Positions 1 through 64,000 of a stretch of DNA of 64,000 nucleotides are shown here, piece after piece. The translations under genes and the position numbers were made by a program. How positions within the stretch are numbered: the stretch's first letter is position 1; every line of letters starts with the position of its first letter. The stretch spans positions 56,574-120,573 of the IMG/VR virus record IMGVR_UViG_3300046820_002137. One strand, written 5' to 3'. This DNA comes from a virus. The notes under the pieces are model-generated. The model was not told the origin of the DNA, searched no databases, and was given only the letters and a program-made list of their open reading frames with translations.

Positions 1-303
1 AGCCGCAGTAAAACTACAAACCCAATCAGATGCCGACGACCCAGGGACATCAACATCCGATAATGTAAAAAAATTAAACTTATATACAATTTCACTTAAA
101 TTAATTAATGGTGGAATATCATAATAATCATGACCAAATCTAACAATTTCATAGTCTTTAGGTGAACCGATAATTTCCTCAACCACCTCGTCTTCATAAA
201 TTTCAATACTATCATTTCGGCCATGAAAATCCCATTTAATCTCGATAGGTATATCAATAGATTGGTCTGTTTTTGGTAATATGAATCTATAATTATTATT
301 CAC
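1..303 (-). CDS. Partial virion-type protein of unknown function (N-terminal 101 residues)
   Basis: The minus strand is open from a GTG at 303-301 to the window edge, and the rest of the gene lies off the left end. The GTG overlaps the last codons and stop of the 597-aa gene upstream, the same tight packing seen between the next two genes, which is why I accept this start. No ATG is available near the beginning of the frame. The visible product is acidic and aromatic-rich (begins V/M-NNNYRFILPKTDQ) with no recognisable domain, signal peptide or membrane segment. By position at the end of the baseplate operon it is probably a tail or fiber component, but this is only inference. Confidence 0.6.
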   Translation of the reverse strand, partial: MNNNYRFILPKTDQSIDIPIEIKWDFHGRNDSIEIYEDEVVEEIIGSPKDYEIVRFGHDYYDIPPLINLSEIVYKFNFFTLSDVDVPGSSASDWVCSFTAA

Positions 304-2089
304 AGGGGTCTATAAATGGGTCTTCTACATCATTAAATAGTTTATAGTTAGTTCCTTCAGGTATTAATTTAAAAATTAAATTTTTAAATGGATGATGTTT
401 TCCATTCAAAAATGGTTGGTCTACTCCGATTCCGTTGGAATCTATGTAACCATATGAATACAGGTCTCTCCAAACAAAGGTATTTCTATTCTCAGAAAAT
501 GTTGCATAGTTAGGAATATCAACAACATTTCTTGGGTCACCTTCCTCTAAATAATCTGAAAAAGCCCTAATTGGTATAGAATATAACGGTTGATAGAAAT
601 AACCCGGATTAAACTGAAATCCGTTGTCATTTTGCAACACACATGAAAAATTATTATTATTAAACTTAATTTTGTGATATCTATGTGAAATTACTCTTTC
701 GGTTTGTTCATAATCATTCCATTCACATAGGTCACCGTCTATAGTATCACCACTAACAAGAGGATTTGTATATATAAAATCGAATGGAGCCCCACCGGCG
801 TTATTAACATATGGATATGGATTTAAATTATTATAAGTTGTTGTATTTAAATATGTGTTAGAGTTTGGGGATGCCCACCATGTTGATGGTACCCCTGCCA
901 TTGGAACTAATGGTAGGTTAAAGTCAAACCCCCATCTTAACCCCTCAGTCCACCCCATATATCCTTTCCAAATTACAGTTACGAATAATTCAGATACCGG
1001 TCTTTTTTGATTGTCTATTAATTTATTTAAATCAAAATCTTTATTAAAACTCAACGTATAAGTATCAGAACCTTCTTTCAAAGAAATTCTACCAACATTA
1101 TTTGGGGTTCTTGCAGGATATTCATACTTTTTTTCATTTTTGAATGGATTAGTTTCAAATCCTGAATTTACTAAAACAATATCTTCAGGATTATTCAAAA
1201 TAATGTGTTTTCTTATATAATATTTGGACTTGGATTCTACAGGTGCATTTTGTAAAATAACTCTTTTTGCAGTACCTTGTACTCCTGGATTGAATGTACC
1301 TCCTAAAAACCCAACATTAATTATGTTAAATATATATAAATCACTTTCGTAAGTTCCATCACCTAAAGAATAAACTTGGAATAAATTGTTACCTAAATAA
1401 TCAAAACTTAATTCCACAAATTCACCAACATTAAACCCATGCTTTACAGGACATACAAATGTAATTAACCTCCTACCGCTTAAAGTCGTGTCTCTTATAT
1501 AAAAAGGTATTCCGTCAGCCACGTCCCAATTTAAATTATGAACAGTAGTACCATCATAAAGAATGGCGTTTAATGCTTCATTAACAATATTTTCATAAGG
1601 ATAACTTATATAAAAACTCCAATTATAAGATGATGCACTTTTAGCTTGTAATATTTGATGATATTCAGGTGGCGTTCCTGAATCAGGTGCCGTGTAACCT
1701 AAAAAATTATAATCAGTTCGAATAAAACTAAACTCATCGTACCCAGGAAATCCAGCCCATAAAGTTGGTGATGTGCCTCCCGTACATTGTATTTGAGCAT
1801 CAATATTTCCATTAACATAATACAAACTATTTATAAATGGTTCATATGCACTTACACCTGTGTATGAATTTTTAAATATAAAAGTAAGTTTAGACGCTGG
1901 TCTAAAAGTTGTGGATTTTTGTCTTTCTCTATCAAAAACAATTTGTAAATCAATATCAACACTTCTATCGTATTCCGTTAGTTCTTTAACAGTTTGTACA
2001 AAAGGTACCTTGATTGAAAAATCAACGTCAACGGCACTTTTATATCTCAAAGAACCTAATAAAAGTCTGATTTCTTGTTGATTACCCAT
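296..2089 (-). CDS. Large structural protein of unknown function, baseplate or tail region (597 aa)
   Basis: I do not recognise this protein. It is rich in Asn, Tyr, Phe and Pro with many short beta-prone stretches, as expected of a virion protein, and shows no signal peptide, transmembrane helix or enzyme motif. Its ATG overlaps the TAA of the 1849-aa gene (TAATG), so the two are probably translationally coupled, and it in turn overlaps the partial gene at the window edge. It follows the gp25-gp6 pair by two genes, the place where T4-type phages keep wedge proteins gp7, gp8 and gp10. A wedge or short-fiber role is possible by synteny only. Confidence 0.75.
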   Translation of the reverse strand: MGNQQEIRLLLGSLRYKSAVDVDFSIKVPFVQTVKELTEYDRSVDIDLQIVFDRERQKSTTFRPASKLTFIFKNSYTGVSAYEPFINSLYYVNGNIDAQIQCTGGTSPTLWAGFPGYDEFSFIRTDYNFLGYTAPDSGTPPEYHQILQAKSASSYNWSFYISYPYENIVNEALNAILYDGTTVHNLNWDVADGIPFYIRDTTLSGRRLITFVCPVKHGFNVGEFVELSFDYLGNNLFQVYSLGDGTYESDLYIFNIINVGFLGGTFNPGVQGTAKRVILQNAPVESKSKYYIRKHIILNNPEDIVLVNSGFETNPFKNEKKYEYPARTPNNVGRISLKEGSDTYTLSFNKDFDLNKLIDNQKRPVSELFVTVIWKGYMGWTEGLRWGFDFNLPLVPMAGVPSTWWASPNSNTYLNTTTYNNLNPYPYVNNAGGAPFDFIYTNPLVSGDTIDGDLCEWNDYEQTERVISHRYHKIKFNNNNFSCVLQNDNGFQFNPGYFYQPLYSIPIRAFSDYLEEGDPRNVVDIPNYATFSENRNTFVWRDLYSYGYIDSNGIGVDQPFLNGKHHPFKNLIFKLIPEGTNYKLFNDVEDPFIDPCE

Positions 2090-5000
2090 TAAAATTCATA
2101 AACATCAGTTTTTATCCACTTAACCAAAAATCTATCGTAAGCAGTTTTACCTAAGCTTATACCAAAGTAAAAATAATAGGGACCAGATGATGTAAAAGTT
2201 CGGTTACTATTACCTGGTGGTAATGGAGGTTCTGGGTCAATTTCTCCGGCCGGATTTACGTTGAATATATAGGCTTTATTATAAGTATACAGAGTCGGGT
2301 TTTCGGGATGCATAAAATCCGAATCCGGGGAAGATGCACCTAATCTGTCAAATTCTTGATAATACGAATCAAAAAATACGGGAGATGGGTCAGTGGCCCA
2401 ATCATTATCTTGGTCACCAAAAATACTATCGTCATCTGAATTTTGTTTTATTATCCACTGATAAATTGGAACTCTTTGTGAAAATATTGGTATGTCATTG
2501 TATACACATGGATTTGACAAATCACCTGTTGGGGTAACAACCAATCTATGAGGTGAAATCCAATCTCTTAATTGAACTTCTTCTTTATAGAATATTCCAA
2601 AAACGTTATTTCTAGCACCTGAGGAGTTTAAAAAAACCGAACTAGTAGGTACAATTGGAATTGAGTTTGGTTCAGAACCATAGTATTCGTCAGGGTCAAA
2701 TTCTTTAATCCCTATTTGTGAGTTTATGGCAACCATTTGAGCGTAGTCACCATCGACTTTTTTAAACCCTCTATCATTAAATAACCTTTGAATCATGTCG
2801 GTAGCGACCCCTGCAGCCCCGCCACCTAATATAGCCGCAAATTGTTCTAAAATTAAACCCGCAATACTCCTACTAAGTAATCTAGACAAGAAAAATTGAC
2901 TTATTAATTCTGAAACATCTTTAAACGAGGTATGATATAAACGATTCATAACGTATCCATCGTATCTCGGGTCCAAAACCAATTCACTAGTATATTTGGT
3001 TCTAGGTCCCATATCCAAAATTGTAGTTGGATTTTGTAACAATTTAACATTTGCACCAGATGAGTCCTCGAATTCAATATCAAATGGACCAAATCCAAAT
3101 GCGTTTGTTTTTCCAACAAATCCGGTTGGGTGTCTGTATGGTGAAGACCTGTAATATAATACATTGGTTTCGTAATCAGGAAATACTAACTGATTACAAG
3201 AACAAATATATGGTGAATTCTCAGGTGGTGGTGTAAATCTTACTTGATTCCTTACTGGATACATAAATAATGTTCCGTTTATCCACTGATTAGTAAACAT
3301 ATGTCCAAATACGTTTCTACAGGCCGCAAAATTCAATTTAATTCTAGCGGACCACTCAAACACCAAATAGAAATCTAAAGGGATTGTTAACATGGGGGCG
3401 GTTACCAATTTATAACATCCGTTTTCGACTATTAGGTCTCTTTGTGGAGGACTTATACTAATATTACCTAAATTAACAACATTTCGATAACAATCGTTAT
3501 TAGTGTCAGGTTCTAATATTATCATACCATCACTATCGGTACTATAACATCGTAAAGGTGCTAATCCCGCACAATCCAAAGATTCCGCAACATTGTTAGG
3601 TAACGCCGGATTATTTTGTAATTCTGTCAAGTTGTCCGCAGCAGCACCAGCGTCTCCTGTTCCGGGTGGGGATGACGCTGAGGATACTAATCCATTATCA
3701 TTAACAGTGTTAACTGCTAATAAATTATTCGCCATTAAAGGATAACTAATTTCTATATAATGCCCTGTGGGTGTACTTGTACCATCACAATATAACATAG
3801 TACTTGACATAAATAATCTGTCCGACCTCATTACAATCCTTTCTGAATTATCAAAAATCATGTCCTCAATAAACGCAGGGTCATTGTTATATGGAACACA
3901 GTAATATGCCGAAAAAGGTGGACTAGCCTCAAATCCATTAGACCAATTATATATCGGTGGGGTATTGAATACAAAAGTAGTGGCATCAAATGGTGAGTAT
4001 GACGCCGCTAATCTAGAGTCATTAGTATAAACATATGAACCTCCTTCAACTATTTCATTAAGAAAATACCCCTTACAAGCTCTACCATTTGTGGTTGTAT
4101 TATAAAATAAACCATTATTAGAAAATAAATCACCTGTAGTGTAAACGTCAGGTGCTATTGATGGGTAGGAATTGGAGCCACCATAAGGTCGATAGAAAGG
4201 AGAAATTGGTAACGGTTCAACCGAATTCCAAAAATCTCTAGTCATCCTATTATTACTTATAATTCTCAAAGTACCACTAGGTCCTAAAGTCTCAACAGCA
4301 GGGGGCCATCCGTCAATAGTATTTGTATAATATGTAGAATCCATTCTTGAGTAAGTTGTTGTAGCACTAGATGTGAATGTTTGAAATAAACTAGGGTCTA
4401 AGGATAGTTCATATGATGGATGAAACAAATATTCACCAGGTGTATACACATCAGCACTACCATTAGAACCTAAATGTCTAACACACTTAAATCCTCCTTG
4501 GATTGGTATATTTAATTTAAAATTATCTTCAACAATATAAAATGGGTCGGCAGCCCATGCGGAATTAAAATCGGTGTCAACCCCGTACAATCTACTAATA
4601 TCAAATCGGCATCTTTGTCTTGTTGAGTATGGGTCAACCCCTCTTACTAAAAAAATTAATTTCTGTAATGAAAAATCTTTAAGACAAGTAAAACCTAAGT
4701 TACCACTAGCACCGTACGTAGTGAACGGAAAGACCCAAGTAGGGGGATAATCGAACGGGGGAATTGGGGGAATTGTAAACGGATAACTATTATCCACACC
4801 GGCAACATCCGTTCTAAAAAGATACTGGAATGTGGTCATATCACTATTCATTACTCGGTTATATAGTGTTCCAGGAAAAGGGTTACCCACCGCTTGAGCT
4901 CTCGCCATATATTCTCCAACAGTTGTGTTGTGAATAACTTGGAAGTATTCAACATCCATTTGAAATTTAGCATAATTATTGTTAGTTCTTGCAGTCAAGT

Positions 5001-7638
5001 TATAGTAAGTTGGATTATTACCAGTACCATCCGGTCTTGCCCATAATACTTCAGCATTATCTATTTGGTAATATAATATATCATCATCTGTAGGATTTCC
5101 GGGGTCATTAATCTCAATTACCGGAGTTCCTCTTGTTGACCCAGTAATTGCTCTATTATTAAACTGATTATCATTGGTTAGGCCAGTTAAATTTGGGTCT
5201 TGTGAATTTGTAGGTTCAATAAAAGATACCATTTGACCTACATTCCAATTTACAGATGGTTTAGCCATCAATATTATCACATTATCTAAGTGCCATTTAC
5301 TAATACCATTCCCAGGTAAATCAATTGCAAAAGACGCCTTTATTCTATTATACCCTCCTCCAGGATTAAAAGCGCTTTCATCAAAATACTTAGCTTTGGT
5401 ATTTAAAATATTAAGTCTTTCCCAGAAAGGTAAACTTGGAGAGTATATAAATTCAAATCCCGGTTCATCATCAATCTCAAATGGTACAGGATATGGTGCT
5501 CTAGATATTTCACTTCCATTATATGGTCTTCCCGCAATTATTAATCCATATGCGGCATCAGGATTTCCGGCCGGGCAAATTCTCCAATTTGAAGGTTGGA
5601 AAAATGGGGTGATGAAGGTTGATGCTCCTATTTGGTTTGCCGTATTTAATAAGTCAGCTCCTGCCGATGAAACCGAGCCAACACTAGTTTGACTACCACC
5701 ATCTTGTGCCGGTTCATCACATGAGCACATTTCACAATTAGGATAGGTTAACATTGGTAGGTTCATTGACCCATTTCGACATCTATCTTCGAAGTCATCA
5801 GCAATACCTTGGAATTTGTCGCACACCCTAGATAATGTATCACATAATCCACTTAAAAATCCAAATGGGGTTATATTTAAAAAAGAAGTTCCAGCAATAG
5901 AACAAATACCATCCGCAATTGCACATATAAAACCAGCAATACCTTCCATAACCACCCAAAGAATACACACAATCAAACCAACTATATGTTTTAAAAGTAT
6001 TACTGCAAATAATATTGGTGTGAAAATTCCTAATATAAATGTGAACAATATATATATTATATCGTTTTGGAACATACCGTCGTTTGCGGGAAACTTATTG
6101 TGAGTACCCTCACATTCCTCATTCAAAATATCTTTAATCGCAATTATTTTATATCTATTCAAACCACCTCTATGTTCGGAAATCATTTGTGACACAGTAT
6201 AAACTTTACTGTGAATCATTTCATAAAATCTGTCTTCACAATTAACCGCCTCATCAACCATAAGTAATCCGGTTGGAGTTAGGTTACCTCCTGAGTCGGT
6301 CTCTCCATATTCATTCCAATCCAAACTAAAAGCATAAGATGCTCTAACCTGTTTATACTGAGGACTAGCCAATAAAGTAGTTGTTGGTGCAATACACCCT
6401 ACAAAAGCTTCAGTTAAGAAGTTAGCATCTTGTATTGATGGGTCTTGGTCATAAGAATCCCAACCCCATTCTTTAATGTTTGGTACCAAAAAAGCGCCTC
6501 TAATAACTTCATTAGACAGTGAAGGCGCTTGTTCCCATTTAACTTTAAACCTATATTTTCCTTTTGTTGGTATACCTACGTTAGGGTCGTTAGAAATTTG
6601 TCTATTACCAAATTCATCAGTATAAACATAATCTAAATTCATAGGTACATCTATTAACCATGTCCCATTTTCGTCTACACATTTACCTCCATTTTCTAAT
6701 TCATAGGTTTCAAGTACAGGTCTTCCGTCTGAATCTATATTTATAGTTTGTCTTATTGACAATAGTTCCCCAGGACCTGTAATTAAATTACACAAATTTC
6801 CAATTTTTTTTCTAGCCTTACAGTTTCTTTTCACCGCCTCTTTATCAACATTAGAAAATATTGACCCCATAAAAATAGCCGCGGGTTCTATTTTGATACC
6901 AAATTCTTGTGATAAATCAAAATCTATTCTTGTAATACCTAAATAACATATTTCAGGTTGTCCCCATAATGGAACTACTTCAATAGTTCTATTTGATTGT
7001 TTTATTTGTGGTAGTTCTCCTAAATTTGTAGACGCTCTAAATTCAGTTCCTGATACTTGCTGTTCATTAGCTAAATTAAGTCTTATCATATCCTGTGGTG
7101 ATAATGAAAATTCACCAATATCCGATAAGTCAACATCTAAGTGAACTATTTGAGTACCGACAGGTACTCCAAATAACATAAAGTCACCACTATCATTTGT
7201 TTTAGTCGTATATTTATAATATTTTTCAAAAACCTCGGAAACTTCAGGTATAATTAAAACGTCTTCCCTCGATGGAAAAGTACCTGTTGGTATATGACCT
7301 CCGTGTGATTTTTCATAAGGAAGTAAATTATAACGATATCCGTCATCATTTAAGTCATTGAGGGTCTTATATGGATAAATGTCATTGAGCGTAGGATTAT
7401 TTTCATCACTATCTGATAATGGTATAAAGATTGAAACCTTGGCGTTTGGTATTCCAAGTCCATTATTGGCACTTACCCTGCCTACCACAACTCCATAATC
7501 AGAACATTGTCTAGTATAAATTTGACTTTGTAATATTTTTAAAGAAAGAATCTCTAACGACTCAAAATCCTGTTCTAACGCTATGTTTAGTGCTTTGTCA
7601 ACACCAATTTTAGTCCTTAATCTATATGAATTACCCAT
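2089..7638 (-). CDS. Giant tail/baseplate protein with regulatory-like beta domain and membrane-like Cys-rich segment (1849 aa)
   Basis: The N-terminus has a beta-sandwich segment at about residues 45-190 (GVVVGRVSANNGLGIPNAKV, later TNDSGDFMLFGVPVG), the pattern of carboxypeptidase-regulatory-like domains. At about residues 523-575 two consecutive long hydrophobic stretches (IIYILFTFILGIFTPILFAV, then VGLIVCILWVV) look like a transmembrane hairpin. A Cys-rich stretch ending in CEMCSC near residue 638 follows. The remaining 1200 residues are Asn/Tyr/Pro-rich virion-like sequence. The gene starts after a TATTTAT promoter motif and directly follows the gp6-like gene, so by position it could replace T4 gp7 (1032 aa), but no homology to gp7 is visible. 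Function unknown. Confidence 0.8.
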   Translation of the reverse strand: MGNSYRLRTKIGVDKALNIALEQDFESLEILSLKILQSQIYTRQCSDYGVVVGRVSANNGLGIPNAKVSIFIPLSDSDENNPTLNDIYPYKTLNDLNDDGYRYNLLPYEKSHGGHIPTGTFPSREDVLIIPEVSEVFEKYYKYTTKTNDSGDFMLFGVPVGTQIVHLDVDLSDIGEFSLSPQDMIRLNLANEQQVSGTEFRASTNLGELPQIKQSNRTIEVVPLWGQPEICYLGITRIDFDLSQEFGIKIEPAAIFMGSIFSNVDKEAVKRNCKARKKIGNLCNLITGPGELLSIRQTINIDSDGRPVLETYELENGGKCVDENGTWLIDVPMNLDYVYTDEFGNRQISNDPNVGIPTKGKYRFKVKWEQAPSLSNEVIRGAFLVPNIKEWGWDSYDQDPSIQDANFLTEAFVGCIAPTTTLLASPQYKQVRASYAFSLDWNEYGETDSGGNLTPTGLLMVDEAVNCEDRFYEMIHSKVYTVSQMISEHRGGLNRYKIIAIKDILNEECEGTHNKFPANDGMFQNDIIYILFTFILGIFTPILFAVILLKHIVGLIVCILWVVMEGIAGFICAIADGICSIAGTSFLNITPFGFLSGLCDTLSRVCDKFQGIADDFEDRCRNGSMNLPMLTYPNCEMCSCDEPAQDGGSQTSVGSVSSAGADLLNTANQIGASTFITPFFQPSNWRICPAGNPDAAYGLIIAGRPYNGSEISRAPYPVPFEIDDEPGFEFIYSPSLPFWERLNILNTKAKYFDESAFNPGGGYNRIKASFAIDLPGNGISKWHLDNVIILMAKPSVNWNVGQMVSFIEPTNSQDPNLTGLTNDNQFNNRAITGSTRGTPVIEINDPGNPTDDDILYYQIDNAEVLWARPDGTGNNPTYYNLTARTNNNYAKFQMDVEYFQVIHNTTVGEYMARAQAVGNPFPGTLYNRVMNSDMTTFQYLFRTDVAGVDNSYPFTIPPIPPFDYPPTWVFPFTTYGASGNLGFTCLKDFSLQKLIFLVRGVDPYSTRQRCRFDISRLYGVDTDFNSAWAADPFYIVEDNFKLNIPIQGGFKCVRHLGSNGSADVYTPGEYLFHPSYELSLDPSLFQTFTSSATTTYSRMDSTYYTNTIDGWPPAVETLGPSGTLRIISNNRMTRDFWNSVEPLPISPFYRPYGGSNSYPSIAPDVYTTGDLFSNNGLFYNTTTNGRACKGYFLNEIVEGGSYVYTNDSRLAASYSPFDATTFVFNTPPIYNWSNGFEASPPFSAYYCVPYNNDPAFIEDMIFDNSERIVMRSDRLFMSSTMLYCDGTSTPTGHYIEISYPLMANNLLAVNTVNDNGLVSSASSPPGTGDAGAAADNLTELQNNPALPNNVAESLDCAGLAPLRCYSTDSDGMIILEPDTNNDCYRNVVNLGNISISPPQRDLIVENGCYKLVTAPMLTIPLDFYLVFEWSARIKLNFAACRNVFGHMFTNQWINGTLFMYPVRNQVRFTPPPENSPYICSCNQLVFPDYETNVLYYRSSPYRHPTGFVGKTNAFGFGPFDIEFEDSSGANVKLLQNPTTILDMGPRTKYTSELVLDPRYDGYVMNRLYHTSFKDVSELISQFFLSRLLSRSIAGLILEQFAAILGGGAAGVATDMIQRLFNDRGFKKVDGDYAQMVAINSQIGIKEFDPDEYYGSEPNSIPIVPTSSVFLNSSGARNNVFGIFYKEEVQLRDWISPHRLVVTPTGDLSNPCVYNDIPIFSQRVPIYQWIIKQNSDDDSIFGDQDNDWATDPSPVFFDSYYQEFDRLGASSPDSDFMHPENPTLYTYNKAYIFNVNPAGEIDPEPPLPPGNSNRTFTSSGPYYFYFGISLGKTAYDRFLVKWIKTDVYEF

Positions 7639-7652
7639 TAAACACTTTTTTC

Positions 7653-7660
7653 ATAAATAG
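7653..7660 (-). promoter_or_regulatory. Candidate late promoter, TATTTAT motif
   Basis: The coding strand reads CTATTTAT, 14 nt before the ATG of the 1849-aa gene. It lies in the 73-bp gap after the gp6-like gene start region and fits the motif repeated before most tail genes of the window. Confidence 0.5.
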
Positions 7661-7711
7661 TTTATTTGCCACTTTACTAGAAGATAGTTTATTATCGGGC
7701 AAAATAAATTA

Positions 7712-9550
7712 TCAAGAAAAATTGACTGTAGAAAGATTCTTTACTCTAATATTAATATCCTTACTAGGGAATCTAACTTGATACGTCTGACTAGGTTCCG
7801 CAAATATTGTATCATCCACAAGTTCAATCTGTCTTGTTAGACTGTCAGAATATCTCTGAGAGGTTTGAGACGACGAATAAGAACCTCCAACTTTGTTATA
7901 AACAACAATATCAGATAAAGAAATAACTCCATTTTCACTTTGTATCTGTCTTCTTAATTCTGATATATAAACATTCTCTCCCATTTGTCTATTGGATGGG
8001 TCGAAGAAATCAGAAACTAAATTAATTATGGATGAAATAACCGCTCCTTGATTTTGACTACTGTCTAATACAACATCAATTGTCAAAGATAAATCACAAA
8101 CGTTAGCTGTTTCAACTGAAACATAATCATTAATCATTCTATAATTAGACAAATAATTAGCAACATTATTCTTTAAAGTATTTGATACAATTTCTGTCAA
8201 TTTACCGTTGTCATCATATGACAACATCTTTATTCTTATTTTATTATTATCTTCAGTAATTGCCACTTTAGCCGGAGCTCCGAACTGAGATGGCATTGTT
8301 CTTATTATTGAGTCATAATCATTAACCGTAACCGCCCTGTTCTGTGCCGCAAAGTTAAAACTTACTAAGTTTCTAACCTCCTCAGTTGTTGGTGCCGCCG
8401 CACCACCAATAGCCGCAGTAACATTTGTACATCTTAATGAATTAATAACCGTATTATTTATAGAATCTGATGGTCCGTTAACAAAGAATGATACTGTACC
8501 TAATTGTGTAATAACATTAACACCTAAGTTACTATTAGCCCCACCACCAATTCTATATTGTACAAAAATAGTTGAGTTAGATTTCAATGTACTTCCTAAT
8601 GCAAAATTATTCGAGTATTTATACAAATCTAATTTATATCCATTACGGGCGAACTCTCTTAATTGTTCATCCGCAGATTGACTACCTCCACCAAATGTCA
8701 TTTTCAAAAATCCTTCGGGTGTATATTCGGTAATAAATTTACTATTTGTTGTTATATATTTTCCAACTTTAATTCCTGGCCTATCTGTCTTTTTTGTAGG
8801 GTCTTCTATAAAAACTCTATCCTCCGCCAAAGCTTTGACTTCGTACCATCTATTATCAGAACCTAAAAATTCCTGAGCTGACGGTACATTAGCATACTGA
8901 GTACCGTCTTTTAATAATACTGAAGTCACTCCCAATACATTTTTTTCAGGTAAAAATAATTCATAAAATGGTTTTACATCATTAGGTGTTACTACTTTTT
9001 TGAATACTTTGGTTATACCATTAACTACTGTTTCTCTCTTAACAATAGTATAATTAAGTAACTTGTTATTTGCGTCAAATATTGGAATTTTAAGTCGATT
9101 GGGGTACCCATCAGCACTAACAGGGGAAGCGAAATCTATATCGTAAACTGTTTCAAAAACTTGTCCAGCTCCATTAACCTGTGAACCTCTCCTCAAAATA
9201 CCACAGTATCTCAAGTCTTCTTTATCTCCAAATGCCGGAACTGTGATAGAAAAATCAACAAGAGCAACTGATGGTCTCTGTCCGGGTATTTTGAGTCCGT
9301 AAGTTCTAGCTATGTTATATATTGAGGACCTCTGTTGAGCAAATTGTAAAACCGTTTCCTGTATACTTCTGTCTATGTTGAATTGTAAATTATCTGAAAC
9401 AGCGGCATTTAAGTCCAACAACGCCGAAAATACTGACGCGTCGTTAAAATTACTTACCAAATCAGGATAATAGGTTTGTGTGAAATTTATTAACTCAGTC
9501 CTAATTGATTGGAAATCTCTAGTAGTATACGATATTTTTTTATTTGCCAT
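7712..9550 (-). CDS. Baseplate wedge protein, T4 gp6-like / baseplate J family (612 aa)
   Basis: The protein begins with the typical gp6/baseplate-J opening (ISYTTRDFQSIRTELINFTQ), continues with a helical segment in which Asp/Asn-rich turns precede DLNAAVSDNLQFNID, and has the long central beta region and the C-terminal ring domain expected of the family. Its length (612 aa) is close to T4 gp6 (660 aa). In T4, gp6 dimers form the inner ring of the baseplate wedge and hold gp25 and gp53. Here the gp25-like gene lies immediately upstream with a 5-bp gap, the standard gp25-gp6 pairing. The ATG follows an AT-rich leader with an ATATTTAA sequence rather than the full promoter motif. Confidence 0.9.
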   Translation of the reverse strand: MANKKISYTTRDFQSIRTELINFTQTYYPDLVSNFNDASVFSALLDLNAAVSDNLQFNIDRSIQETVLQFAQQRSSIYNIARTYGLKIPGQRPSVALVDFSITVPAFGDKEDLRYCGILRRGSQVNGAGQVFETVYDIDFASPVSADGYPNRLKIPIFDANNKLLNYTIVKRETVVNGITKVFKKVVTPNDVKPFYELFLPEKNVLGVTSVLLKDGTQYANVPSAQEFLGSDNRWYEVKALAEDRVFIEDPTKKTDRPGIKVGKYITTNSKFITEYTPEGFLKMTFGGGSQSADEQLREFARNGYKLDLYKYSNNFALGSTLKSNSTIFVQYRIGGGANSNLGVNVITQLGTVSFFVNGPSDSINNTVINSLRCTNVTAAIGGAAAPTTEEVRNLVSFNFAAQNRAVTVNDYDSIIRTMPSQFGAPAKVAITEDNNKIRIKMLSYDDNGKLTEIVSNTLKNNVANYLSNYRMINDYVSVETANVCDLSLTIDVVLDSSQNQGAVISSIINLVSDFFDPSNRQMGENVYISELRRQIQSENGVISLSDIVVYNKVGGSYSSSQTSQRYSDSLTRQIELVDDTIFAEPSQTYQVRFPSKDINIRVKNLSTVNFS

Positions 9551-9555
9551 ATTAT

Positions 9556-10014
9556 TTAAATATTAATTATAACAAAATCACTAGCATTAAAAACATCACT
9601 ATTAATTCTGTAATCAATTTTTATCTTTGCGGTATGTTCCAAAGTACCTATACCCGGAACTCTAAAAACTCTATCATCATTATCATTAATATATGAACCC
9701 TTATCTTCGTCTCCATCTGAAGCGGGTTTAATATCTATTTTAGTTATTGTAATTCCGGGTATGTATTCACCAACTGAATCTCTAATCTCAGATTCTATTT
9801 CTGAAAATGTTGGTCCATCCAACGGTTCAAATAGATATTCGTACAACCTTGTTCCAAAATCAGGTAAAAAATATCTTGTACCTTTTCTTGTTAATATTAA
9901 ATGAACCAAATCAGTTCTAATTTCCTCATCTTTAGTTGTTGATAAATCAAAATAAGTCCCATTAAAAGAATCTCTAAAAGGAAAATTTATACCGTATGTT
10001 TTTCCGTTTGCCAT
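9556..10014 (-). CDS. Baseplate wedge protein, gp25-like (152 aa)
   Basis: This is a compact gp25-like protein (the GPW/gp25 family, historically annotated lysozyme-like). The conserved core is visible: an early FPFRDS segment, then DLVHLILTRKGTRYFLPDFG and RLYEYLFEP, where the RKGxRYFLPDFG turn corresponds to the family's signature. T4 gp25 (132 aa) nucleates sheath polymerisation at the inner baseplate together with gp6 and gp53. The gp6-like gene follows after 5 bp. A GTATTTAT promoter motif ends 5 nt before the ATG and overlaps the TAG stop of the preceding 207-aa gene. Confidence 0.9.
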   Translation of the reverse strand: MANGKTYGINFPFRDSFNGTYFDLSTTKDEEIRTDLVHLILTRKGTRYFLPDFGTRLYEYLFEPLDGPTFSEIESEIRDSVGEYIPGITITKIDIKPASDGDEDKGSYINDNDDRVFRVPGIGTLEHTAKIKIDYRINSDVFNASDFVIINI

Positions 10015-10019
10015 TTATA

Positions 10020-10027
10020 ATAAATAC
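10020..10027 (-). promoter_or_regulatory. Candidate late promoter, TATTTAT motif
   Basis: GTATTTAT on the coding strand, only 5 nt from the gp25-like ATG and overlapping the TAG stop of the preceding gene. A transcript started from it would be almost leaderless. Confidence 0.5.
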
Positions 10028-10650
10028 TATTCAGTTGATTTTATATTATAATAATAACTATCACCATCTTCGGCGACCCATCTATCTGACAAAGTTTCAA
10101 CTGAAGGTAAATCAGTGTCAACTTTAATCTCTTTTGGTTCTATTGGGAATTTGTTTGTAACCCAATTTGAATCCTTCCAATAAATTCTATTATTGGGTTG
10201 GCACAAAAGATAACCGTCATCACCAATTAAAATGTGACCACACTTATAATCTGAAGGTTCATCAGAATATGGATTTCTGTACCAATCAATCGTCATAAGA
10301 TATGTTGCCCAAATTTTTGAGCCATCCCTTAAAACAACCTGACACCTTTTTTCATATAAATAATCATAAGTTGTTACAGTTACGTTTTCAGAAAAACAAT
10401 CCCATAATTGTTTAAAGTGAAACGGTATGTCGTTAGTCGGTTCCTTCATGAATATTTCAGAAATAGGAACCCTTGACCTCATCATTCCATAATCCGTCAT
10501 TACATGGAATGTTAATATTTTTCCAGCAACTGATTGGACGGCAAAAGCGTAAGCCTTGTGGAATTTATTATCATCTTTAGGATTTTTTGTAAAATGTGAT
10601 ACCCTAACTAAACACTTAAACAATTCAATGTTTTCATTATATACCGCCAT
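10027..10650 (-). CDS. Conserved-looking phage protein of unknown function (207 aa)
   Basis: I do not recognise this protein. It is a soluble, aromatic-rich product (many Trp and Tyr; C-terminal ends DSYYYNIKSTE) without signal peptide or membrane helix. It is bounded by a strong terminator and a TATTTAT motif on its 5' side and by the gp25-like gene on its 3' side, so it is the first gene of the unit carrying gp25 and gp6. That makes a tail or baseplate-associated role more likely than a metabolic one despite the neighbouring nrdA. It ends in TAG, evidence that TAG is not reassigned in this phage. Confidence 0.75.
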   Translation of the reverse strand: MAVYNENIELFKCLVRVSHFTKNPKDDNKFHKAYAFAVQSVAGKILTFHVMTDYGMMRSRVPISEIFMKEPTNDIPFHFKQLWDCFSENVTVTTYDYLYEKRCQVVLRDGSKIWATYLMTIDWYRNPYSDEPSDYKCGHILIGDDGYLLCQPNNRIYWKDSNWVTNKFPIEPKEIKVDTDLPSVETLSDRWVAEDGDSYYYNIKSTE

Positions 10651-10654
10651 ATTA

Positions 10655-10662
10655 ATAAATAT
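10655..10662 (-). promoter_or_regulatory. Candidate late promoter, TATTTAT motif
   Basis: ATATTTAT on the coding strand (preceded by G), 4 nt before the ATG of the 207-aa gene and just downstream of the nrdA terminator, so it would start a fresh transcript for the gp25-gp6 unit. Confidence 0.55.
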
Positions 10663-10672
10663 CTTAAATAAA

Positions 10673-10694
10673 AAATCCCGATTACTCGGGATTT
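10673..10694 (-). terminator. Rho-independent terminator after nrdA
   Basis: An 8-bp perfect stem AAATCCCG/CGGGATTT with a 6-nt loop, followed on the minus strand by a T-run. It starts 4 bases past the nrdA stop codon and separates the nucleotide-metabolism genes from the baseplate unit. Confidence 0.85.
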
Positions 10695-10697
10695 ATT

Positions 10698-13130
10698 TTA
10701 TGATGAACAACCAAAACATTCAAACTCAGAATTTGCGGGTTTCGGTGGTAAATTCATGTTACTATAATCAACCTTTGGTGGTTCAGGTGTTACATTTGGT
10801 TTTGATACTTTTGATATATCTACTGCCAAGTGTTTTGCTCCCGTTGAAATTGCCTTTGTTCTAACATAGTAACAAAGTGTTTTCAGTCCCTTTTCCCATC
10901 CATAGAAGTGAGAAGACGATATCTTAGAAAGAGTTGGATTACCCATATAGATATTCATTGATTGTGATTGGTCAATAAAAGGAGCTCTGTCAGCCGCCAT
11001 CTCAATTAATTCCTTTTGTGAAATTTCCCAAATTGTTTTGTATTTTGGGATTAGATGTTCAATTCTTTTAACTTTCTTATTGTATTGTTTGTCCTCGGGG
11101 TCAAGGTAGTTATTGAAATTAATTCCCTGAACTGAACCTTCATTAAGAATAATTTCATTCTTTAGGTCTTCTCCCCAAATACCAAGCTTCTCAAAATCGT
11201 TAATCAAATACTTGTTAACAATCATAATCTCACCACCAACAACTCTTCTATTAAAAATGGCCGAGTGAGCGGGTTCTGTCATTTCATATGACCCTGTAAT
11301 CTTGGCAGATGACGCGACAGGCATTTGAGCGGTGAATAAAGAGTTACAAACACCATACTTACTAACATTCTCCTTCAATATCCCCCAAGGCCATCTTCCT
11401 GACAACTCGTCTTCTTTAAGTCCCCACATATCAAACTGAAATATTCCGTTTGACATTGGTGACCCTTCAAAAAAGTCATACGGTTTATATTCACCATCAA
11501 TACATAGTCTGTTACTTTCAGTGATGGCCGCAAAATAAATTGTTTCAAAAATTTCTTTATTAAGTTTTTTGGCTTCGTCAGATGTAAAGATGTAGTCCAT
11601 CAAATAAAATACATCGGCAAGACCCTGAGTTCCAATGGCAATTGCTCTTTGTTCACGTCCACCCTTGTTTCCTTTTTCAGTTGAATAGTTGTTAATATCT
11701 ACAACTTTGTTTAACGCCCTTACAACTTTACGGGTTTCTTCATACAACAACTGATGATTAAAATCTCCGTCTTTAATGAAGTTCTTTAATACCATTGATG
11801 ACAATGTACAAATCGCAGTTGTATCTTCATCTGTATATTGGTAAATCTCATTACAAAGATTTGACTGTTTGATTACACCGATATTTTGGTGGTTTGTCTT
11901 TTTGTTCGCGTTGTCCTTTGAGCAAAGATATGGAACACCAGTCTCAATTTGAGATTCAATAATCTTGGACCAAATTTCTTGGGCTTTAACTTTTTTACCA
12001 AGTCCTAATTCAACTGCTTTATTATAATTTTCTTCATACTCATCCCCGTAACATTCTTGGAGGGGTTTAACACCCGCTTTCTTAATATCATTCGGACAGA
12101 ACAAATACCAATCACCATTGTTCTTAACAGCTTTCATAAAGTTATCGGGAATCCAAAGAGCCGTAAATAAGTCACGAGCTCTTAATTCTTCAGCACCTGT
12201 ATTCTTTTTAATATCCAAAAGGTCAAAAATATCTTTGTGCCAAGGTTCCAAATAAATTGCCGCTGAACCAGGACGACGACCTTGTTGATTAAAGAAACGA
12301 AGTGATTCATTGACAATCTTCAAATATTTCAAAAGTCCTCCGGCAAATCCACCTGATGATGAGATACGGCTTTCTTTACTACGAATATTTGACATAGAAA
12401 GACCAATACCTGCAGCATCTGATGAATATGTTGAGATGTCTCTCATTGTATTCAAAAGACCTTCTCTTGAGTCCGCATCATTAAAGTGAAGAACACAAGA
12501 GGCGAGTTGTGGAACCTTTGTACCGGCATTAATCATAATTGGTGTTGCCGGTGAAATAAGTTGACTTGAAAGTGATTTGTAGTATTCAACAGCTTGTTCA
12601 AATGATTTAGTTACCCAAATTGCAACACGCATGTACATGTGTTGTGGTCTCTCGATTGTTTTACCACTTGGTAGTTTCAAAAGATACATCTCTTGTAATG
12701 ACCTCCAAGCAAAATAATCAAAATTATAATCATTGTCGTGATTAATAACTTCATCAACATTAGATGGTCCGTAACTGCTAATCATATTTATAAACTCCTC
12801 ATTAACAATTCCTTCTTTGTAAAGTGCCATCATAGTATTTGAGAAACTTGGGTTTGTTTCTTTATGATAAGATGAAATTGCAACAGATGACGCGAGTCTA
12901 GAATAATCGTGGTGACTACCAGTATAAGCGGCGGCTATTTCATAAATTAATTTATCCAAATCTTTGGTCATAATCTCACCTTCGGTTGGTACCGAAGTGA
13001 TTACTTTAATAAAGATTTCGTCCGAATTTACGTTCAAACCTTTCGCCGCTCTTTTAATTCGGTTATATATTTTCTGTGGGTTAAATGACGAGTCCTCCCC
13101 ACTTCTTTTTTTAATTTTTAAAGACATCAT
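10698..13130 (-). CDS. nrdA: Class Ia ribonucleoside-diphosphate reductase, large subunit (810 aa)
   Basis: Reduces NDPs to dNDPs for phage DNA synthesis, with the small subunit encoded directly upstream. An N-terminal ATP-cone segment (residues 1-90) is present. The active-site Cys pair is seen in ASCVLHF (about residue 210) and CTLSS (about 443); the radical cysteine with its Asn and Glu is in NLCNEI (about 423). The radical-transfer tyrosine pair is in CYYVRT near residue 755. The C-terminal redox CxxC is CFGCSS at the very end. No intron or intein interrupts it. NrdB ends 19 bp upstream, so the two form one operon; a strong terminator follows. No TATTTAT motif precedes it, consistent with early or middle expression. 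Confidence 0.97.
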   Translation of the reverse strand: MMSLKIKKRSGEDSSFNPQKIYNRIKRAAKGLNVNSDEIFIKVITSVPTEGEIMTKDLDKLIYEIAAAYTGSHHDYSRLASSVAISSYHKETNPSFSNTMMALYKEGIVNEEFINMISSYGPSNVDEVINHDNDYNFDYFAWRSLQEMYLLKLPSGKTIERPQHMYMRVAIWVTKSFEQAVEYYKSLSSQLISPATPIMINAGTKVPQLASCVLHFNDADSREGLLNTMRDISTYSSDAAGIGLSMSNIRSKESRISSSGGFAGGLLKYLKIVNESLRFFNQQGRRPGSAAIYLEPWHKDIFDLLDIKKNTGAEELRARDLFTALWIPDNFMKAVKNNGDWYLFCPNDIKKAGVKPLQECYGDEYEENYNKAVELGLGKKVKAQEIWSKIIESQIETGVPYLCSKDNANKKTNHQNIGVIKQSNLCNEIYQYTDEDTTAICTLSSMVLKNFIKDGDFNHQLLYEETRKVVRALNKVVDINNYSTEKGNKGGREQRAIAIGTQGLADVFYLMDYIFTSDEAKKLNKEIFETIYFAAITESNRLCIDGEYKPYDFFEGSPMSNGIFQFDMWGLKEDELSGRWPWGILKENVSKYGVCNSLFTAQMPVASSAKITGSYEMTEPAHSAIFNRRVVGGEIMIVNKYLINDFEKLGIWGEDLKNEIILNEGSVQGINFNNYLDPEDKQYNKKVKRIEHLIPKYKTIWEISQKELIEMAADRAPFIDQSQSMNIYMGNPTLSKISSSHFYGWEKGLKTLCYYVRTKAISTGAKHLAVDISKVSKPNVTPEPPKVDYSNMNLPPKPANSEFECFGCSS

Positions 13131-13149
13131 AGTTTTAAAAGATAATCAA

Positions 13150-14097
13150 TTAAAAGTCGTCCGTAAAGGACAATGTTTCGTTCAACTTTGCTTTTTGGTA
13201 CTCAACAGTTCTTGATTCAAAAAAGTTACCTTTTGTTTCAACTGCAATTTGTTCCATGAATTTAAATGGTTGTTCAACATTAAATTGTTTCTTACATCCC
13301 ATCTTAACAAGTAGACCATCGACCACAAACTCAAGATATTGTTTCATAAGGTTTGAATTCATTCCAATAAGTGAAACAGGAAGTGATTCTGTGATAAACT
13401 CTTTTTCAATTTCAAGTGCCGACAACAAAATTTCTTTAATTCTCTTTTCACTTGGTTTATTTTCACAATGGTTATTCAAAAGATGAATTGCAAAATCACA
13501 GTGTAGATTTTCATCCTTAAAAATAAGTGAATTAGCGTTACATAAACCTTGCATAAGTCCTCTTGACTTGAGCCAAAAAATTGAACAGAATGAACCTGAG
13601 AAGAAGATTCCTTCTACCGCCGCAAATGCCACAAGTCTTTCTTGAAACGATGCGTTTGTAATCCAATCAAGAGCCCACTTAGCTTTCTTTTGGACTGCGG
13701 GAAGTCTGTCAATTGCATGGAAACATTCGTCTTTTTCTTTTGGATTTGACACATAGGTATCAATCAAAAGTGAGTACATTAGACTATGAATGTTTTCCAT
13801 TGCAAGTTGGAAACCGTAAAAGAATTTTGCTTCAGGATATTGTACTTCTCGGTAGAAATTTTCAGCCAAGTTTTCGTTAACAATTCCATCTGATGCCGCA
13901 AAGAATGATAGAACATTCTTAACAAAGTATTGTTCATTTTCTGAAAGGTTTTCCCAATCACGAATATCCCCTGATAAATCAACTTCTTCTGCCGTCCAAA
14001 ATGCCGCTTGATGCATTTTATAAAATTCCCATATATCGTTATGTTCGATAGGAAATATTACAAACCTATTTGGGTTTTCTACTAAAATCTTTTCCAT
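13150..14097 (-). CDS. nrdB: Class Ia ribonucleotide reductase, small (radical) subunit, eukaryote-like (315 aa)
   Basis: Supplies the tyrosyl radical to NrdA. The diiron ligands and radical Tyr are in recognisable order: [25 protein letters not shown] (two ligands plus the Tyr in LMY), [12 protein letters not shown] and DENLHCDFA. The C-terminal LSFTDDF matches the R1-docking tail. These blocks follow the eukaryotic/Bacteroidota-type R2 pattern much more closely than the E. coli type; the length (315 aa) is near that of short R2 proteins. The gene lies between the gp41-like helicase (5-bp gap) and nrdA, in one co-directional metabolism unit. Confidence 0.97.
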
Positions 14098-14102
14098 ATT
14101 TA

Positions 14103-15485
14103 TTAATTATTTTGTTGTTCTCTTTGTTTTCTTCTTTCGAGTAAATCTTTTACTCGTTGTCTCTGTTGTTCTTCTTTCTGCTCCTCAAGTCCTAAGAATG
14201 TTACTGAACTTTCGGTATCTATTTCTAACATACCGTTATCGAACTTACAATTTTCAAATACAATACCGTCATCACCAATTCTTGATTTGGTTATGGCAAT
14301 TGTAGCAAGTTTCATCTCTTTTTGTTGTAATGTTTTAGCAACAGAGATAATAACGTGACCAACTTGAGCTTTCTTAATTGACCCTCCCATTTGGTCTGTT
14401 GTTACAACCTCAGAAGAGATTGAACTTCTATTACCCTGTGTTGCCGTCCATCCAACTAAATTTAACTCGTGACACATCGCCTCGAAACCTCTCATAACCG
14501 AACCTTCACTCTTCCACTCATCACCCAAATTTTTATCAGGCACAATACAGTCGATATAATCTAATACAATCATATCTAATTTAACACCATCTGCAATCAT
14601 CTTACGAATTTGATTTTTGATTTGCAGTATTGTTAAAGTATCAGATGGTAGTTTCTTTAAGATGAGTCGATTTTCCATCTTACTCTGTACCTCTCTAACC
14701 TTATCCATTACCTCATCTTTCTTATTTGATAACTCATCAGGGTGAACCTTTGTCCAAAGTGTGATGTGTTTACGTTGGATAATTTTAGGGTTATCCTCGA
14801 AGAATATTTGAAGTACGTTATATCCCAAATTAAATGCGTGGTTTGATATTTTGGTTAAGAATGTAGATTTACCTACACCTGTAGGGGCTAAGATAACACC
14901 TAATTCCCCTTTTGCCAAACCTCCCTTCAAAAGTCTATCGATTCCCGGTATTCCCATTGGAATCGGGTGACGATAATCCTCATTAAGTACATCATCCAAA
15001 TTAGAGAATACGTCCGACATCCCATCCTCTCGTTCCCCAACTTGAAGGGCCTCTCTAACTAATTCTTCGAGTTTATCATAACTTTCAAACTCACCACCAT
15101 CAATAACTTTTTGAGCTTTAGTAATGGCTTTCTGTAGTTCTTGTTGTTTACAAAACTTGAGAGCCTTTTCTTGAATGAAACCACTACCTTCAATTGGTGA
15201 ATCTTTAATTTTTGTGATGGTATCCAACACAATCTTAGACGCCAATTCTTGTTGTAGTTCCGACTTAGTTATCTGTTCTAATGTATCAAAAGTTGGTACG
15301 TGTTCGTATTTGGAATAGTACTCCTTAATCATTTGCAAGATGATTTTGAAGTACTTATTTTCAAAATATTGTTGTTCTATAACGTCAATTATGGACCTTC
15401 CGAACTCTTTATCAATAATGATTTGATTCAATAATTGTATTTGAAAAGAAGACCCTAAATAATCGAAATTTTTGTTTGACGCCAT
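14103..15485 (-). CDS. Replicative DNA helicase, T4 gp41 / DnaB-type (460 aa)
   Basis: A hexameric fork helicase of the DnaB/gp41 group. An alpha-helical N-terminal domain occupies residues 1-150. The RecA-type ATPase core follows: Walker [10 protein letters not shown] at 200-208, Walker B with the acidic pair MIVLDYID at 305-312, and a conserved Arg/Gly segment ATQGNRSS for the DnaB H4-type region. The C-terminus is a charged, Gln/Arg-rich tail. Length (460) matches T4 gp41 (475). It sits with nrdB, an exonuclease and uvsX in the replication block. A TATTTAT motif precedes it, unusual among the replication genes. Confidence 0.92.
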
Positions 15486-15507
15486 AGTAAATTTTTGTTC
15501 GTTTTTG

Positions 15508-15515
15508 ATAAATAT
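15508..15515 (-). promoter_or_regulatory. Candidate promoter, TATTTAT motif upstream of gp41-like helicase
   Basis: ATATTTAT on the coding strand, 22 nt before the helicase ATG in the 29-bp gap after the 150-aa gene. This is the only instance tied to a core replication gene, so it could be a chance match. Confidence 0.35.
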
Positions 15516-15967
15516 TATCGCTTAGTACTAATTCCCGCGAATTCAAAAGTTAAATTTTTCGCTGAAAAAATGTCAGTAAGTGATGAAAGCAAACTTTTTA
15601 TATGAGGGCGGATATCTACGGTGTATCTTATTTTAGGAGGGAAAATCTTAGCATCAATCTGACGATGACAAATTGTCATGTCCCCATGTTTAATAAAGAT
15701 GTTAAAGTGTTCTGGTCCGTCGGTATATGACGTATCCAAAATAGATGGATTACCCTGAATCTCATAAGAATTTTCAAGCATATAATCCACAGTTTTCATT
15801 TTCAAACGATGCATGAGAGTATTTTTAAATTCTAAAATAAACTCATAAAGTTCGGATGAGTATTTCGCTTCGGGGTTGTAATCACGAACATTAAAATACC
15901 TCTGAACGATGATGTTATCGTTAACCATCATCAAAAACTCAAGTTTTGTTAAATCTTGCTCTTTCAT
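15515..15967 (-). CDS. Unknown protein in replication block (150 aa)
   Basis: I do not recognise this protein. It is mixed alpha/beta, soluble, with no Cys cluster, nucleotide-binding loop or membrane segment. It lies between the 5'-3' exonuclease (6-bp gap) and the gp41-like helicase. In T4-type phages, small replication or recombination accessory proteins such as the helicase loader gp59 and the mediator UvsY often occupy such positions, but I see no specific signature for either. It is probably expressed with the replication genes. Confidence 0.7.
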   Translation of the reverse strand: MKEQDLTKLEFLMMVNDNIIVQRYFNVRDYNPEAKYSSELYEFILEFKNTLMHRLKMKTVDYMLENSYEIQGNPSILDTSYTDGPEHFNIFIKHGDMTICHRQIDAKIFPPKIRYTVDIRPHIKSLLSSLTDIFSAKNLTFEFAGISTKR

Positions 15968-15973
15968 AAAAAA

Positions 15974-16978
15974 TTACTTTTTGGTTTTAAATTGTTTTTT
16001 TTCTTTTCTTGTTAATTTCATAAACGGTTTTACGAAGTTTACCCACGCTTCATCATGTTTTGGGAGAAATTTGAAGAACCCGTCCTCCATCATCATACGG
16101 ATTAGGTTTCTATGTCCTCTCCCCTCGGGGTCTAATGTTTCACTATAATATAATTCGACTATTTCCTTACCTTCCTCTGTGATTAACGGATTAGACAAAT
16201 CCACGATTTTGTTGTTAATCTCAAAAAATTCATTTCCATAGATACCTGATTTTGTTTTACCTGAAAGTAAGTTTTGTAATATTTTGTTCTCTTTGTCCTC
16301 GGTAAGTAATACCTCGGCTCTTGTTAAAATATCGTTAAAAGAAACCTCATGGTCAAGTATCTCGGGAAATAATTTGACTAAAGTTTTTTCACCCAAATAA
16401 TATATACCATCAATATTGTCCGATTTATCACCTGACAATATTTTATATGTTTTTACATTATAGTGTGGAATTTCAACCTCATGTAGTTTGATAAAATCAC
16501 CTTTCTTATATGTTAATCTCTTACTAGGTGAGTATATAGAAACGTTCTCAGATATTAGCTGGGTTAGGTCCTTATCACTCGAGAAAATGGTTATATTCTC
16601 GTTGTTTGCAATTTGACAATAATACGCAATAAGGTCATCCGCCTCATTGTTGTTAATATCAACTTGACGAACAAACATCTCTTCAAGATATTGTTTTACC
16701 CTATGTTTTTGTTGGTAAAACGACTCTTCTTTAAAGTCATATCCAGGTTTTCTGTTCTCCTTGTATTGGGGGTAGATTATTTTTCTTGTAAGGGAACTAC
16801 CTTCTCCATCCCAAAACACAACTACTTTATCAAAGTTTTCTTCTTCGATAAATCGTCGGGTAGTATTTAGAAAATGCCAAATACCCCCAACGTGTTTACC
16901 TTCGTGAAAGAAATCTTTCACACCATGAAATCCAATTTTTAATAAATTGTTTCCGTCAATTAATAATGTTTTGGTCAC
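15974..16978 (-). CDS. 5'-3' exonuclease / flap nuclease, T4 RNase H-like (334 aa)
   Basis: A member of the FEN/PIN-like 5' nuclease family that removes RNA primers and flaps from lagging-strand fragments. The metal-binding acids are all present: D8 in LIDGNN, D57 in FWDGEG, E112-D114-D115 in NEADDL, D135 and D137 in SSDKDL, and D184/D187 in GDKSDN, the last starting the helix-hairpin-helix region. Length 334 is close to T4 RNase H (305 aa). The start codon is GTG (16978-16976), preceded by AAAAG. It follows uvsX by 11 bp and precedes the unknown 150-aa gene and helicase, forming a compact replication operon. Confidence 0.93.
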   Translation of the reverse strand: MTKTLLIDGNNLLKIGFHGVKDFFHEGKHVGGIWHFLNTTRRFIEEENFDKVVVFWDGEGSSLTRKIIYPQYKENRKPGYDFKEESFYQQKHRVKQYLEEMFVRQVDINNNEADDLIAYYCQIANNENITIFSSDKDLTQLISENVSIYSPSKRLTYKKGDFIKLHEVEIPHYNVKTYKILSGDKSDNIDGIYYLGEKTLVKLFPEILDHEVSFNDILTRAEVLLTEDKENKILQNLLSGKTKSGIYGNEFFEINNKIVDLSNPLITEEGKEIVELYYSETLDPEGRGHRNLIRMMMEDGFFKFLPKHDEAWVNFVKPFMKLTRKEKKQFKTKK

Positions 16979-16989
16979 CTTTTATTTAA

Positions 16990-18000
16990 TTAAGGTTCGA
17001 CTTCTTCTTTCAAATCAAAATCCAAATCAGACACACCCAAAATATCTTTCCAATATTCCGCATGTTCTTTTTTGTAACTTTCAATGGATGCCTTTTCTTC
17101 GGCTGGTTCTTTACCCGCCATAAATCCATGTGGTGTAACTATAATTTTACCATCCTCATAACCTAATCCATTGATGTGGTTTTTAAGTACAGATACTTTG
17201 GTACGAACCGCAAATTTAACAGTTCTCTTATCTTTTGTGGCGGTAATCTTTGTAGTACCAGCACCTTTTTGATTACCAAACAAAAATACCAAAGATGAGT
17301 TCAACCAAATCGCTTCACCACCTTTTGCCTTAATTTTTGGTTGTCCAAAAGGATTATCAGGAAGTTCAACCCAAGGCTGATTAACAATAACGAGTGTGTT
17401 TTCAAACTTTGAGTCAGCTTTACGACTACCTGAAATTCGTTGGTTAATACCCATACCAATCTTGTCGGCAAGAACCGAGGCATTGTGTTGTTTACCACCT
17501 TTACCTTCAAAGGTCATCTTACAAGGAACTGAACCAACAGAATCCCAAAGGAATAATAAACTATAGTCCAACTCACCTTTTTCTTGAGCGTCCAACAAGT
17601 TGTTTATATATTCTGTGATTTGTTCAATATAATCGAAGTTATTATTAAATAGATAAAATCCATCCCAATCAATCTCACCTGTTGATTCATCAACAACTTC
17701 TTCACATTGAAAACCCATAATGCGAGCGTGTTCAAATGACCACTTTTGTTCGGTAATAATGAACACAGGAAGAATTCCTTTTTTCTGAGCGTCAACCGCG
17801 GCCTTTACAAGTGCGGTAGTTTTACCTGTGTCTGAGTGACCTAAGAACATATTAATATGTCCTATGGCCGGTCCAGGAATTCCAACCGCATCCAAAAATT
17901 CTGTACCCAAGTCAAAATACCTTTGAGGTTTGTATTTTGCTGAAGTAGAGAACTTAGATTTGATTGAATCTAAACCTAATTCTTTTTTCTTAATTGCCAT
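16990..18000 (-). CDS. uvsX: RecA/UvsX-type recombinase (336 aa)
   Basis: A strand-exchange recombinase for recombination-dependent replication and repair. Walker A GHSDTGKTT lies at residues 54-62, Walker B LLFLWDS at about 148-154, and the L1/L2 region contains NQRISGSRKAD and NQPWVELPDNPFG, as in UvsX proteins. The acidic C-terminus ends LKEEVEP. The open frame extends upstream to an ATG at 18051, but that part overlaps the preceding 74-aa gene. I choose the ATG at 18000 (MAIKKKELG), one base past that gene's TAA. Neighbours are gp32 upstream and the 5'-3' exonuclease downstream. Confidence 0.94.
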   Translation of the reverse strand: MAIKKKELGLDSIKSKFSTSAKYKPQRYFDLGTEFLDAVGIPGPAIGHINMFLGHSDTGKTTALVKAAVDAQKKGILPVFIITEQKWSFEHARIMGFQCEEVVDESTGEIDWDGFYLFNNNFDYIEQITEYINNLLDAQEKGELDYSLLFLWDSVGSVPCKMTFEGKGGKQHNASVLADKIGMGINQRISGSRKADSKFENTLVIVNQPWVELPDNPFGQPKIKAKGGEAIWLNSSLVFLFGNQKGAGTTKITATKDKRTVKFAVRTKVSVLKNHINGLGYEDGKIIVTPHGFMAGKEPAEEKASIESYKKEHAEYWKDILGVSDLDFDLKEEVEP

Positions 18001-18001
18001 A

Positions 18002-18226
18002 TTAACTATATTTCTTAAATTGTTGTAGAGCATCCAGCTTATCTTTAGCACTAGCCAATTGGTCTACGAATTTATCCATCTCCTCTAAGTGTTGGGGATG
18101 TTCTCCGATACCCACAGGATTATTAAGATAAATCATGAGAGTTGCCTCGGCTTCTGAAATTTGGGCGGAGTACTTATTGGTCAACGCCTCATACAATTTT
18201 TGAGTAATTTTTTCTTGATTTGACAT
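18002..18226 (-). CDS. Small helical protein between gp32 and uvsX (74 aa)
   Basis: I do not recognise this protein. It is almost wholly alpha-helical by composition, with a helix 1-35 and a second Leu/Asp-rich helix from 48 to the end, and could form a coiled coil. It sits between the gp32 terminator and uvsX, and its TAA is one base from the uvsX ATG. That close coupling suggests a recombination accessory role, such as a UvsY-like mediator (T4 UvsY is 137 aa), but the sequence itself does not show this. Confidence 0.7.
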   Translation of the reverse strand: MSNQEKITQKLYEALTNKYSAQISEAEATLMIYLNNPVGIGEHPQHLEEMDKFVDQLASAKDKLDALQQFKKYS

Positions 18227-18241
18227 TTTTAAAAGGTATTA

Positions 18242-18269
18242 AAACTACCCCATATTTCAGGGGTAGTTT
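18242..18269 (-). terminator. Hairpin terminator after the gp32-like gene
   Basis: A 10-bp perfect stem AAACTACCCC/GGGGTAGTTT with an 8-nt loop lies between the gp32-like stop and the 74-aa start. It is followed by only a short T-run on the minus strand, so it may attenuate rather than stop reading into uvsX. On the plus strand it is followed by a T-rich tract. Confidence 0.7.
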
Positions 18270-18287
18270 GATTAATATTTTTTTTTA

Positions 18288-19139
18288 TTAGAAAGGTAGG
18301 TCGTCAGAAGGTTCGTCTTCAGATTGTGGGTCAACAATTGTTTTCTTTCCACCCATAGACATGGTTTCCTCTAGTTCACTTCCGTAGATGTACTTACCTG
18401 CGTCAGAATCCCAACGTGGAACTTCACCACGAGCAATTGCCTCGAGATATTCAGCCGGCTTCTTAGAATATACATCACTCCAACCCAACTCATCATTCAC
18501 CCATGTTTCTTTGGTTTCCTTATCATCATGAAGTGGTGATGGGTCGTCGTGCATAATTGTTTGAATAACTGTATACGTTGCGCCTTTTGGAGTTTTCGCT
18601 TTAGTCAACTCAAGAATAATATCTCTACCATTTTCAGGGTCAGTGATATCTCCCTTTTGACGGAAAATTGGAATGATTTTATCCAAAATACCTTCGTTCT
18701 TATAGTTGTGCTTAAAACGCCAGAACTTAACACCATCTTGTTCGTTGTCACGGTCGATTACCTTAACAATATAGAATTTACGTGGTTTATACTGTTTTGC
18801 AAGCTCCTTATCAGACTCTTTTCCCGTTGACATGAGTTCTTCATAAACTTCTGACAATGGAGAACGCTCGTTGTCATTTTTACCTGGGTCGAAAAACTTT
18901 TGCCATTTTCCATCAACTTGAACTTCGTGAAACCATACTTCTTTGAATGGTGAACTTCCATCTTTTGTTGGGAGGATTCGGAGTCGTTTTTGACCTTGTT
19001 TCTCGTTATCCTTAAGGATAGCCGCGAAATACTTTTTCATTCTTTCATCTTGAGACATTTTTGAGGAGTTAGATGAACCTCCTTGTTTTGAATTTTCGTA
19101 CTGCGAAAGAATCGCATCTAAAGAATTGTTTGTCGCCAT
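18288..19139 (-). CDS. Single-stranded DNA-binding protein, T4 gp32-like (283 aa)
   Basis: Coats ssDNA and coordinates polymerase, helicase and UvsX. Architecture follows gp32: a basic N-terminal region (to about residue 55), an OB-fold core with KFYIVKVIDRDNEQDGVKFWRF and DKIIPIF (compare the gp32 segment ending KIWDKI), and an acidic C-terminal tail. Two oddities are visible. The protein has no cysteine at all, so the structural zinc site of T4 gp32 is lost. It also ends in SDDLPF, resembling the DDIPF tip of bacterial SSB. The upstream region has TTGACA-N17-TATTAT, a vegetative-type promoter. Confidence 0.88.
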   Translation of the reverse strand: MATNNSLDAILSQYENSKQGGSSNSSKMSQDERMKKYFAAILKDNEKQGQKRLRILPTKDGSSPFKEVWFHEVQVDGKWQKFFDPGKNDNERSPLSEVYEELMSTGKESDKELAKQYKPRKFYIVKVIDRDNEQDGVKFWRFKHNYKNEGILDKIIPIFRQKGDITDPENGRDIILELTKAKTPKGATYTVIQTIMHDDPSPLHDDKETKETWVNDELGWSDVYSKKPAEYLEAIARGEVPRWDSDAGKYIYGSELEETMSMGGKKTIVDPQSEDEPSDDLPF

Positions 19140-19157
19140 AATAATTAAAATTTAAAA

Positions 19158-19198
19158 TTGTTTATTAATAATAAGTGTCAGCCTTTGTTTTGTCAAAT
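19158..19198 (-). promoter_or_regulatory. Candidate early promoter for gp32-like gene (TTGACA-17-TATTAT)
   Basis: On the coding strand TTGACA is followed after 17 nt by TATTAT, a near-consensus vegetative promoter arrangement. An alternative reading as a Bacteroidota-type TTTG-N20-TAttATTA is also possible. It directly follows the terminator of the preceding gene. Confidence 0.5.
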
Positions 19199-19200
19199 TA

Positions 19201-19224
19201 AAAAGGGGTCATTTGACCCCTTTT
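19201..19224 (-). terminator. Rho-independent terminator after the proline-rich gene
   Basis: A stem AAAAGGGGTCA/TGACCCCTTTT around a 2-nt centre starts one base past the TAA of the 221-aa gene and runs into a T-run on the minus strand. It isolates the tail unit from the gp32 promoter. Confidence 0.85.
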
Positions 19225-19225
19225 A

Positions 19226-19891
19226 TTATCTTACCTCGGTGAAGTCTCCCGATTCCTCATCTCCAAAATCTCTAAAACTTTTTTTGATATCTATAGGTGA
19301 ATAACCTTCAACATCATCCTGTGTTAGAATATAATCATTTTTTCCTGATTTTTCCAAATCAATTTCTTTATCCTCAAAAAAATCACTTAGTTTTTGGTTA
19401 AACGGTCCTGAATCTAAACTACGTAATTCAAGTTTTTCCTCAGGAGTTTTTGTTCTATATTTTTCAACTTTAGCCTCTAAATCATTTAATTTGGTAACGA
19501 TAGAATCCATATTAGATAGTTTACTTTCTAACTCTTCTAAGTGTTTGAATAAGTTATCAAAGTATTCTTCTTGTTTTGTTTCAATATTTTTTTGTGACTT
19601 AACTAAATCTGTTATTTCAAGTTCTTCTCCTTTTGCTTTACCTTCCTCATCTCCAATTTTTTCAACATCTGGGTCGGTTGCAACATCCACAGGTTGTGGA
19701 GCCGCGGTTTCAGGTGCTGCCGGAGGTGGTGGAGCCGCACCTTCTGCGGGTGGTAATGCTCCCGGGTCACCAGGTGGTGGGGGAACCGCACCTGGGTCCG
19801 CTGGTGGTGGAGGTACATCCTGTTCAGTGATATAATTATTTATTTCGTTATATCTTTTAATTTCATTTAAAATTTTTAAATCTACTCTCAT
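19226..19891 (-). CDS. Proline-rich coiled-coil protein of unknown function (221 aa)
   Basis: A short helical N-terminus (ILNEIKRYNEINNYI) is followed at about residues 25-70 by a low-complexity Pro/Ala/Gly tract (repeats of PPPP and DPGA), then a predicted coiled coil at about 95-150 (LEELESKLSNMDSIVTKLND) and an acidic C-terminus. No catalytic motif or membrane segment is seen. It lies at the end of the tail unit, 4 bp after a 74-aa gene. A scaffold, head-core or tail-linker role is conceivable, but the sequence does not decide. The Pro-rich tract makes it a possible substrate for a prolyl hydroxylase. Confidence 0.75.
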   Translation of the reverse strand: MRVDLKILNEIKRYNEINNYITEQDVPPPPADPGAVPPPPGDPGALPPAEGAAPPPPAAPETAAPQPVDVATDPDVEKIGDEEGKAKGEELEITDLVKSQKNIETKQEEYFDNLFKHLEELESKLSNMDSIVTKLNDLEAKVEKYRTKTPEEKLELRSLDSGPFNQKLSDFFEDKEIDLEKSGKNDYILTQDDVEGYSPIDIKKSFRDFGDEESGDFTEVR

Positions 19892-19895
19892 TTGT

Positions 19896-20120
19896 TTAAC
19901 CGTTTAAAAGTTGTTTAACTCCATGTAAAGTTTCTACTTGGATTTTTTTATTAATATTCATGGTATTATCTACTCTCTCGATTAGACCATCTTTCATTCT
20001 CACGGTGTAACAATCACCAGTGTCTAAATCACATACCTCTTTGAATCCGCCGCCAGCGTCTCTTTCGGTTATTCTAGTATTTTTTCCCAAATACCTGTCT
20101 AAAATTTCTTTAGTATTCAT
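19896..20120 (-). CDS. Small unknown protein (74 aa)
   Basis: I do not recognise it. It begins MNTKEILDRYLGKN, has a central beta-like stretch with two cysteines in VCDLDTGDCYTVRM, and ends in a short helix. The gene follows a TATTTAT motif by 12 nt and precedes the proline-rich 221-aa gene by 4 bp, so the two are probably a late two-gene unit. Confidence 0.7.
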   Translation of the reverse strand: MNTKEILDRYLGKNTRITERDAGGGFKEVCDLDTGDCYTVRMKDGLIERVDNTMNINKKIQVETLHGVKQLLNG

Positions 20121-20132
20121 GGTTTTTTATTT

Positions 20133-20140
20133 ATAAATAT
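20133..20140 (-). promoter_or_regulatory. Candidate late promoter, TATTTAT motif
   Basis: GATATTTATAAATA on the coding strand, 12 nt before the ATG of the 74-aa gene, in the 44-bp gap after the 2234-aa gene. One of the fullest matches in the window. Confidence 0.6.
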
Positions 20141-20164
20141 CTTTATTATGATAAAAATTGTTAC

Positions 20165-23100
20165 TTAAATAACAGTCTCATCCATTAAACTTATAGCATC
20201 AGATACCTCAGTAATTATGTTATTTTTTTGAGTTTCACTCATTTCGTCCCAAACATTAGACTCAAGCTGTTTTGCTTCAGAATTTAAAACTATAAATTTC
20301 TCATATTCTCCATCTTCCGCCAAATTTGGAGTAATTCTTTGCGCCCATCTTTGTGTTAATATTTTAACAGAATCTTCTAAACTATTAAATGACACGTATG
20401 GTTTATTATTAGATGTACAATAAAATAATCCATTACCATTAGAATCTACTTTAAAATAATTAGCCGACCCACCCCAGTCTCCTGAAATATCAATACCGGC
20501 AAAATTATTATTATACGTTTCAAAGTTCGGATTAGAGAACGTACTCGTATATAATTTAGCAAAAACAATTTGACTTAGTATTGTTGACCTTTCAATATCA
20601 TTTGGTATTGCCTCTAATGATAATCTTATAACCACCTCTTTAACTTCTTTAGGTGTTGCGGTTGATTTAACTGGTTCTTCTTTTAAGTATTGAGAATACT
20701 TAGTATTTGCACTACAAGTTTGATTTTCAGAGAAAGTATTTGCGGGATTTGAATTTATATTATCGTAACTTTCTTGAGTTTGTGATTTAACATTTGTTGC
20801 CGAACCTTGTTCAGTATCGGTTTCTTGTTTCATCCTATCTTGTATTTTCTTTATTAAATTAGTCTTTAATGTTTGAATAAATTGGTCAACTTTAGGTAAC
20901 GCCGCAGTTGGTTGTCTTACTCCCGTTAATCTTGTTTCAAACATACCAGGTGCTATTGCATGTGTAACTTCCAATATCATGTAAGGACCACTAAACATAG
21001 GTACATATCTTAAATTAAAATACATTGTAGGTTGAATAAGTGCGTTACCCATCATGTTTATAGTACAGTTGTAACTTCTATTTTTATATATGTTATATAA
21101 CGATGTGCTTTGTGTTGCTCCTCCTCTGTTTCCAGCCTGATTTGCCATACTATTAATCACTTGGAGTGACTCAGCGGTAGAAGTACCAGATTCTTGGGAT
21201 ACTTCAAATGATTTAAATATAGATTGATTTTGAGTTCCTATATCCACATTAAATCCAACCACTTTATTAGATTTATCCCAGTCAGTTTTATTTGTTTGGT
21301 TCTCGACAAGAGGATTATCAGAAGCTCTTCTCAAGTCAAACGCGTCGTCTCTAAACCTATAATCGACATTATTTTTCATGTCAACGTGTTCAGACGCTTT
21401 AGTTGAATACATACAAACCATCTTAGCTGAAGAATCTCTATAATCCACATTCAAAAATGTACCAAATAATGTGTTACCAAATTCTAGAGTACCTTCAGGT
21501 TTAGGTTTAGGATTTTTTCCAGCATCTTGTACGTTATAAAAATTAACATAAGATGGCATATTCATTATGACAAAATTGTTTTCAATCAATATAGATTGGA
21601 AAAACGTGAATACTGTCATTTTTGGATTTATGTTCACCAGTTTATCTTTAAGTTTAAAGATATCAATTAATACTTTATCTCCAACATTTCTACTCGCTCT
21701 ATCCAACATTAACAAATCCTCAAACAGTGTCTTTTCTTTAAAATTAGCACCCGCTATCCATTTATCGTTGGTTGCCTTAAATGATTCCCATAGTTCTACT
21801 TTTGTTTGTTTACCATCTAATTCAGATGGTTTTGGTGGTTTGTTTTGGGAACTTGTAACATTAGCCAAAGCACTTCTAATTCTTAACATTAAGTTATTTA
21901 CTGTATCGGATTGAAAACTATCAACTTGATTCAAATACTCATCCATAGAATTAACTAACGTAACATTACCCCATTTAGAATTAGCATCAGGAACTGTAGG
22001 GTATTGTGGTTCTGGTGGTGTTTCGATATTTGTAACGTATTGTTCATCATCAGAATTTTGAGATACAAACCCATAAACTGTTTCAATGGCTTGATTAACA
22101 ATAACCGTATTATTGGTTGGGTCATCAATATCAACTTGTTCCCCTGTAAATTCAGAATCACCATTCTCATTCTTTAAAACAACAAATTTTTTTTGGTTAT
22201 TTTTATACACGGTTACAGTAGATGCGTCATTAAGTGTATATATCTGTAGAATTTGACCAGGAAAATTAGTTGTGGGTAAAGAAGGACTAACACCTGTTTG
22301 TTCTTGTGTTAATTTTTGAGTTGCATATATTTTAATTATTGGTGCTAAATTTTCTATATTTTTCTCAGTAAATTCAACATTTAAATCAACAAAAAAATCA
22401 GTAATATATGAACCATTGTCAGTATAACTTAACTCAGGTATTTCTGAAAACCCTACATATAATTCTAAAGCCTTCCAAGCGTCTAGGTTATTAGTAGACG
22501 AAGTAGTTAATGTTGTGGTTCCTCCATTTGTTGGTAATGAGTTTTGAACATAACTACCCCAACTATACGGGTCCTTAATATCTCTATTTGAAAAAGTATA
22601 AAACAATCTTTTATCAAACCCTGAAGGATTACCTAATTTAAAAACTATGTCGTAATTTAAAAATTCTTTTAAATAACTATTAACTTGGGTAGCTTGGGTT
22701 TGTTGTATATTAGAGACGATATCTGTTGCCGATAAATCTGCCGGAGTATTTTTAGGCACCTTCATCATTTCCCTCATCATCATTTGGAAATTTTTAAATG
22801 ATTTCTTAGGTATTGATTCCCCTTCTGTTGATGTTGATGACTGATAGTTAGTCACTGACTGTGAGAAATTTAAAAATTCCTTTTCAAAACTATCTAAGGC
22901 ATTTTTATCAAAAGCGCTAAATAATTCTGAAATTAAATCATACCCTAGTTCATCAGAGTTAAGGGAATAATTTTCTTGCTCTTCGGAATCATTATTAACG
23001 TATTTTATATATTTATTAGGTCCTGGTTTAGATAATTTACTGATATCAAAATAACCATAATTAGGACACGCCCACATTCCTCTAACCGAACCATCATACA

Positions 23101-26100
23101 TAGCATAGTTACCACTAACTTCAATGACTAACTTAGCATTATCTGTGTCACCTTCAAAACATTCATTAAATGTTTGATTAATTAAACTACCATTAGATGG
23201 GATTGGATATTCAAAATTTCCGTCTGAAGTATCTACTGTTACAGACCAAGGAGTTAGACTTAAACTCCTACTAGAATTAGCAGGGTCAAAACCTAAATTA
23301 CCATTTATTATTGCGTCACTTACAACATTTAAATTTACCCCTGAATCAATCCCACTTTGGATATCGGAACTAGTATATCCATTAAAAACTTCAGAACCTT
23401 GATAGAAAACATTAAAGTCGTTAATTAATTTAGGATAAAAACCTGTGTTAATTACAGTTTGGGTTGGTCCTCCTATTGTGAAATTAACATCCTGTTCTAG
23501 TACTATTTCCACACTTTCACCGTTAACAGTTAAATTATATGCGGTTGTTGGGTCTGAATTTACTGGGTCATAGTTTTCAATATATTCAAAATTATTCCAA
23601 ACACCGTCCATAATATCTACGTTGTTTTGAATATCGTTTTTGTATCTATACCATATCGAACCTATTTTTAAAACCCAAGCATACGGAACTTTATGAATCG
23701 CACTGAACTTTTTTAACGTGGCCAATATATAATCTAAATCATTAGTTGTATTATTAGACTGACTTGAATTATAAGTTTTATATTTTTCTCTTAGGGTACA
23801 TAATGGTAGACTGTTAATAAACAAGTAAGCCGCAGTAACAAATGGAGAGTCTTCCCCATTAGTTTGTTTTAATACACCCTCTTGAATCGCGTTTATAAAC
23901 ATAGGAGTATTCAACATAGAATTAACTTGGTCTGCCGATACCCCAGCATCGTAATTTTTATATCTAATATTACCTTCAGTTAAAAACTGAGTTTGGTAGG
24001 TTCTATTATTAAAAAATTCAATTAAGTCAGTTTCTTTGTTTACGTTTGGTACCTGAGCGTTTTCATAAATGAAATTTGTTATAGGTCTTTTTGTTAATGT
24101 AGTATCAGTGTTGTTAAAATTAGAAATAATTTTATTACTCCTGTTATATGTTATTATCTTAGTAGTATTAAACGCAGCCTTAGCGTCAGAAACCGCAGCA
24201 CCATTAGCCAAAGAGTTCTTAACCCAATCTGTATTAGTTATCGGATATGTGTCTAATAAATCAAATTCATTTGTCTCAGAATTACCAGTTATAAAATTTT
24301 CGAATTCTGTTTCATTTTCCAATGAAACCAATGGATTTGATTTTGTTGCCGCCACTGTACGTACATCCAAAAATTGGAACCCACCGCTTTCAGTTTGATT
24401 CTTGATATATTCAGTGTTGAATATACCCCTTATAAAGTTTTGCCAACTTTTACCCATACCTGAATTTGATATGTGTTTAAGTGTTGGTACAAAATTTTCA
24501 GAATTTAACCCGTAGTTTTTCAATTTTTCAATCAAAAATCCACTATCAGTTCCTAATCCGTTAACCATATTTATTTTTTCGGCATCCGATATAGTACTAG
24601 CCACAGAATCTCTACTTTGTGTAGATGAAGCGGCTCTAGAAAGTCTAGAATAATTTGAGGTATAAAATAATCTTTCATATATTTCATAGAAAAATTTAAC
24701 CTCATCTTTATTTGAAAAAATTTCGTTGGTTACAGGAAATTCCATTCCATTCATTGAAACTCTTTTGACATCAGTTTCCTCGTTAAAATTAGGTTGCCCG
24801 TTTTTAGTATCTCCCGCTCTTTCAGTATACCCTCTTAAAAACTCTTCTAAAAATTCAACTTCAGGCCATACATCATATTGATTCCCTTTTGTTTGACTAA
24901 CATAATCAGGGTCTCCAGGGTATGCTATTACATACTTTTCCTCTCCATTTTCTCCATTAGTTTCAACAATAAATTGAGGCCATGGATATATCGGTAAAGT
25001 TTCGTTATTACCTGATGATATATTATCGGCACAAGCACTTGAAGTTGATGAGTTTAAAATACAATTTTTTCTTACTTTATCATCTCTCTTGTCCCAAGCT
25101 CTAGTATGAACATCATCCATCATTCTTAAAAATGCCTCTGAATTTGCAAAAATAACCGCCATAATATTCCTAGCAGTTGGTACGAATCCAAGTCCTGTAC
25201 TTTTACTTTGTAACTTTTCTGCAAGAGCCTTTGTTATGTCATCTTGAATTTTTTCTCGATAAGCAATTAAATCTTTACTCATTCTATTAGTCTCACTTAA
25301 AAAAGTCTGAGTTAGAACTTTAGTTTCCTTATTAATATTAGTGTTGTTTAAATTACCAAATTTATAATATGTGTATTTAGGGACGGGTTCTCCATCTTTA
25401 AGAGTTATATTTCCCGCATTAAAATTCATATTTTCAGATAATTCTTTACCCAACGCATTTAAATCTTCAGTAGTTGGTTCTTGATTACCCTTTCTCTGTT
25501 TAAATGTTTCTGTTAAGTTAATTTCACTAGGATTAGTTAATTCTTGGTAAAATAATTCAATTTTTATATTATTTGGTATACTACTTCGTTGTTTTTTACC
25601 GTTTATTTCATAAAACCCGTTTTCTCCTACTGTTTTATTACTATTTAATATTGTGTTATATTCGGTAATAAGTTTTTTTAGATTTGTAAGAGCCTCTTCT
25701 TTCTTTTTCTCATCCGAAAATTCTTTTTTGAATGAATACAATTTCATGTCGTCTGAGACCGAAACAAAATAATTTTGTTTGTCCATGTATGTTTCAAACC
25801 AAGATTCATTTAAAATGTAAAAAACTTTGTTTTGATACTCTTTTAACTTTTTTTCATAAAATTCCAAGTCATTAAGTGGGGCCATATTTTGTTGTATGAA
25901 AGACTCCAAATAATTTTTTATAAAAAATTCCAATCTATAATACATTTGCATTATAGTAATCTCTGGAAAATCATCAGGTATTAAACCTTTATTTTTGTAC
26001 TCACTATATAGTTCTTTAATTTTTTGTGTTCCCTTTTGAACCGGTAAATCGTTAACTGTTGTAGATTGTGACGGACCTCCTTCATTACCCTTAACAGGTA

Positions 26101-26869
26101 AGTTATTACTATACATGTGAGGAGTTGCCAGAGCCGCCGCCATTGTAACCTCATTAAGCACGTTGTACTTATAAGTTATCATTTTTAATGTTATATGAAA
26201 ATTACCGCTCGATGTACTATATCGACTAGTAAAATTCTCTAACATCAATGAATACCTAACCGCCTTACCAAAAAATCCTTTTATTGTTAAATAAAATATC
26301 GGATACGGTAAGTTAAAGAACACCGCATATGGTGAATTGTCACCTCCTTCAAATAAAGCCCTGCCTTTTACATCCTCTAATTCAATAGTTACTGTTGGGG
26401 TAAAAGAAGTATTTTGTTTTATATTAATTGATACGATTCCAAGTAACCCGTTATCTACCGCCCCTTGTTTACCATTAGATAATAAGGTTTGTCTAGTATA
26501 GAAATCATCATCTTTATCAGGATTTTTAAATGTGTCTACCTTTACTTGGTTATCACCCAACCCTTTTAAAGTATTTTTACCTGTAATTTCATCAGTATAA
26601 CTGTTATCTAAAAATTCTTTACCACCAGGTTTTAAAAAATTAATGGCGGCTATCGATGTATTTCTGATAATATCGTTATTATCAGAACCTAAAGCTAGTT
26701 TTGTTCTCGGTATTGGTTTACACTCTAAATTAGCATACATCACCAAATTTTCATGGTTGATGAGCCTTTCTTTTGAGTTACCCTCATCATCAATTACTTT
26801 ATTTGGGTCAACAATAACTATATTATTATAATCAAATTCAACTAATATGTTTTCTGAGTTATCTACCAT
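20165..26869 (-). CDS. Giant baseplate hub protein with C-terminal cell-wall-hydrolase-like domain (2234 aa)
   Basis: Near residues 170-250 a conserved-looking stretch (LPYPIFYLTIKGFFGKAVR) resembles N-terminal hub domains. At about 1930-1990 the segment CTINMMGNALIQPTMYFNLR followed by PMFSGPYMILEVTH resembles the gp27/gpD-type hub fold that forms the ring under the tail tube. The last 150 residues (NNNFAGIDISGDWGG, then SFNSLEDSVKILTQRWAQRI) look like the substrate-binding part of phage glucosaminidase/lysozyme-type domains. A hub carrying its own peptidoglycan-degrading tip would match T4 gp27 plus gp5 in one chain. The gene overlaps the LysM gene start by 11 bp. Confidence 0.75.
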   Translation of the reverse strand: MVDNSENILVEFDYNNIVIVDPNKVIDDEGNSKERLINHENLVMYANLECKPIPRTKLALGSDNNDIIRNTSIAAINFLKPGGKEFLDNSYTDEITGKNTLKGLGDNQVKVDTFKNPDKDDDFYTRQTLLSNGKQGAVDNGLLGIVSINIKQNTSFTPTVTIELEDVKGRALFEGGDNSPYAVFFNLPYPIFYLTIKGFFGKAVRYSLMLENFTSRYSTSSGNFHITLKMITYKYNVLNEVTMAAALATPHMYSNNLPVKGNEGGPSQSTTVNDLPVQKGTQKIKELYSEYKNKGLIPDDFPEITIMQMYYRLEFFIKNYLESFIQQNMAPLNDLEFYEKKLKEYQNKVFYILNESWFETYMDKQNYFVSVSDDMKLYSFKKEFSDEKKKEEALTNLKKLITEYNTILNSNKTVGENGFYEINGKKQRSSIPNNIKIELFYQELTNPSEINLTETFKQRKGNQEPTTEDLNALGKELSENMNFNAGNITLKDGEPVPKYTYYKFGNLNNTNINKETKVLTQTFLSETNRMSKDLIAYREKIQDDITKALAEKLQSKSTGLGFVPTARNIMAVIFANSEAFLRMMDDVHTRAWDKRDDKVRKNCILNSSTSSACADNISSGNNETLPIYPWPQFIVETNGENGEEKYVIAYPGDPDYVSQTKGNQYDVWPEVEFLEEFLRGYTERAGDTKNGQPNFNEETDVKRVSMNGMEFPVTNEIFSNKDEVKFFYEIYERLFYTSNYSRLSRAASSTQSRDSVASTISDAEKINMVNGLGTDSGFLIEKLKNYGLNSENFVPTLKHISNSGMGKSWQNFIRGIFNTEYIKNQTESGGFQFLDVRTVAATKSNPLVSLENETEFENFITGNSETNEFDLLDTYPITNTDWVKNSLANGAAVSDAKAAFNTTKIITYNRSNKIISNFNNTDTTLTKRPITNFIYENAQVPNVNKETDLIEFFNNRTYQTQFLTEGNIRYKNYDAGVSADQVNSMLNTPMFINAIQEGVLKQTNGEDSPFVTAAYLFINSLPLCTLREKYKTYNSSQSNNTTNDLDYILATLKKFSAIHKVPYAWVLKIGSIWYRYKNDIQNNVDIMDGVWNNFEYIENYDPVNSDPTTAYNLTVNGESVEIVLEQDVNFTIGGPTQTVINTGFYPKLINDFNVFYQGSEVFNGYTSSDIQSGIDSGVNLNVVSDAIINGNLGFDPANSSRSLSLTPWSVTVDTSDGNFEYPIPSNGSLINQTFNECFEGDTDNAKLVIEVSGNYAMYDGSVRGMWACPNYGYFDISKLSKPGPNKYIKYVNNDSEEQENYSLNSDELGYDLISELFSAFDKNALDSFEKEFLNFSQSVTNYQSSTSTEGESIPKKSFKNFQMMMREMMKVPKNTPADLSATDIVSNIQQTQATQVNSYLKEFLNYDIVFKLGNPSGFDKRLFYTFSNRDIKDPYSWGSYVQNSLPTNGGTTTLTTSSTNNLDAWKALELYVGFSEIPELSYTDNGSYITDFFVDLNVEFTEKNIENLAPIIKIYATQKLTQEQTGVSPSLPTTNFPGQILQIYTLNDASTVTVYKNNQKKFVVLKNENGDSEFTGEQVDIDDPTNNTVIVNQAIETVYGFVSQNSDDEQYVTNIETPPEPQYPTVPDANSKWGNVTLVNSMDEYLNQVDSFQSDTVNNLMLRIRSALANVTSSQNKPPKPSELDGKQTKVELWESFKATNDKWIAGANFKEKTLFEDLLMLDRASRNVGDKVLIDIFKLKDKLVNINPKMTVFTFFQSILIENNFVIMNMPSYVNFYNVQDAGKNPKPKPEGTLEFGNTLFGTFLNVDYRDSSAKMVCMYSTKASEHVDMKNNVDYRFRDDAFDLRRASDNPLVENQTNKTDWDKSNKVVGFNVDIGTQNQSIFKSFEVSQESGTSTAESLQVINSMANQAGNRGGATQSTSLYNIYKNRSYNCTINMMGNALIQPTMYFNLRYVPMFSGPYMILEVTHAIAPGMFETRLTGVRQPTAALPKVDQFIQTLKTNLIKKIQDRMKQETDTEQGSATNVKSQTQESYDNINSNPANTFSENQTCSANTKYSQYLKEEPVKSTATPKEVKEVVIRLSLEAIPNDIERSTILSQIVFAKLYTSTFSNPNFETYNNNFAGIDISGDWGGSANYFKVDSNGNGLFYCTSNNKPYVSFNSLEDSVKILTQRWAQRITPNLAEDGEYEKFIVLNSEAKQLESNVWDEMSETQKNNIITEVSDAISLMDETVI

Positions 26870-27185
26870 AATAAAAGAAATGATTATCTAATTGATTCTT
26901 ATAATCCTGTAATGAAGTTACAAGTGGAAATGGAATTGTCAATACACTACCGTCAACTATATTCCATTCTTGTCCTCCAAACTTAGGGTTAGCTTGTAAA
27001 ATTAACCATCCAAAAAATGGCGAACCATAATACTGTTGTGAAACTTTATCAAGTCTAGATTGTCCAACCTTATAGATATATCTTTTATCTGTGCTTTTAC
27101 TAGGTAAATCCACATAAGTAACGACAGTTTGTTGTCCGTTAACTATAAATTCAGTATATCTATTATAATATTGTTTTTTTGCCAT
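26859..27185 (-). CDS. LysM-type baseplate protein, gp53/gpX-like (108 aa)
   Basis: A small protein with a LysM-like repeat at about residues 38-85 (YIYKVGQSRLDKVSQQYYG, then a WLILQANP block and GSVLTIP), the usual signature of T4 gp53 and P2 gpX type tail proteins. These sit at the inner baseplate near gp6/gp25 or the tube base and may help the tail engage the murein. It is only 3 bp from the 1681-aa gene and overlaps the hub gene, so the three are translated as one unit. Confidence 0.85.
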   Translation of the reverse strand: MAKKQYYNRYTEFIVNGQQTVVTYVDLPSKSTDKRYIYKVGQSRLDKVSQQYYGSPFFGWLILQANPKFGGQEWNIVDGSVLTIPFPLVTSLQDYKNQLDNHFFYYGR

Positions 27186-27187
27186 TG

Positions 27188-30100
27188 TTAGAAATTAAAC
27201 TTAGCGTTATCTAAATAAGTAGTGTTAGGTCCATGATTTTGACCGTCATATAGTTTTTTAATATCCTCTGATTGTGTTGCATTATCTACACCCGGAACCG
27301 TTGTATAATTGAACTTTCTTGTTTTACCTTTTGGGTACATTTTCTCATCTAAATCATCAACAAAATCTTTATAGTCATTACTGTCTTTGAAGTCGGTGTA
27401 AAGTTCTTCTTCGTATTCAAGTTCTTTAGTATACTCCTTGGCCAAATCATCAACAATACCATCAAATTTATTTTTCAAATTGGTTGGGTCACTAACACTT
27501 ACAAGGTCTCCTTTTATAATTGAATTTTTAAAACTTTCTCTTTTATTACTGTCTTGTAAAACTCTTGAAATAATTAAGAAGAAATGTTTTTCGGGACTAT
27601 CCACACTGTTTCCTCCGATAAAGTTATCATACACTGGTATAAAATTACCAACTTCATCATAAGGTTCTTCAGTTATCTTATTATCAGTTAATAGTGTTTG
27701 ATAATCAATCAAAGTATTTGACGCTCTATTTAAATCATCCCAAAGTTCATCATCCGTGGAGCTAATTGAAGGGTTTACAGTTGTGGTTGTTGTACTAACT
27801 TCACTAGTTCCATTAATAGTATATACTATCGGTAGATTCTTATCTCCAATTTTACCGTCAGTTAGGGTGGCAACAAGATTTAATTTTCTTATAATCCTAC
27901 TATAATCCTGTTGGAAAGTTACCATTTCTTGTGATGTTGTATATAAAACATTTGAAAAATTGTTATATAGGTCACTAACATAAGATATCATATTTTCGGT
28001 AATAGTATCCATTACATTTGACTGCCAACTAAATTTATCCAATTCTTTCATGATTGGATTCGTTCTATCTGTTATTTCACTCTTAACTAAATCAAAAATA
28101 TCCTTTGTAAACGAGTCGATATTTGATGGTGCCCCATATATTGGAGCATCGACTTGACTAGTTGTACTGATATTTAATCCACCTTCGTTATATAATCTGT
28201 CTTTGTTCATGAATTGAACAATTCCGTGATTAGTATTCAACATTACTTTTTCTAACAGATTAGGAATCGTTTCCATATATGTTTTAGTACTTCCCTGAAG
28301 TTCGTCCATAACTTTTTGGTAACTTATGTCACCAGTTTGTCCACTTTCTACCGGATTTGTACTTAATATTTCTCCGATGGTATTACCACCATCATTTGTT
28401 GGTTGATTATCAACATTATTGACTGTTGAATTTTCTTCTCCTAATTCAAGAGCGTCAATAAATTTCTTATCCAAAGCTTTCCAAGAATCATCGGTCCATG
28501 TTGACCTTTCATCATATATTTCAGTGTTAGCGTAATAGTTAAATGATAGTGCGTTTTGTAACTGTTCAACCGGTTTTGCAAGTCCATGACCACCAATCAT
28601 ATCAAAACTTAATGATATTTTGGCAATCATAGGTTGTACACCAATACCCTCAGGGTTCATATCAAAAAGTGGTGACTCATAAGTTATACCTAATTCTCTT
28701 GGGATTATTTTACAGTTATAGAAATCACCGATTCTAAGTATCAAAACCGGAGGTGCTCCAAATGATGTATTAACAGCATCATTTGATTTAGGTTTACCAT
28801 CAGAACCTATCACAGGTATAGTTTCACCAGGTCTAACACATTGATTTAAGAAAGTTAATCTAGCATTTAAACCTTCAGGTGTCATAGAATGGAACGCCGG
28901 GTTGAAGTACTTAATCTTTTCTTTTATTGAATCGTAAACCATTGGGGCGTTTTCTTTTATAACCTCGAAATAATCACACTCAGTTAATAAATTTCTAACT
29001 ATCTGTTTACTAATACCTTCTTTGAGTTTTTTTTCAATTGTTACATTATCTTTTGGTTGTGGTTTTTGTGGTACAATTCCTTGTTCTGAGGTGGAACTAC
29101 TTGGTGGGTTAAAAAGAACACCCGGATTTTCTTCTAAATTATCGGGTATAGTTCCAGCGTCAGATGGTTTATCGTTTATAACTATGGTACTTATTCTAAG
29201 TCTTCTACATGCCATAACACTAACAGAATAAATCTGAGAACCGTTGTTTGTTGCCCCATTTTTATCCTCAACAGGTGTCGTACAATTTACGGTATCTTGC
29301 ATAACCCCTCCTTGTGCTATAGGGTTAGTAAAAGATTCTCCTGACCCTCCACCAAAACTTATTTTTAAGCTTCCATTATCAATATACTTACCTAAACTAA
29401 CACCACCTGATGTAAAGTTTCTAAAGTACTCAACAATAGAATCACTTCTTTTTTGGTTTATTGTCTCATTAAAATTAGAACTAACTGTAAAAGATTCACC
29501 ACCCTCTAAAACTATTGATATTGTTTTTTTCTCGGTAGTTAGAATACTAAACGCATCTTGAACCATTGAGTTTCCTCCGTCATTAATTAAAGAAAAATTA
29601 TCTTTAATAACTTGGTCAAAAAATTCATTAACATTTCTATTAAAATCATCCTCATTAAACAATTGTTCGGCGTTAGATACATATTCAGAAGACTTACTAA
29701 TATATTGATTATATAAAACATCATAAGAATCTACCGTTCCGTTAACCGATGGTGAATTATCATCAAAATAGAATGATAAATTTTCATATTTGTTTACAAA
29801 ATCATCAACACTTGGTTCATTAGTTACAATAGAACTAGTTGAACTATCCGCATAGTTTCCACTAGTATTAGTTTGCGAGTCTTTTCCAATTGAATTAATA
29901 ATATTTGTGACATCTTCTTGACTACTTTGTGGGTTGTTTAAAATTTCTTGATAGGTATATAAGTCTTTGGTAGGTAAGGTATTAAATTTTTGAGCTAATG
30001 TGTAGATATCATACTTCACACATCCTGCGAAAAATGAATCAATTATAGAGTCAACTCTTTCTTTAGCAACTCCTTTTAATTGTTTATCAACAATTAAATT

Positions 30101-32233
30101 CATTACCGAAGGACTATCAACTATTATTTTCCAACTAATTGTTCCCTTTCTACTACTCTCTTTATATGTGAAAACAGGTTCAGGTCTTCCTAAAAAACTA
30201 GTAGGATTCCAATTCGCAGAACTACTATCGCTAAATGTTAAATCATATGGCGGAAACCACATTACTCTACCACCATTGGGTCCTTTTTCACAAGTAGGTA
30301 ATTCATCATAGGTGTATCCAGGTCTACTTGAGGTCCTCCATGCTAAATTTTCAATAGAGAACATATATTTTTTAGCGTATCCACCTTTTCCGTTGTCATC
30401 ATCTTTAATAATATTTGTAGAACCAGGATTTTTAGTTGGTGAAATATTCAAATTATATGTGTTATCAAGTACAGAATATGAAAATCTTCTACCTGATTTA
30501 GTTATACCATCAGTTTTTTGTAAATCATTATAAGCATAATATGGAGTATCCTTAGCAAAGACTCTACAGTATTCAATTCCGGCCTCAGCACCTGTTGCGT
30601 TATCAACATAAGATAATACTTGAGAACCTTTTGTTATTTCTTTGTAACCGTCATTGAATACTTTACTAACTTGATTTATTGCATTACCTACGTGTTTTAG
30701 ACGACTAATTCCTTCTACCAAATCTCCTGAATCAATTAATCTTTGAGTTTGGTCTAATATTGAATTATCTCTAAAGTTTACATTTGTTGAAGAATTTTTA
30801 GTGAAATTTGAACTAACTAAATTAAAATCTTCGTCAATTTGTCCCGCACCTCCTCCTGGTGTTGGTTTGTACCCGGCATTCTTTTTATATTTAGGAGATG
30901 TCCAAACAAATTGACCGTCAATACCTCCACCATCAGATAGGGATTTTGCTGCGAGTCCAAAATTTAATACATCTTGATTACCTTCATACAATATACCCAA
31001 TTCTGATGGACCATAAACAGGTGATGCAACTTGTTGTCCATATGGGTTAATCGGTAATTGGTTTGGTGGAGAATTTATCTGAGATGGCTCAGCGGTTCTA
31101 CCACCAACATAATATCCACCAACCAGTGTTCCATTATTTGGGTCTATTATACCTGATACAATATTAATCAGTCCTTGGACAAGGTTACCTAATAATCCTC
31201 TATCATATGCAGGACGATACCTGTTATAATCAATGTTATTAAATAATGCAGACCTTTGACCATTACCTGTATTTGCTAGAAAAATTTCAGATGGGTTTCT
31301 GGTTAGATTAAGTATAGGCCCTAAAAACCCTCCAGTTACGTTATTTAAAACATTTAACGCAATTGATGTTTGTTGAGTTTGTAATCCAAGAAACGTATTT
31401 TCATTAAAGTAATCACCCGGAATAGGTGATACAGGCCAATAAGCACCTGCCAGTCTTGTAGCAAAATCAACCGCCGCCAGTATAGGACTTTCAGGTACCG
31501 TAATTCTCCAATTTCTATAAACTAAAGGTTGTTGTCCTGTTATTAATAAACTAGCTTCAAATGGGTCTTGTAGACTCGCTAAGTTTACCGCACCAACAGT
31601 ATTTTGATAAATCTCAAGATTAATTCTTTCGATGAATAAATTTTTTAGATATTCCGCACCTAATCTAGCTATAAATGAATCTTGTGATAACGGACCCACA
31701 GAACCTTGGGGATTAGATGAAAACAGGATTTCATATGGAGAATAAAACGAAGGTACGAACGTAGGTGGGTCCCAATATGGACCAAAATACTTATTTAAAT
31801 TAGGTAAGTCTTCAGTTGAATATAAAAGAATGTATTTGTTATCAGGTATATAGGAGTTTAAATTCGCCGGTGAATACTTTTCTTCATTTAGGTAAAATGT
31901 ACTGTTTGCGGCTAAAACACTTTCGGTTAAGGGATAATAAGGTTCTCCGCTAGGTTTAACAGGTACTAACGCTCCGTTATAATTTATTGATAAATTATAA
32001 CCTCCAGATGGTCCGTATTCGTTTAAAGGGTATAATGTATTTGGATATGGTGACTGCCCAATCAAATTGTCCGGTGAGTTAATGACCGAACTATCTGTCA
32101 ATTGAGTTTCATAAGCAACATTAGATACTGGCGGAACGTATGAACCAACAACGGTGTACGGTGATAAATTTCTAGCTAAAAGTGAGTCTCTAAAAGATTG
32201 ACTAGACGCAAAGGATAAAATACTATCTGCCAT
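27188..32233 (-). CDS. Giant baseplate/tail protein with OmpA-like domain (1681 aa)
   Basis: A large virion protein whose first 500 residues are Asn/Pro/Tyr-rich. At about 660-740 a segment (MWFPPYDLTFSDSS, then GRPEPVFTYKESSRKGTISW) resembles tube-initiator or baseplate domains seen in other large phages. At about 895-1012 an OmpA-like fold is suggested by TISIVLEGG, INQKRSDSIVEYF, the strand LKISFGGGSGES and the terminal ACRRLRIS (compare NRRVEI in OmpA). That domain binds peptidoglycan in bacterial proteins. The C-terminus from 1300 is helical. It follows the tape-measure gene and precedes the LysM and hub genes. A role at the tail tip is inferred. Confidence 0.75.
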   Translation of the reverse strand: MADSILSFASSQSFRDSLLARNLSPYTVVGSYVPPVSNVAYETQLTDSSVINSPDNLIGQSPYPNTLYPLNEYGPSGGYNLSINYNGALVPVKPSGEPYYPLTESVLAANSTFYLNEEKYSPANLNSYIPDNKYILLYSTEDLPNLNKYFGPYWDPPTFVPSFYSPYEILFSSNPQGSVGPLSQDSFIARLGAEYLKNLFIERINLEIYQNTVGAVNLASLQDPFEASLLITGQQPLVYRNWRITVPESPILAAVDFATRLAGAYWPVSPIPGDYFNENTFLGLQTQQTSIALNVLNNVTGGFLGPILNLTRNPSEIFLANTGNGQRSALFNNIDYNRYRPAYDRGLLGNLVQGLINIVSGIIDPNNGTLVGGYYVGGRTAEPSQINSPPNQLPINPYGQQVASPVYGPSELGILYEGNQDVLNFGLAAKSLSDGGGIDGQFVWTSPKYKKNAGYKPTPGGGAGQIDEDFNLVSSNFTKNSSTNVNFRDNSILDQTQRLIDSGDLVEGISRLKHVGNAINQVSKVFNDGYKEITKGSQVLSYVDNATGAEAGIEYCRVFAKDTPYYAYNDLQKTDGITKSGRRFSYSVLDNTYNLNISPTKNPGSTNIIKDDDNGKGGYAKKYMFSIENLAWRTSSRPGYTYDELPTCEKGPNGGRVMWFPPYDLTFSDSSSANWNPTSFLGRPEPVFTYKESSRKGTISWKIIVDSPSVMNLIVDKQLKGVAKERVDSIIDSFFAGCVKYDIYTLAQKFNTLPTKDLYTYQEILNNPQSSQEDVTNIINSIGKDSQTNTSGNYADSSTSSIVTNEPSVDDFVNKYENLSFYFDDNSPSVNGTVDSYDVLYNQYISKSSEYVSNAEQLFNEDDFNRNVNEFFDQVIKDNFSLINDGGNSMVQDAFSILTTEKKTISIVLEGGESFTVSSNFNETINQKRSDSIVEYFRNFTSGGVSLGKYIDNGSLKISFGGGSGESFTNPIAQGGVMQDTVNCTTPVEDKNGATNNGSQIYSVSVMACRRLRISTIVINDKPSDAGTIPDNLEENPGVLFNPPSSSTSEQGIVPQKPQPKDNVTIEKKLKEGISKQIVRNLLTECDYFEVIKENAPMVYDSIKEKIKYFNPAFHSMTPEGLNARLTFLNQCVRPGETIPVIGSDGKPKSNDAVNTSFGAPPVLILRIGDFYNCKIIPRELGITYESPLFDMNPEGIGVQPMIAKISLSFDMIGGHGLAKPVEQLQNALSFNYYANTEIYDERSTWTDDSWKALDKKFIDALELGEENSTVNNVDNQPTNDGGNTIGEILSTNPVESGQTGDISYQKVMDELQGSTKTYMETIPNLLEKVMLNTNHGIVQFMNKDRLYNEGGLNISTTSQVDAPIYGAPSNIDSFTKDIFDLVKSEITDRTNPIMKELDKFSWQSNVMDTITENMISYVSDLYNNFSNVLYTTSQEMVTFQQDYSRIIRKLNLVATLTDGKIGDKNLPIVYTINGTSEVSTTTTTVNPSISSTDDELWDDLNRASNTLIDYQTLLTDNKITEEPYDEVGNFIPVYDNFIGGNSVDSPEKHFFLIISRVLQDSNKRESFKNSIIKGDLVSVSDPTNLKNKFDGIVDDLAKEYTKELEYEEELYTDFKDSNDYKDFVDDLDEKMYPKGKTRKFNYTTVPGVDNATQSEDIKKLYDGQNHGPNTTYLDNAKFNF

Positions 32234-32249
32234 TTACCTGATTTAATAT

Positions 32250-32257
32250 ATAAATAC
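32250..32257 (-). promoter_or_regulatory. Candidate late promoter, TATTTAT motif
   Basis: GTATTTAT on the coding strand, 16 nt before the 1681-aa ATG in the 39-bp gap after the tape-measure gene. It would drive the baseplate trio 1681 aa, LysM and hub. Confidence 0.55.
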
Positions 32258-32272
32258 CAAAGACTTATTTTT

Positions 32273-34081
32273 TTACTCTTTCTTCTTAAAGTCTTTACCC
32301 ATTTCTTCAAATATTTTATATATTCTTTCTTTAATTTCTTGAATATTAAGAGCATCCATAACTTGTTGAGTGGACATACTAGAAGGAGCGGTTACATTAA
32401 TGTTAATATCCATTTTAGACTCTTCAGAAGTTTTAACTTCGGTGGTCTTTGACTTTTCTGTTCCTGGGGTAACTTCACCTGTTTCAACTGGTTGTACAGT
32501 TTGTGCTTGGGATTTAAAATCAATTCCTGTTACATCTTTTAGTTGGGTTTTTAGTGTCTCAGGCATTTCAGTACCATATGTACTAAACAATTGTGCAAAT
32601 CCTTCAGCATTTTGATTAATAATTCCACTTTGTTCATTAGCCGTTTTAGTAATTAACTCCAATAATTTATCACCTTCCTCCGTGAAATCAAAATTACCAG
32701 CCATCATTTTTTCAAACATTGATTTTAGTTCCCCACTTGAGCTATCTATCAATTCTCTAACAGCTCCTGTACCTAAAGCCCCTCCTTCTGTTATAACATT
32801 GGTCCCTTCTCTTGTAATTTTTGTAGCACCTTTAATCATATCATCAACAAGTTTAGTACTTGCAATACCTCTGGCGGCTCTACCTTCCAATTTTTTTAGA
32901 CTAGACGCCATACTTTTTTGTAAATCTAATTGTTCAGCAGCTAAATCCTCCATAGCCTTTGGTTTTGACGATTCTATTAACTTATCAAGTTGTTCTTTAT
33001 TGTTAGTGTCCGCTAAAACATCCGCTAACTTTTGTTCTTTACCATCTACCGTAATAACATACTCACCATCTTTCATTTCCGCTAAATTAGCAACCATTTT
33101 TTGTTGCTCTTCAGACATAAAATCAGGAAATTTAATTTTCCTCATTTTATCTTCTAACTCCGCAGAACCCATTGCCATTTTTGTTAGTTCGTCATAAGCA
33201 ATACCTGTTGCTTTAGAAATCTCTCTGAGTTGTAATTTACCTTGTGGCGCAATTTCAAACTGACCTTTCTCATTTAATTGAACAAATTGTTCTGTCATTT
33301 GTACAAGTTGATTCTGTAATTCAGTAGGGTCATTAAGTGAAAGGTCCATCAATCTTAACGGGTCTAATAAGTCAGATTGTGTAACTCCTAATCGTTGTAA
33401 TGCTGACGACATCTCTATCGCTTTTTCAGGATTATATAGATTATCTGCAAAACTCAAAGTAGTCTTCATGTCAATCCTCATACTTGATGCTTGAGCTGCC
33501 ATCTTAGCTAAACCATCAACACCACCCGCAAAATTATACTTATTCATGGAATCCATGTTAGCAACCGCTTGTTCACTAACCGCCTTGACACTTAATCCTT
33601 GTTGTCGAGCCACGTCAACAATTTTTTGCATACCTTCAGCAACACCATATGCAGAAACACCAACATTTTTAAATGCCGGTAATAATTCTTTAGCTTCTTT
33701 ACCAGTTACAGTAGCTGCCGCATAAATATCTTTGTAAACATCTCCACCTAAAATAACATTTCGTCTAAGGTCAGCAGCAGCCGCTAATTGAATTTTTGTA
33801 ACATCCTCATAAGAACCACCTAAACCCAAGACCTCGGCTGAGGCATCTGCCATTGCTGCTTTTATTTGTTGAATATTCTCTCTACCTTGTCCAAAAAGAT
33901 TGGTTACTTTTGTTGCTTCAACGTCTAGTCTTTGTATTTCTTTAATTACCGTAGGAAAACTAACGTCAATCATGCTGTTGAAGGACTCCTCGATTTTTTT
34001 CCCGAATGATTTAAAATAAACATCCGCAGCCTCTACGGAGGCTTTTGATATATCATCTGTTGATGGAGTTCCGTCTTGCAT
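32273..34081 (-). CDS. Tail tape measure protein (602 aa)
   Basis: A long, largely alpha-helical protein, Ala/Met/Lys/Glu-rich, with no membrane segment at the N-terminus. The order in this region (tube, gp26-like chaperone, small ORF, this gene, baseplate genes) is that of tail tape measure proteins, which set tail length. Its 602 residues match T4 gp29 (590 aa), so a T4-like tail length is expected. Internal segments GAALGTGAVREL and the early TVTGKEAKELLPAFKNVGVS are of the type found in phage tape-measure domains. The Lys/Thr/Glu-rich C-terminus (from about 530) precedes a final helix. Confidence 0.85.
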   Translation of the reverse strand: MQDGTPSTDDISKASVEAADVYFKSFGKKIEESFNSMIDVSFPTVIKEIQRLDVEATKVTNLFGQGRENIQQIKAAMADASAEVLGLGGSYEDVTKIQLAAAADLRRNVILGGDVYKDIYAAATVTGKEAKELLPAFKNVGVSAYGVAEGMQKIVDVARQQGLSVKAVSEQAVANMDSMNKYNFAGGVDGLAKMAAQASSMRIDMKTTLSFADNLYNPEKAIEMSSALQRLGVTQSDLLDPLRLMDLSLNDPTELQNQLVQMTEQFVQLNEKGQFEIAPQGKLQLREISKATGIAYDELTKMAMGSAELEDKMRKIKFPDFMSEEQQKMVANLAEMKDGEYVITVDGKEQKLADVLADTNNKEQLDKLIESSKPKAMEDLAAEQLDLQKSMASSLKKLEGRAARGIASTKLVDDMIKGATKITREGTNVITEGGALGTGAVRELIDSSSGELKSMFEKMMAGNFDFTEEGDKLLELITKTANEQSGIINQNAEGFAQLFSTYGTEMPETLKTQLKDVTGIDFKSQAQTVQPVETGEVTPGTEKSKTTEVKTSEESKMDININVTAPSSMSTQQVMDALNIQEIKERIYKIFEEMGKDFKKKE

Positions 34082-34097
34082 TTTTTACAGTATTACA

Positions 34098-34105
34098 ATA
34101 AATAC
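34098..34105 (-). promoter_or_regulatory. Candidate late promoter, TATTTAT motif
   Basis: GTATTTAT on the coding strand, 16 nt before the tape-measure ATG, in the 30-bp gap after the 42-aa ORF. Confidence 0.5.
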
Positions 34106-34111
34106 CGTCTA

Positions 34112-34240
34112 TTAAGAATTTTGACTATTACCTTCATTTAATTTACCAATAATATACTTTCTTAAGTAAGTGGGCATCAATAAAAAGTCAGAATAAGACG
34201 TATTTAAATTTTTTGCGAGTACTATATACTCGTTCGCCAT
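34112..34240 (-). CDS. Small tail-assembly ORF, possible frameshift extension of gp26-like protein (42 aa from ATG)
   Basis: This reading frame starts at an ATG 13 nt past the gp26-like stop and encodes a compact helical product (MANEYIVLAKN, then DFLLMPTYLRKYIIGKL). The same frame stays open upstream into the end of the gp26-like gene, where it would read FFGLSSNHREY just before the ATG. That stretch joins the gp26-like frame by a +1 shift at a run of six T. Short helical ORFs of this style (xxMPxxLRKxxIxKL) follow tail chaperone genes in other myophages. It is either an independent protein or the C-terminal half of a G/GT-like fusion. It precedes the tape-measure gene, as expected for such chaperones. 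Confidence 0.65.
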   Translation of the reverse strand: MANEYIVLAKNLNTSYSDFLLMPTYLRKYIIGKLNEGNSQNS

Positions 34241-34253
34241 ATATTCTCTGTGG

Positions 34254-35009
34254 TTAGAAGAAAGGCCGAAAAAATTCAACCCCAAAAACGATATCGACTT
34301 TCGTTTCTTCTCCTGATGGGGCTATTACTCTTTTTGTTAAATCTAATGATGGAACGTTGTCCTTTAAAAAATTTCTAATGAATTTGGAATCCGCAATTGG
34401 AAGTTGTTCTACAAATATTGCAATTTTTCCTTTATCGGTATCACCATCTAATTCAACTATTTGTTTTTGTAGCTTAATAGTAACTTTAGGAGCAACTCTT
34501 CCTTGTGGATAATTTTCAATGATTCTATCAATTTCCTGTAGTTCACCAAAATTTATAGGTTTCAATTTAACTTTAGCACCTGTCTTTGGAAGTTCCACTG
34601 AAAATGTTCCGTCTTCATTTGGTCTACTTTGTCCTTGTTTTACATTTAATTCGTCTAAAACAAGTGTTTTCTCAAATAATTTACCGGTTTTAGGGTCTTC
34701 AAGTCTTACGACATACTCAGGTCCAAACGCCGTATTTCTTAAAAACAATAATATAGCTTGGATATCTTCGTCTAACAATTCCTCAGGTCTTAAATCATGT
34801 TCATAAATTTTATTTCTTAAAAGAGACATTACAACACTATCCTTATTACTTAATCCTGATAATAAAAAGTTTTCATCTGTAGCAGTCAGATAACCTACTT
34901 TTATTGATTTTTTCTTAGATTTGTAAAAAATTCCACCTGTTGGTAGTATGACCACATCATGTGGTAGAGTAAAATTTTCAGTTGCCGCGTTTAAAAGTGA
35001 AGAATCCAT
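34254..35009 (-). CDS. Baseplate hub assembly protein, T4 gp26-like (251 aa)
   Basis: Resembles the T4 gp26 baseplate-hub assembly family: an early LPTGGIFYKSKKKSIKVGYL, then LTATDENFLLSGLSNKDSV and LRPEELLDEDIQAILLFLRN, the usual core of these chaperones. Length 251 is slightly more than T4 gp26 (208). It ends VEFFRPFF and its tail overlaps an alternative frame that continues into the 42-aa ORF. The gene starts one base after the TAA of a mini zinc-finger gene, so the two are translationally coupled. Position between tail tube and tape measure matches the tail-assembly-chaperone slot of long-tailed phages. Confidence 0.82.
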   Translation of the reverse strand: MDSSLLNAATENFTLPHDVVILPTGGIFYKSKKKSIKVGYLTATDENFLLSGLSNKDSVVMSLLRNKIYEHDLRPEELLDEDIQAILLFLRNTAFGPEYVVRLEDPKTGKLFEKTLVLDELNVKQGQSRPNEDGTFSVELPKTGAKVKLKPINFGELQEIDRIIENYPQGRVAPKVTIKLQKQIVELDGDTDKGKIAIFVEQLPIADSKFIRNFLKDNVPSLDLTKRVIAPSGEETKVDIVFGVEFFRPFF

Positions 35010-35010
35010 T

Positions 35011-35148
35011 TTATTCTTTTTTTAAATTTTCATTAGTTTGATTTTGGGAATCTTTTTTTGTATTTTTCTTATGTCGGTTAAGGAACTCCTCTTCCGTTTC
35101 AAAAACTTTCCCACAAGTATTACAAGTAAATCCAGTTTGAGTTTCCAT
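35011..35148 (-). CDS. Mini zinc-finger protein (45 aa)
   Basis: A 45-residue frame with a C2H2-like start: C9-x2-C12 in FTCNTCGKVFETEEEFLNRH and His26, but no second histidine at the usual 3-5 residue spacing, so the finger is incomplete or uses another ligand. The C-terminus is Lys/Asn-rich. The ATG lies just after the tail-tube terminator, and its TAA is separated from the gp26-like ATG by one base. It could bind nucleic acid or act as a small structural or regulatory protein. The function is unknown. Confidence 0.65.
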   Translation of the reverse strand: METQTGFTCNTCGKVFETEEEFLNRHKKNTKKDSQNQTNENLKKE

Positions 35149-35157
35149 AATAACAAA

Positions 35158-35184
35158 AAATCCCATATTAATAATATGGGATTT
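35158..35184 (-). terminator. Rho-independent terminator after tail tube gene
   Basis: A 12-bp perfect stem AAATCCCATATT/AATATGGGATTT with a 3-nt loop, followed by a T-run on the minus strand. It lies 23 bp beyond the tail-tube stop. The next ATG (zinc finger) is 10 nt downstream, so the gp26-like unit depends on readthrough or on another promoter. Confidence 0.85.
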
Positions 35185-35207
35185 ATATAATATTGTAAAG
35201 ATTTATT

Positions 35208-35696
35208 TTAGTAAACTAAAATACAACGGTCCATTCTTAAAGTAGCCTGTATAGTCGCAACTTTATCATCAGTATAACTTAATGAATCAAAGTTAACATC
35301 CGATAAAAATGTCCCCTCAAGAATCCATTTTTCAACAACTACACCTGTAGGGTCTAACATCTCAAGGTCAACATTCTTTTTATAACCCGCCGCATAACCC
35401 ATACGACCTGTTACTGATTCCGCACATAAACGAACCCATTCCATTAAAGCTTGTGATGCAGAAGGCCCTATTGGGTCTCTAAAGGTTACGTTGATTGTAC
35501 CCCACGTAAATCTTCCCGCAACATATGTTTCAGTGTTTAAGAAAGGAATGGCCACTGGAGTAATTGTAATTTTGGGTCTTGAAGTACCCTCAACAAACCA
35601 TTCATTTATACCTAATGTAGAAGGAAAACGCATAATAAATCGGTTTTTCCTTTTTGGTTCATAAGGTATGGGCATTTTCATTAGTAAATCAGCCAT
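35208..35696 (-). CDS. Tail tube protein, T4 gp19-like (162 aa)
   Basis: The tube subunit that stacks inside the sheath. Length 162 equals T4 gp19 (163). The family pattern is visible: a basic N-terminal KRKNRFIMRFP, then GTSRPKIT, a central FTWGTINVTFRDPIGPSASQ loop and the closing strands LEMLDPTGVVVEKWILEGTF and DDKVATIQATLRMD. It is separated from the sheath gene by a HAD phosphatase gene, unlike T4 where gp18 and gp19 are adjacent. A long leader (35 nt) with a TATTTAT motif precedes the ATG and a strong terminator follows, so it is a single-gene transcript able to reach high level. Confidence 0.92.
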   Translation of the reverse strand: MADLLMKMPIPYEPKRKNRFIMRFPSTLGINEWFVEGTSRPKITITPVAIPFLNTETYVAGRFTWGTINVTFRDPIGPSASQALMEWVRLCAESVTGRMGYAAGYKKNVDLEMLDPTGVVVEKWILEGTFLSDVNFDSLSYTDDKVATIQATLRMDRCILVY

Positions 35697-35731
35697 CGTA
35701 TTTTTGTTTTAATTTTTTATTCTTTTTATTT

Positions 35732-35739
35732 ATAAATAT
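35732..35739 (-). promoter_or_regulatory. Candidate late promoter, TATTTAT motif
   Basis: GATATTTATAAATA on the coding strand, 35 nt before the tail-tube ATG. One of the fullest matches, fitting strong late expression of a major virion protein. The rest of the 116-bp gap 35697-35812 is AT-rich with no other visible feature. Confidence 0.6.
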
Positions 35740-35812
35740 CTATTAATAATTTTTTTCTCTTTACTTTTACTTTTTTAGAGATAAATTACATATTAATATT
35801 ACTAGTTAATTA

Positions 35813-36631
35813 TTAATAAGGTTTCTTTACTCCTCCTGCGGTTGAAATTGTTTTAATTATGTTGTCTGGTTTGTTTTCAAAATGACTCTTAACTTTTTCT
35901 AAATTTCTTAAATCATCATCTGAAAATCCTATTGTTGGTATAAAATTATTTGAAACTATGTTCTTGAAATACGCTTTTTTCTGAATGTGTTTTGAAATTC
36001 TTTTAACATATCCCACAAAATCATTTAAAGCTTTAATTTTACCTTCTTCGGGACTAGCAGCACTTCCTTTTCCATAAGTTACAGGATAGAATCTACACAT
36101 ATTAAGATACTCCCTAATCATGTCTTTTTTAGATGACTCACCTAAACCTTCGATTTCTCTATACTTTTCTAAATTTTTAATCAATTCATTAGAATCAATA
36201 CCCATATGATTTGAAATTATCATATTGTAAACAGATTCTTTCATAACACTTGGAGTGTGCCCTCTAGCCGTGACTATTGAAAATATCGACCCATTATTAA
36301 TGGCTTCGACAAAATCACCCCAAGCAGGTCCTGGTTTTCCAAGTAAAGAATCAATTATAAATTGTTTATCACCCTCTACACCAAAATACCTAAACGGGTT
36401 TTCTGCAAAACCAACAATTTCATGTCCATCATAATCAAACGGTTCTTTTCCAATTTTCATACGATATTCGGCAAAATCTTCTGTAGACATTCCAACCTCA
36501 TCACCATCATTATCCTTAAGTATTATTTTGGTTGGCATAACTAATATGTTATCATCCCAATCAAACGCATAATACTTCATATCAGGAGTTCCTGAATCTG
36601 TCACACCTTCGTTAATCTTTTTAAATTTCAT
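35813..36631 (-). CDS. HAD-family phosphatase-like protein (272 aa)
   Basis: HAD-superfamily motif I is at residues 22-27 (AFDWDDN, with D24 and D26 as nucleophile and acid). Motif II is the VTARGHT threonine near residue 117, and the acidic pair of motif IV is in FSDDDL near 245. The motif order and spacing match HAD phosphatases, including nucleotidases and phage PNK 3'-phosphatase domains. The substrate cannot be read from the sequence. A TATTTAT motif 8 nt before the ATG marks it as late, and it lies between the sheath and tube genes, an unexpected place for a metabolic enzyme. It could be a moron or act on DNA ends. Confidence 0.8.
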   Translation of the reverse strand: MKFKKINEGVTDSGTPDMKYYAFDWDDNILVMPTKIILKDNDGDEVGMSTEDFAEYRMKIGKEPFDYDGHEIVGFAENPFRYFGVEGDKQFIIDSLLGKPGPAWGDFVEAINNGSIFSIVTARGHTPSVMKESVYNMIISNHMGIDSNELIKNLEKYREIEGLGESSKKDMIREYLNMCRFYPVTYGKGSAASPEEGKIKALNDFVGYVKRISKHIQKKAYFKNIVSNNFIPTIGFSDDDLRNLEKVKSHFENKPDNIIKTISTAGGVKKPY

Positions 36632-36639
36632 ATTTGATT

Positions 36640-36647
36640 ATAAATAT
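36640..36647 (-). promoter_or_regulatory. Candidate late promoter, TATTTAT motif
   Basis: ATATTTAT on the coding strand, 8 nt before the HAD gene ATG and directly next to the sheath terminator. Confidence 0.5.
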
Positions 36648-36648
36648 A

Positions 36649-36678
36649 AAGACAGACCGACTTTTGCCGGTCTGTCTT
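36649..36678 (-). terminator. Rho-independent terminator after tail sheath gene
   Basis: An 11-bp perfect stem AAGACAGACCG/CGGTCTGTCTT with an 8-nt loop, starting 10 bp past the sheath stop on the minus strand. It is the strongest hairpin in the window and suits a highly expressed transcript. Confidence 0.88.
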
Positions 36679-36688
36679 ATATTAATGT

Positions 36689-39600
36689 TTAGATATTTTC
36701 AAACGAAGCTCCTGTTGGAGTTATATAGAATGTGATATCTATAAATTCAAGAGCCTTTGTTGGTTTAATATAAATTTTACCAGTCATTTGATTTCTATCT
36801 AAGTCAGCCACATCTGAAGAAACTGTTACACGGAAATCGTATAAACCTCTATCTCTTCTGATAGCGTCTAAGATTGGGTTAACGGCATCCAAGAAGTCTT
36901 GTCTAACTTTTTGGTCGTTTTGTTCAAACAACAATCTTACAGAAACCGCCGAAATCAACTTACGAGCTTGTAACAACAATCTTCTAACGTTAATTCTGTC
37001 AAGAGCTGACTGTCTAATTTGTAAAGTTTTATTACCCCAAATTACAGTTCCTACATCAGAGAAGGTTGCAATTGGGTTAATTCTACCTTGATAAAGAGTG
37101 TCTCTATCTTCTTGAGTCAGTTTCTTACGAGCCTTAATTGCATTTACAATACCACGAGTATAACCAGCAGCTGCGAACCAAGGGAACGCGATGTTATCGG
37201 TTAATGCTAAGTTTCTTGTTACCTCAGCTGTAGGTGGAATGTAAATTTGAGTGTTGTTTACACTATCACGAGTTAATACCCATGGGTAGTAAGTACATGT
37301 ATAGTTAGAATCAATACCTGTGGTATCCAAGTTATCAACCGCCTCTTGTGGATAGATTAAATCTTGGGAATCACCAAGTTGTGGAACAAACATATTATAG
37401 TCAGGAGTAGTTGTTATATACAATGAATCCGCTCTGTCATATTCCACCATTTCTATGGCTGATTCAACAAGATTTGAATGGTTAACATAATCAATACCTG
37501 GAGTAACAAATACGTTAATGTTAACAGACTCAGGATTAGAGAATGTCTTCTGTCCTAATAAATAAGCATAATAGTCGGTGTTAGCCCAGTCAACTGAATT
37601 ATCACCTACAGTTATTTGCTTAAATGCGCCCCATCCTGTTGCGTTTGGATATCTAATATCCGCACAAGCACCTTTTAAATAACCACTTCTACCTAAAATA
37701 AATCTGTCACTATTTGTTCTATACTCTCTATAGATGTCCCATCCGTCGAAACCTCCTTGACATAAGAAAGTAAATTTACGAGCATAAATTCTATAGTACG
37801 GATTCGTCTCTTCATCAGGGTCAGATGTAAATGGAGCGGCTCCAACATCAAATGCCGCGCTTCCTGAGGTTGTGTATGAATTAGGTATTGTAATTCCAGA
37901 TGCGTTTATATCCATATGGAATCCCTTAGTTTGATAATCCCAATCTGAAGCCGTTGTAGAGTTACAAACTGAAAATACCGGTAATTGTTTACCCTTATAT
38001 TGATAAAAATCTAAATCAATACCTATTGTATCTGAAATACCCAAGTAAGTTCTACGTACATTATCACCAGGACTTGCTACTGAATCATTTCCACCTGTAG
38101 CCAAACCAAATGGTGGGTCATAAATTATTTCACCTGGGTAATCGTATTTAGTCTTATATACAGGGAACGGAGGATTAATAGAATCACCATAACTTCTCAT
38201 TGTATATCCTACGAAACCACAAGGTAAAGAATCTATTGGAGCATCTTCATTAATTTCAATCATTATGTATTTAGAATTTAATGCGTATTCACCGTCTTTA
38301 GTTCCTATTTTTTTAGCAATAAATGAATTATCACTTGGGTCCATACTACAATTAGTAAATTTCTCTAAAACTACCGGATTAGCATCTGAATCAAAGAAAT
38401 CTCTAACTAATACATCAAAAGTTCCGTTATTAAATGAAATGTTCACAATAGAAATTTTAACTTCGGTGTTTGCCGCATTACCATCAGAAATTGTGGTAAA
38501 CTTAAATAAGTTATACACTTTGTTACCCCTCAATTCAGAAACAACCCATGGAGATGCGGGTGATTGATACTGGTCTAAATACCAAGCAATTGATGATGGG
38601 TCGCTATCTTGTCTTGCATTTGGTAAAGCAATTAAATCACAATTTAAACCTCTAATATAACCTTTTCTATATGCGTAGTTTAAAAGAGATTGATATCTTT
38701 CCTCTACGAATAAAGGTACTAATGTCCTTGGTTTTGCGAAATTACTAGAACCAAAAACCTTACTTATATATTTAGGGTCCGAATTTGTTAATGAAGTTTC
38801 AAAGAAGAAATTTTCTCCATCTTTATTAGTCACATTTAATCCAAAAGTTGCATATGGATTTTTACTCACACCTGAATAAGGTCCTGTACAATCCATAGAT
38901 ACATCTGTTAATCCTGAAACTTCATAAACAGGTCCATCGTCAGATGAATAAGTTGCCAAACCTCTAGAACGAAGAGTTGCGATAACTAAATTATCATACA
39001 ATACATAAGATTGACCAGACCAAGTAAAAATAGCACCGCCAACAGAACCACTATAACATGTTAAAACCGAACCAACGTTACCTGAACCTGTTGTTCCTGT
39101 TGGACTTAAAGGAGTACAAGGGTCTTGTATTGTTACTGACACAGTCCAGTTTGTTGTTACTGAAGAATCATTTGAAACTAACACATATGTTAATGAGCCG
39201 GCATCAAAGTTATTTGTTGTTACATTACTTTCTTGAGGATTACTATCTACAGTTATAGTAGTAGTACAAGAACTAAATATACTAGTTACTTGAGTTAGGT
39301 CGGCACCCGCAAATGACGCGTAGGGTAATACAACTGTAATTGTATTTGTGTTATAATTTATACTTCCTGAAATACCTGAAACTGAATAATTATAAAATGT
39401 TGCACAATTGTTTGATGTTGATGTTTGTTCTATTTGAGTCATGTAAGAATAAAAAGACGTACCTGTATAACCTGAATTACCAATACCGTCAAACAACGCA
39501 TAATACCAAGGGTCGTTATTTGAATCTGAAAGATTAATTTCTGAAGTACTTAAATAATCCAAACCAAAAACATTAGTACTGGCAGTTAAAGTTGATGCAG

Positions 39601-40297
39601 TTAATGACTGATATATATCGGATTGTATTGCCCCGTAATAATAAATTGAGTTTGTTATTTGTTCATTACCTAATATAATGTCATAAATTTGTTGTCTAAA
39701 ATCCGCTCCAATACTTGAAACACTACCGTCAAACTTTTCATACGGAATGTTTAATTTTTGAGAAATTAAATCCCATCTATTACCTGGAGGTGGTGAAGCT
39801 GACTCAACAAATGTGATTGAATTAATACTAGAATTACATCCAGTAAAATCTATTGCAAATGGGAACGCCTCAAACTCAATACAAACTTGACTACATCCTG
39901 ATGGGTCCGCTGAAAAAGTTATACAGTTTTGACCAACCGTTGAAGGATTAACATTAGCAACCGTTGATAAAGACCAAGAAGGTCCTGCGTCGTATCCTGA
40001 TAAACCTAAGATTCTTGTTACAAACAATTGATTAGACTGTTGTAAGTAAGATTTAGCAATATAAGCCGCTTCATACTTTGGGATTTGTGTGTTTATAAAT
40101 TTTTCAGGAGATGTGTCCCCGAAATAAGATGAAAATTCATCAAAGTTGGTAATAAAGATTGGCTCAAAAGCCGGACCCTTTAAAGTTTCACCAACAATAC
40201 CTAGAGTTGTAACACCAACACTTTGTGATACAAAACTCAAGTCGACCTCAGAGGTGTAAACCCCAGGAGATACAAATACTTTACTGTTAGAAGCCAT
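36689..40297 (-). CDS. Tail sheath protein, T4 gp18-like, with large insertion (1202 aa)
   Basis: The contractile sheath subunit. Residues 1-105 have the gp18 start (VFVSPGVYTSEVDLS, then GIVGETLKGPAFEP and the FGDTSPEK region). The last 160 residues hold the conserved C-terminal core (GYTRGIVNAIKARKKLTQED, NVRRLLLQARKLISAVSVRL and the closing strands VSSDVADLDRNQMTGKIYI). Between them lie some 900 residues, so the protein is about twice T4 gp18 (659 aa). Part of the insert, about residues 305-392, looks like an Ig-like domain (INYNTNTITVVLP, then TVSVTIQ). Outward-facing decoration domains are expected. A TATTTAT motif lies 35 nt upstream of the ATG. Confidence 0.93.
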   Translation of the reverse strand: MASNSKVFVSPGVYTSEVDLSFVSQSVGVTTLGIVGETLKGPAFEPIFITNFDEFSSYFGDTSPEKFINTQIPKYEAAYIAKSYLQQSNQLFVTRILGLSGYDAGPSWSLSTVANVNPSTVGQNCITFSADPSGCSQVCIEFEAFPFAIDFTGCNSSINSITFVESASPPPGNRWDLISQKLNIPYEKFDGSVSSIGADFRQQIYDIILGNEQITNSIYYYGAIQSDIYQSLTASTLTASTNVFGLDYLSTSEINLSDSNNDPWYYALFDGIGNSGYTGTSFYSYMTQIEQTSTSNNCATFYNYSVSGISGSINYNTNTITVVLPYASFAGADLTQVTSIFSSCTTTITVDSNPQESNVTTNNFDAGSLTYVLVSNDSSVTTNWTVSVTIQDPCTPLSPTGTTGSGNVGSVLTCYSGSVGGAIFTWSGQSYVLYDNLVIATLRSRGLATYSSDDGPVYEVSGLTDVSMDCTGPYSGVSKNPYATFGLNVTNKDGENFFFETSLTNSDPKYISKVFGSSNFAKPRTLVPLFVEERYQSLLNYAYRKGYIRGLNCDLIALPNARQDSDPSSIAWYLDQYQSPASPWVVSELRGNKVYNLFKFTTISDGNAANTEVKISIVNISFNNGTFDVLVRDFFDSDANPVVLEKFTNCSMDPSDNSFIAKKIGTKDGEYALNSKYIMIEINEDAPIDSLPCGFVGYTMRSYGDSINPPFPVYKTKYDYPGEIIYDPPFGLATGGNDSVASPGDNVRRTYLGISDTIGIDLDFYQYKGKQLPVFSVCNSTTASDWDYQTKGFHMDINASGITIPNSYTTSGSAAFDVGAAPFTSDPDEETNPYYRIYARKFTFLCQGGFDGWDIYREYRTNSDRFILGRSGYLKGACADIRYPNATGWGAFKQITVGDNSVDWANTDYYAYLLGQKTFSNPESVNINVFVTPGIDYVNHSNLVESAIEMVEYDRADSLYITTTPDYNMFVPQLGDSQDLIYPQEAVDNLDTTGIDSNYTCTYYPWVLTRDSVNNTQIYIPPTAEVTRNLALTDNIAFPWFAAAGYTRGIVNAIKARKKLTQEDRDTLYQGRINPIATFSDVGTVIWGNKTLQIRQSALDRINVRRLLLQARKLISAVSVRLLFEQNDQKVRQDFLDAVNPILDAIRRDRGLYDFRVTVSSDVADLDRNQMTGKIYIKPTKALEFIDITFYITPTGASFENI

Positions 40298-40332
40298 TAT
40301 TAATTTTTTTGTTAGTTAATTTATTTTTATAG

Positions 40333-40340
40333 ATAAATAT
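40333..40340 (-). promoter_or_regulatory. Candidate late promoter for tail sheath, TATTTAT motif
   Basis: ATATTTAT on the coding strand, 35 nt before the sheath ATG, at the same distance as for the tail-tube gene. Confidence 0.55.
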
Positions 40341-40375
40341 TTGAGAAAAAACCAAAATTCTTGACTTTGTATCAA

Positions 40376-40383
40376 GTATTTAT
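40376..40383 (+). promoter_or_regulatory. TATTTAT motif on the plus strand before the RHH gene
   Basis: GTATTTAT followed by AAAT on the plus strand, 35 nt before the RHH start and 6 nt before a hairpin with a T-run. It is also preceded by TTGACT, so more than one promoter reading is possible. Confidence 0.4.
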
Positions 40384-40389
40384 AAATTG

Positions 40390-40413
40390 GGCAGACTATT
40401 TTCTGCCTTTTTT
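40390..40413 (+). terminator. Terminator-like hairpin at the 5' side of the RHH gene
   Basis: GGCAGA/TCTGCC with a 6-nt loop and then six T, on the plus strand, 5 nt before the RHH ATG. No gene on this strand lies upstream, so it may attenuate transcription of the RHH gene rather than end another transcript. Confidence 0.55.
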
Positions 40414-40418
40414 ATCTT

Positions 40419-40583
40419 ATGTTGCAGAATGGTCGAGAAATAAAGAATTTAAAGATATCAAAAGATGTTCACAAACTATTAAAAGATTATTGTGACAAGA
40501 AAGGAGTAAAAATTTATAGGTTTTTAGAAAAACTTATAACTGAAACCTGTAAAGAAAAAAAGGATATCTACGGTGAGGATTAA
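40419..40583 (+). CDS. Small ribbon-helix-helix-like regulator (54 aa)
   Basis: A plus-strand frame whose product reads as an Arc/MetJ-type ribbon-helix-helix protein: a strand NLKIS, helix KDVHKLLKDYCDKK, a Gly turn and a second helix KIYRFLEKLITETC, followed by a Lys/Asp tail. Such dimers bind operators. The gene stands opposite the main transcription direction, back to back with the sheath gene, and its TAA overlaps the stop of the 345-aa gene. It is preceded by a promoter-like motif and a hairpin with a T-run. A regulator of the neighbouring late genes is possible but not shown. Confidence 0.68.
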   Translation: MLQNGREIKNLKISKDVHKLLKDYCDKKGVKIYRFLEKLITETCKEKKDIYGED

Positions 40584-41617
40584 ACTAATGTATTGTTAAA
40601 ATTCATAGTTGTTTCAGAATAGTAATCATTTTTTACAACTACAATTTTTAACTCATCATTTGTGTTAAGTTGTATTAGATTAACATCATCACCAAAATAA
40701 TTACCGTTAACAAACACTGAAAAAGATGATATATTTACAGTTTCTCCTAAAGACATGTTTATTGAGTAATCAAATTTTTTAATAAACTCATCAACTCCCT
40801 CGTCAAATGTTATGTTCAATTCTGTACTAGCAGGATTTGAATTTTTTTTACGACCTCTCTTAATTTTTTTATCATCCGATTCCTGTAACTGTAATAATCT
40901 ATTGATGGCCGGTGACACCTCAAATTCATTTTCATCAATTAAAAAACCTAACATTGTAAAAGAATAACTTTGTATGTAGAATTTTCTTTTTTCTAAATCC
41001 ATAACTGATTCGTCACTTATTTCTCCCATTACTATTGGAATATAATGACCTTTGATAACTTGGTATGCTTGTTTTGATGCAAATTTTTCTATTACGTTTT
41101 TATTGAATGAATTTAATTCTCTCATTCTATTACAGATTATTTTTACCGAATATGTAATATCGACAGGAACTGGTTGCGGTATTTTATAAACGTCATATCC
41201 GTTCCTATTACCATCCCATGTCGGTACCTGAGCATAAAAATAAAGTCGTCTATTCGGTATGTTATACATTAAAGACGGATTTGAGCCGAATTTAACCTCA
41301 GGAGTTCTAATAACCGTGATGAATGGAGGTTCAACATTTTTATCTAGATTTTGAAAATTCCATGTCTCTGTAAACTGAGACCAATTTTGTGTAGTAATAA
41401 GTATGTCAACCATTGGAACTACCTTACCATCAACAACAGTTTTTAACTCATCTTTTACAAAATCTAAAAACCCCTTATCCAAATCGGCATGTAATAATGA
41501 TTTAGGTAAAAAAGTGCCGTCTTTAGATATCTTTTCAGCAAGTTCGTACCTTCTAGCCAATAAAGTTTTAGACTCGGTTAAAGGGATATGTTTTTTTATT
41601 TTTTTAGGTAAAGCCAT
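40580..41617 (-). CDS. Neck / tail completion protein, tail-terminator candidate (345 aa)
   Basis: No clear family signature. The protein is a basic-start, beta-rich product (SQFTETWNFQNLDKNVEPPF, then RRLYFYAQVPTWDGNRNG and KIICNRMRELNSFNKNVIEKF) with a Lys/Arg-rich loop (IKRGRKK) near residue 260. It lies between the sheath gene and the small neck genes; T4 has tail terminator gp15 between gp14 and gp18. By that synteny I propose a tail terminator/completion role at the tube-sheath top. Its ATG overlaps the TAA of the mini zinc ribbon gene (TAATG), so it is coupled to it. Confidence 0.65.
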   Translation of the reverse strand: MALPKKIKKHIPLTESKTLLARRYELAEKISKDGTFLPKSLLHADLDKGFLDFVKDELKTVVDGKVVPMVDILITTQNWSQFTETWNFQNLDKNVEPPFITVIRTPEVKFGSNPSLMYNIPNRRLYFYAQVPTWDGNRNGYDVYKIPQPVPVDITYSVKIICNRMRELNSFNKNVIEKFASKQAYQVIKGHYIPIVMGEISDESVMDLEKRKFYIQSYSFTMLGFLIDENEFEVSPAINRLLQLQESDDKKIKRGRKKNSNPASTELNITFDEGVDEFIKKFDYSINMSLGETVNISSFSVFVNGNYFGDDVNLIQLNTNDELKIVVVKNDYYSETTMNFNNTLV

Positions 41618-41772
41618 TACTCTTCATTATTTTTACCACAATTATGACAAATAAATGGGTCGTCACCACCCTCAGATAATTTCCAAGACCATCCACATTC
41701 GCAAACCACTTTTTTAGTATCAACCATTTCAGTCAATCTTTGTAATTGTTCGTCAGTTATTTTAATTTTCAT
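41617..41772 (-). CDS. Mini zinc-ribbon protein (51 aa)
   Basis: A 51-residue frame with four spaced cysteines: C24 and C26 in VCECGWSWKL, C42 and C45 in ICHNCGK, typical of a zinc ribbon. It overlaps both neighbours by the minimum: its ATG shares ATGA with the preceding 171-aa gene's stop, and its TAA overlaps the 345-aa ATG. That makes it a coupled member of the neck operon. Small zinc ribbons of this kind (CxCGWSWKLSEGGDDP) are frequent in phage tail regions, but their role is not known. Confidence 0.72.
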   Translation of the reverse strand: MKIKITDEQLQRLTEMVDTKKVVCECGWSWKLSEGGDDPFICHNCGKNNEE

Positions 41773-42284
41773 AGACCTCTAAATTCGTTATTTGTTACAG
41801 GTGAAGCCGTTATTGTTCTGTAAAACGGTAAATAACCTGCATAGGTATGTTTATTATCGGAAGTTACACGACCGTCATTATTTACTGTATAATATCTAAC
41901 TCTTGTTTCAGTTTCATAATATCCAATATAATCACCAAAGTTAATTTCAATATCTAATTCTTCTAAATGTTTTTGATATACAGATACTCTAATGTTACCT
42001 GGCTCAAGATTTTCTATTTTAGAATTACCAAGATTTTTGTTTTCAGGTGCCATAACTTGTACAAAAGCTTTAAATTCTACAGGAGGTAAAAACTTTATAC
42101 CGTCAGTTAGAGTCTCTCCATAAACATCATCGGTCTTAGTCTTATATCTATCCACTCTATATAAAACCAATGTGAAATTCATGTCACCATGTAACCATTC
42201 CTCCCCCATTGATATATCAAGGTTATAATCCTCCGCTCCGAAAAATTTACCTATTCTTGAAATCGGTACTCTTGGTTGTCCCAT
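41769..42284 (-). CDS. Neck protein, gp14-like candidate (171 aa)
   Basis: A beta-rich neck-region protein with charged loops (MGEEWLHGDMNFTLVLYRVD, then YYETETRVRYYTVNND). It is divergent from the SNF2 helicase gene and forms a coupled group with the zinc ribbon and the tail-terminator candidate, just before the sheath gene. In T4 the order is 13-14-15-18-19; here a gp13-like protein is at 44950 on the other strand. I assign it to the neck by position and size (T4 gp14 is 256 aa); the sequence alone does not prove it. A TATTTAT motif lies 4 nt before the ATG. Confidence 0.6.
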   Translation of the reverse strand: MGQPRVPISRIGKFFGAEDYNLDISMGEEWLHGDMNFTLVLYRVDRYKTKTDDVYGETLTDGIKFLPPVEFKAFVQVMAPENKNLGNSKIENLEPGNIRVSVYQKHLEELDIEINFGDYIGYYETETRVRYYTVNNDGRVTSDNKHTYAGYLPFYRTITASPVTNNEFRGL

Positions 42285-42288
42285 ATTG

Positions 42289-42296
42289 ATAAATAT
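42289..42296 (-). promoter_or_regulatory. Candidate late promoter, TATTTAT motif
   Basis: GATATTTAT on the coding strand ending 4 nt before the 171-aa ATG. A transcript begun in the usual window would be nearly leaderless. The rest of the divergent gap to 42356 shows only AT-rich sequence. Confidence 0.5.
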
Positions 42297-42356
42297 CTAA
42301 TTTTTACTATTTTTATAATATCAAACGTTGTTTTGGAAACAGGACAGGTAGAAAAT

Positions 42357-44096
42357 ATGATTGAAAGTAAAGCTCTTAATATTTTAGAGTCGTATTCGGG
42401 TGCAAACAATTATATTTTGAGATTAAAAACTCAAAAAGAATCAAATAAAAAGTTTTACCCTACAAGGTCACAGTCGGAATATATTACAACTTATCATGAA
42501 GTGACTCCGAAAGTTGCTAAAAAGTGGGTTGATTTGGACCCGTATTTTGCTAAGAAAATTGCCGACGAAAAACTTTATTCTGAAATACCTACTGAATTGT
42601 GGATTGAGAAGTTATTGGTGGAAAAAGAAAAATCGTATCATGTTTGGGGTAAAGTTTTTTCAGGGGAGACTCTTCATGATTTTTGGTTACCTAAAGGCGC
42701 CATAATTAAAACACATGTCATTAAAGATGTTAAGGTAGACTATGAAAAATACAGACATAGGCCCCCACTTGAACATCAAAAAATTGCAATAGAAAAATTA
42801 GTTGGTAGTACAAGATTTATACTGGCTGATGATATGGGTTTAGGAAAAACAACCTCAACAATTATCGCCGCTTTAGAGACAGGAATTCAAAAAGTTTTAA
42901 TAATATGTCCGGCGTCTCTCAAAATAAATTGGATGAGAGAGATTCAAAACTATACGGACAGGAGCGTGTTTATTGCCGAGGGTAAAAACTTTTCTCTCGA
43001 ACATGATTTTGTGATTGTAAACTATGATATCATAAAAAATTTCTACGATTTAAAAGACAAAAAAAATTCACTAATTTCACAAGGTAATTTTGATTTAATT
43101 ATTATTGACGAAGCTCACTATGTTCAAAATGTTCAAGCTCAGCGTACCAAATTAATAAATAGTTTTGCAAAAAACACAAAAAGATTGTGGTTGTTAACGG
43201 GAACTCCTATGACATCACGACCAATGAATTATTTTAATTTGTTGAGTTTAATTGATAGTCCTGTTGCTCAAAATTGGATGGCCTACGCCATAAGATATTG
43301 TCAAGGATACCAATTTAAGGCAGGAAATAGAAAAGTTTGGAACGTAACAGGGGCCTCAAATTTAGAAGAATTGAGAGATAGGACTTCTCGTCAGGTTCTC
43401 AGGAGATTAAAGACAGAAGTTTTAGATTTACCTGATAAAATTATCTCACCTGTATATCTTAGATTAAAGTCAAAAGTTTATGAGGAACTGATGGGGGATT
43501 ATTACAATTGGTATGAGAATAGAAAGGACGAATCATCATCATTAACTGTCCAATTTAACAAGTTAATGAAGGTGAGACAAACAATTGCGGATGAAAAAGT
43601 ATCGGATACCATAGAACTAATTCAAAATATTATCGACCAAGATAAAAAAGTTATCGTGTTCACTAATTTTACTGACACCTTAAATAAAATTGCGGACCAT
43701 TTTGGTAAACAGGCGGTTCGTTTAGATGGGTCAACAAGTAAACCAATGAGACAACATGCGGTTGATGAGTTTCAAGAAAACGATAAAATTAAAGTGTTTG
43801 TTGGTAATCTGTTGGCGGCTGGTGTTGGGTTAACATTAACAGCAGGAGAAGCGGTTATATTCAATGACCTATCTTTTGTACCGGCCCACCACCAACAAGC
43901 GGAGGATAGAGCATATAGGTATGGTCAAAAGAATTCTGTGTCGGTTTATTATCCAATATTTGACAATACAATCGAGGGTATTATCTATGATATGTTATCA
44001 AAAAAGAAAAATATAATCGACACTGTAATGGGTGATAATTTGGATAAGGCAGATTTCATAGAAGAATTGATGAATAGAATAAACTCTCGTTTATAA
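42357..44096 (+). CDS. SNF2-family (UvsW/SMARCAL1-like) DNA helicase or annealing ATPase (579 aa)
   Basis: A superfamily 2 Swi2/Snf2-type ATPase. Motif I ADDMGLGKTT is at residues 157-166, motif II DEAH at 251-254, the LTGTP motif III follows, and motif VI QAEDRAYRYGQ comes late. The N-terminal 130 residues precede the ATPase like those of annealing helicases. T4 UvsW (587 aa) plays this role in branch migration and origin-loop control; the Snf2-like motif set (DEAH, QxxDRxxRxGQ) here is closer to SMARCAL1/HARP proteins than to UvsW. The frame is open upstream from a TTG at 42276, but that overlaps the divergent neck gene. I choose the ATG at 42357. Confidence 0.88.
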   Translation: MIESKALNILESYSGANNYILRLKTQKESNKKFYPTRSQSEYITTYHEVTPKVAKKWVDLDPYFAKKIADEKLYSEIPTELWIEKLLVEKEKSYHVWGKVFSGETLHDFWLPKGAIIKTHVIKDVKVDYEKYRHRPPLEHQKIAIEKLVGSTRFILADDMGLGKTTSTIIAALETGIQKVLIICPASLKINWMREIQNYTDRSVFIAEGKNFSLEHDFVIVNYDIIKNFYDLKDKKNSLISQGNFDLIIIDEAHYVQNVQAQRTKLINSFAKNTKRLWLLTGTPMTSRPMNYFNLLSLIDSPVAQNWMAYAIRYCQGYQFKAGNRKVWNVTGASNLEELRDRTSRQVLRRLKTEVLDLPDKIISPVYLRLKSKVYEELMGDYYNWYENRKDESSSLTVQFNKLMKVRQTIADEKVSDTIELIQNIIDQDKKVIVFTNFTDTLNKIADHFGKQAVRLDGSTSKPMRQHAVDEFQENDKIKVFVGNLLAAGVGLTLTAGEAVIFNDLSFVPAHHQQAEDRAYRYGQKNSVSVYYPIFDNTIEGIIYDMLSKKKNIIDTVMGDNLDKADFIEELMNRINSRL

Positions 44097-44108
44097 GTCT
44101 AAAATGAG

Positions 44109-44116
44109 ATATTTAT
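44109..44116 (+). promoter_or_regulatory. Candidate late promoter for superoxide dismutase gene, TATTTAT motif
   Basis: GATATTTAT on the plus strand, 17 nt before the superoxide dismutase ATG, in the 37-bp gap after the helicase gene. Confidence 0.5.
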
Positions 44117-44133
44117 ATCTATAAAATATCTTG

Positions 44134-44907
44134 ATGAAAAACTTAGAGTCTAAAGCCGAATTACTTAAAGAAGAAATTATTTTACAAGAAAAGAAAGATA
44201 ACCAAAACTTTCTTATAACTGAAATGAAACGAATTGGTATCGATAAACTACCATATTCATATTCTTCTTTAAAAAATTTCATTGATTCTAAAACAATGGA
44301 TGTACATTATAACAATCACTACAAAACATATGTCAAAAAATTAAATGACGCATTATCAAAAAAAGATTATGGTGATATTGAACTCGAGGAAATTGTTAAA
44401 TCTATAAGTAAATATAATACCAAAATTAGAAACAATGCTGGCGGGGCCTTTAATCATGCAATGTTTTGGAAAATGTTATCACCAAAAAAACAAAAAATTC
44501 AGGGTGAAATTGTAGAAAAAATTAAAAAACATTTTGGTAGTGTTAATGAGTTCAAACAAGAATTTGAGGAAACTGCTAAAGATAGATTTGGTTCGGGATG
44601 GGTTTGGTTAGTTTTAACCAAAAATAATAAATTAAAGATTATGTCAACCGCTAATCAAGATAATCCACTTATGAATGTTATTGATGGAGGCTATCCTCTA
44701 TTAGGATTAGACTTATGGGAACATGCTTACTATTTAAAATACCAAAGTAAAAGAGACGAGTACATTAAAAATTTTTGGGATGTGGTTAATTGGGAATTTG
44801 TTAATGAACTTTATAATTTAAAAATAAAAAAAGAAACTAACGAATCTGTTAGAACTACAAAAAACCAAATTTTAGAGAGTATTAAGGGTCCGATAAAACA
44901 CGGTTAA
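44134..44907 (+). CDS. Superoxide dismutase, Fe/Mn family (257 aa)
   Basis: Disproportionates superoxide. All four metal ligands are recognisable: H58 in DVHYNNH, H108 in FNHAMFW, and D193 and H197 in LDLWEHAYY. The active-site Gln is in STANQD, the place used by Mn-type enzymes, so an Mn or cambialistic enzyme is likely. A 45-residue charged N-terminal extension and a basic C-terminal tail make it longer than usual (about 200 aa). I start it at the ATG at 44134; a TTG codon precedes. Expression is probably late, from the TATTTAT motif. It may protect infected cells from oxidative stress or be packaged. Confidence 0.9.
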   Translation: MKNLESKAELLKEEIILQEKKDNQNFLITEMKRIGIDKLPYSYSSLKNFIDSKTMDVHYNNHYKTYVKKLNDALSKKDYGDIELEEIVKSISKYNTKIRNNAGGAFNHAMFWKMLSPKKQKIQGEIVEKIKKHFGSVNEFKQEFEETAKDRFGSGWVWLVLTKNNKLKIMSTANQDNPLMNVIDGGYPLLGLDLWEHAYYLKYQSKRDEYIKNFWDVVNWEFVNELYNLKIKKETNESVRTTKNQILESIKGPIKHG

Positions 44908-44926
44908 AATAATTCTATTTAGGGAA

Positions 44927-44934
44927 ATATTTAT
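44927..44934 (+). promoter_or_regulatory. Candidate late promoter, TATTTAT motif
   Basis: ATATTTAT on the plus strand, 15 nt before the gp13-like ATG, in the short gap after the superoxide dismutase gene. Confidence 0.5.
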
Positions 44935-44949
44935 ATAATAAACAAATCA

Positions 44950-46071
44950 ATGGCAATAATTGAAGAACCATATAGAAGTAGTTTATACACTAAGCTTCGT
45001 CACTTATTAGGGGCGCCACTTAGAAGCGTTGAGTTAGAGGACGAACAATTGGATTCATTATTGGAGTTATCGATAGATGATTATTCTCAATACATTCAAG
45101 ATTGGTTAATCGAATCTCAATGGTCTTCATTATATGGACTTAATTTAGACACCGAATCATTATCTAAAGCCTTTATTACTAAGAGTTTAGATTTTGAAGA
45201 AAGGTACACATATGCATATTCTAAAATAGTTGGTTTACAGGCCGGAGGAGACTCTGTTTTAAAGAAAGATTACATTCAGTTACAACCTGGTCAACAAATA
45301 TATGAAATTCCGGCAAATAGAGAACTTAATGAACTATTATGGTTTACTCCCGCAGAGTTAAATAATTTATTGTTTGACCCATGGTCATTTGGAGCATTAG
45401 GTGGTGTTGGATTAGGTGGACCCGCCGGATACTCTCAGATGGGTTATTCAGGTTCATATTTTATGATGCCAGCATTTGATATGTTGTTGAGGATGCAAGA
45501 AATTAATATTCAGAGAAGAATTATTGCCGGAGATTTAACTTACAGAGTAACAGCGTTACCTGATGGTAAAAAGGCAGTTCACCTTATGAATACTCCAGGA
45601 GGTAAGTTTGATTTTGGTAACGCTACTTTGATGAGAGGTAAAGTATGGTATTGGTATTATGATGTTGAGGGTAAAGATAGAGATGATTGTTTGAGAAATA
45701 ATCCAGATATAATTAAACTACCTTCAGATGTTCCTTTTAATAAAATTAATTGGACTGATTTAAACAACCCATCTCAAATATGGGTTCGTCGTTGGTTTTT
45801 TGCGTATGCAAAAGAAACTCTATCTAGAGTTAGAGGTAAGTTTAGTGGTAATATTAAAACACCTGATTCTGAATTGACTATGGATTACCAATCATTGGCC
45901 ACTGAGGCTAAAGATGAAAAATCAAAATTAATTGAAGAATTAATTGGAGCTGAAGGTCGTTTAACCAGATTAAAACCTGAGAAGGTAATGGAACGAGAAT
46001 CATTAATTGCGGAAAATTTAAATAAACAAAAGAAGTTTACCGCGATGCCTCGTCAGATATATGTTATTTAA
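44950..46071 (+). CDS. Neck protein, T4 gp13-like (373 aa)
   Basis: Resembles the T4 gp13 neck family, which closes the portal and joins head to tail. A helical N-terminal half (SSLYTKLRHLLGAPLRSVEL and the aromatic LLELSIDDYSQYIQDWLIES) is followed by the beta domain, then the typical QIWVRRWFFAYAKETLSRVR helix and the repeated acidic region SKLIEELIGAEGRLTRLKPE near residue 350. Length 373 is near T4 gp13 (309 aa). It lies 2 bp before the unknown 105-aa gene. It is in the plus-strand block although its partner gp14 candidate is on the minus strand, so the neck genes are split. Confidence 0.78.
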   Translation: MAIIEEPYRSSLYTKLRHLLGAPLRSVELEDEQLDSLLELSIDDYSQYIQDWLIESQWSSLYGLNLDTESLSKAFITKSLDFEERYTYAYSKIVGLQAGGDSVLKKDYIQLQPGQQIYEIPANRELNELLWFTPAELNNLLFDPWSFGALGGVGLGGPAGYSQMGYSGSYFMMPAFDMLLRMQEINIQRRIIAGDLTYRVTALPDGKKAVHLMNTPGGKFDFGNATLMRGKVWYWYYDVEGKDRDDCLRNNPDIIKLPSDVPFNKINWTDLNNPSQIWVRRWFFAYAKETLSRVRGKFSGNIKTPDSELTMDYQSLATEAKDEKSKLIEELIGAEGRLTRLKPEKVMERESLIAENLNKQKKFTAMPRQIYVI

Positions 46072-46073
46072 TT

Positions 46074-46391
46074 ATGGAAACAAAACTTATAAAAAAACAA
46101 ATAGGTCAGAAAAATTATAATATAAAGAAAATAATAACTGACCCTGAGTATATCACATCTGATGAAGAATTTTTATTAGTTCAAAACACCGTTAAAAAAG
46201 TTATATTAAATAACTCATTAACTAATCATATAACCATTAAATCTTTATCTAAAATAACAGTTACTTGTACTGAAAATAAAATAGATGAAGAATATGATGA
46301 GGTTGTACTTTATAAAGGTTCATGTATACAGTTAATAAAGGTCAATAATATTTGGTATATTATTGGCTCAGACGGACTCAAATTGAATTAA
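46074..46391 (+). CDS. Unknown protein next to neck gene (105 aa)
   Basis: I do not recognise this protein. It is charged and beta-prone (TIKSLSKITVTCTEN), with no membrane segment or motif. It follows the gp13-like gene by 2 bp, so it is probably in the same transcript. Its 3' end overlaps the 3' end of the DNA polymerase gene by 24 bases, tail to tail; no terminator separates them. Confidence 0.7.
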   Translation: METKLIKKQIGQKNYNIKKIITDPEYITSDEEFLLVQNTVKKVILNNSLTNHITIKSLSKITVTCTENKIDEEYDEVVLYKGSCIQLIKVNNIWYIIGSDGLKLN

Positions 46392-49307
46392 TTTATCTTC
46401 CCACCCATCATCGGCCAATTCGTACATGTAATCAGGATGTAATCCTCTTTTTTCCCAATATCTCATTTCAGGTTCTGATATTGTCAAAACTTCCTCTAAT
46501 GTATCTTGGTCTCCCTTCTCAAACGGTAAACCATTAATCAATTCTGATTGGTCTTTGGTAAAGAACATTCTGTCCTCAGGATTATCCACAATCAAACCAT
46601 CACGTACTTCTTCTTTAAAAACAACCAACAACGGTTCGATACGTTTGTTAAATGTTGCTATCGCTCTCGGTACATTATAATCACCTGTCATTTCAGGATT
46701 GTTTTCTAATTCACTTGGGTCGAGACGATAACAATTAAGTTGAACTACTGAACCAACGATATCTGAAAACGCTATTTGATATGCCAAGTCTGTTGGTCTT
46801 CCTGTATTGGCTTCCTTATTTGTTGCATCGCTACGGACCCAGTTATCCTCACCCCAAGATTGTTCCCATCCATTTTTTTGTAAAAATTTTACCTTTTCTT
46901 TTCTATTTTCATTAGTTTTGAAATGTAAATCTAATTGTTCTTGGGACCACCCTTTTTTAGGTTTATTGACCTTTTGAACATCCCCGTGTGACGCTTTTAA
47001 TCCATTATTAACATAATAAATTACATCACCAAGATTAACCGCAATCCCATCTCGGATTGCAAGTTCCATATGGGCCATTCTTGAGTTTTCATTACCCGCC
47101 TTTGTTTTTTCTTTAGAACGTTTGATATAATCCTCAATACTCAACTTAACTTTGGCTCGTTGAGCAATTTTCATGAGTGGAATTTGTTTGTCATAAATTT
47201 TCTGAACATATTCATAATACCACTCGATAAACTCCTGACCCTTACCTTCGAGTAACTGTTTAACTCCTTTATCCAAAAATGTCTCAATATAAAGTGGGAG
47301 TTTCTTTGACTTAATTGTGTTACCCGTGAGTTTAATCTTACCCTTGGCATCCATAACCGCATAATTCTTACGAGCGAGATTAATACAAGATGGCCAAGTA
47401 CCGTCAGTATCTAATGCCATTTCACCTCTCATGAATGTATCGTTAAACTCGGCAACATCCGCATCGTCTCCACGATATTCTTTACCTTCCTTAACTTTCC
47501 AGTTTAAACCTTTACCGATATAAACTCTATCCTCCACACCATCAGGTTTTGAAAAGTTTACACCATCCGTATCCATTACAAGTGGGGTATAACCTTTCTT
47601 CATAAAGAACTTAATCATCATACGAAGATATTGTCTACCTGTACAAGTAATTTGTTCTCCCATGTACATATCACCCCATGCAAATACTTGTGGGGCCGAC
47701 AAAGCTCCGAACATTGAGTTGATGAAAATCTTAATCGGAAGTTGTTTACGGTCATACTTTAAAGATGTTTTTTTATCTTTATCATACCACTCGGCCGCCA
47801 AGTTCTTATACATGATACGAGAATTACGGAAGTAAGATAACATACCCTTCATTGCGCCTGTAATATCACAATCAGGAAACACATCGTGAACAAGTTGGAT
47901 TGAAGGATAAAGTGACGAGTAGTCAAGCTTTAATACTTTTGTAGAATAACCAACCTTTAAAAGTCGAGACAATCCGCCAACAAAGTCCGTCTTTGATTGT
48001 TTCTTTGGAATTGCAAGTTTGTATTTATAACTCCACGCGAGCATAAGCATTTTCCAAAGTGTTGCTGTACCCATAGTGGATACCCTCTCATATGTTGTTG
48101 GTACAAGGGATGCAAGTAGGAATGTACCCTGATTAAATTCTTCATCAACAAGTAGAGTTTCCTCCAAGTCATCATCGAGATATCTCTCTACAATATCATC
48201 ACCTGTTGTCTTAATATAAACACCAGGAAATCTTGTGTCTAAATTATCGAACTCAGGATTATTTGCTTTCTTGTATTTTCCGTTTTTAATGTTTAACCAA
48301 TATTCTTCCTTTTTGGCATACATCGGACCAATCTCAGTATGGTCAATATAAACTCGGTCTTCGGATTCGGCATCAATATATTGGGTAATATATTTCAAAC
48401 CAGCTGACTTGATACTTGAATTAATGGCTTGAGCTCTCCTTACCGAGTGGATAATATCAATTACATTATAACCCCACATTCCAACTTGGTTATACCTCTC
48501 AACTTCGTTGGCAAGTTTAAGTAAGTTCTCACTTTCTTTAATTGTATGTTTTGGGTTAAGTGTTTTACAAATTCTTTTAATATCAAGATTAAGAGCCTTA
48601 CATCTCTCAAATATCCAATACCAGTCGAAGTTCGCGGAATTGTAACCTCCTAAAATACTTGGTTTTAATTCATCTATAATGTTGAAGAACTCTACAAGTC
48701 CTCGTCTCTCCTCGTCCTCATTAGAACACTCAATTACTTTTTGGTATCCTTTATTTGTCTTAATACCTATCATGAAGATACGACCGTCTTTTGGTTCGAG
48801 TGCGGTCGTCTCTAAGTCGAATACAAACCTAGTGATGTCATTGTATTCGTCGTATCCTTTGAATAATCTTTTTTCTCGTGAGATAAGATACTGTTCGGTG
48901 GGAGGTAATACTAAAATTAGGTCTTTTGTCCTTTCACCCCAAGGGTCAGCACCTCCGTCACGAAAGAACTGTATTAAAGAACGATAACCCTTTAAGGATT
49001 TGACCATATACTTTAATCCTTCTTCCATTCGGTCATTATCACCCGTCTCAAGTTTTTCAATCATAATTCCATACTTGGACATGGCTTCTTTCTGTAAAGC
49101 CTTTGATGATTGATAAAAATTTAAACCTCGTAAATCTCCTACCCACGCAAACGCAACGAATGTGTCTTTTTTGATTTCTTTACCTTTACCAGGTACTTCT
49201 TTGATTTTGTATATAGAATCTGAAACATAATCAAATTCTATGGCAACGATGTGCTCTTCGGGGTCGTTTCCTTCTAGAAACGATTTGATTTCTTCTTGAC
49301 TTGTCAT
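46368..49307 (-). CDS. DNA polymerase, family B (T4 gp43-like, 979 aa)
   Basis: The replicative polymerase. The 3'-5' exonuclease part shows D164 and E166 in FVFDLETTAL and the ExoII block NSANFDWYW. Polymerase motif A is DYSSLYPSI (about 465), motif B KIFINSMFG (about 527) and motif C MDTDGVNF (about 580), where the catalytic YxDTD is replaced by MDTD, as in some T4-like enzymes. Length 979 exceeds T4 gp43 (898). The 77-bp leader carries a TTGATACAAAG sequence shared with the sheath region, and no TATTTAT motif. No intein or intron is seen. The 3' end overlaps the converging 105-aa gene. Confidence 0.95.
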   Translation of the reverse strand: MTSQEEIKSFLEGNDPEEHIVAIEFDYVSDSIYKIKEVPGKGKEIKKDTFVAFAWVGDLRGLNFYQSSKALQKEAMSKYGIMIEKLETGDNDRMEEGLKYMVKSLKGYRSLIQFFRDGGADPWGERTKDLILVLPPTEQYLISREKRLFKGYDEYNDITRFVFDLETTALEPKDGRIFMIGIKTNKGYQKVIECSNEDEERRGLVEFFNIIDELKPSILGGYNSANFDWYWIFERCKALNLDIKRICKTLNPKHTIKESENLLKLANEVERYNQVGMWGYNVIDIIHSVRRAQAINSSIKSAGLKYITQYIDAESEDRVYIDHTEIGPMYAKKEEYWLNIKNGKYKKANNPEFDNLDTRFPGVYIKTTGDDIVERYLDDDLEETLLVDEEFNQGTFLLASLVPTTYERVSTMGTATLWKMLMLAWSYKYKLAIPKKQSKTDFVGGLSRLLKVGYSTKVLKLDYSSLYPSIQLVHDVFPDCDITGAMKGMLSYFRNSRIMYKNLAAEWYDKDKKTSLKYDRKQLPIKIFINSMFGALSAPQVFAWGDMYMGEQITCTGRQYLRMMIKFFMKKGYTPLVMDTDGVNFSKPDGVEDRVYIGKGLNWKVKEGKEYRGDDADVAEFNDTFMRGEMALDTDGTWPSCINLARKNYAVMDAKGKIKLTGNTIKSKKLPLYIETFLDKGVKQLLEGKGQEFIEWYYEYVQKIYDKQIPLMKIAQRAKVKLSIEDYIKRSKEKTKAGNENSRMAHMELAIRDGIAVNLGDVIYYVNNGLKASHGDVQKVNKPKKGWSQEQLDLHFKTNENRKEKVKFLQKNGWEQSWGEDNWVRSDATNKEANTGRPTDLAYQIAFSDIVGSVVQLNCYRLDPSELENNPEMTGDYNVPRAIATFNKRIEPLLVVFKEEVRDGLIVDNPEDRMFFTKDQSELINGLPFEKGDQDTLEEVLTISEPEMRYWEKRGLHPDYMYELADDGWEDKLIQFESV

Positions 49308-49349
49308 AATTGATTGGTTTATTGGCTGCCGCGAAATTACGACATTTAC

Positions 49350-49360
49350 CTTTGTATCAA
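49350..49360 (-). promoter_or_regulatory. Shared TTGATACAAAG element upstream of DNA polymerase
   Basis: TTGATACAAAG on the coding strand. TTGATA could act as a -35 box with TAATTT 15 nt downstream. The same 11-mer occurs upstream of the sheath gene (40365-40375), and a related TTGACAAAACAAAG precedes gp32. Confidence 0.35.
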
Positions 49361-49384
49361 TTATAAGTATTTCTTAATTAAAAA

Positions 49385-50014
49385 TCAAAGTTGTTGGAAA
49401 TACTTTTGTATTCTTTGACTTAATCTAACTCTTGGGTCATTTTCATTTCGACCCGTGACATTATACGGAACAATAAAACCAAAACTTAAAAAAACTCTTC
49501 TTGAATTAAATTCATTTGTCCAATGTTTGTAAAGAGAAGCTTCAAATCCATAAAGGTCTCGTTGTTCAACGGGGACATATGTTTTATCAATGTGTAGATT
49601 ATAATCTTCAGATAAAACACTAACATTACATTTGTAATTTATATGTCCTTCGATTGATGCATCGTAATGTGGGTCAATTTTTCCACCCTTATTCATATCA
49701 ACCGCCTGTAAGAACATATGTTCTTTTGGTAATTTAATTGTTTTAGAAATTCTATCTATGATATTAATAATAAAGTCGGGGACGGGTTCTTTTTTAACCT
49801 CACCCACCGACTGAAAATTTGTTATATAATTTGTATATTCTGTTTGAGAAATATCAAAAATATATGAATTACCATTAAGGGTTTTTGAAAGTTCTGCCAA
49901 ATGGTGATTTGCTTTAAATTCTTGATTATTTAAAGTATCAATCCATTTTAATATGTCATTAACTTCTTTATGACTTATAAAATTTTTAATTATTTTATAA
50001 TCTTCAGACCCCAT
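49385..50014 (-). CDS. 2-oxoglutarate/Fe(II)-dependent oxygenase (209 aa)
   Basis: A double-stranded beta-helix oxygenase. The iron ligands H116 and D118 are in DPHYDAS and the distal H164 in YKHW, with R172/R173 available to bind 2-oxoglutarate, and the LSFGF closing strand. Such enzymes hydroxylate proteins (prolyl or lysyl hydroxylases), lipids or nucleotides, so substrate is not fixed by sequence. The gene lies just before the fiber genes and within a few kilobases of a glycosylation operon that includes GT60-like and PLOD-like enzymes, whose eukaryotic relatives act on hydroxylated residues. The start overlaps the preceding 82-aa gene by 25 bp. Confidence 0.8.
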   Translation of the reverse strand: MGSEDYKIIKNFISHKEVNDILKWIDTLNNQEFKANHHLAELSKTLNGNSYIFDISQTEYTNYITNFQSVGEVKKEPVPDFIINIIDRISKTIKLPKEHMFLQAVDMNKGGKIDPHYDASIEGHINYKCNVSVLSEDYNLHIDKTYVPVEQRDLYGFEASLYKHWTNEFNSRRVFLSFGFIVPYNVTGRNENDPRVRLSQRIQKYFQQL

Positions 50015-50238
50015 TTGTTAAGAAACTCTTTTGGACCTATTTCTAATTCCATAATAGATAAGTTTTTCTTATCGTAAATGGCTCTCATCTTTGATTCCTC
50101 TCCCGCCATTGAACAAAACCAATGTGTTGCCGGTTCTTCCCCTGTTGGGGATACTGGAATTTTCATTACGTTTTTAGTAACCCAAGATTCTCTTACTTGT
50201 TCTACTTTATCATTTTCTGTTAAAATATTAATTCTCAT
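49990..50238 (-). CDS. Unknown protein (82 aa)
   Basis: I do not recognise this protein. It is mixed charged/hydrophobic with a Trp/Cys segment (ATHWFCSMAGEES) and no membrane helix. It overlaps the oxygenase gene by 25 bp and follows the solenoid fiber gene by 4 bp, so it belongs to the same unit. Confidence 0.65.
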   Translation of the reverse strand: MRINILTENDKVEQVRESWVTKNVMKIPVSPTGEEPATHWFCSMAGEESKMRAIYDKKNLSIMELEIGPKEFLNKWGLKIIK

Positions 50239-50242
50239 TTTA

Positions 50243-52726
50243 TTATGGATTATATGGTCCGTTTATGTTTGTTGAGACGTACCAAGTTACTGTGTCCCAA
50301 TCTAAAGTTGTTATAACATCATATCCGTCTCTTGTTTTTTGGATTGTGCAATTTGCCGTTGTATAAACAAGTGGTTCATCTGAAACAGAATCGACTGTTA
50401 TTACTAAATCTTCCGCTCCGTCAAACTGAACCGCACTTATAGTAATTTGGTCTCCAACTAAATATTCAGTTCCCGCAGATAATATTGTTACAGTAGTTAC
50501 AATATTACCTGAAACAGTTACCTCAAATTCCGCACCTGTTCCGTGACCTGTTGTAGTTGTTTGCGTCACAGAAAAAGTTGAATCTGTTGCCCCACTTGGA
50601 GTGGTATTAGAAATTGTTACTACGTTTCCTTGAAGGGTTGTGAAATTAATATTGTTAAGTCCGTTAACCTTAACATCGTTTAATTGAAAATAGTATCCGA
50701 CCGTATTATTTGCAAAATTATCCTCAACGTAGTTATTATAAAAATACTCACCAATATTGTTGTCATAGAAATTATTTCCGATTCTATTACCTCTATAACT
50801 TCCTCCACCAAAACCAAATCCATCCCCAACTTCATTACTAAAAAAACCAATTCCAATAGTATTGTATCTAAATTGTCCTTTACAAGTATTCAGAGCGAAA
50901 AAATCACCGAAAGTATTATTCGTTACATCTCCACTAAAAACGTTAGCGGCACATCCGAATGCGACGTTATTATTGTCAAAATCAGCAAAAGTTTCGTTTC
51001 CTTTAAAATCGGTTTTAATTGTGTTATTCTGAAAACCTTTACGAATATTGTTACCTTTAAAATTGTTCATTATTTCGTTACTTACGAAATTATTATCCCC
51101 CATATCCTCAGAGTTACCTATAGTACAAGTATTGAAATCATTCATTATTGTATTGTTAGCAAAAACACTGTAAATGTTATTTTGATAAAAATCATTTAAA
51201 ATGTTATTATTATTAAATGTTACTCTAATTGTATTACTATTAAAATTATACCCGATTCTATTAAACTCAAAATCTCCTGACCCAATATTCGTACTATCAC
51301 CTATTGTACTATTCTCAAAATAGTCACCAATAATATTGTTTTCAAATCTTGCATATGTTGTAATACCATTATATCCGTTTCCGATTAAATTACCAATAAA
51401 GTTTGAATAAACATTATTATTATTATATCCGTTTCCAATATCGTTTTTATAGAAATCATCATAAATGTTATTATTATTAAATTGATTTCCTATCTCATTA
51501 TTTTGAAAGTCTCCATTAGTCCAAACATTATTTTGAAAGTCATTTCCAATATTGTTTCTGTAAAAAGACCCTCCGAGTAAAATATTAAAATCAAAATCAC
51601 TACCAATTCTATTATTGTTAAAATTAGCCGTGATATAATTGTTATTAAAAAAATCTCCAATTATATTTCCATCAAAATCATCATTTGTTGAGTTATTATA
51701 AAATCTATCACCTATTTGATTACTGTCACAATCATCATTAAATGTGTTATTATAAGAACCATTTCCAATTCTGTTATTAAGGAATGAACCCGATATAAAC
51801 ACATTATTTGCCAATAAAAATTCTCCGGTATTGTTTTCTAAATATAGATTGGCTTGGTCACCGATATAGTTATTTACTACAGAACTATCCACCAATGCAT
51901 CTCCAAATGTTGTGTATTCATTAAATTCATTTGCTCTTACATTTGGTTGGTGATAACTCATTATACCATCGTCAGATGCGGAATAATAAGGAGCACTATC
52001 AGTTCCACTTATTGTTACACCTGATATAATTGCTAAAGAATCACTATCAACTGATATAACTTCGAAAAACGCGGGATTTAAATTTGGTATCGCAATAATT
52101 GACCCGCTTGAAATATTAGAATTAAATGTAGTACCTGTGTTACCGTACAATATACCAGTAGTTCCTGTAATACCACTTATTCCTATAAGTCCCGCTAGTG
52201 GACTATTTTCATTATATGAATATCCTCGATATCTTTTGAACAAAATAGTTCTGTGGTCATAGTCAGTTCTGTTATTAAAATTATCAATTCTTTCAGTAAT
52301 TCTACCAAATGCAGGTCCCGCAGTATGTTCAGTTGAGTTAAAACTATAGTCGTATTTTATTTTATCAAATGGAAATTCAGGTTGGAATGCATCTATAGAT
52401 ATAGTATTTGCAGACGTTGCCAAAACAACAATAGGTGATACAGTATCGGCGCTTTTATATATTCCCGTAGTAATTGGGTCTTTTACATTATTATAATCTG
52501 GCTGGTCATAACAAGTTCTAAAGTCGGTTATGACATAATAACTTCCCGTGTTTAATGTCTCACCAGTAATTTTATCAACAAATTCAGAGTAAGTTACCTC
52601 AACTGTTGAGTTAGAAGTTATAGCCGAAATTGCTCCTTGATATGTTGTCCCTTCATCAACAAATGGAAATATACTTGTTGAATTTGGGGTACCTAAAGGT
52701 AATTCTGAAATTTTTACGTTAGCCAT
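50243..52726 (-). CDS. Fiber protein built of nine-residue solenoid repeats (827 aa)
   Basis: N-terminal 80 residues (VKISELPLGTPNSTSIFPFV) resemble attachment domains of phage fibers. From about residue 292 to 688 the protein is a run of about 40 nonapeptide units of the form F-x-x-N-x-I-x-x-x, for example FYQNNIYSV, FANNTIMND, FKGNNIRKG and FYDNNIGEY. Such regular Asn/Phe/Ile registers are expected to form a beta-solenoid. The C-terminal 130 residues are Thr/Gly-rich beta sequence. It follows a TATTTAT motif by 14 nt and precedes a Pro/Thr-rich fiber gene. A tail-fiber or spike function is inferred. Confidence 0.85.
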   Translation of the reverse strand: MANVKISELPLGTPNSTSIFPFVDEGTTYQGAISAITSNSTVEVTYSEFVDKITGETLNTGSYYVITDFRTCYDQPDYNNVKDPITTGIYKSADTVSPIVVLATSANTISIDAFQPEFPFDKIKYDYSFNSTEHTAGPAFGRITERIDNFNNRTDYDHRTILFKRYRGYSYNENSPLAGLIGISGITGTTGILYGNTGTTFNSNISSGSIIAIPNLNPAFFEVISVDSDSLAIISGVTISGTDSAPYYSASDDGIMSYHQPNVRANEFNEYTTFGDALVDSSVVNNYIGDQANLYLENNTGEFLLANNVFISGSFLNNRIGNGSYNNTFNDDCDSNQIGDRFYNNSTNDDFDGNIIGDFFNNNYITANFNNNRIGSDFDFNILLGGSFYRNNIGNDFQNNVWTNGDFQNNEIGNQFNNNNIYDDFYKNDIGNGYNNNNVYSNFIGNLIGNGYNGITTYARFENNIIGDYFENSTIGDSTNIGSGDFEFNRIGYNFNSNTIRVTFNNNNILNDFYQNNIYSVFANNTIMNDFNTCTIGNSEDMGDNNFVSNEIMNNFKGNNIRKGFQNNTIKTDFKGNETFADFDNNNVAFGCAANVFSGDVTNNTFGDFFALNTCKGQFRYNTIGIGFFSNEVGDGFGFGGGSYRGNRIGNNFYDNNIGEYFYNNYVEDNFANNTVGYYFQLNDVKVNGLNNINFTTLQGNVVTISNTTPSGATDSTFSVTQTTTTGHGTGAEFEVTVSGNIVTTVTILSAGTEYLVGDQITISAVQFDGAEDLVITVDSVSDEPLVYTTANCTIQKTRDGYDVITTLDWDTVTWYVSTNINGPYNP
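50660..51850 (-). repeat. Tandem nonapeptide repeat tract (27-bp period) in fiber gene
   Basis: Protein register F-x-x-N-x-I-x-x-x repeats about 40 times with few interruptions, giving a 27-bp periodicity in DNA. The units have diverged, so no exact DNA repeat is preserved; the periodicity shows in the third-letter-tolerant codons for Phe, Asn and Ile. Confidence 0.8.
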
Positions 52727-52740
52727 TTTTAATTTTATTT

Positions 52741-52748
52741 ATAAATAT
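52741..52748 (-). promoter_or_regulatory. Candidate late promoter, TATTTAT motif
   Basis: GATATTTATAAATA on the coding strand, 14 nt before the solenoid fiber ATG. One of the fullest matches. Confidence 0.6.
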
Positions 52749-52775
52749 CTTTTATTTTTTTGATTAATTTTTTAT

Positions 52776-64000: not shown

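What the first reader, a model, noticed from the sequence alone, without database searches (positions are those of the whole stretch)
50660..51850. Nonapeptide beta-solenoid of about 40 repeats in a phage fiber
Consecutive units keep the same nine-residue register F-x-x-N-x-I-x-x-x through about 400 residues. It is neither a classic pentapeptide, hexapeptide nor collagen-like repeat. Asn at position 4 and Ile at position 6 may form stacked ladders. The unit may define a new fiber fold.
Basis: seen in the sequence. Interest (0 to 1): 0.6.

Follow-up and report, generated by a model that had tools for sequence, protein, structure and literature searches.

The report
Nine-residue beta-solenoid in phage fibre
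A phage protein, most likely a tail fibre, is largely built from a nine-amino-acid unit repeated about 40 times; two units appear to make one turn of a thin helical rod, and the same uncatalogued rod, attached to an uncatalogued domain, occurs in dozens of other uncultured phages.

Summary
Window 50243-52726 (-) encodes 827 residues; residues ~310-690 follow a nine-residue period (F-x-x-N-x-I-G-x-x): 20 unit pairs at spacing 9 versus 0.02 expected, with no tandem repeat left in the DNA. It is broken by a few short insertions. The physical unit is 18 residues. In 65 non-redundant relatives, units resemble each other at even lags and less than chance at odd lags (z +9.2, -4.3, -4.1, +2.3), closest homologues differ by an 18-residue indel, and AlphaFold2 gives four short strand contacts per 18 residues. 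The relative's model superposes on HetL, a pentapeptide-repeat protein (Z 17.0, 2.6 A, 198 residues). So it is best read as a right-handed beta-solenoid, a shortened pentapeptide-type helix (5+4+5+4 per turn): a new variant rather than a wholly new fold. No Pfam, PHROGs or NCBIfam model covers it. The repeat almost always follows an uncatalogued N-terminal 'ITDF' domain: 55 of 63 ITDF proteins sampled without reference to the repeat carry it. Context and relatives' N-termini indicate a tail fibre of a T4-like myovirus. Fibre function, oligomer state and receptor are inferred. AlphaFold2 over-predicts solenoids for perfect repeats, so a structure is needed.

The parts
50243..52726 (-). Whole fibre gene, 827 aa (P0001)
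   Evidence: ORF and translation; homologues of 36-81% identity in uncultured phages
52610..52726 (-). N-terminal module, residues 1-39, probably the attachment end; replaced in the 81% homologue (43% identity in residues 11-40 against 89% in the next domain)
   Evidence: region-by-region identity; no phage database match
51857..52609 (-). 'ITDF' domain, residues 40-290 (core 40-170: TYxEL..L..GxxYxITDF.T.YDQP ... GRITERID...DYD); no Pfam family or PDB relative
   Evidence: alignment of 30 diverse members; PDB profile search and Pfam scan without a credible match
50657..51799 (-). Nonapeptide solenoid, residues 310-690, F-x-x-N-x-I-G-x-x, about 21 coils of 18 residues
   Evidence: periodicity, AlphaFold2 model with block pLDDT mostly 75-93, position-wise conservation
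50366..50656 (-). Beta-sandwich insert, residues 691-787 ('GTGAEFEVTVSGNIVTTVTILSAGTEYLVGDQITI')
   Evidence: AF2 pLDDT 86-92 over residues 701-780; BFVD matches of ~90-100 residues at 2-4 A to cyanophage structural proteins are probably this domain, aligned range not reported; absent in several relatives
50246..50365 (-). C-terminal end motif, residues 788-827 (VYxxYxCxIxxxxdGxxxLxYyD...), shared by the family
   Evidence: alignment A3, A1 conserved columns Y788 and D809
49990..50238 (-). 82-aa gene directly downstream, conserved next to the fibre gene; candidate fibre chaperone (inference)
   Evidence: found beside the fibre gene in L006, L008, L010, L054, L074, L118, L143
49385..50014 (-). 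209-aa gene conserved with the 82-aa gene beside the fibre; HxD...H pattern suggests a 2OG-Fe(II) oxygenase (unconfirmed)
   Evidence: synteny; no Pfam or PDB match
52776..55085 (-). Upstream fibre-like gene with PTPTPT linkers, often found beside the nonapeptide fibre

Best explanation
The gene encodes a tail fibre (or side fibre/tailspike-like receptor-binding protein) of a T4-like contractile-tailed phage. The chain runs from an attachment end (1-39) through the ITDF domain (40-290) and a rigid rod (310-690) to a C-terminal sandwich plus a conserved end motif. In the rod, each coil of a right-handed parallel beta-solenoid uses two nonapeptides, i.e. four faces of 5+4+5+4 residues. Phe1, Ile6, Asn4 and small residue 8 point inward and stack from coil to coil. 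Gly7 allows the tighter turn that removes one residue from every second pentapeptide face. Positions 2, 3, 5 and 9 form a polar, Asn/Ser/Tyr/Asp-rich surface free to vary. About 21 coils at ~4.8 A (textbook rise) give a ~10 nm rod that carries the distal domain away from the baseplate and may itself touch host glycans. Length evolves by gain or loss of whole coils. Shown: repeat, 18-residue periodicity, domain order, conserved positions, wide occurrence. Predicted: the solenoid fold. Inferred: virion location, receptor binding, oligomer state.
For: Period 9/18 far above shuffles. Units alternate: even lags enriched, odd lags depleted in 65 non-redundant relatives. Indel lengths peak at 9 and 18; the closest informative pairs (P0001/L006, L060/L065, L060/L143) differ by exactly 18. 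AF2 of P0001: repeat blocks mostly pLDDT 75-93 with two short strand contacts per nonapeptide; a distant relative, L122, gives the same pattern at ~80-92. L122 superposes on HetL, Z 17.0, 2.6 A, 198 residues, model 275-473 against HetL 0-234: 11 coils of 18 against about 11 of 20 after HetL's two loop insertions. Conservation is highest at positions 1, 4, 6, 7, 8 and lowest at 2, 3, 5 against L006; solenoid dN/dS 0.12-0.28. Fibre context: tail sheath, tube, baseplate wedge and hub genes in the same window; relatives carry collagen-like tail-fibre N-termini or a baseplate-wedge tail-fibre connector N-terminus; the N-terminal module is exchanged between close homologues.
Against: [quoted passage not shown] P0001's repeats are diverged and the 18-residue signal comes from sequence alone, which lessens but does not remove the concern. 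Whole-model pTM is only 0.60, and Foldseek E-values are weak (best 1e-3 for P0001, 0.09 for L122). No direct evidence that the protein is in the virion. Its own N-terminus matched nothing. Relatives in bacterial MAGs could be prophage or chromosomal.
Confidence: 0.74

Rival explanations
1. It is a depolymerase tailspike: the beta-helix carries a catalytic groove that cuts host capsule or O-antigen.
For: Superposes on tailspike beta-helices at Z 16-17. Acidic residues in the first coils (D331, D332, D350, D352) are 89-95% conserved among 19 relatives, and the first half of the solenoid is better conserved than the second.
Against: The coil is short (18 residues) with no long loops, unlike depolymerase helices; no enzyme family hit. 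Shared beta-helix fold shows no function.
Confidence: 0.13
2. An RTX-like, calcium-bound beta-roll: a nonapeptide repeat in which two units make an 18-residue coil.
For: Same unit length and same two-unit coil; best structural row for L122 is the Ca-dependent antifreeze domain 3p4g, Z 17.3, 3.4 A, 247 residues.
Against: GGxGxD occurs once in 65,576 aa of family sequence, against 1961 F..N.[IV]; the conserved turn is N-x-I-G, with no Asp ladder.
Confidence: 0.06
3. The repeat is not a solenoid; AF2 hallucinates one for repetitive, Asn-rich sequence, and the region is a flexible low-complexity linker.
For: Documented AF2 bias for perfect repeats (PMC11795689).
Against: Core positions conserved and surface positions variable, low dN/dS, even/odd lag alternation, whole-coil indels.
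Confidence: 0.07

Closest known systems
Pentapeptide-repeat proteins, Rfr fold (HetL, EfsQnr, MfpA, AlbG)
   Same: Predicted right-handed four-faced parallel helix with one inward residue per face and a small i-2 residue; HetL superposes at Z 17.0, 2.6 A, 198 residues, EfsQnr at Z 14.6
   Different: 18 rather than 20 residues per coil; unit F-x-x-N-x-I-G-x-x rather than A(D/N)LXX; Asn at the i-2 position of one face; no Pfam match
Phage tailspike beta-helices (Sf6, P22, HK620, CBA120 TSP3, Pam1)
   Same: Parallel right-handed beta-helix in a phage receptor-binding protein (Z 13-17)
   Different: Those have longer, irregular three-sheet coils with loops and active sites; here a short, regular, sequence-repetitive coil
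RTX nonapeptide beta-roll and MpAFP region IV (3p4g)
   Same: Nonapeptide unit, two units per coil in RTX; 3p4g superposes at Z 17.3
   Different: No GGxGxD calcium motif
Sphingomonas phage PAU gp99
   Same: Only isolate-phage protein found with a related ITDF domain (34% to P0001, 44-45% to L122 and L047)
   Different: The nonapeptide solenoid is missing after the domain
L010 downstream paralogue (615 aa)
   Same: ITDF-like start and the same C-terminal end motif
   Different: Repeat of about 10-11 residues, best period 21: same ends around a wider coil

Membership tests
Pentapeptide-repeat proteins (Rfr) | At least eight contiguous pentapeptides A(D/N)LXX | tested here: not met
   0 tandem A[DN]L-type pairs in 65,576 aa of family sequence; no Pfam hit; lag 5 not enriched
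Pentapeptide-repeat proteins (Rfr) | Right-handed four-faced helix, 20 residues per coil | tested here: inconclusive
   Predicted fold superposes on HetL but with 18 residues per coil; prediction only
RTX beta-roll | GGxGxDxUx calcium nonapeptides | tested here: not met
   One match in 65,576 aa; no Pfam hit for P0001
Hexapeptide left-handed beta-helix | Six-residue period | tested here: not met
   Lag 6 is depleted, z -2.7
Collagen-like fibre | G-x-y triplets | tested here: not met
   No Pfam collagen hit and no lag-3 signal in P0001; collagen stretches occur only in some relatives' N-termini
Phage tail fibre / receptor-binding protein | Virion attachment N-terminus | tested here: inconclusive
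   Relatives L047 and L056 have tail-fibre N-termini; P0001's own N-terminus has no match
Phage tail fibre / receptor-binding protein | Encoded with contractile tail genes | tested here: met
   Tail sheath, tube, baseplate wedge and hub genes within 10-45 kb
Tailspike depolymerase | Trimeric beta-helix with glycan-cleaving site | not testable with these tools
   Single-chain prediction only; no enzyme family hit

The most novel reading that the evidence does not exclude
An uncatalogued family of receptor-binding fibres, probably mostly of phages of Bacteroidota, defined by the ITDF domain plus an 18-residue-per-coil (5+4+5+4) beta-solenoid with an internal asparagine ladder, a minimal variant of the pentapeptide helix whose length is tuned by adding or removing whole coils, from about 10 to several tens of coils.
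Probability: 0.5. Interest if true: 0.65.

Novelty: new variant of a known kind. Interest (0 to 1): 0.5.

Why it matters
Host recognition proteins of uncultured phages are mostly unannotated. This gives a sequence signature (ITDF domain plus nonapeptide rod) that would flag probable fibres in phage genomes where Pfam, PHROGs and NCBIfam are silent. If the structure is right, it adds a regular 18-residue solenoid with defined inward and outward positions to the known beta-solenoids, useful for questions of how rods lengthen by whole coils and as a natural scaffold with free surface positions.

Tried and rejected
Family libraries: no usable hit for the protein. PDB by sequence: only a spurious match to the fibronectin design Fibcon at E 0.076. 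Literature: no paper found on nonapeptide or nine-residue repeats with beta-solenoid or beta-helix in phage fibres; open-access papers only. Most single-match hits in bacterial genomes look like chance and were not used. A phage tblastn with the 37-aa ITDF core found nothing. Left-handed hexapeptide helices did not appear among the structural matches; this is not proof of handedness. An 18-residue coil was preferred to 9 or 27 because units one or three apart are less alike than chance.

Full report
What is there. The window is 64 kb of a 120,573-base virus record with T4-like genes: tail sheath, tail tube, baseplate wedge and hub proteins, UvsX, DnaB-type helicase, DNA polymerase and ribonucleotide reductase. 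The finding lies in a minus-strand ORF, 50243-52726, 827 aa. The coordinates given correspond to residues 293-689.

The repeat is real. Autocorrelation of residues 281-700 shows strong peaks at 9, 18, 27 and 36 (z 10.2, 10.8, 5.9, 3.7). Twenty pairs of the motif stand exactly nine apart, against a shuffle mean of 0.018. The DNA has no detectable tandem repeat there, so the copies are old and the period is held by selection on the protein. The register is interrupted by a handful of insertions. Over the family the unit is F1 x2 x3 N4 x5 I6 G7 [NSD]8 [ND]9.

Who else has it. P0001 has homologues of 81, 54 and 42% identity in IMG/VR contigs and a graded series down to ~30%. The same motif at period 10 or 8 gave 31 and 61 stretches, nearly all with single matches or low complexity. 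In almost all complete members the repeat follows a domain with the core TYxELxxLIxxxxLxxGxxYLITDFxTxYDQP, here called ITDF. To avoid circularity, viral contigs were scanned for ITDF..YDQP alone: of 63 newly fetched such proteins with enough sequence behind the domain, 55 carry the nonapeptide solenoid. Neither the ITDF domain nor the repeat has a Pfam, PHROGs or NCBIfam model or a PDB relative by sequence; the tail-fibre hits in L047 and L056 are to other parts of those proteins. Among named phages only Sphingomonas phage PAU gp99 was found to have an ITDF domain, without the nonapeptides, plus an unannotated 636-kb metagenomic phage. Bacterial MAG hits with the architecture are mainly Bacteroidota (L180, L182, L198, L263) and one Patescibacteria MAG (L168), so hosts are probably mostly Bacteroidota (inference).

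How big is a coil. Three lines agree on 18 residues. First, in runs from 65 non-redundant proteins (1220 units), variable positions of units two apart are more alike than in shuffled runs (z 9.2), units one or three apart less alike (z -4.3, -4.1), four apart more alike (z 2.3), five less (z -2.4), six more (z 1.9). Gly at position 7 shows the same alternation (odds ratio 2.8 at lag 2, null 1.5). Second, indels between homologues peak at 9 and 18 residues, and three informative close pairs, including P0001 with its 81% homologue, differ by exactly 18. Third, AlphaFold2 gives two short strand contacts per nonapeptide, around positions 1-2 and 5-6, i.e. four per 18.

What fold. The P0001 model (20-sequence alignment) has mean pLDDT 74.6, mostly 75-93 in the repeat. 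A distant relative with regular repeats, L122, gives ~80-92 across most of its solenoid from three sequences. VIA-align places the L122 solenoid on HetL with Z 17.0, 2.6 A, 198 residues, model 275-473 on HetL 0-234; HetL has 20-residue coils plus six- and nine-residue loops, so 11 coils of 18 match about 11 of 20. It also fits the Ca-dependent antifreeze domain 3p4g (Z 17.3, 3.4 A, 247 residues). P0001 matches tailspike beta-helices at Z 16-17 and pentapeptide proteins at 13-15. Superposing this many residues on right-handed helices implies right-handedness (inference). The simplest reading is a pentapeptide-type helix with one residue removed from every second face, at Gly7. Conservation fits: between homologues positions 1, 4, 6, 7 and 8 are kept (0.84-1.00 identity to L006) while 2, 3 and 5 vary (0.59-0.66). 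A paralogue beside the L010 fibre keeps the ITDF-like start and end motif but has a 10-11-residue unit with best period 21, so the same ends may hold coils of different girth.

Caution on AlphaFold2. It is known to give confident, unrealistic beta-solenoids for perfect repeats (PMC11795689); that paper suggests the problem may matter mainly for near-perfect repeats. P0001's repeats are far from perfect and the coil size is supported by sequence alone, but a structure is needed. Foldseek E-values themselves are weak.

Function. Tail-gene context, tail-fibre N-termini in relatives (collagen-like, PHROG tail fibre; baseplate-wedge tail-fibre connector), exchange of the N-terminal module between close homologues (identity 43% in residues 11-40, 89% in 41-290) and a C-terminal sandwich that probably accounts for the cyanophage structural-protein matches all point to a fibre. 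The rod would be about 10 nm long here; L038, with 2149 aa, would be several times longer. Purifying selection acts on the solenoid (dN/dS 0.12-0.28). Conserved acidic residues in the first coils keep a depolymerase possible. Two small genes, 82 and 209 aa, lie directly downstream and are conserved beside the fibre gene in seven relatives; a chaperone or modifying role is a guess.

Verdict. Observation confirmed; interpretation partly supported. New variant of a known kind: an uncatalogued, widespread nonapeptide solenoid with an 18-residue coil, similar in predicted shape to the pentapeptide helix, in a probable phage fibre family with an uncatalogued domain.

Noticed in passing
window 49385-50238 (-): Gene pair of 209 aa (HxD...H, 2OG-oxygenase-like by eye) and 82 aa conserved directly downstream of the fibre gene in at least seven related phages; no Pfam or PDB match.
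   Followed up: partly
window 52776-58326 (-): PTPTPT-linker fibre-like gene next to an HtrL_YibB/GT2-like gene and a DUF707 gene: a possible fibre-glycosylation cassette.
   Followed up: no
window 44131-44907 (+): The phage carries an Fe/Mn superoxide dismutase (Pfam Sod_Fe_N and Sod_Fe_C).
   Followed up: no
window 36689-40297 (-): Tail sheath protein of 1202 aa; the PHROG sheath match covers only about residues 910-1200, so it has a very large N-terminal addition; nearest in Microcystis phage Mel-JY01.
   Followed up: no
L010:9199-11043: Second fibre with ITDF-like start and shared C-terminal motif but a ~10-11-residue S-x-I-x-x-N-x-[IL] repeat, best period 21.
   Followed up: partly
L092, L099, L145, L146; L040, L047, L056 (one 235-kb contig): Some phages carry two to four nonapeptide fibre paralogues, several next to each other.
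   Followed up: no
L168:3434-7066: ITDF domain plus short nonapeptide stretch in a Patescibacteria MAG, followed by a long region ending in what looks like an intramolecular-chaperone-type C-terminus.
   Followed up: no
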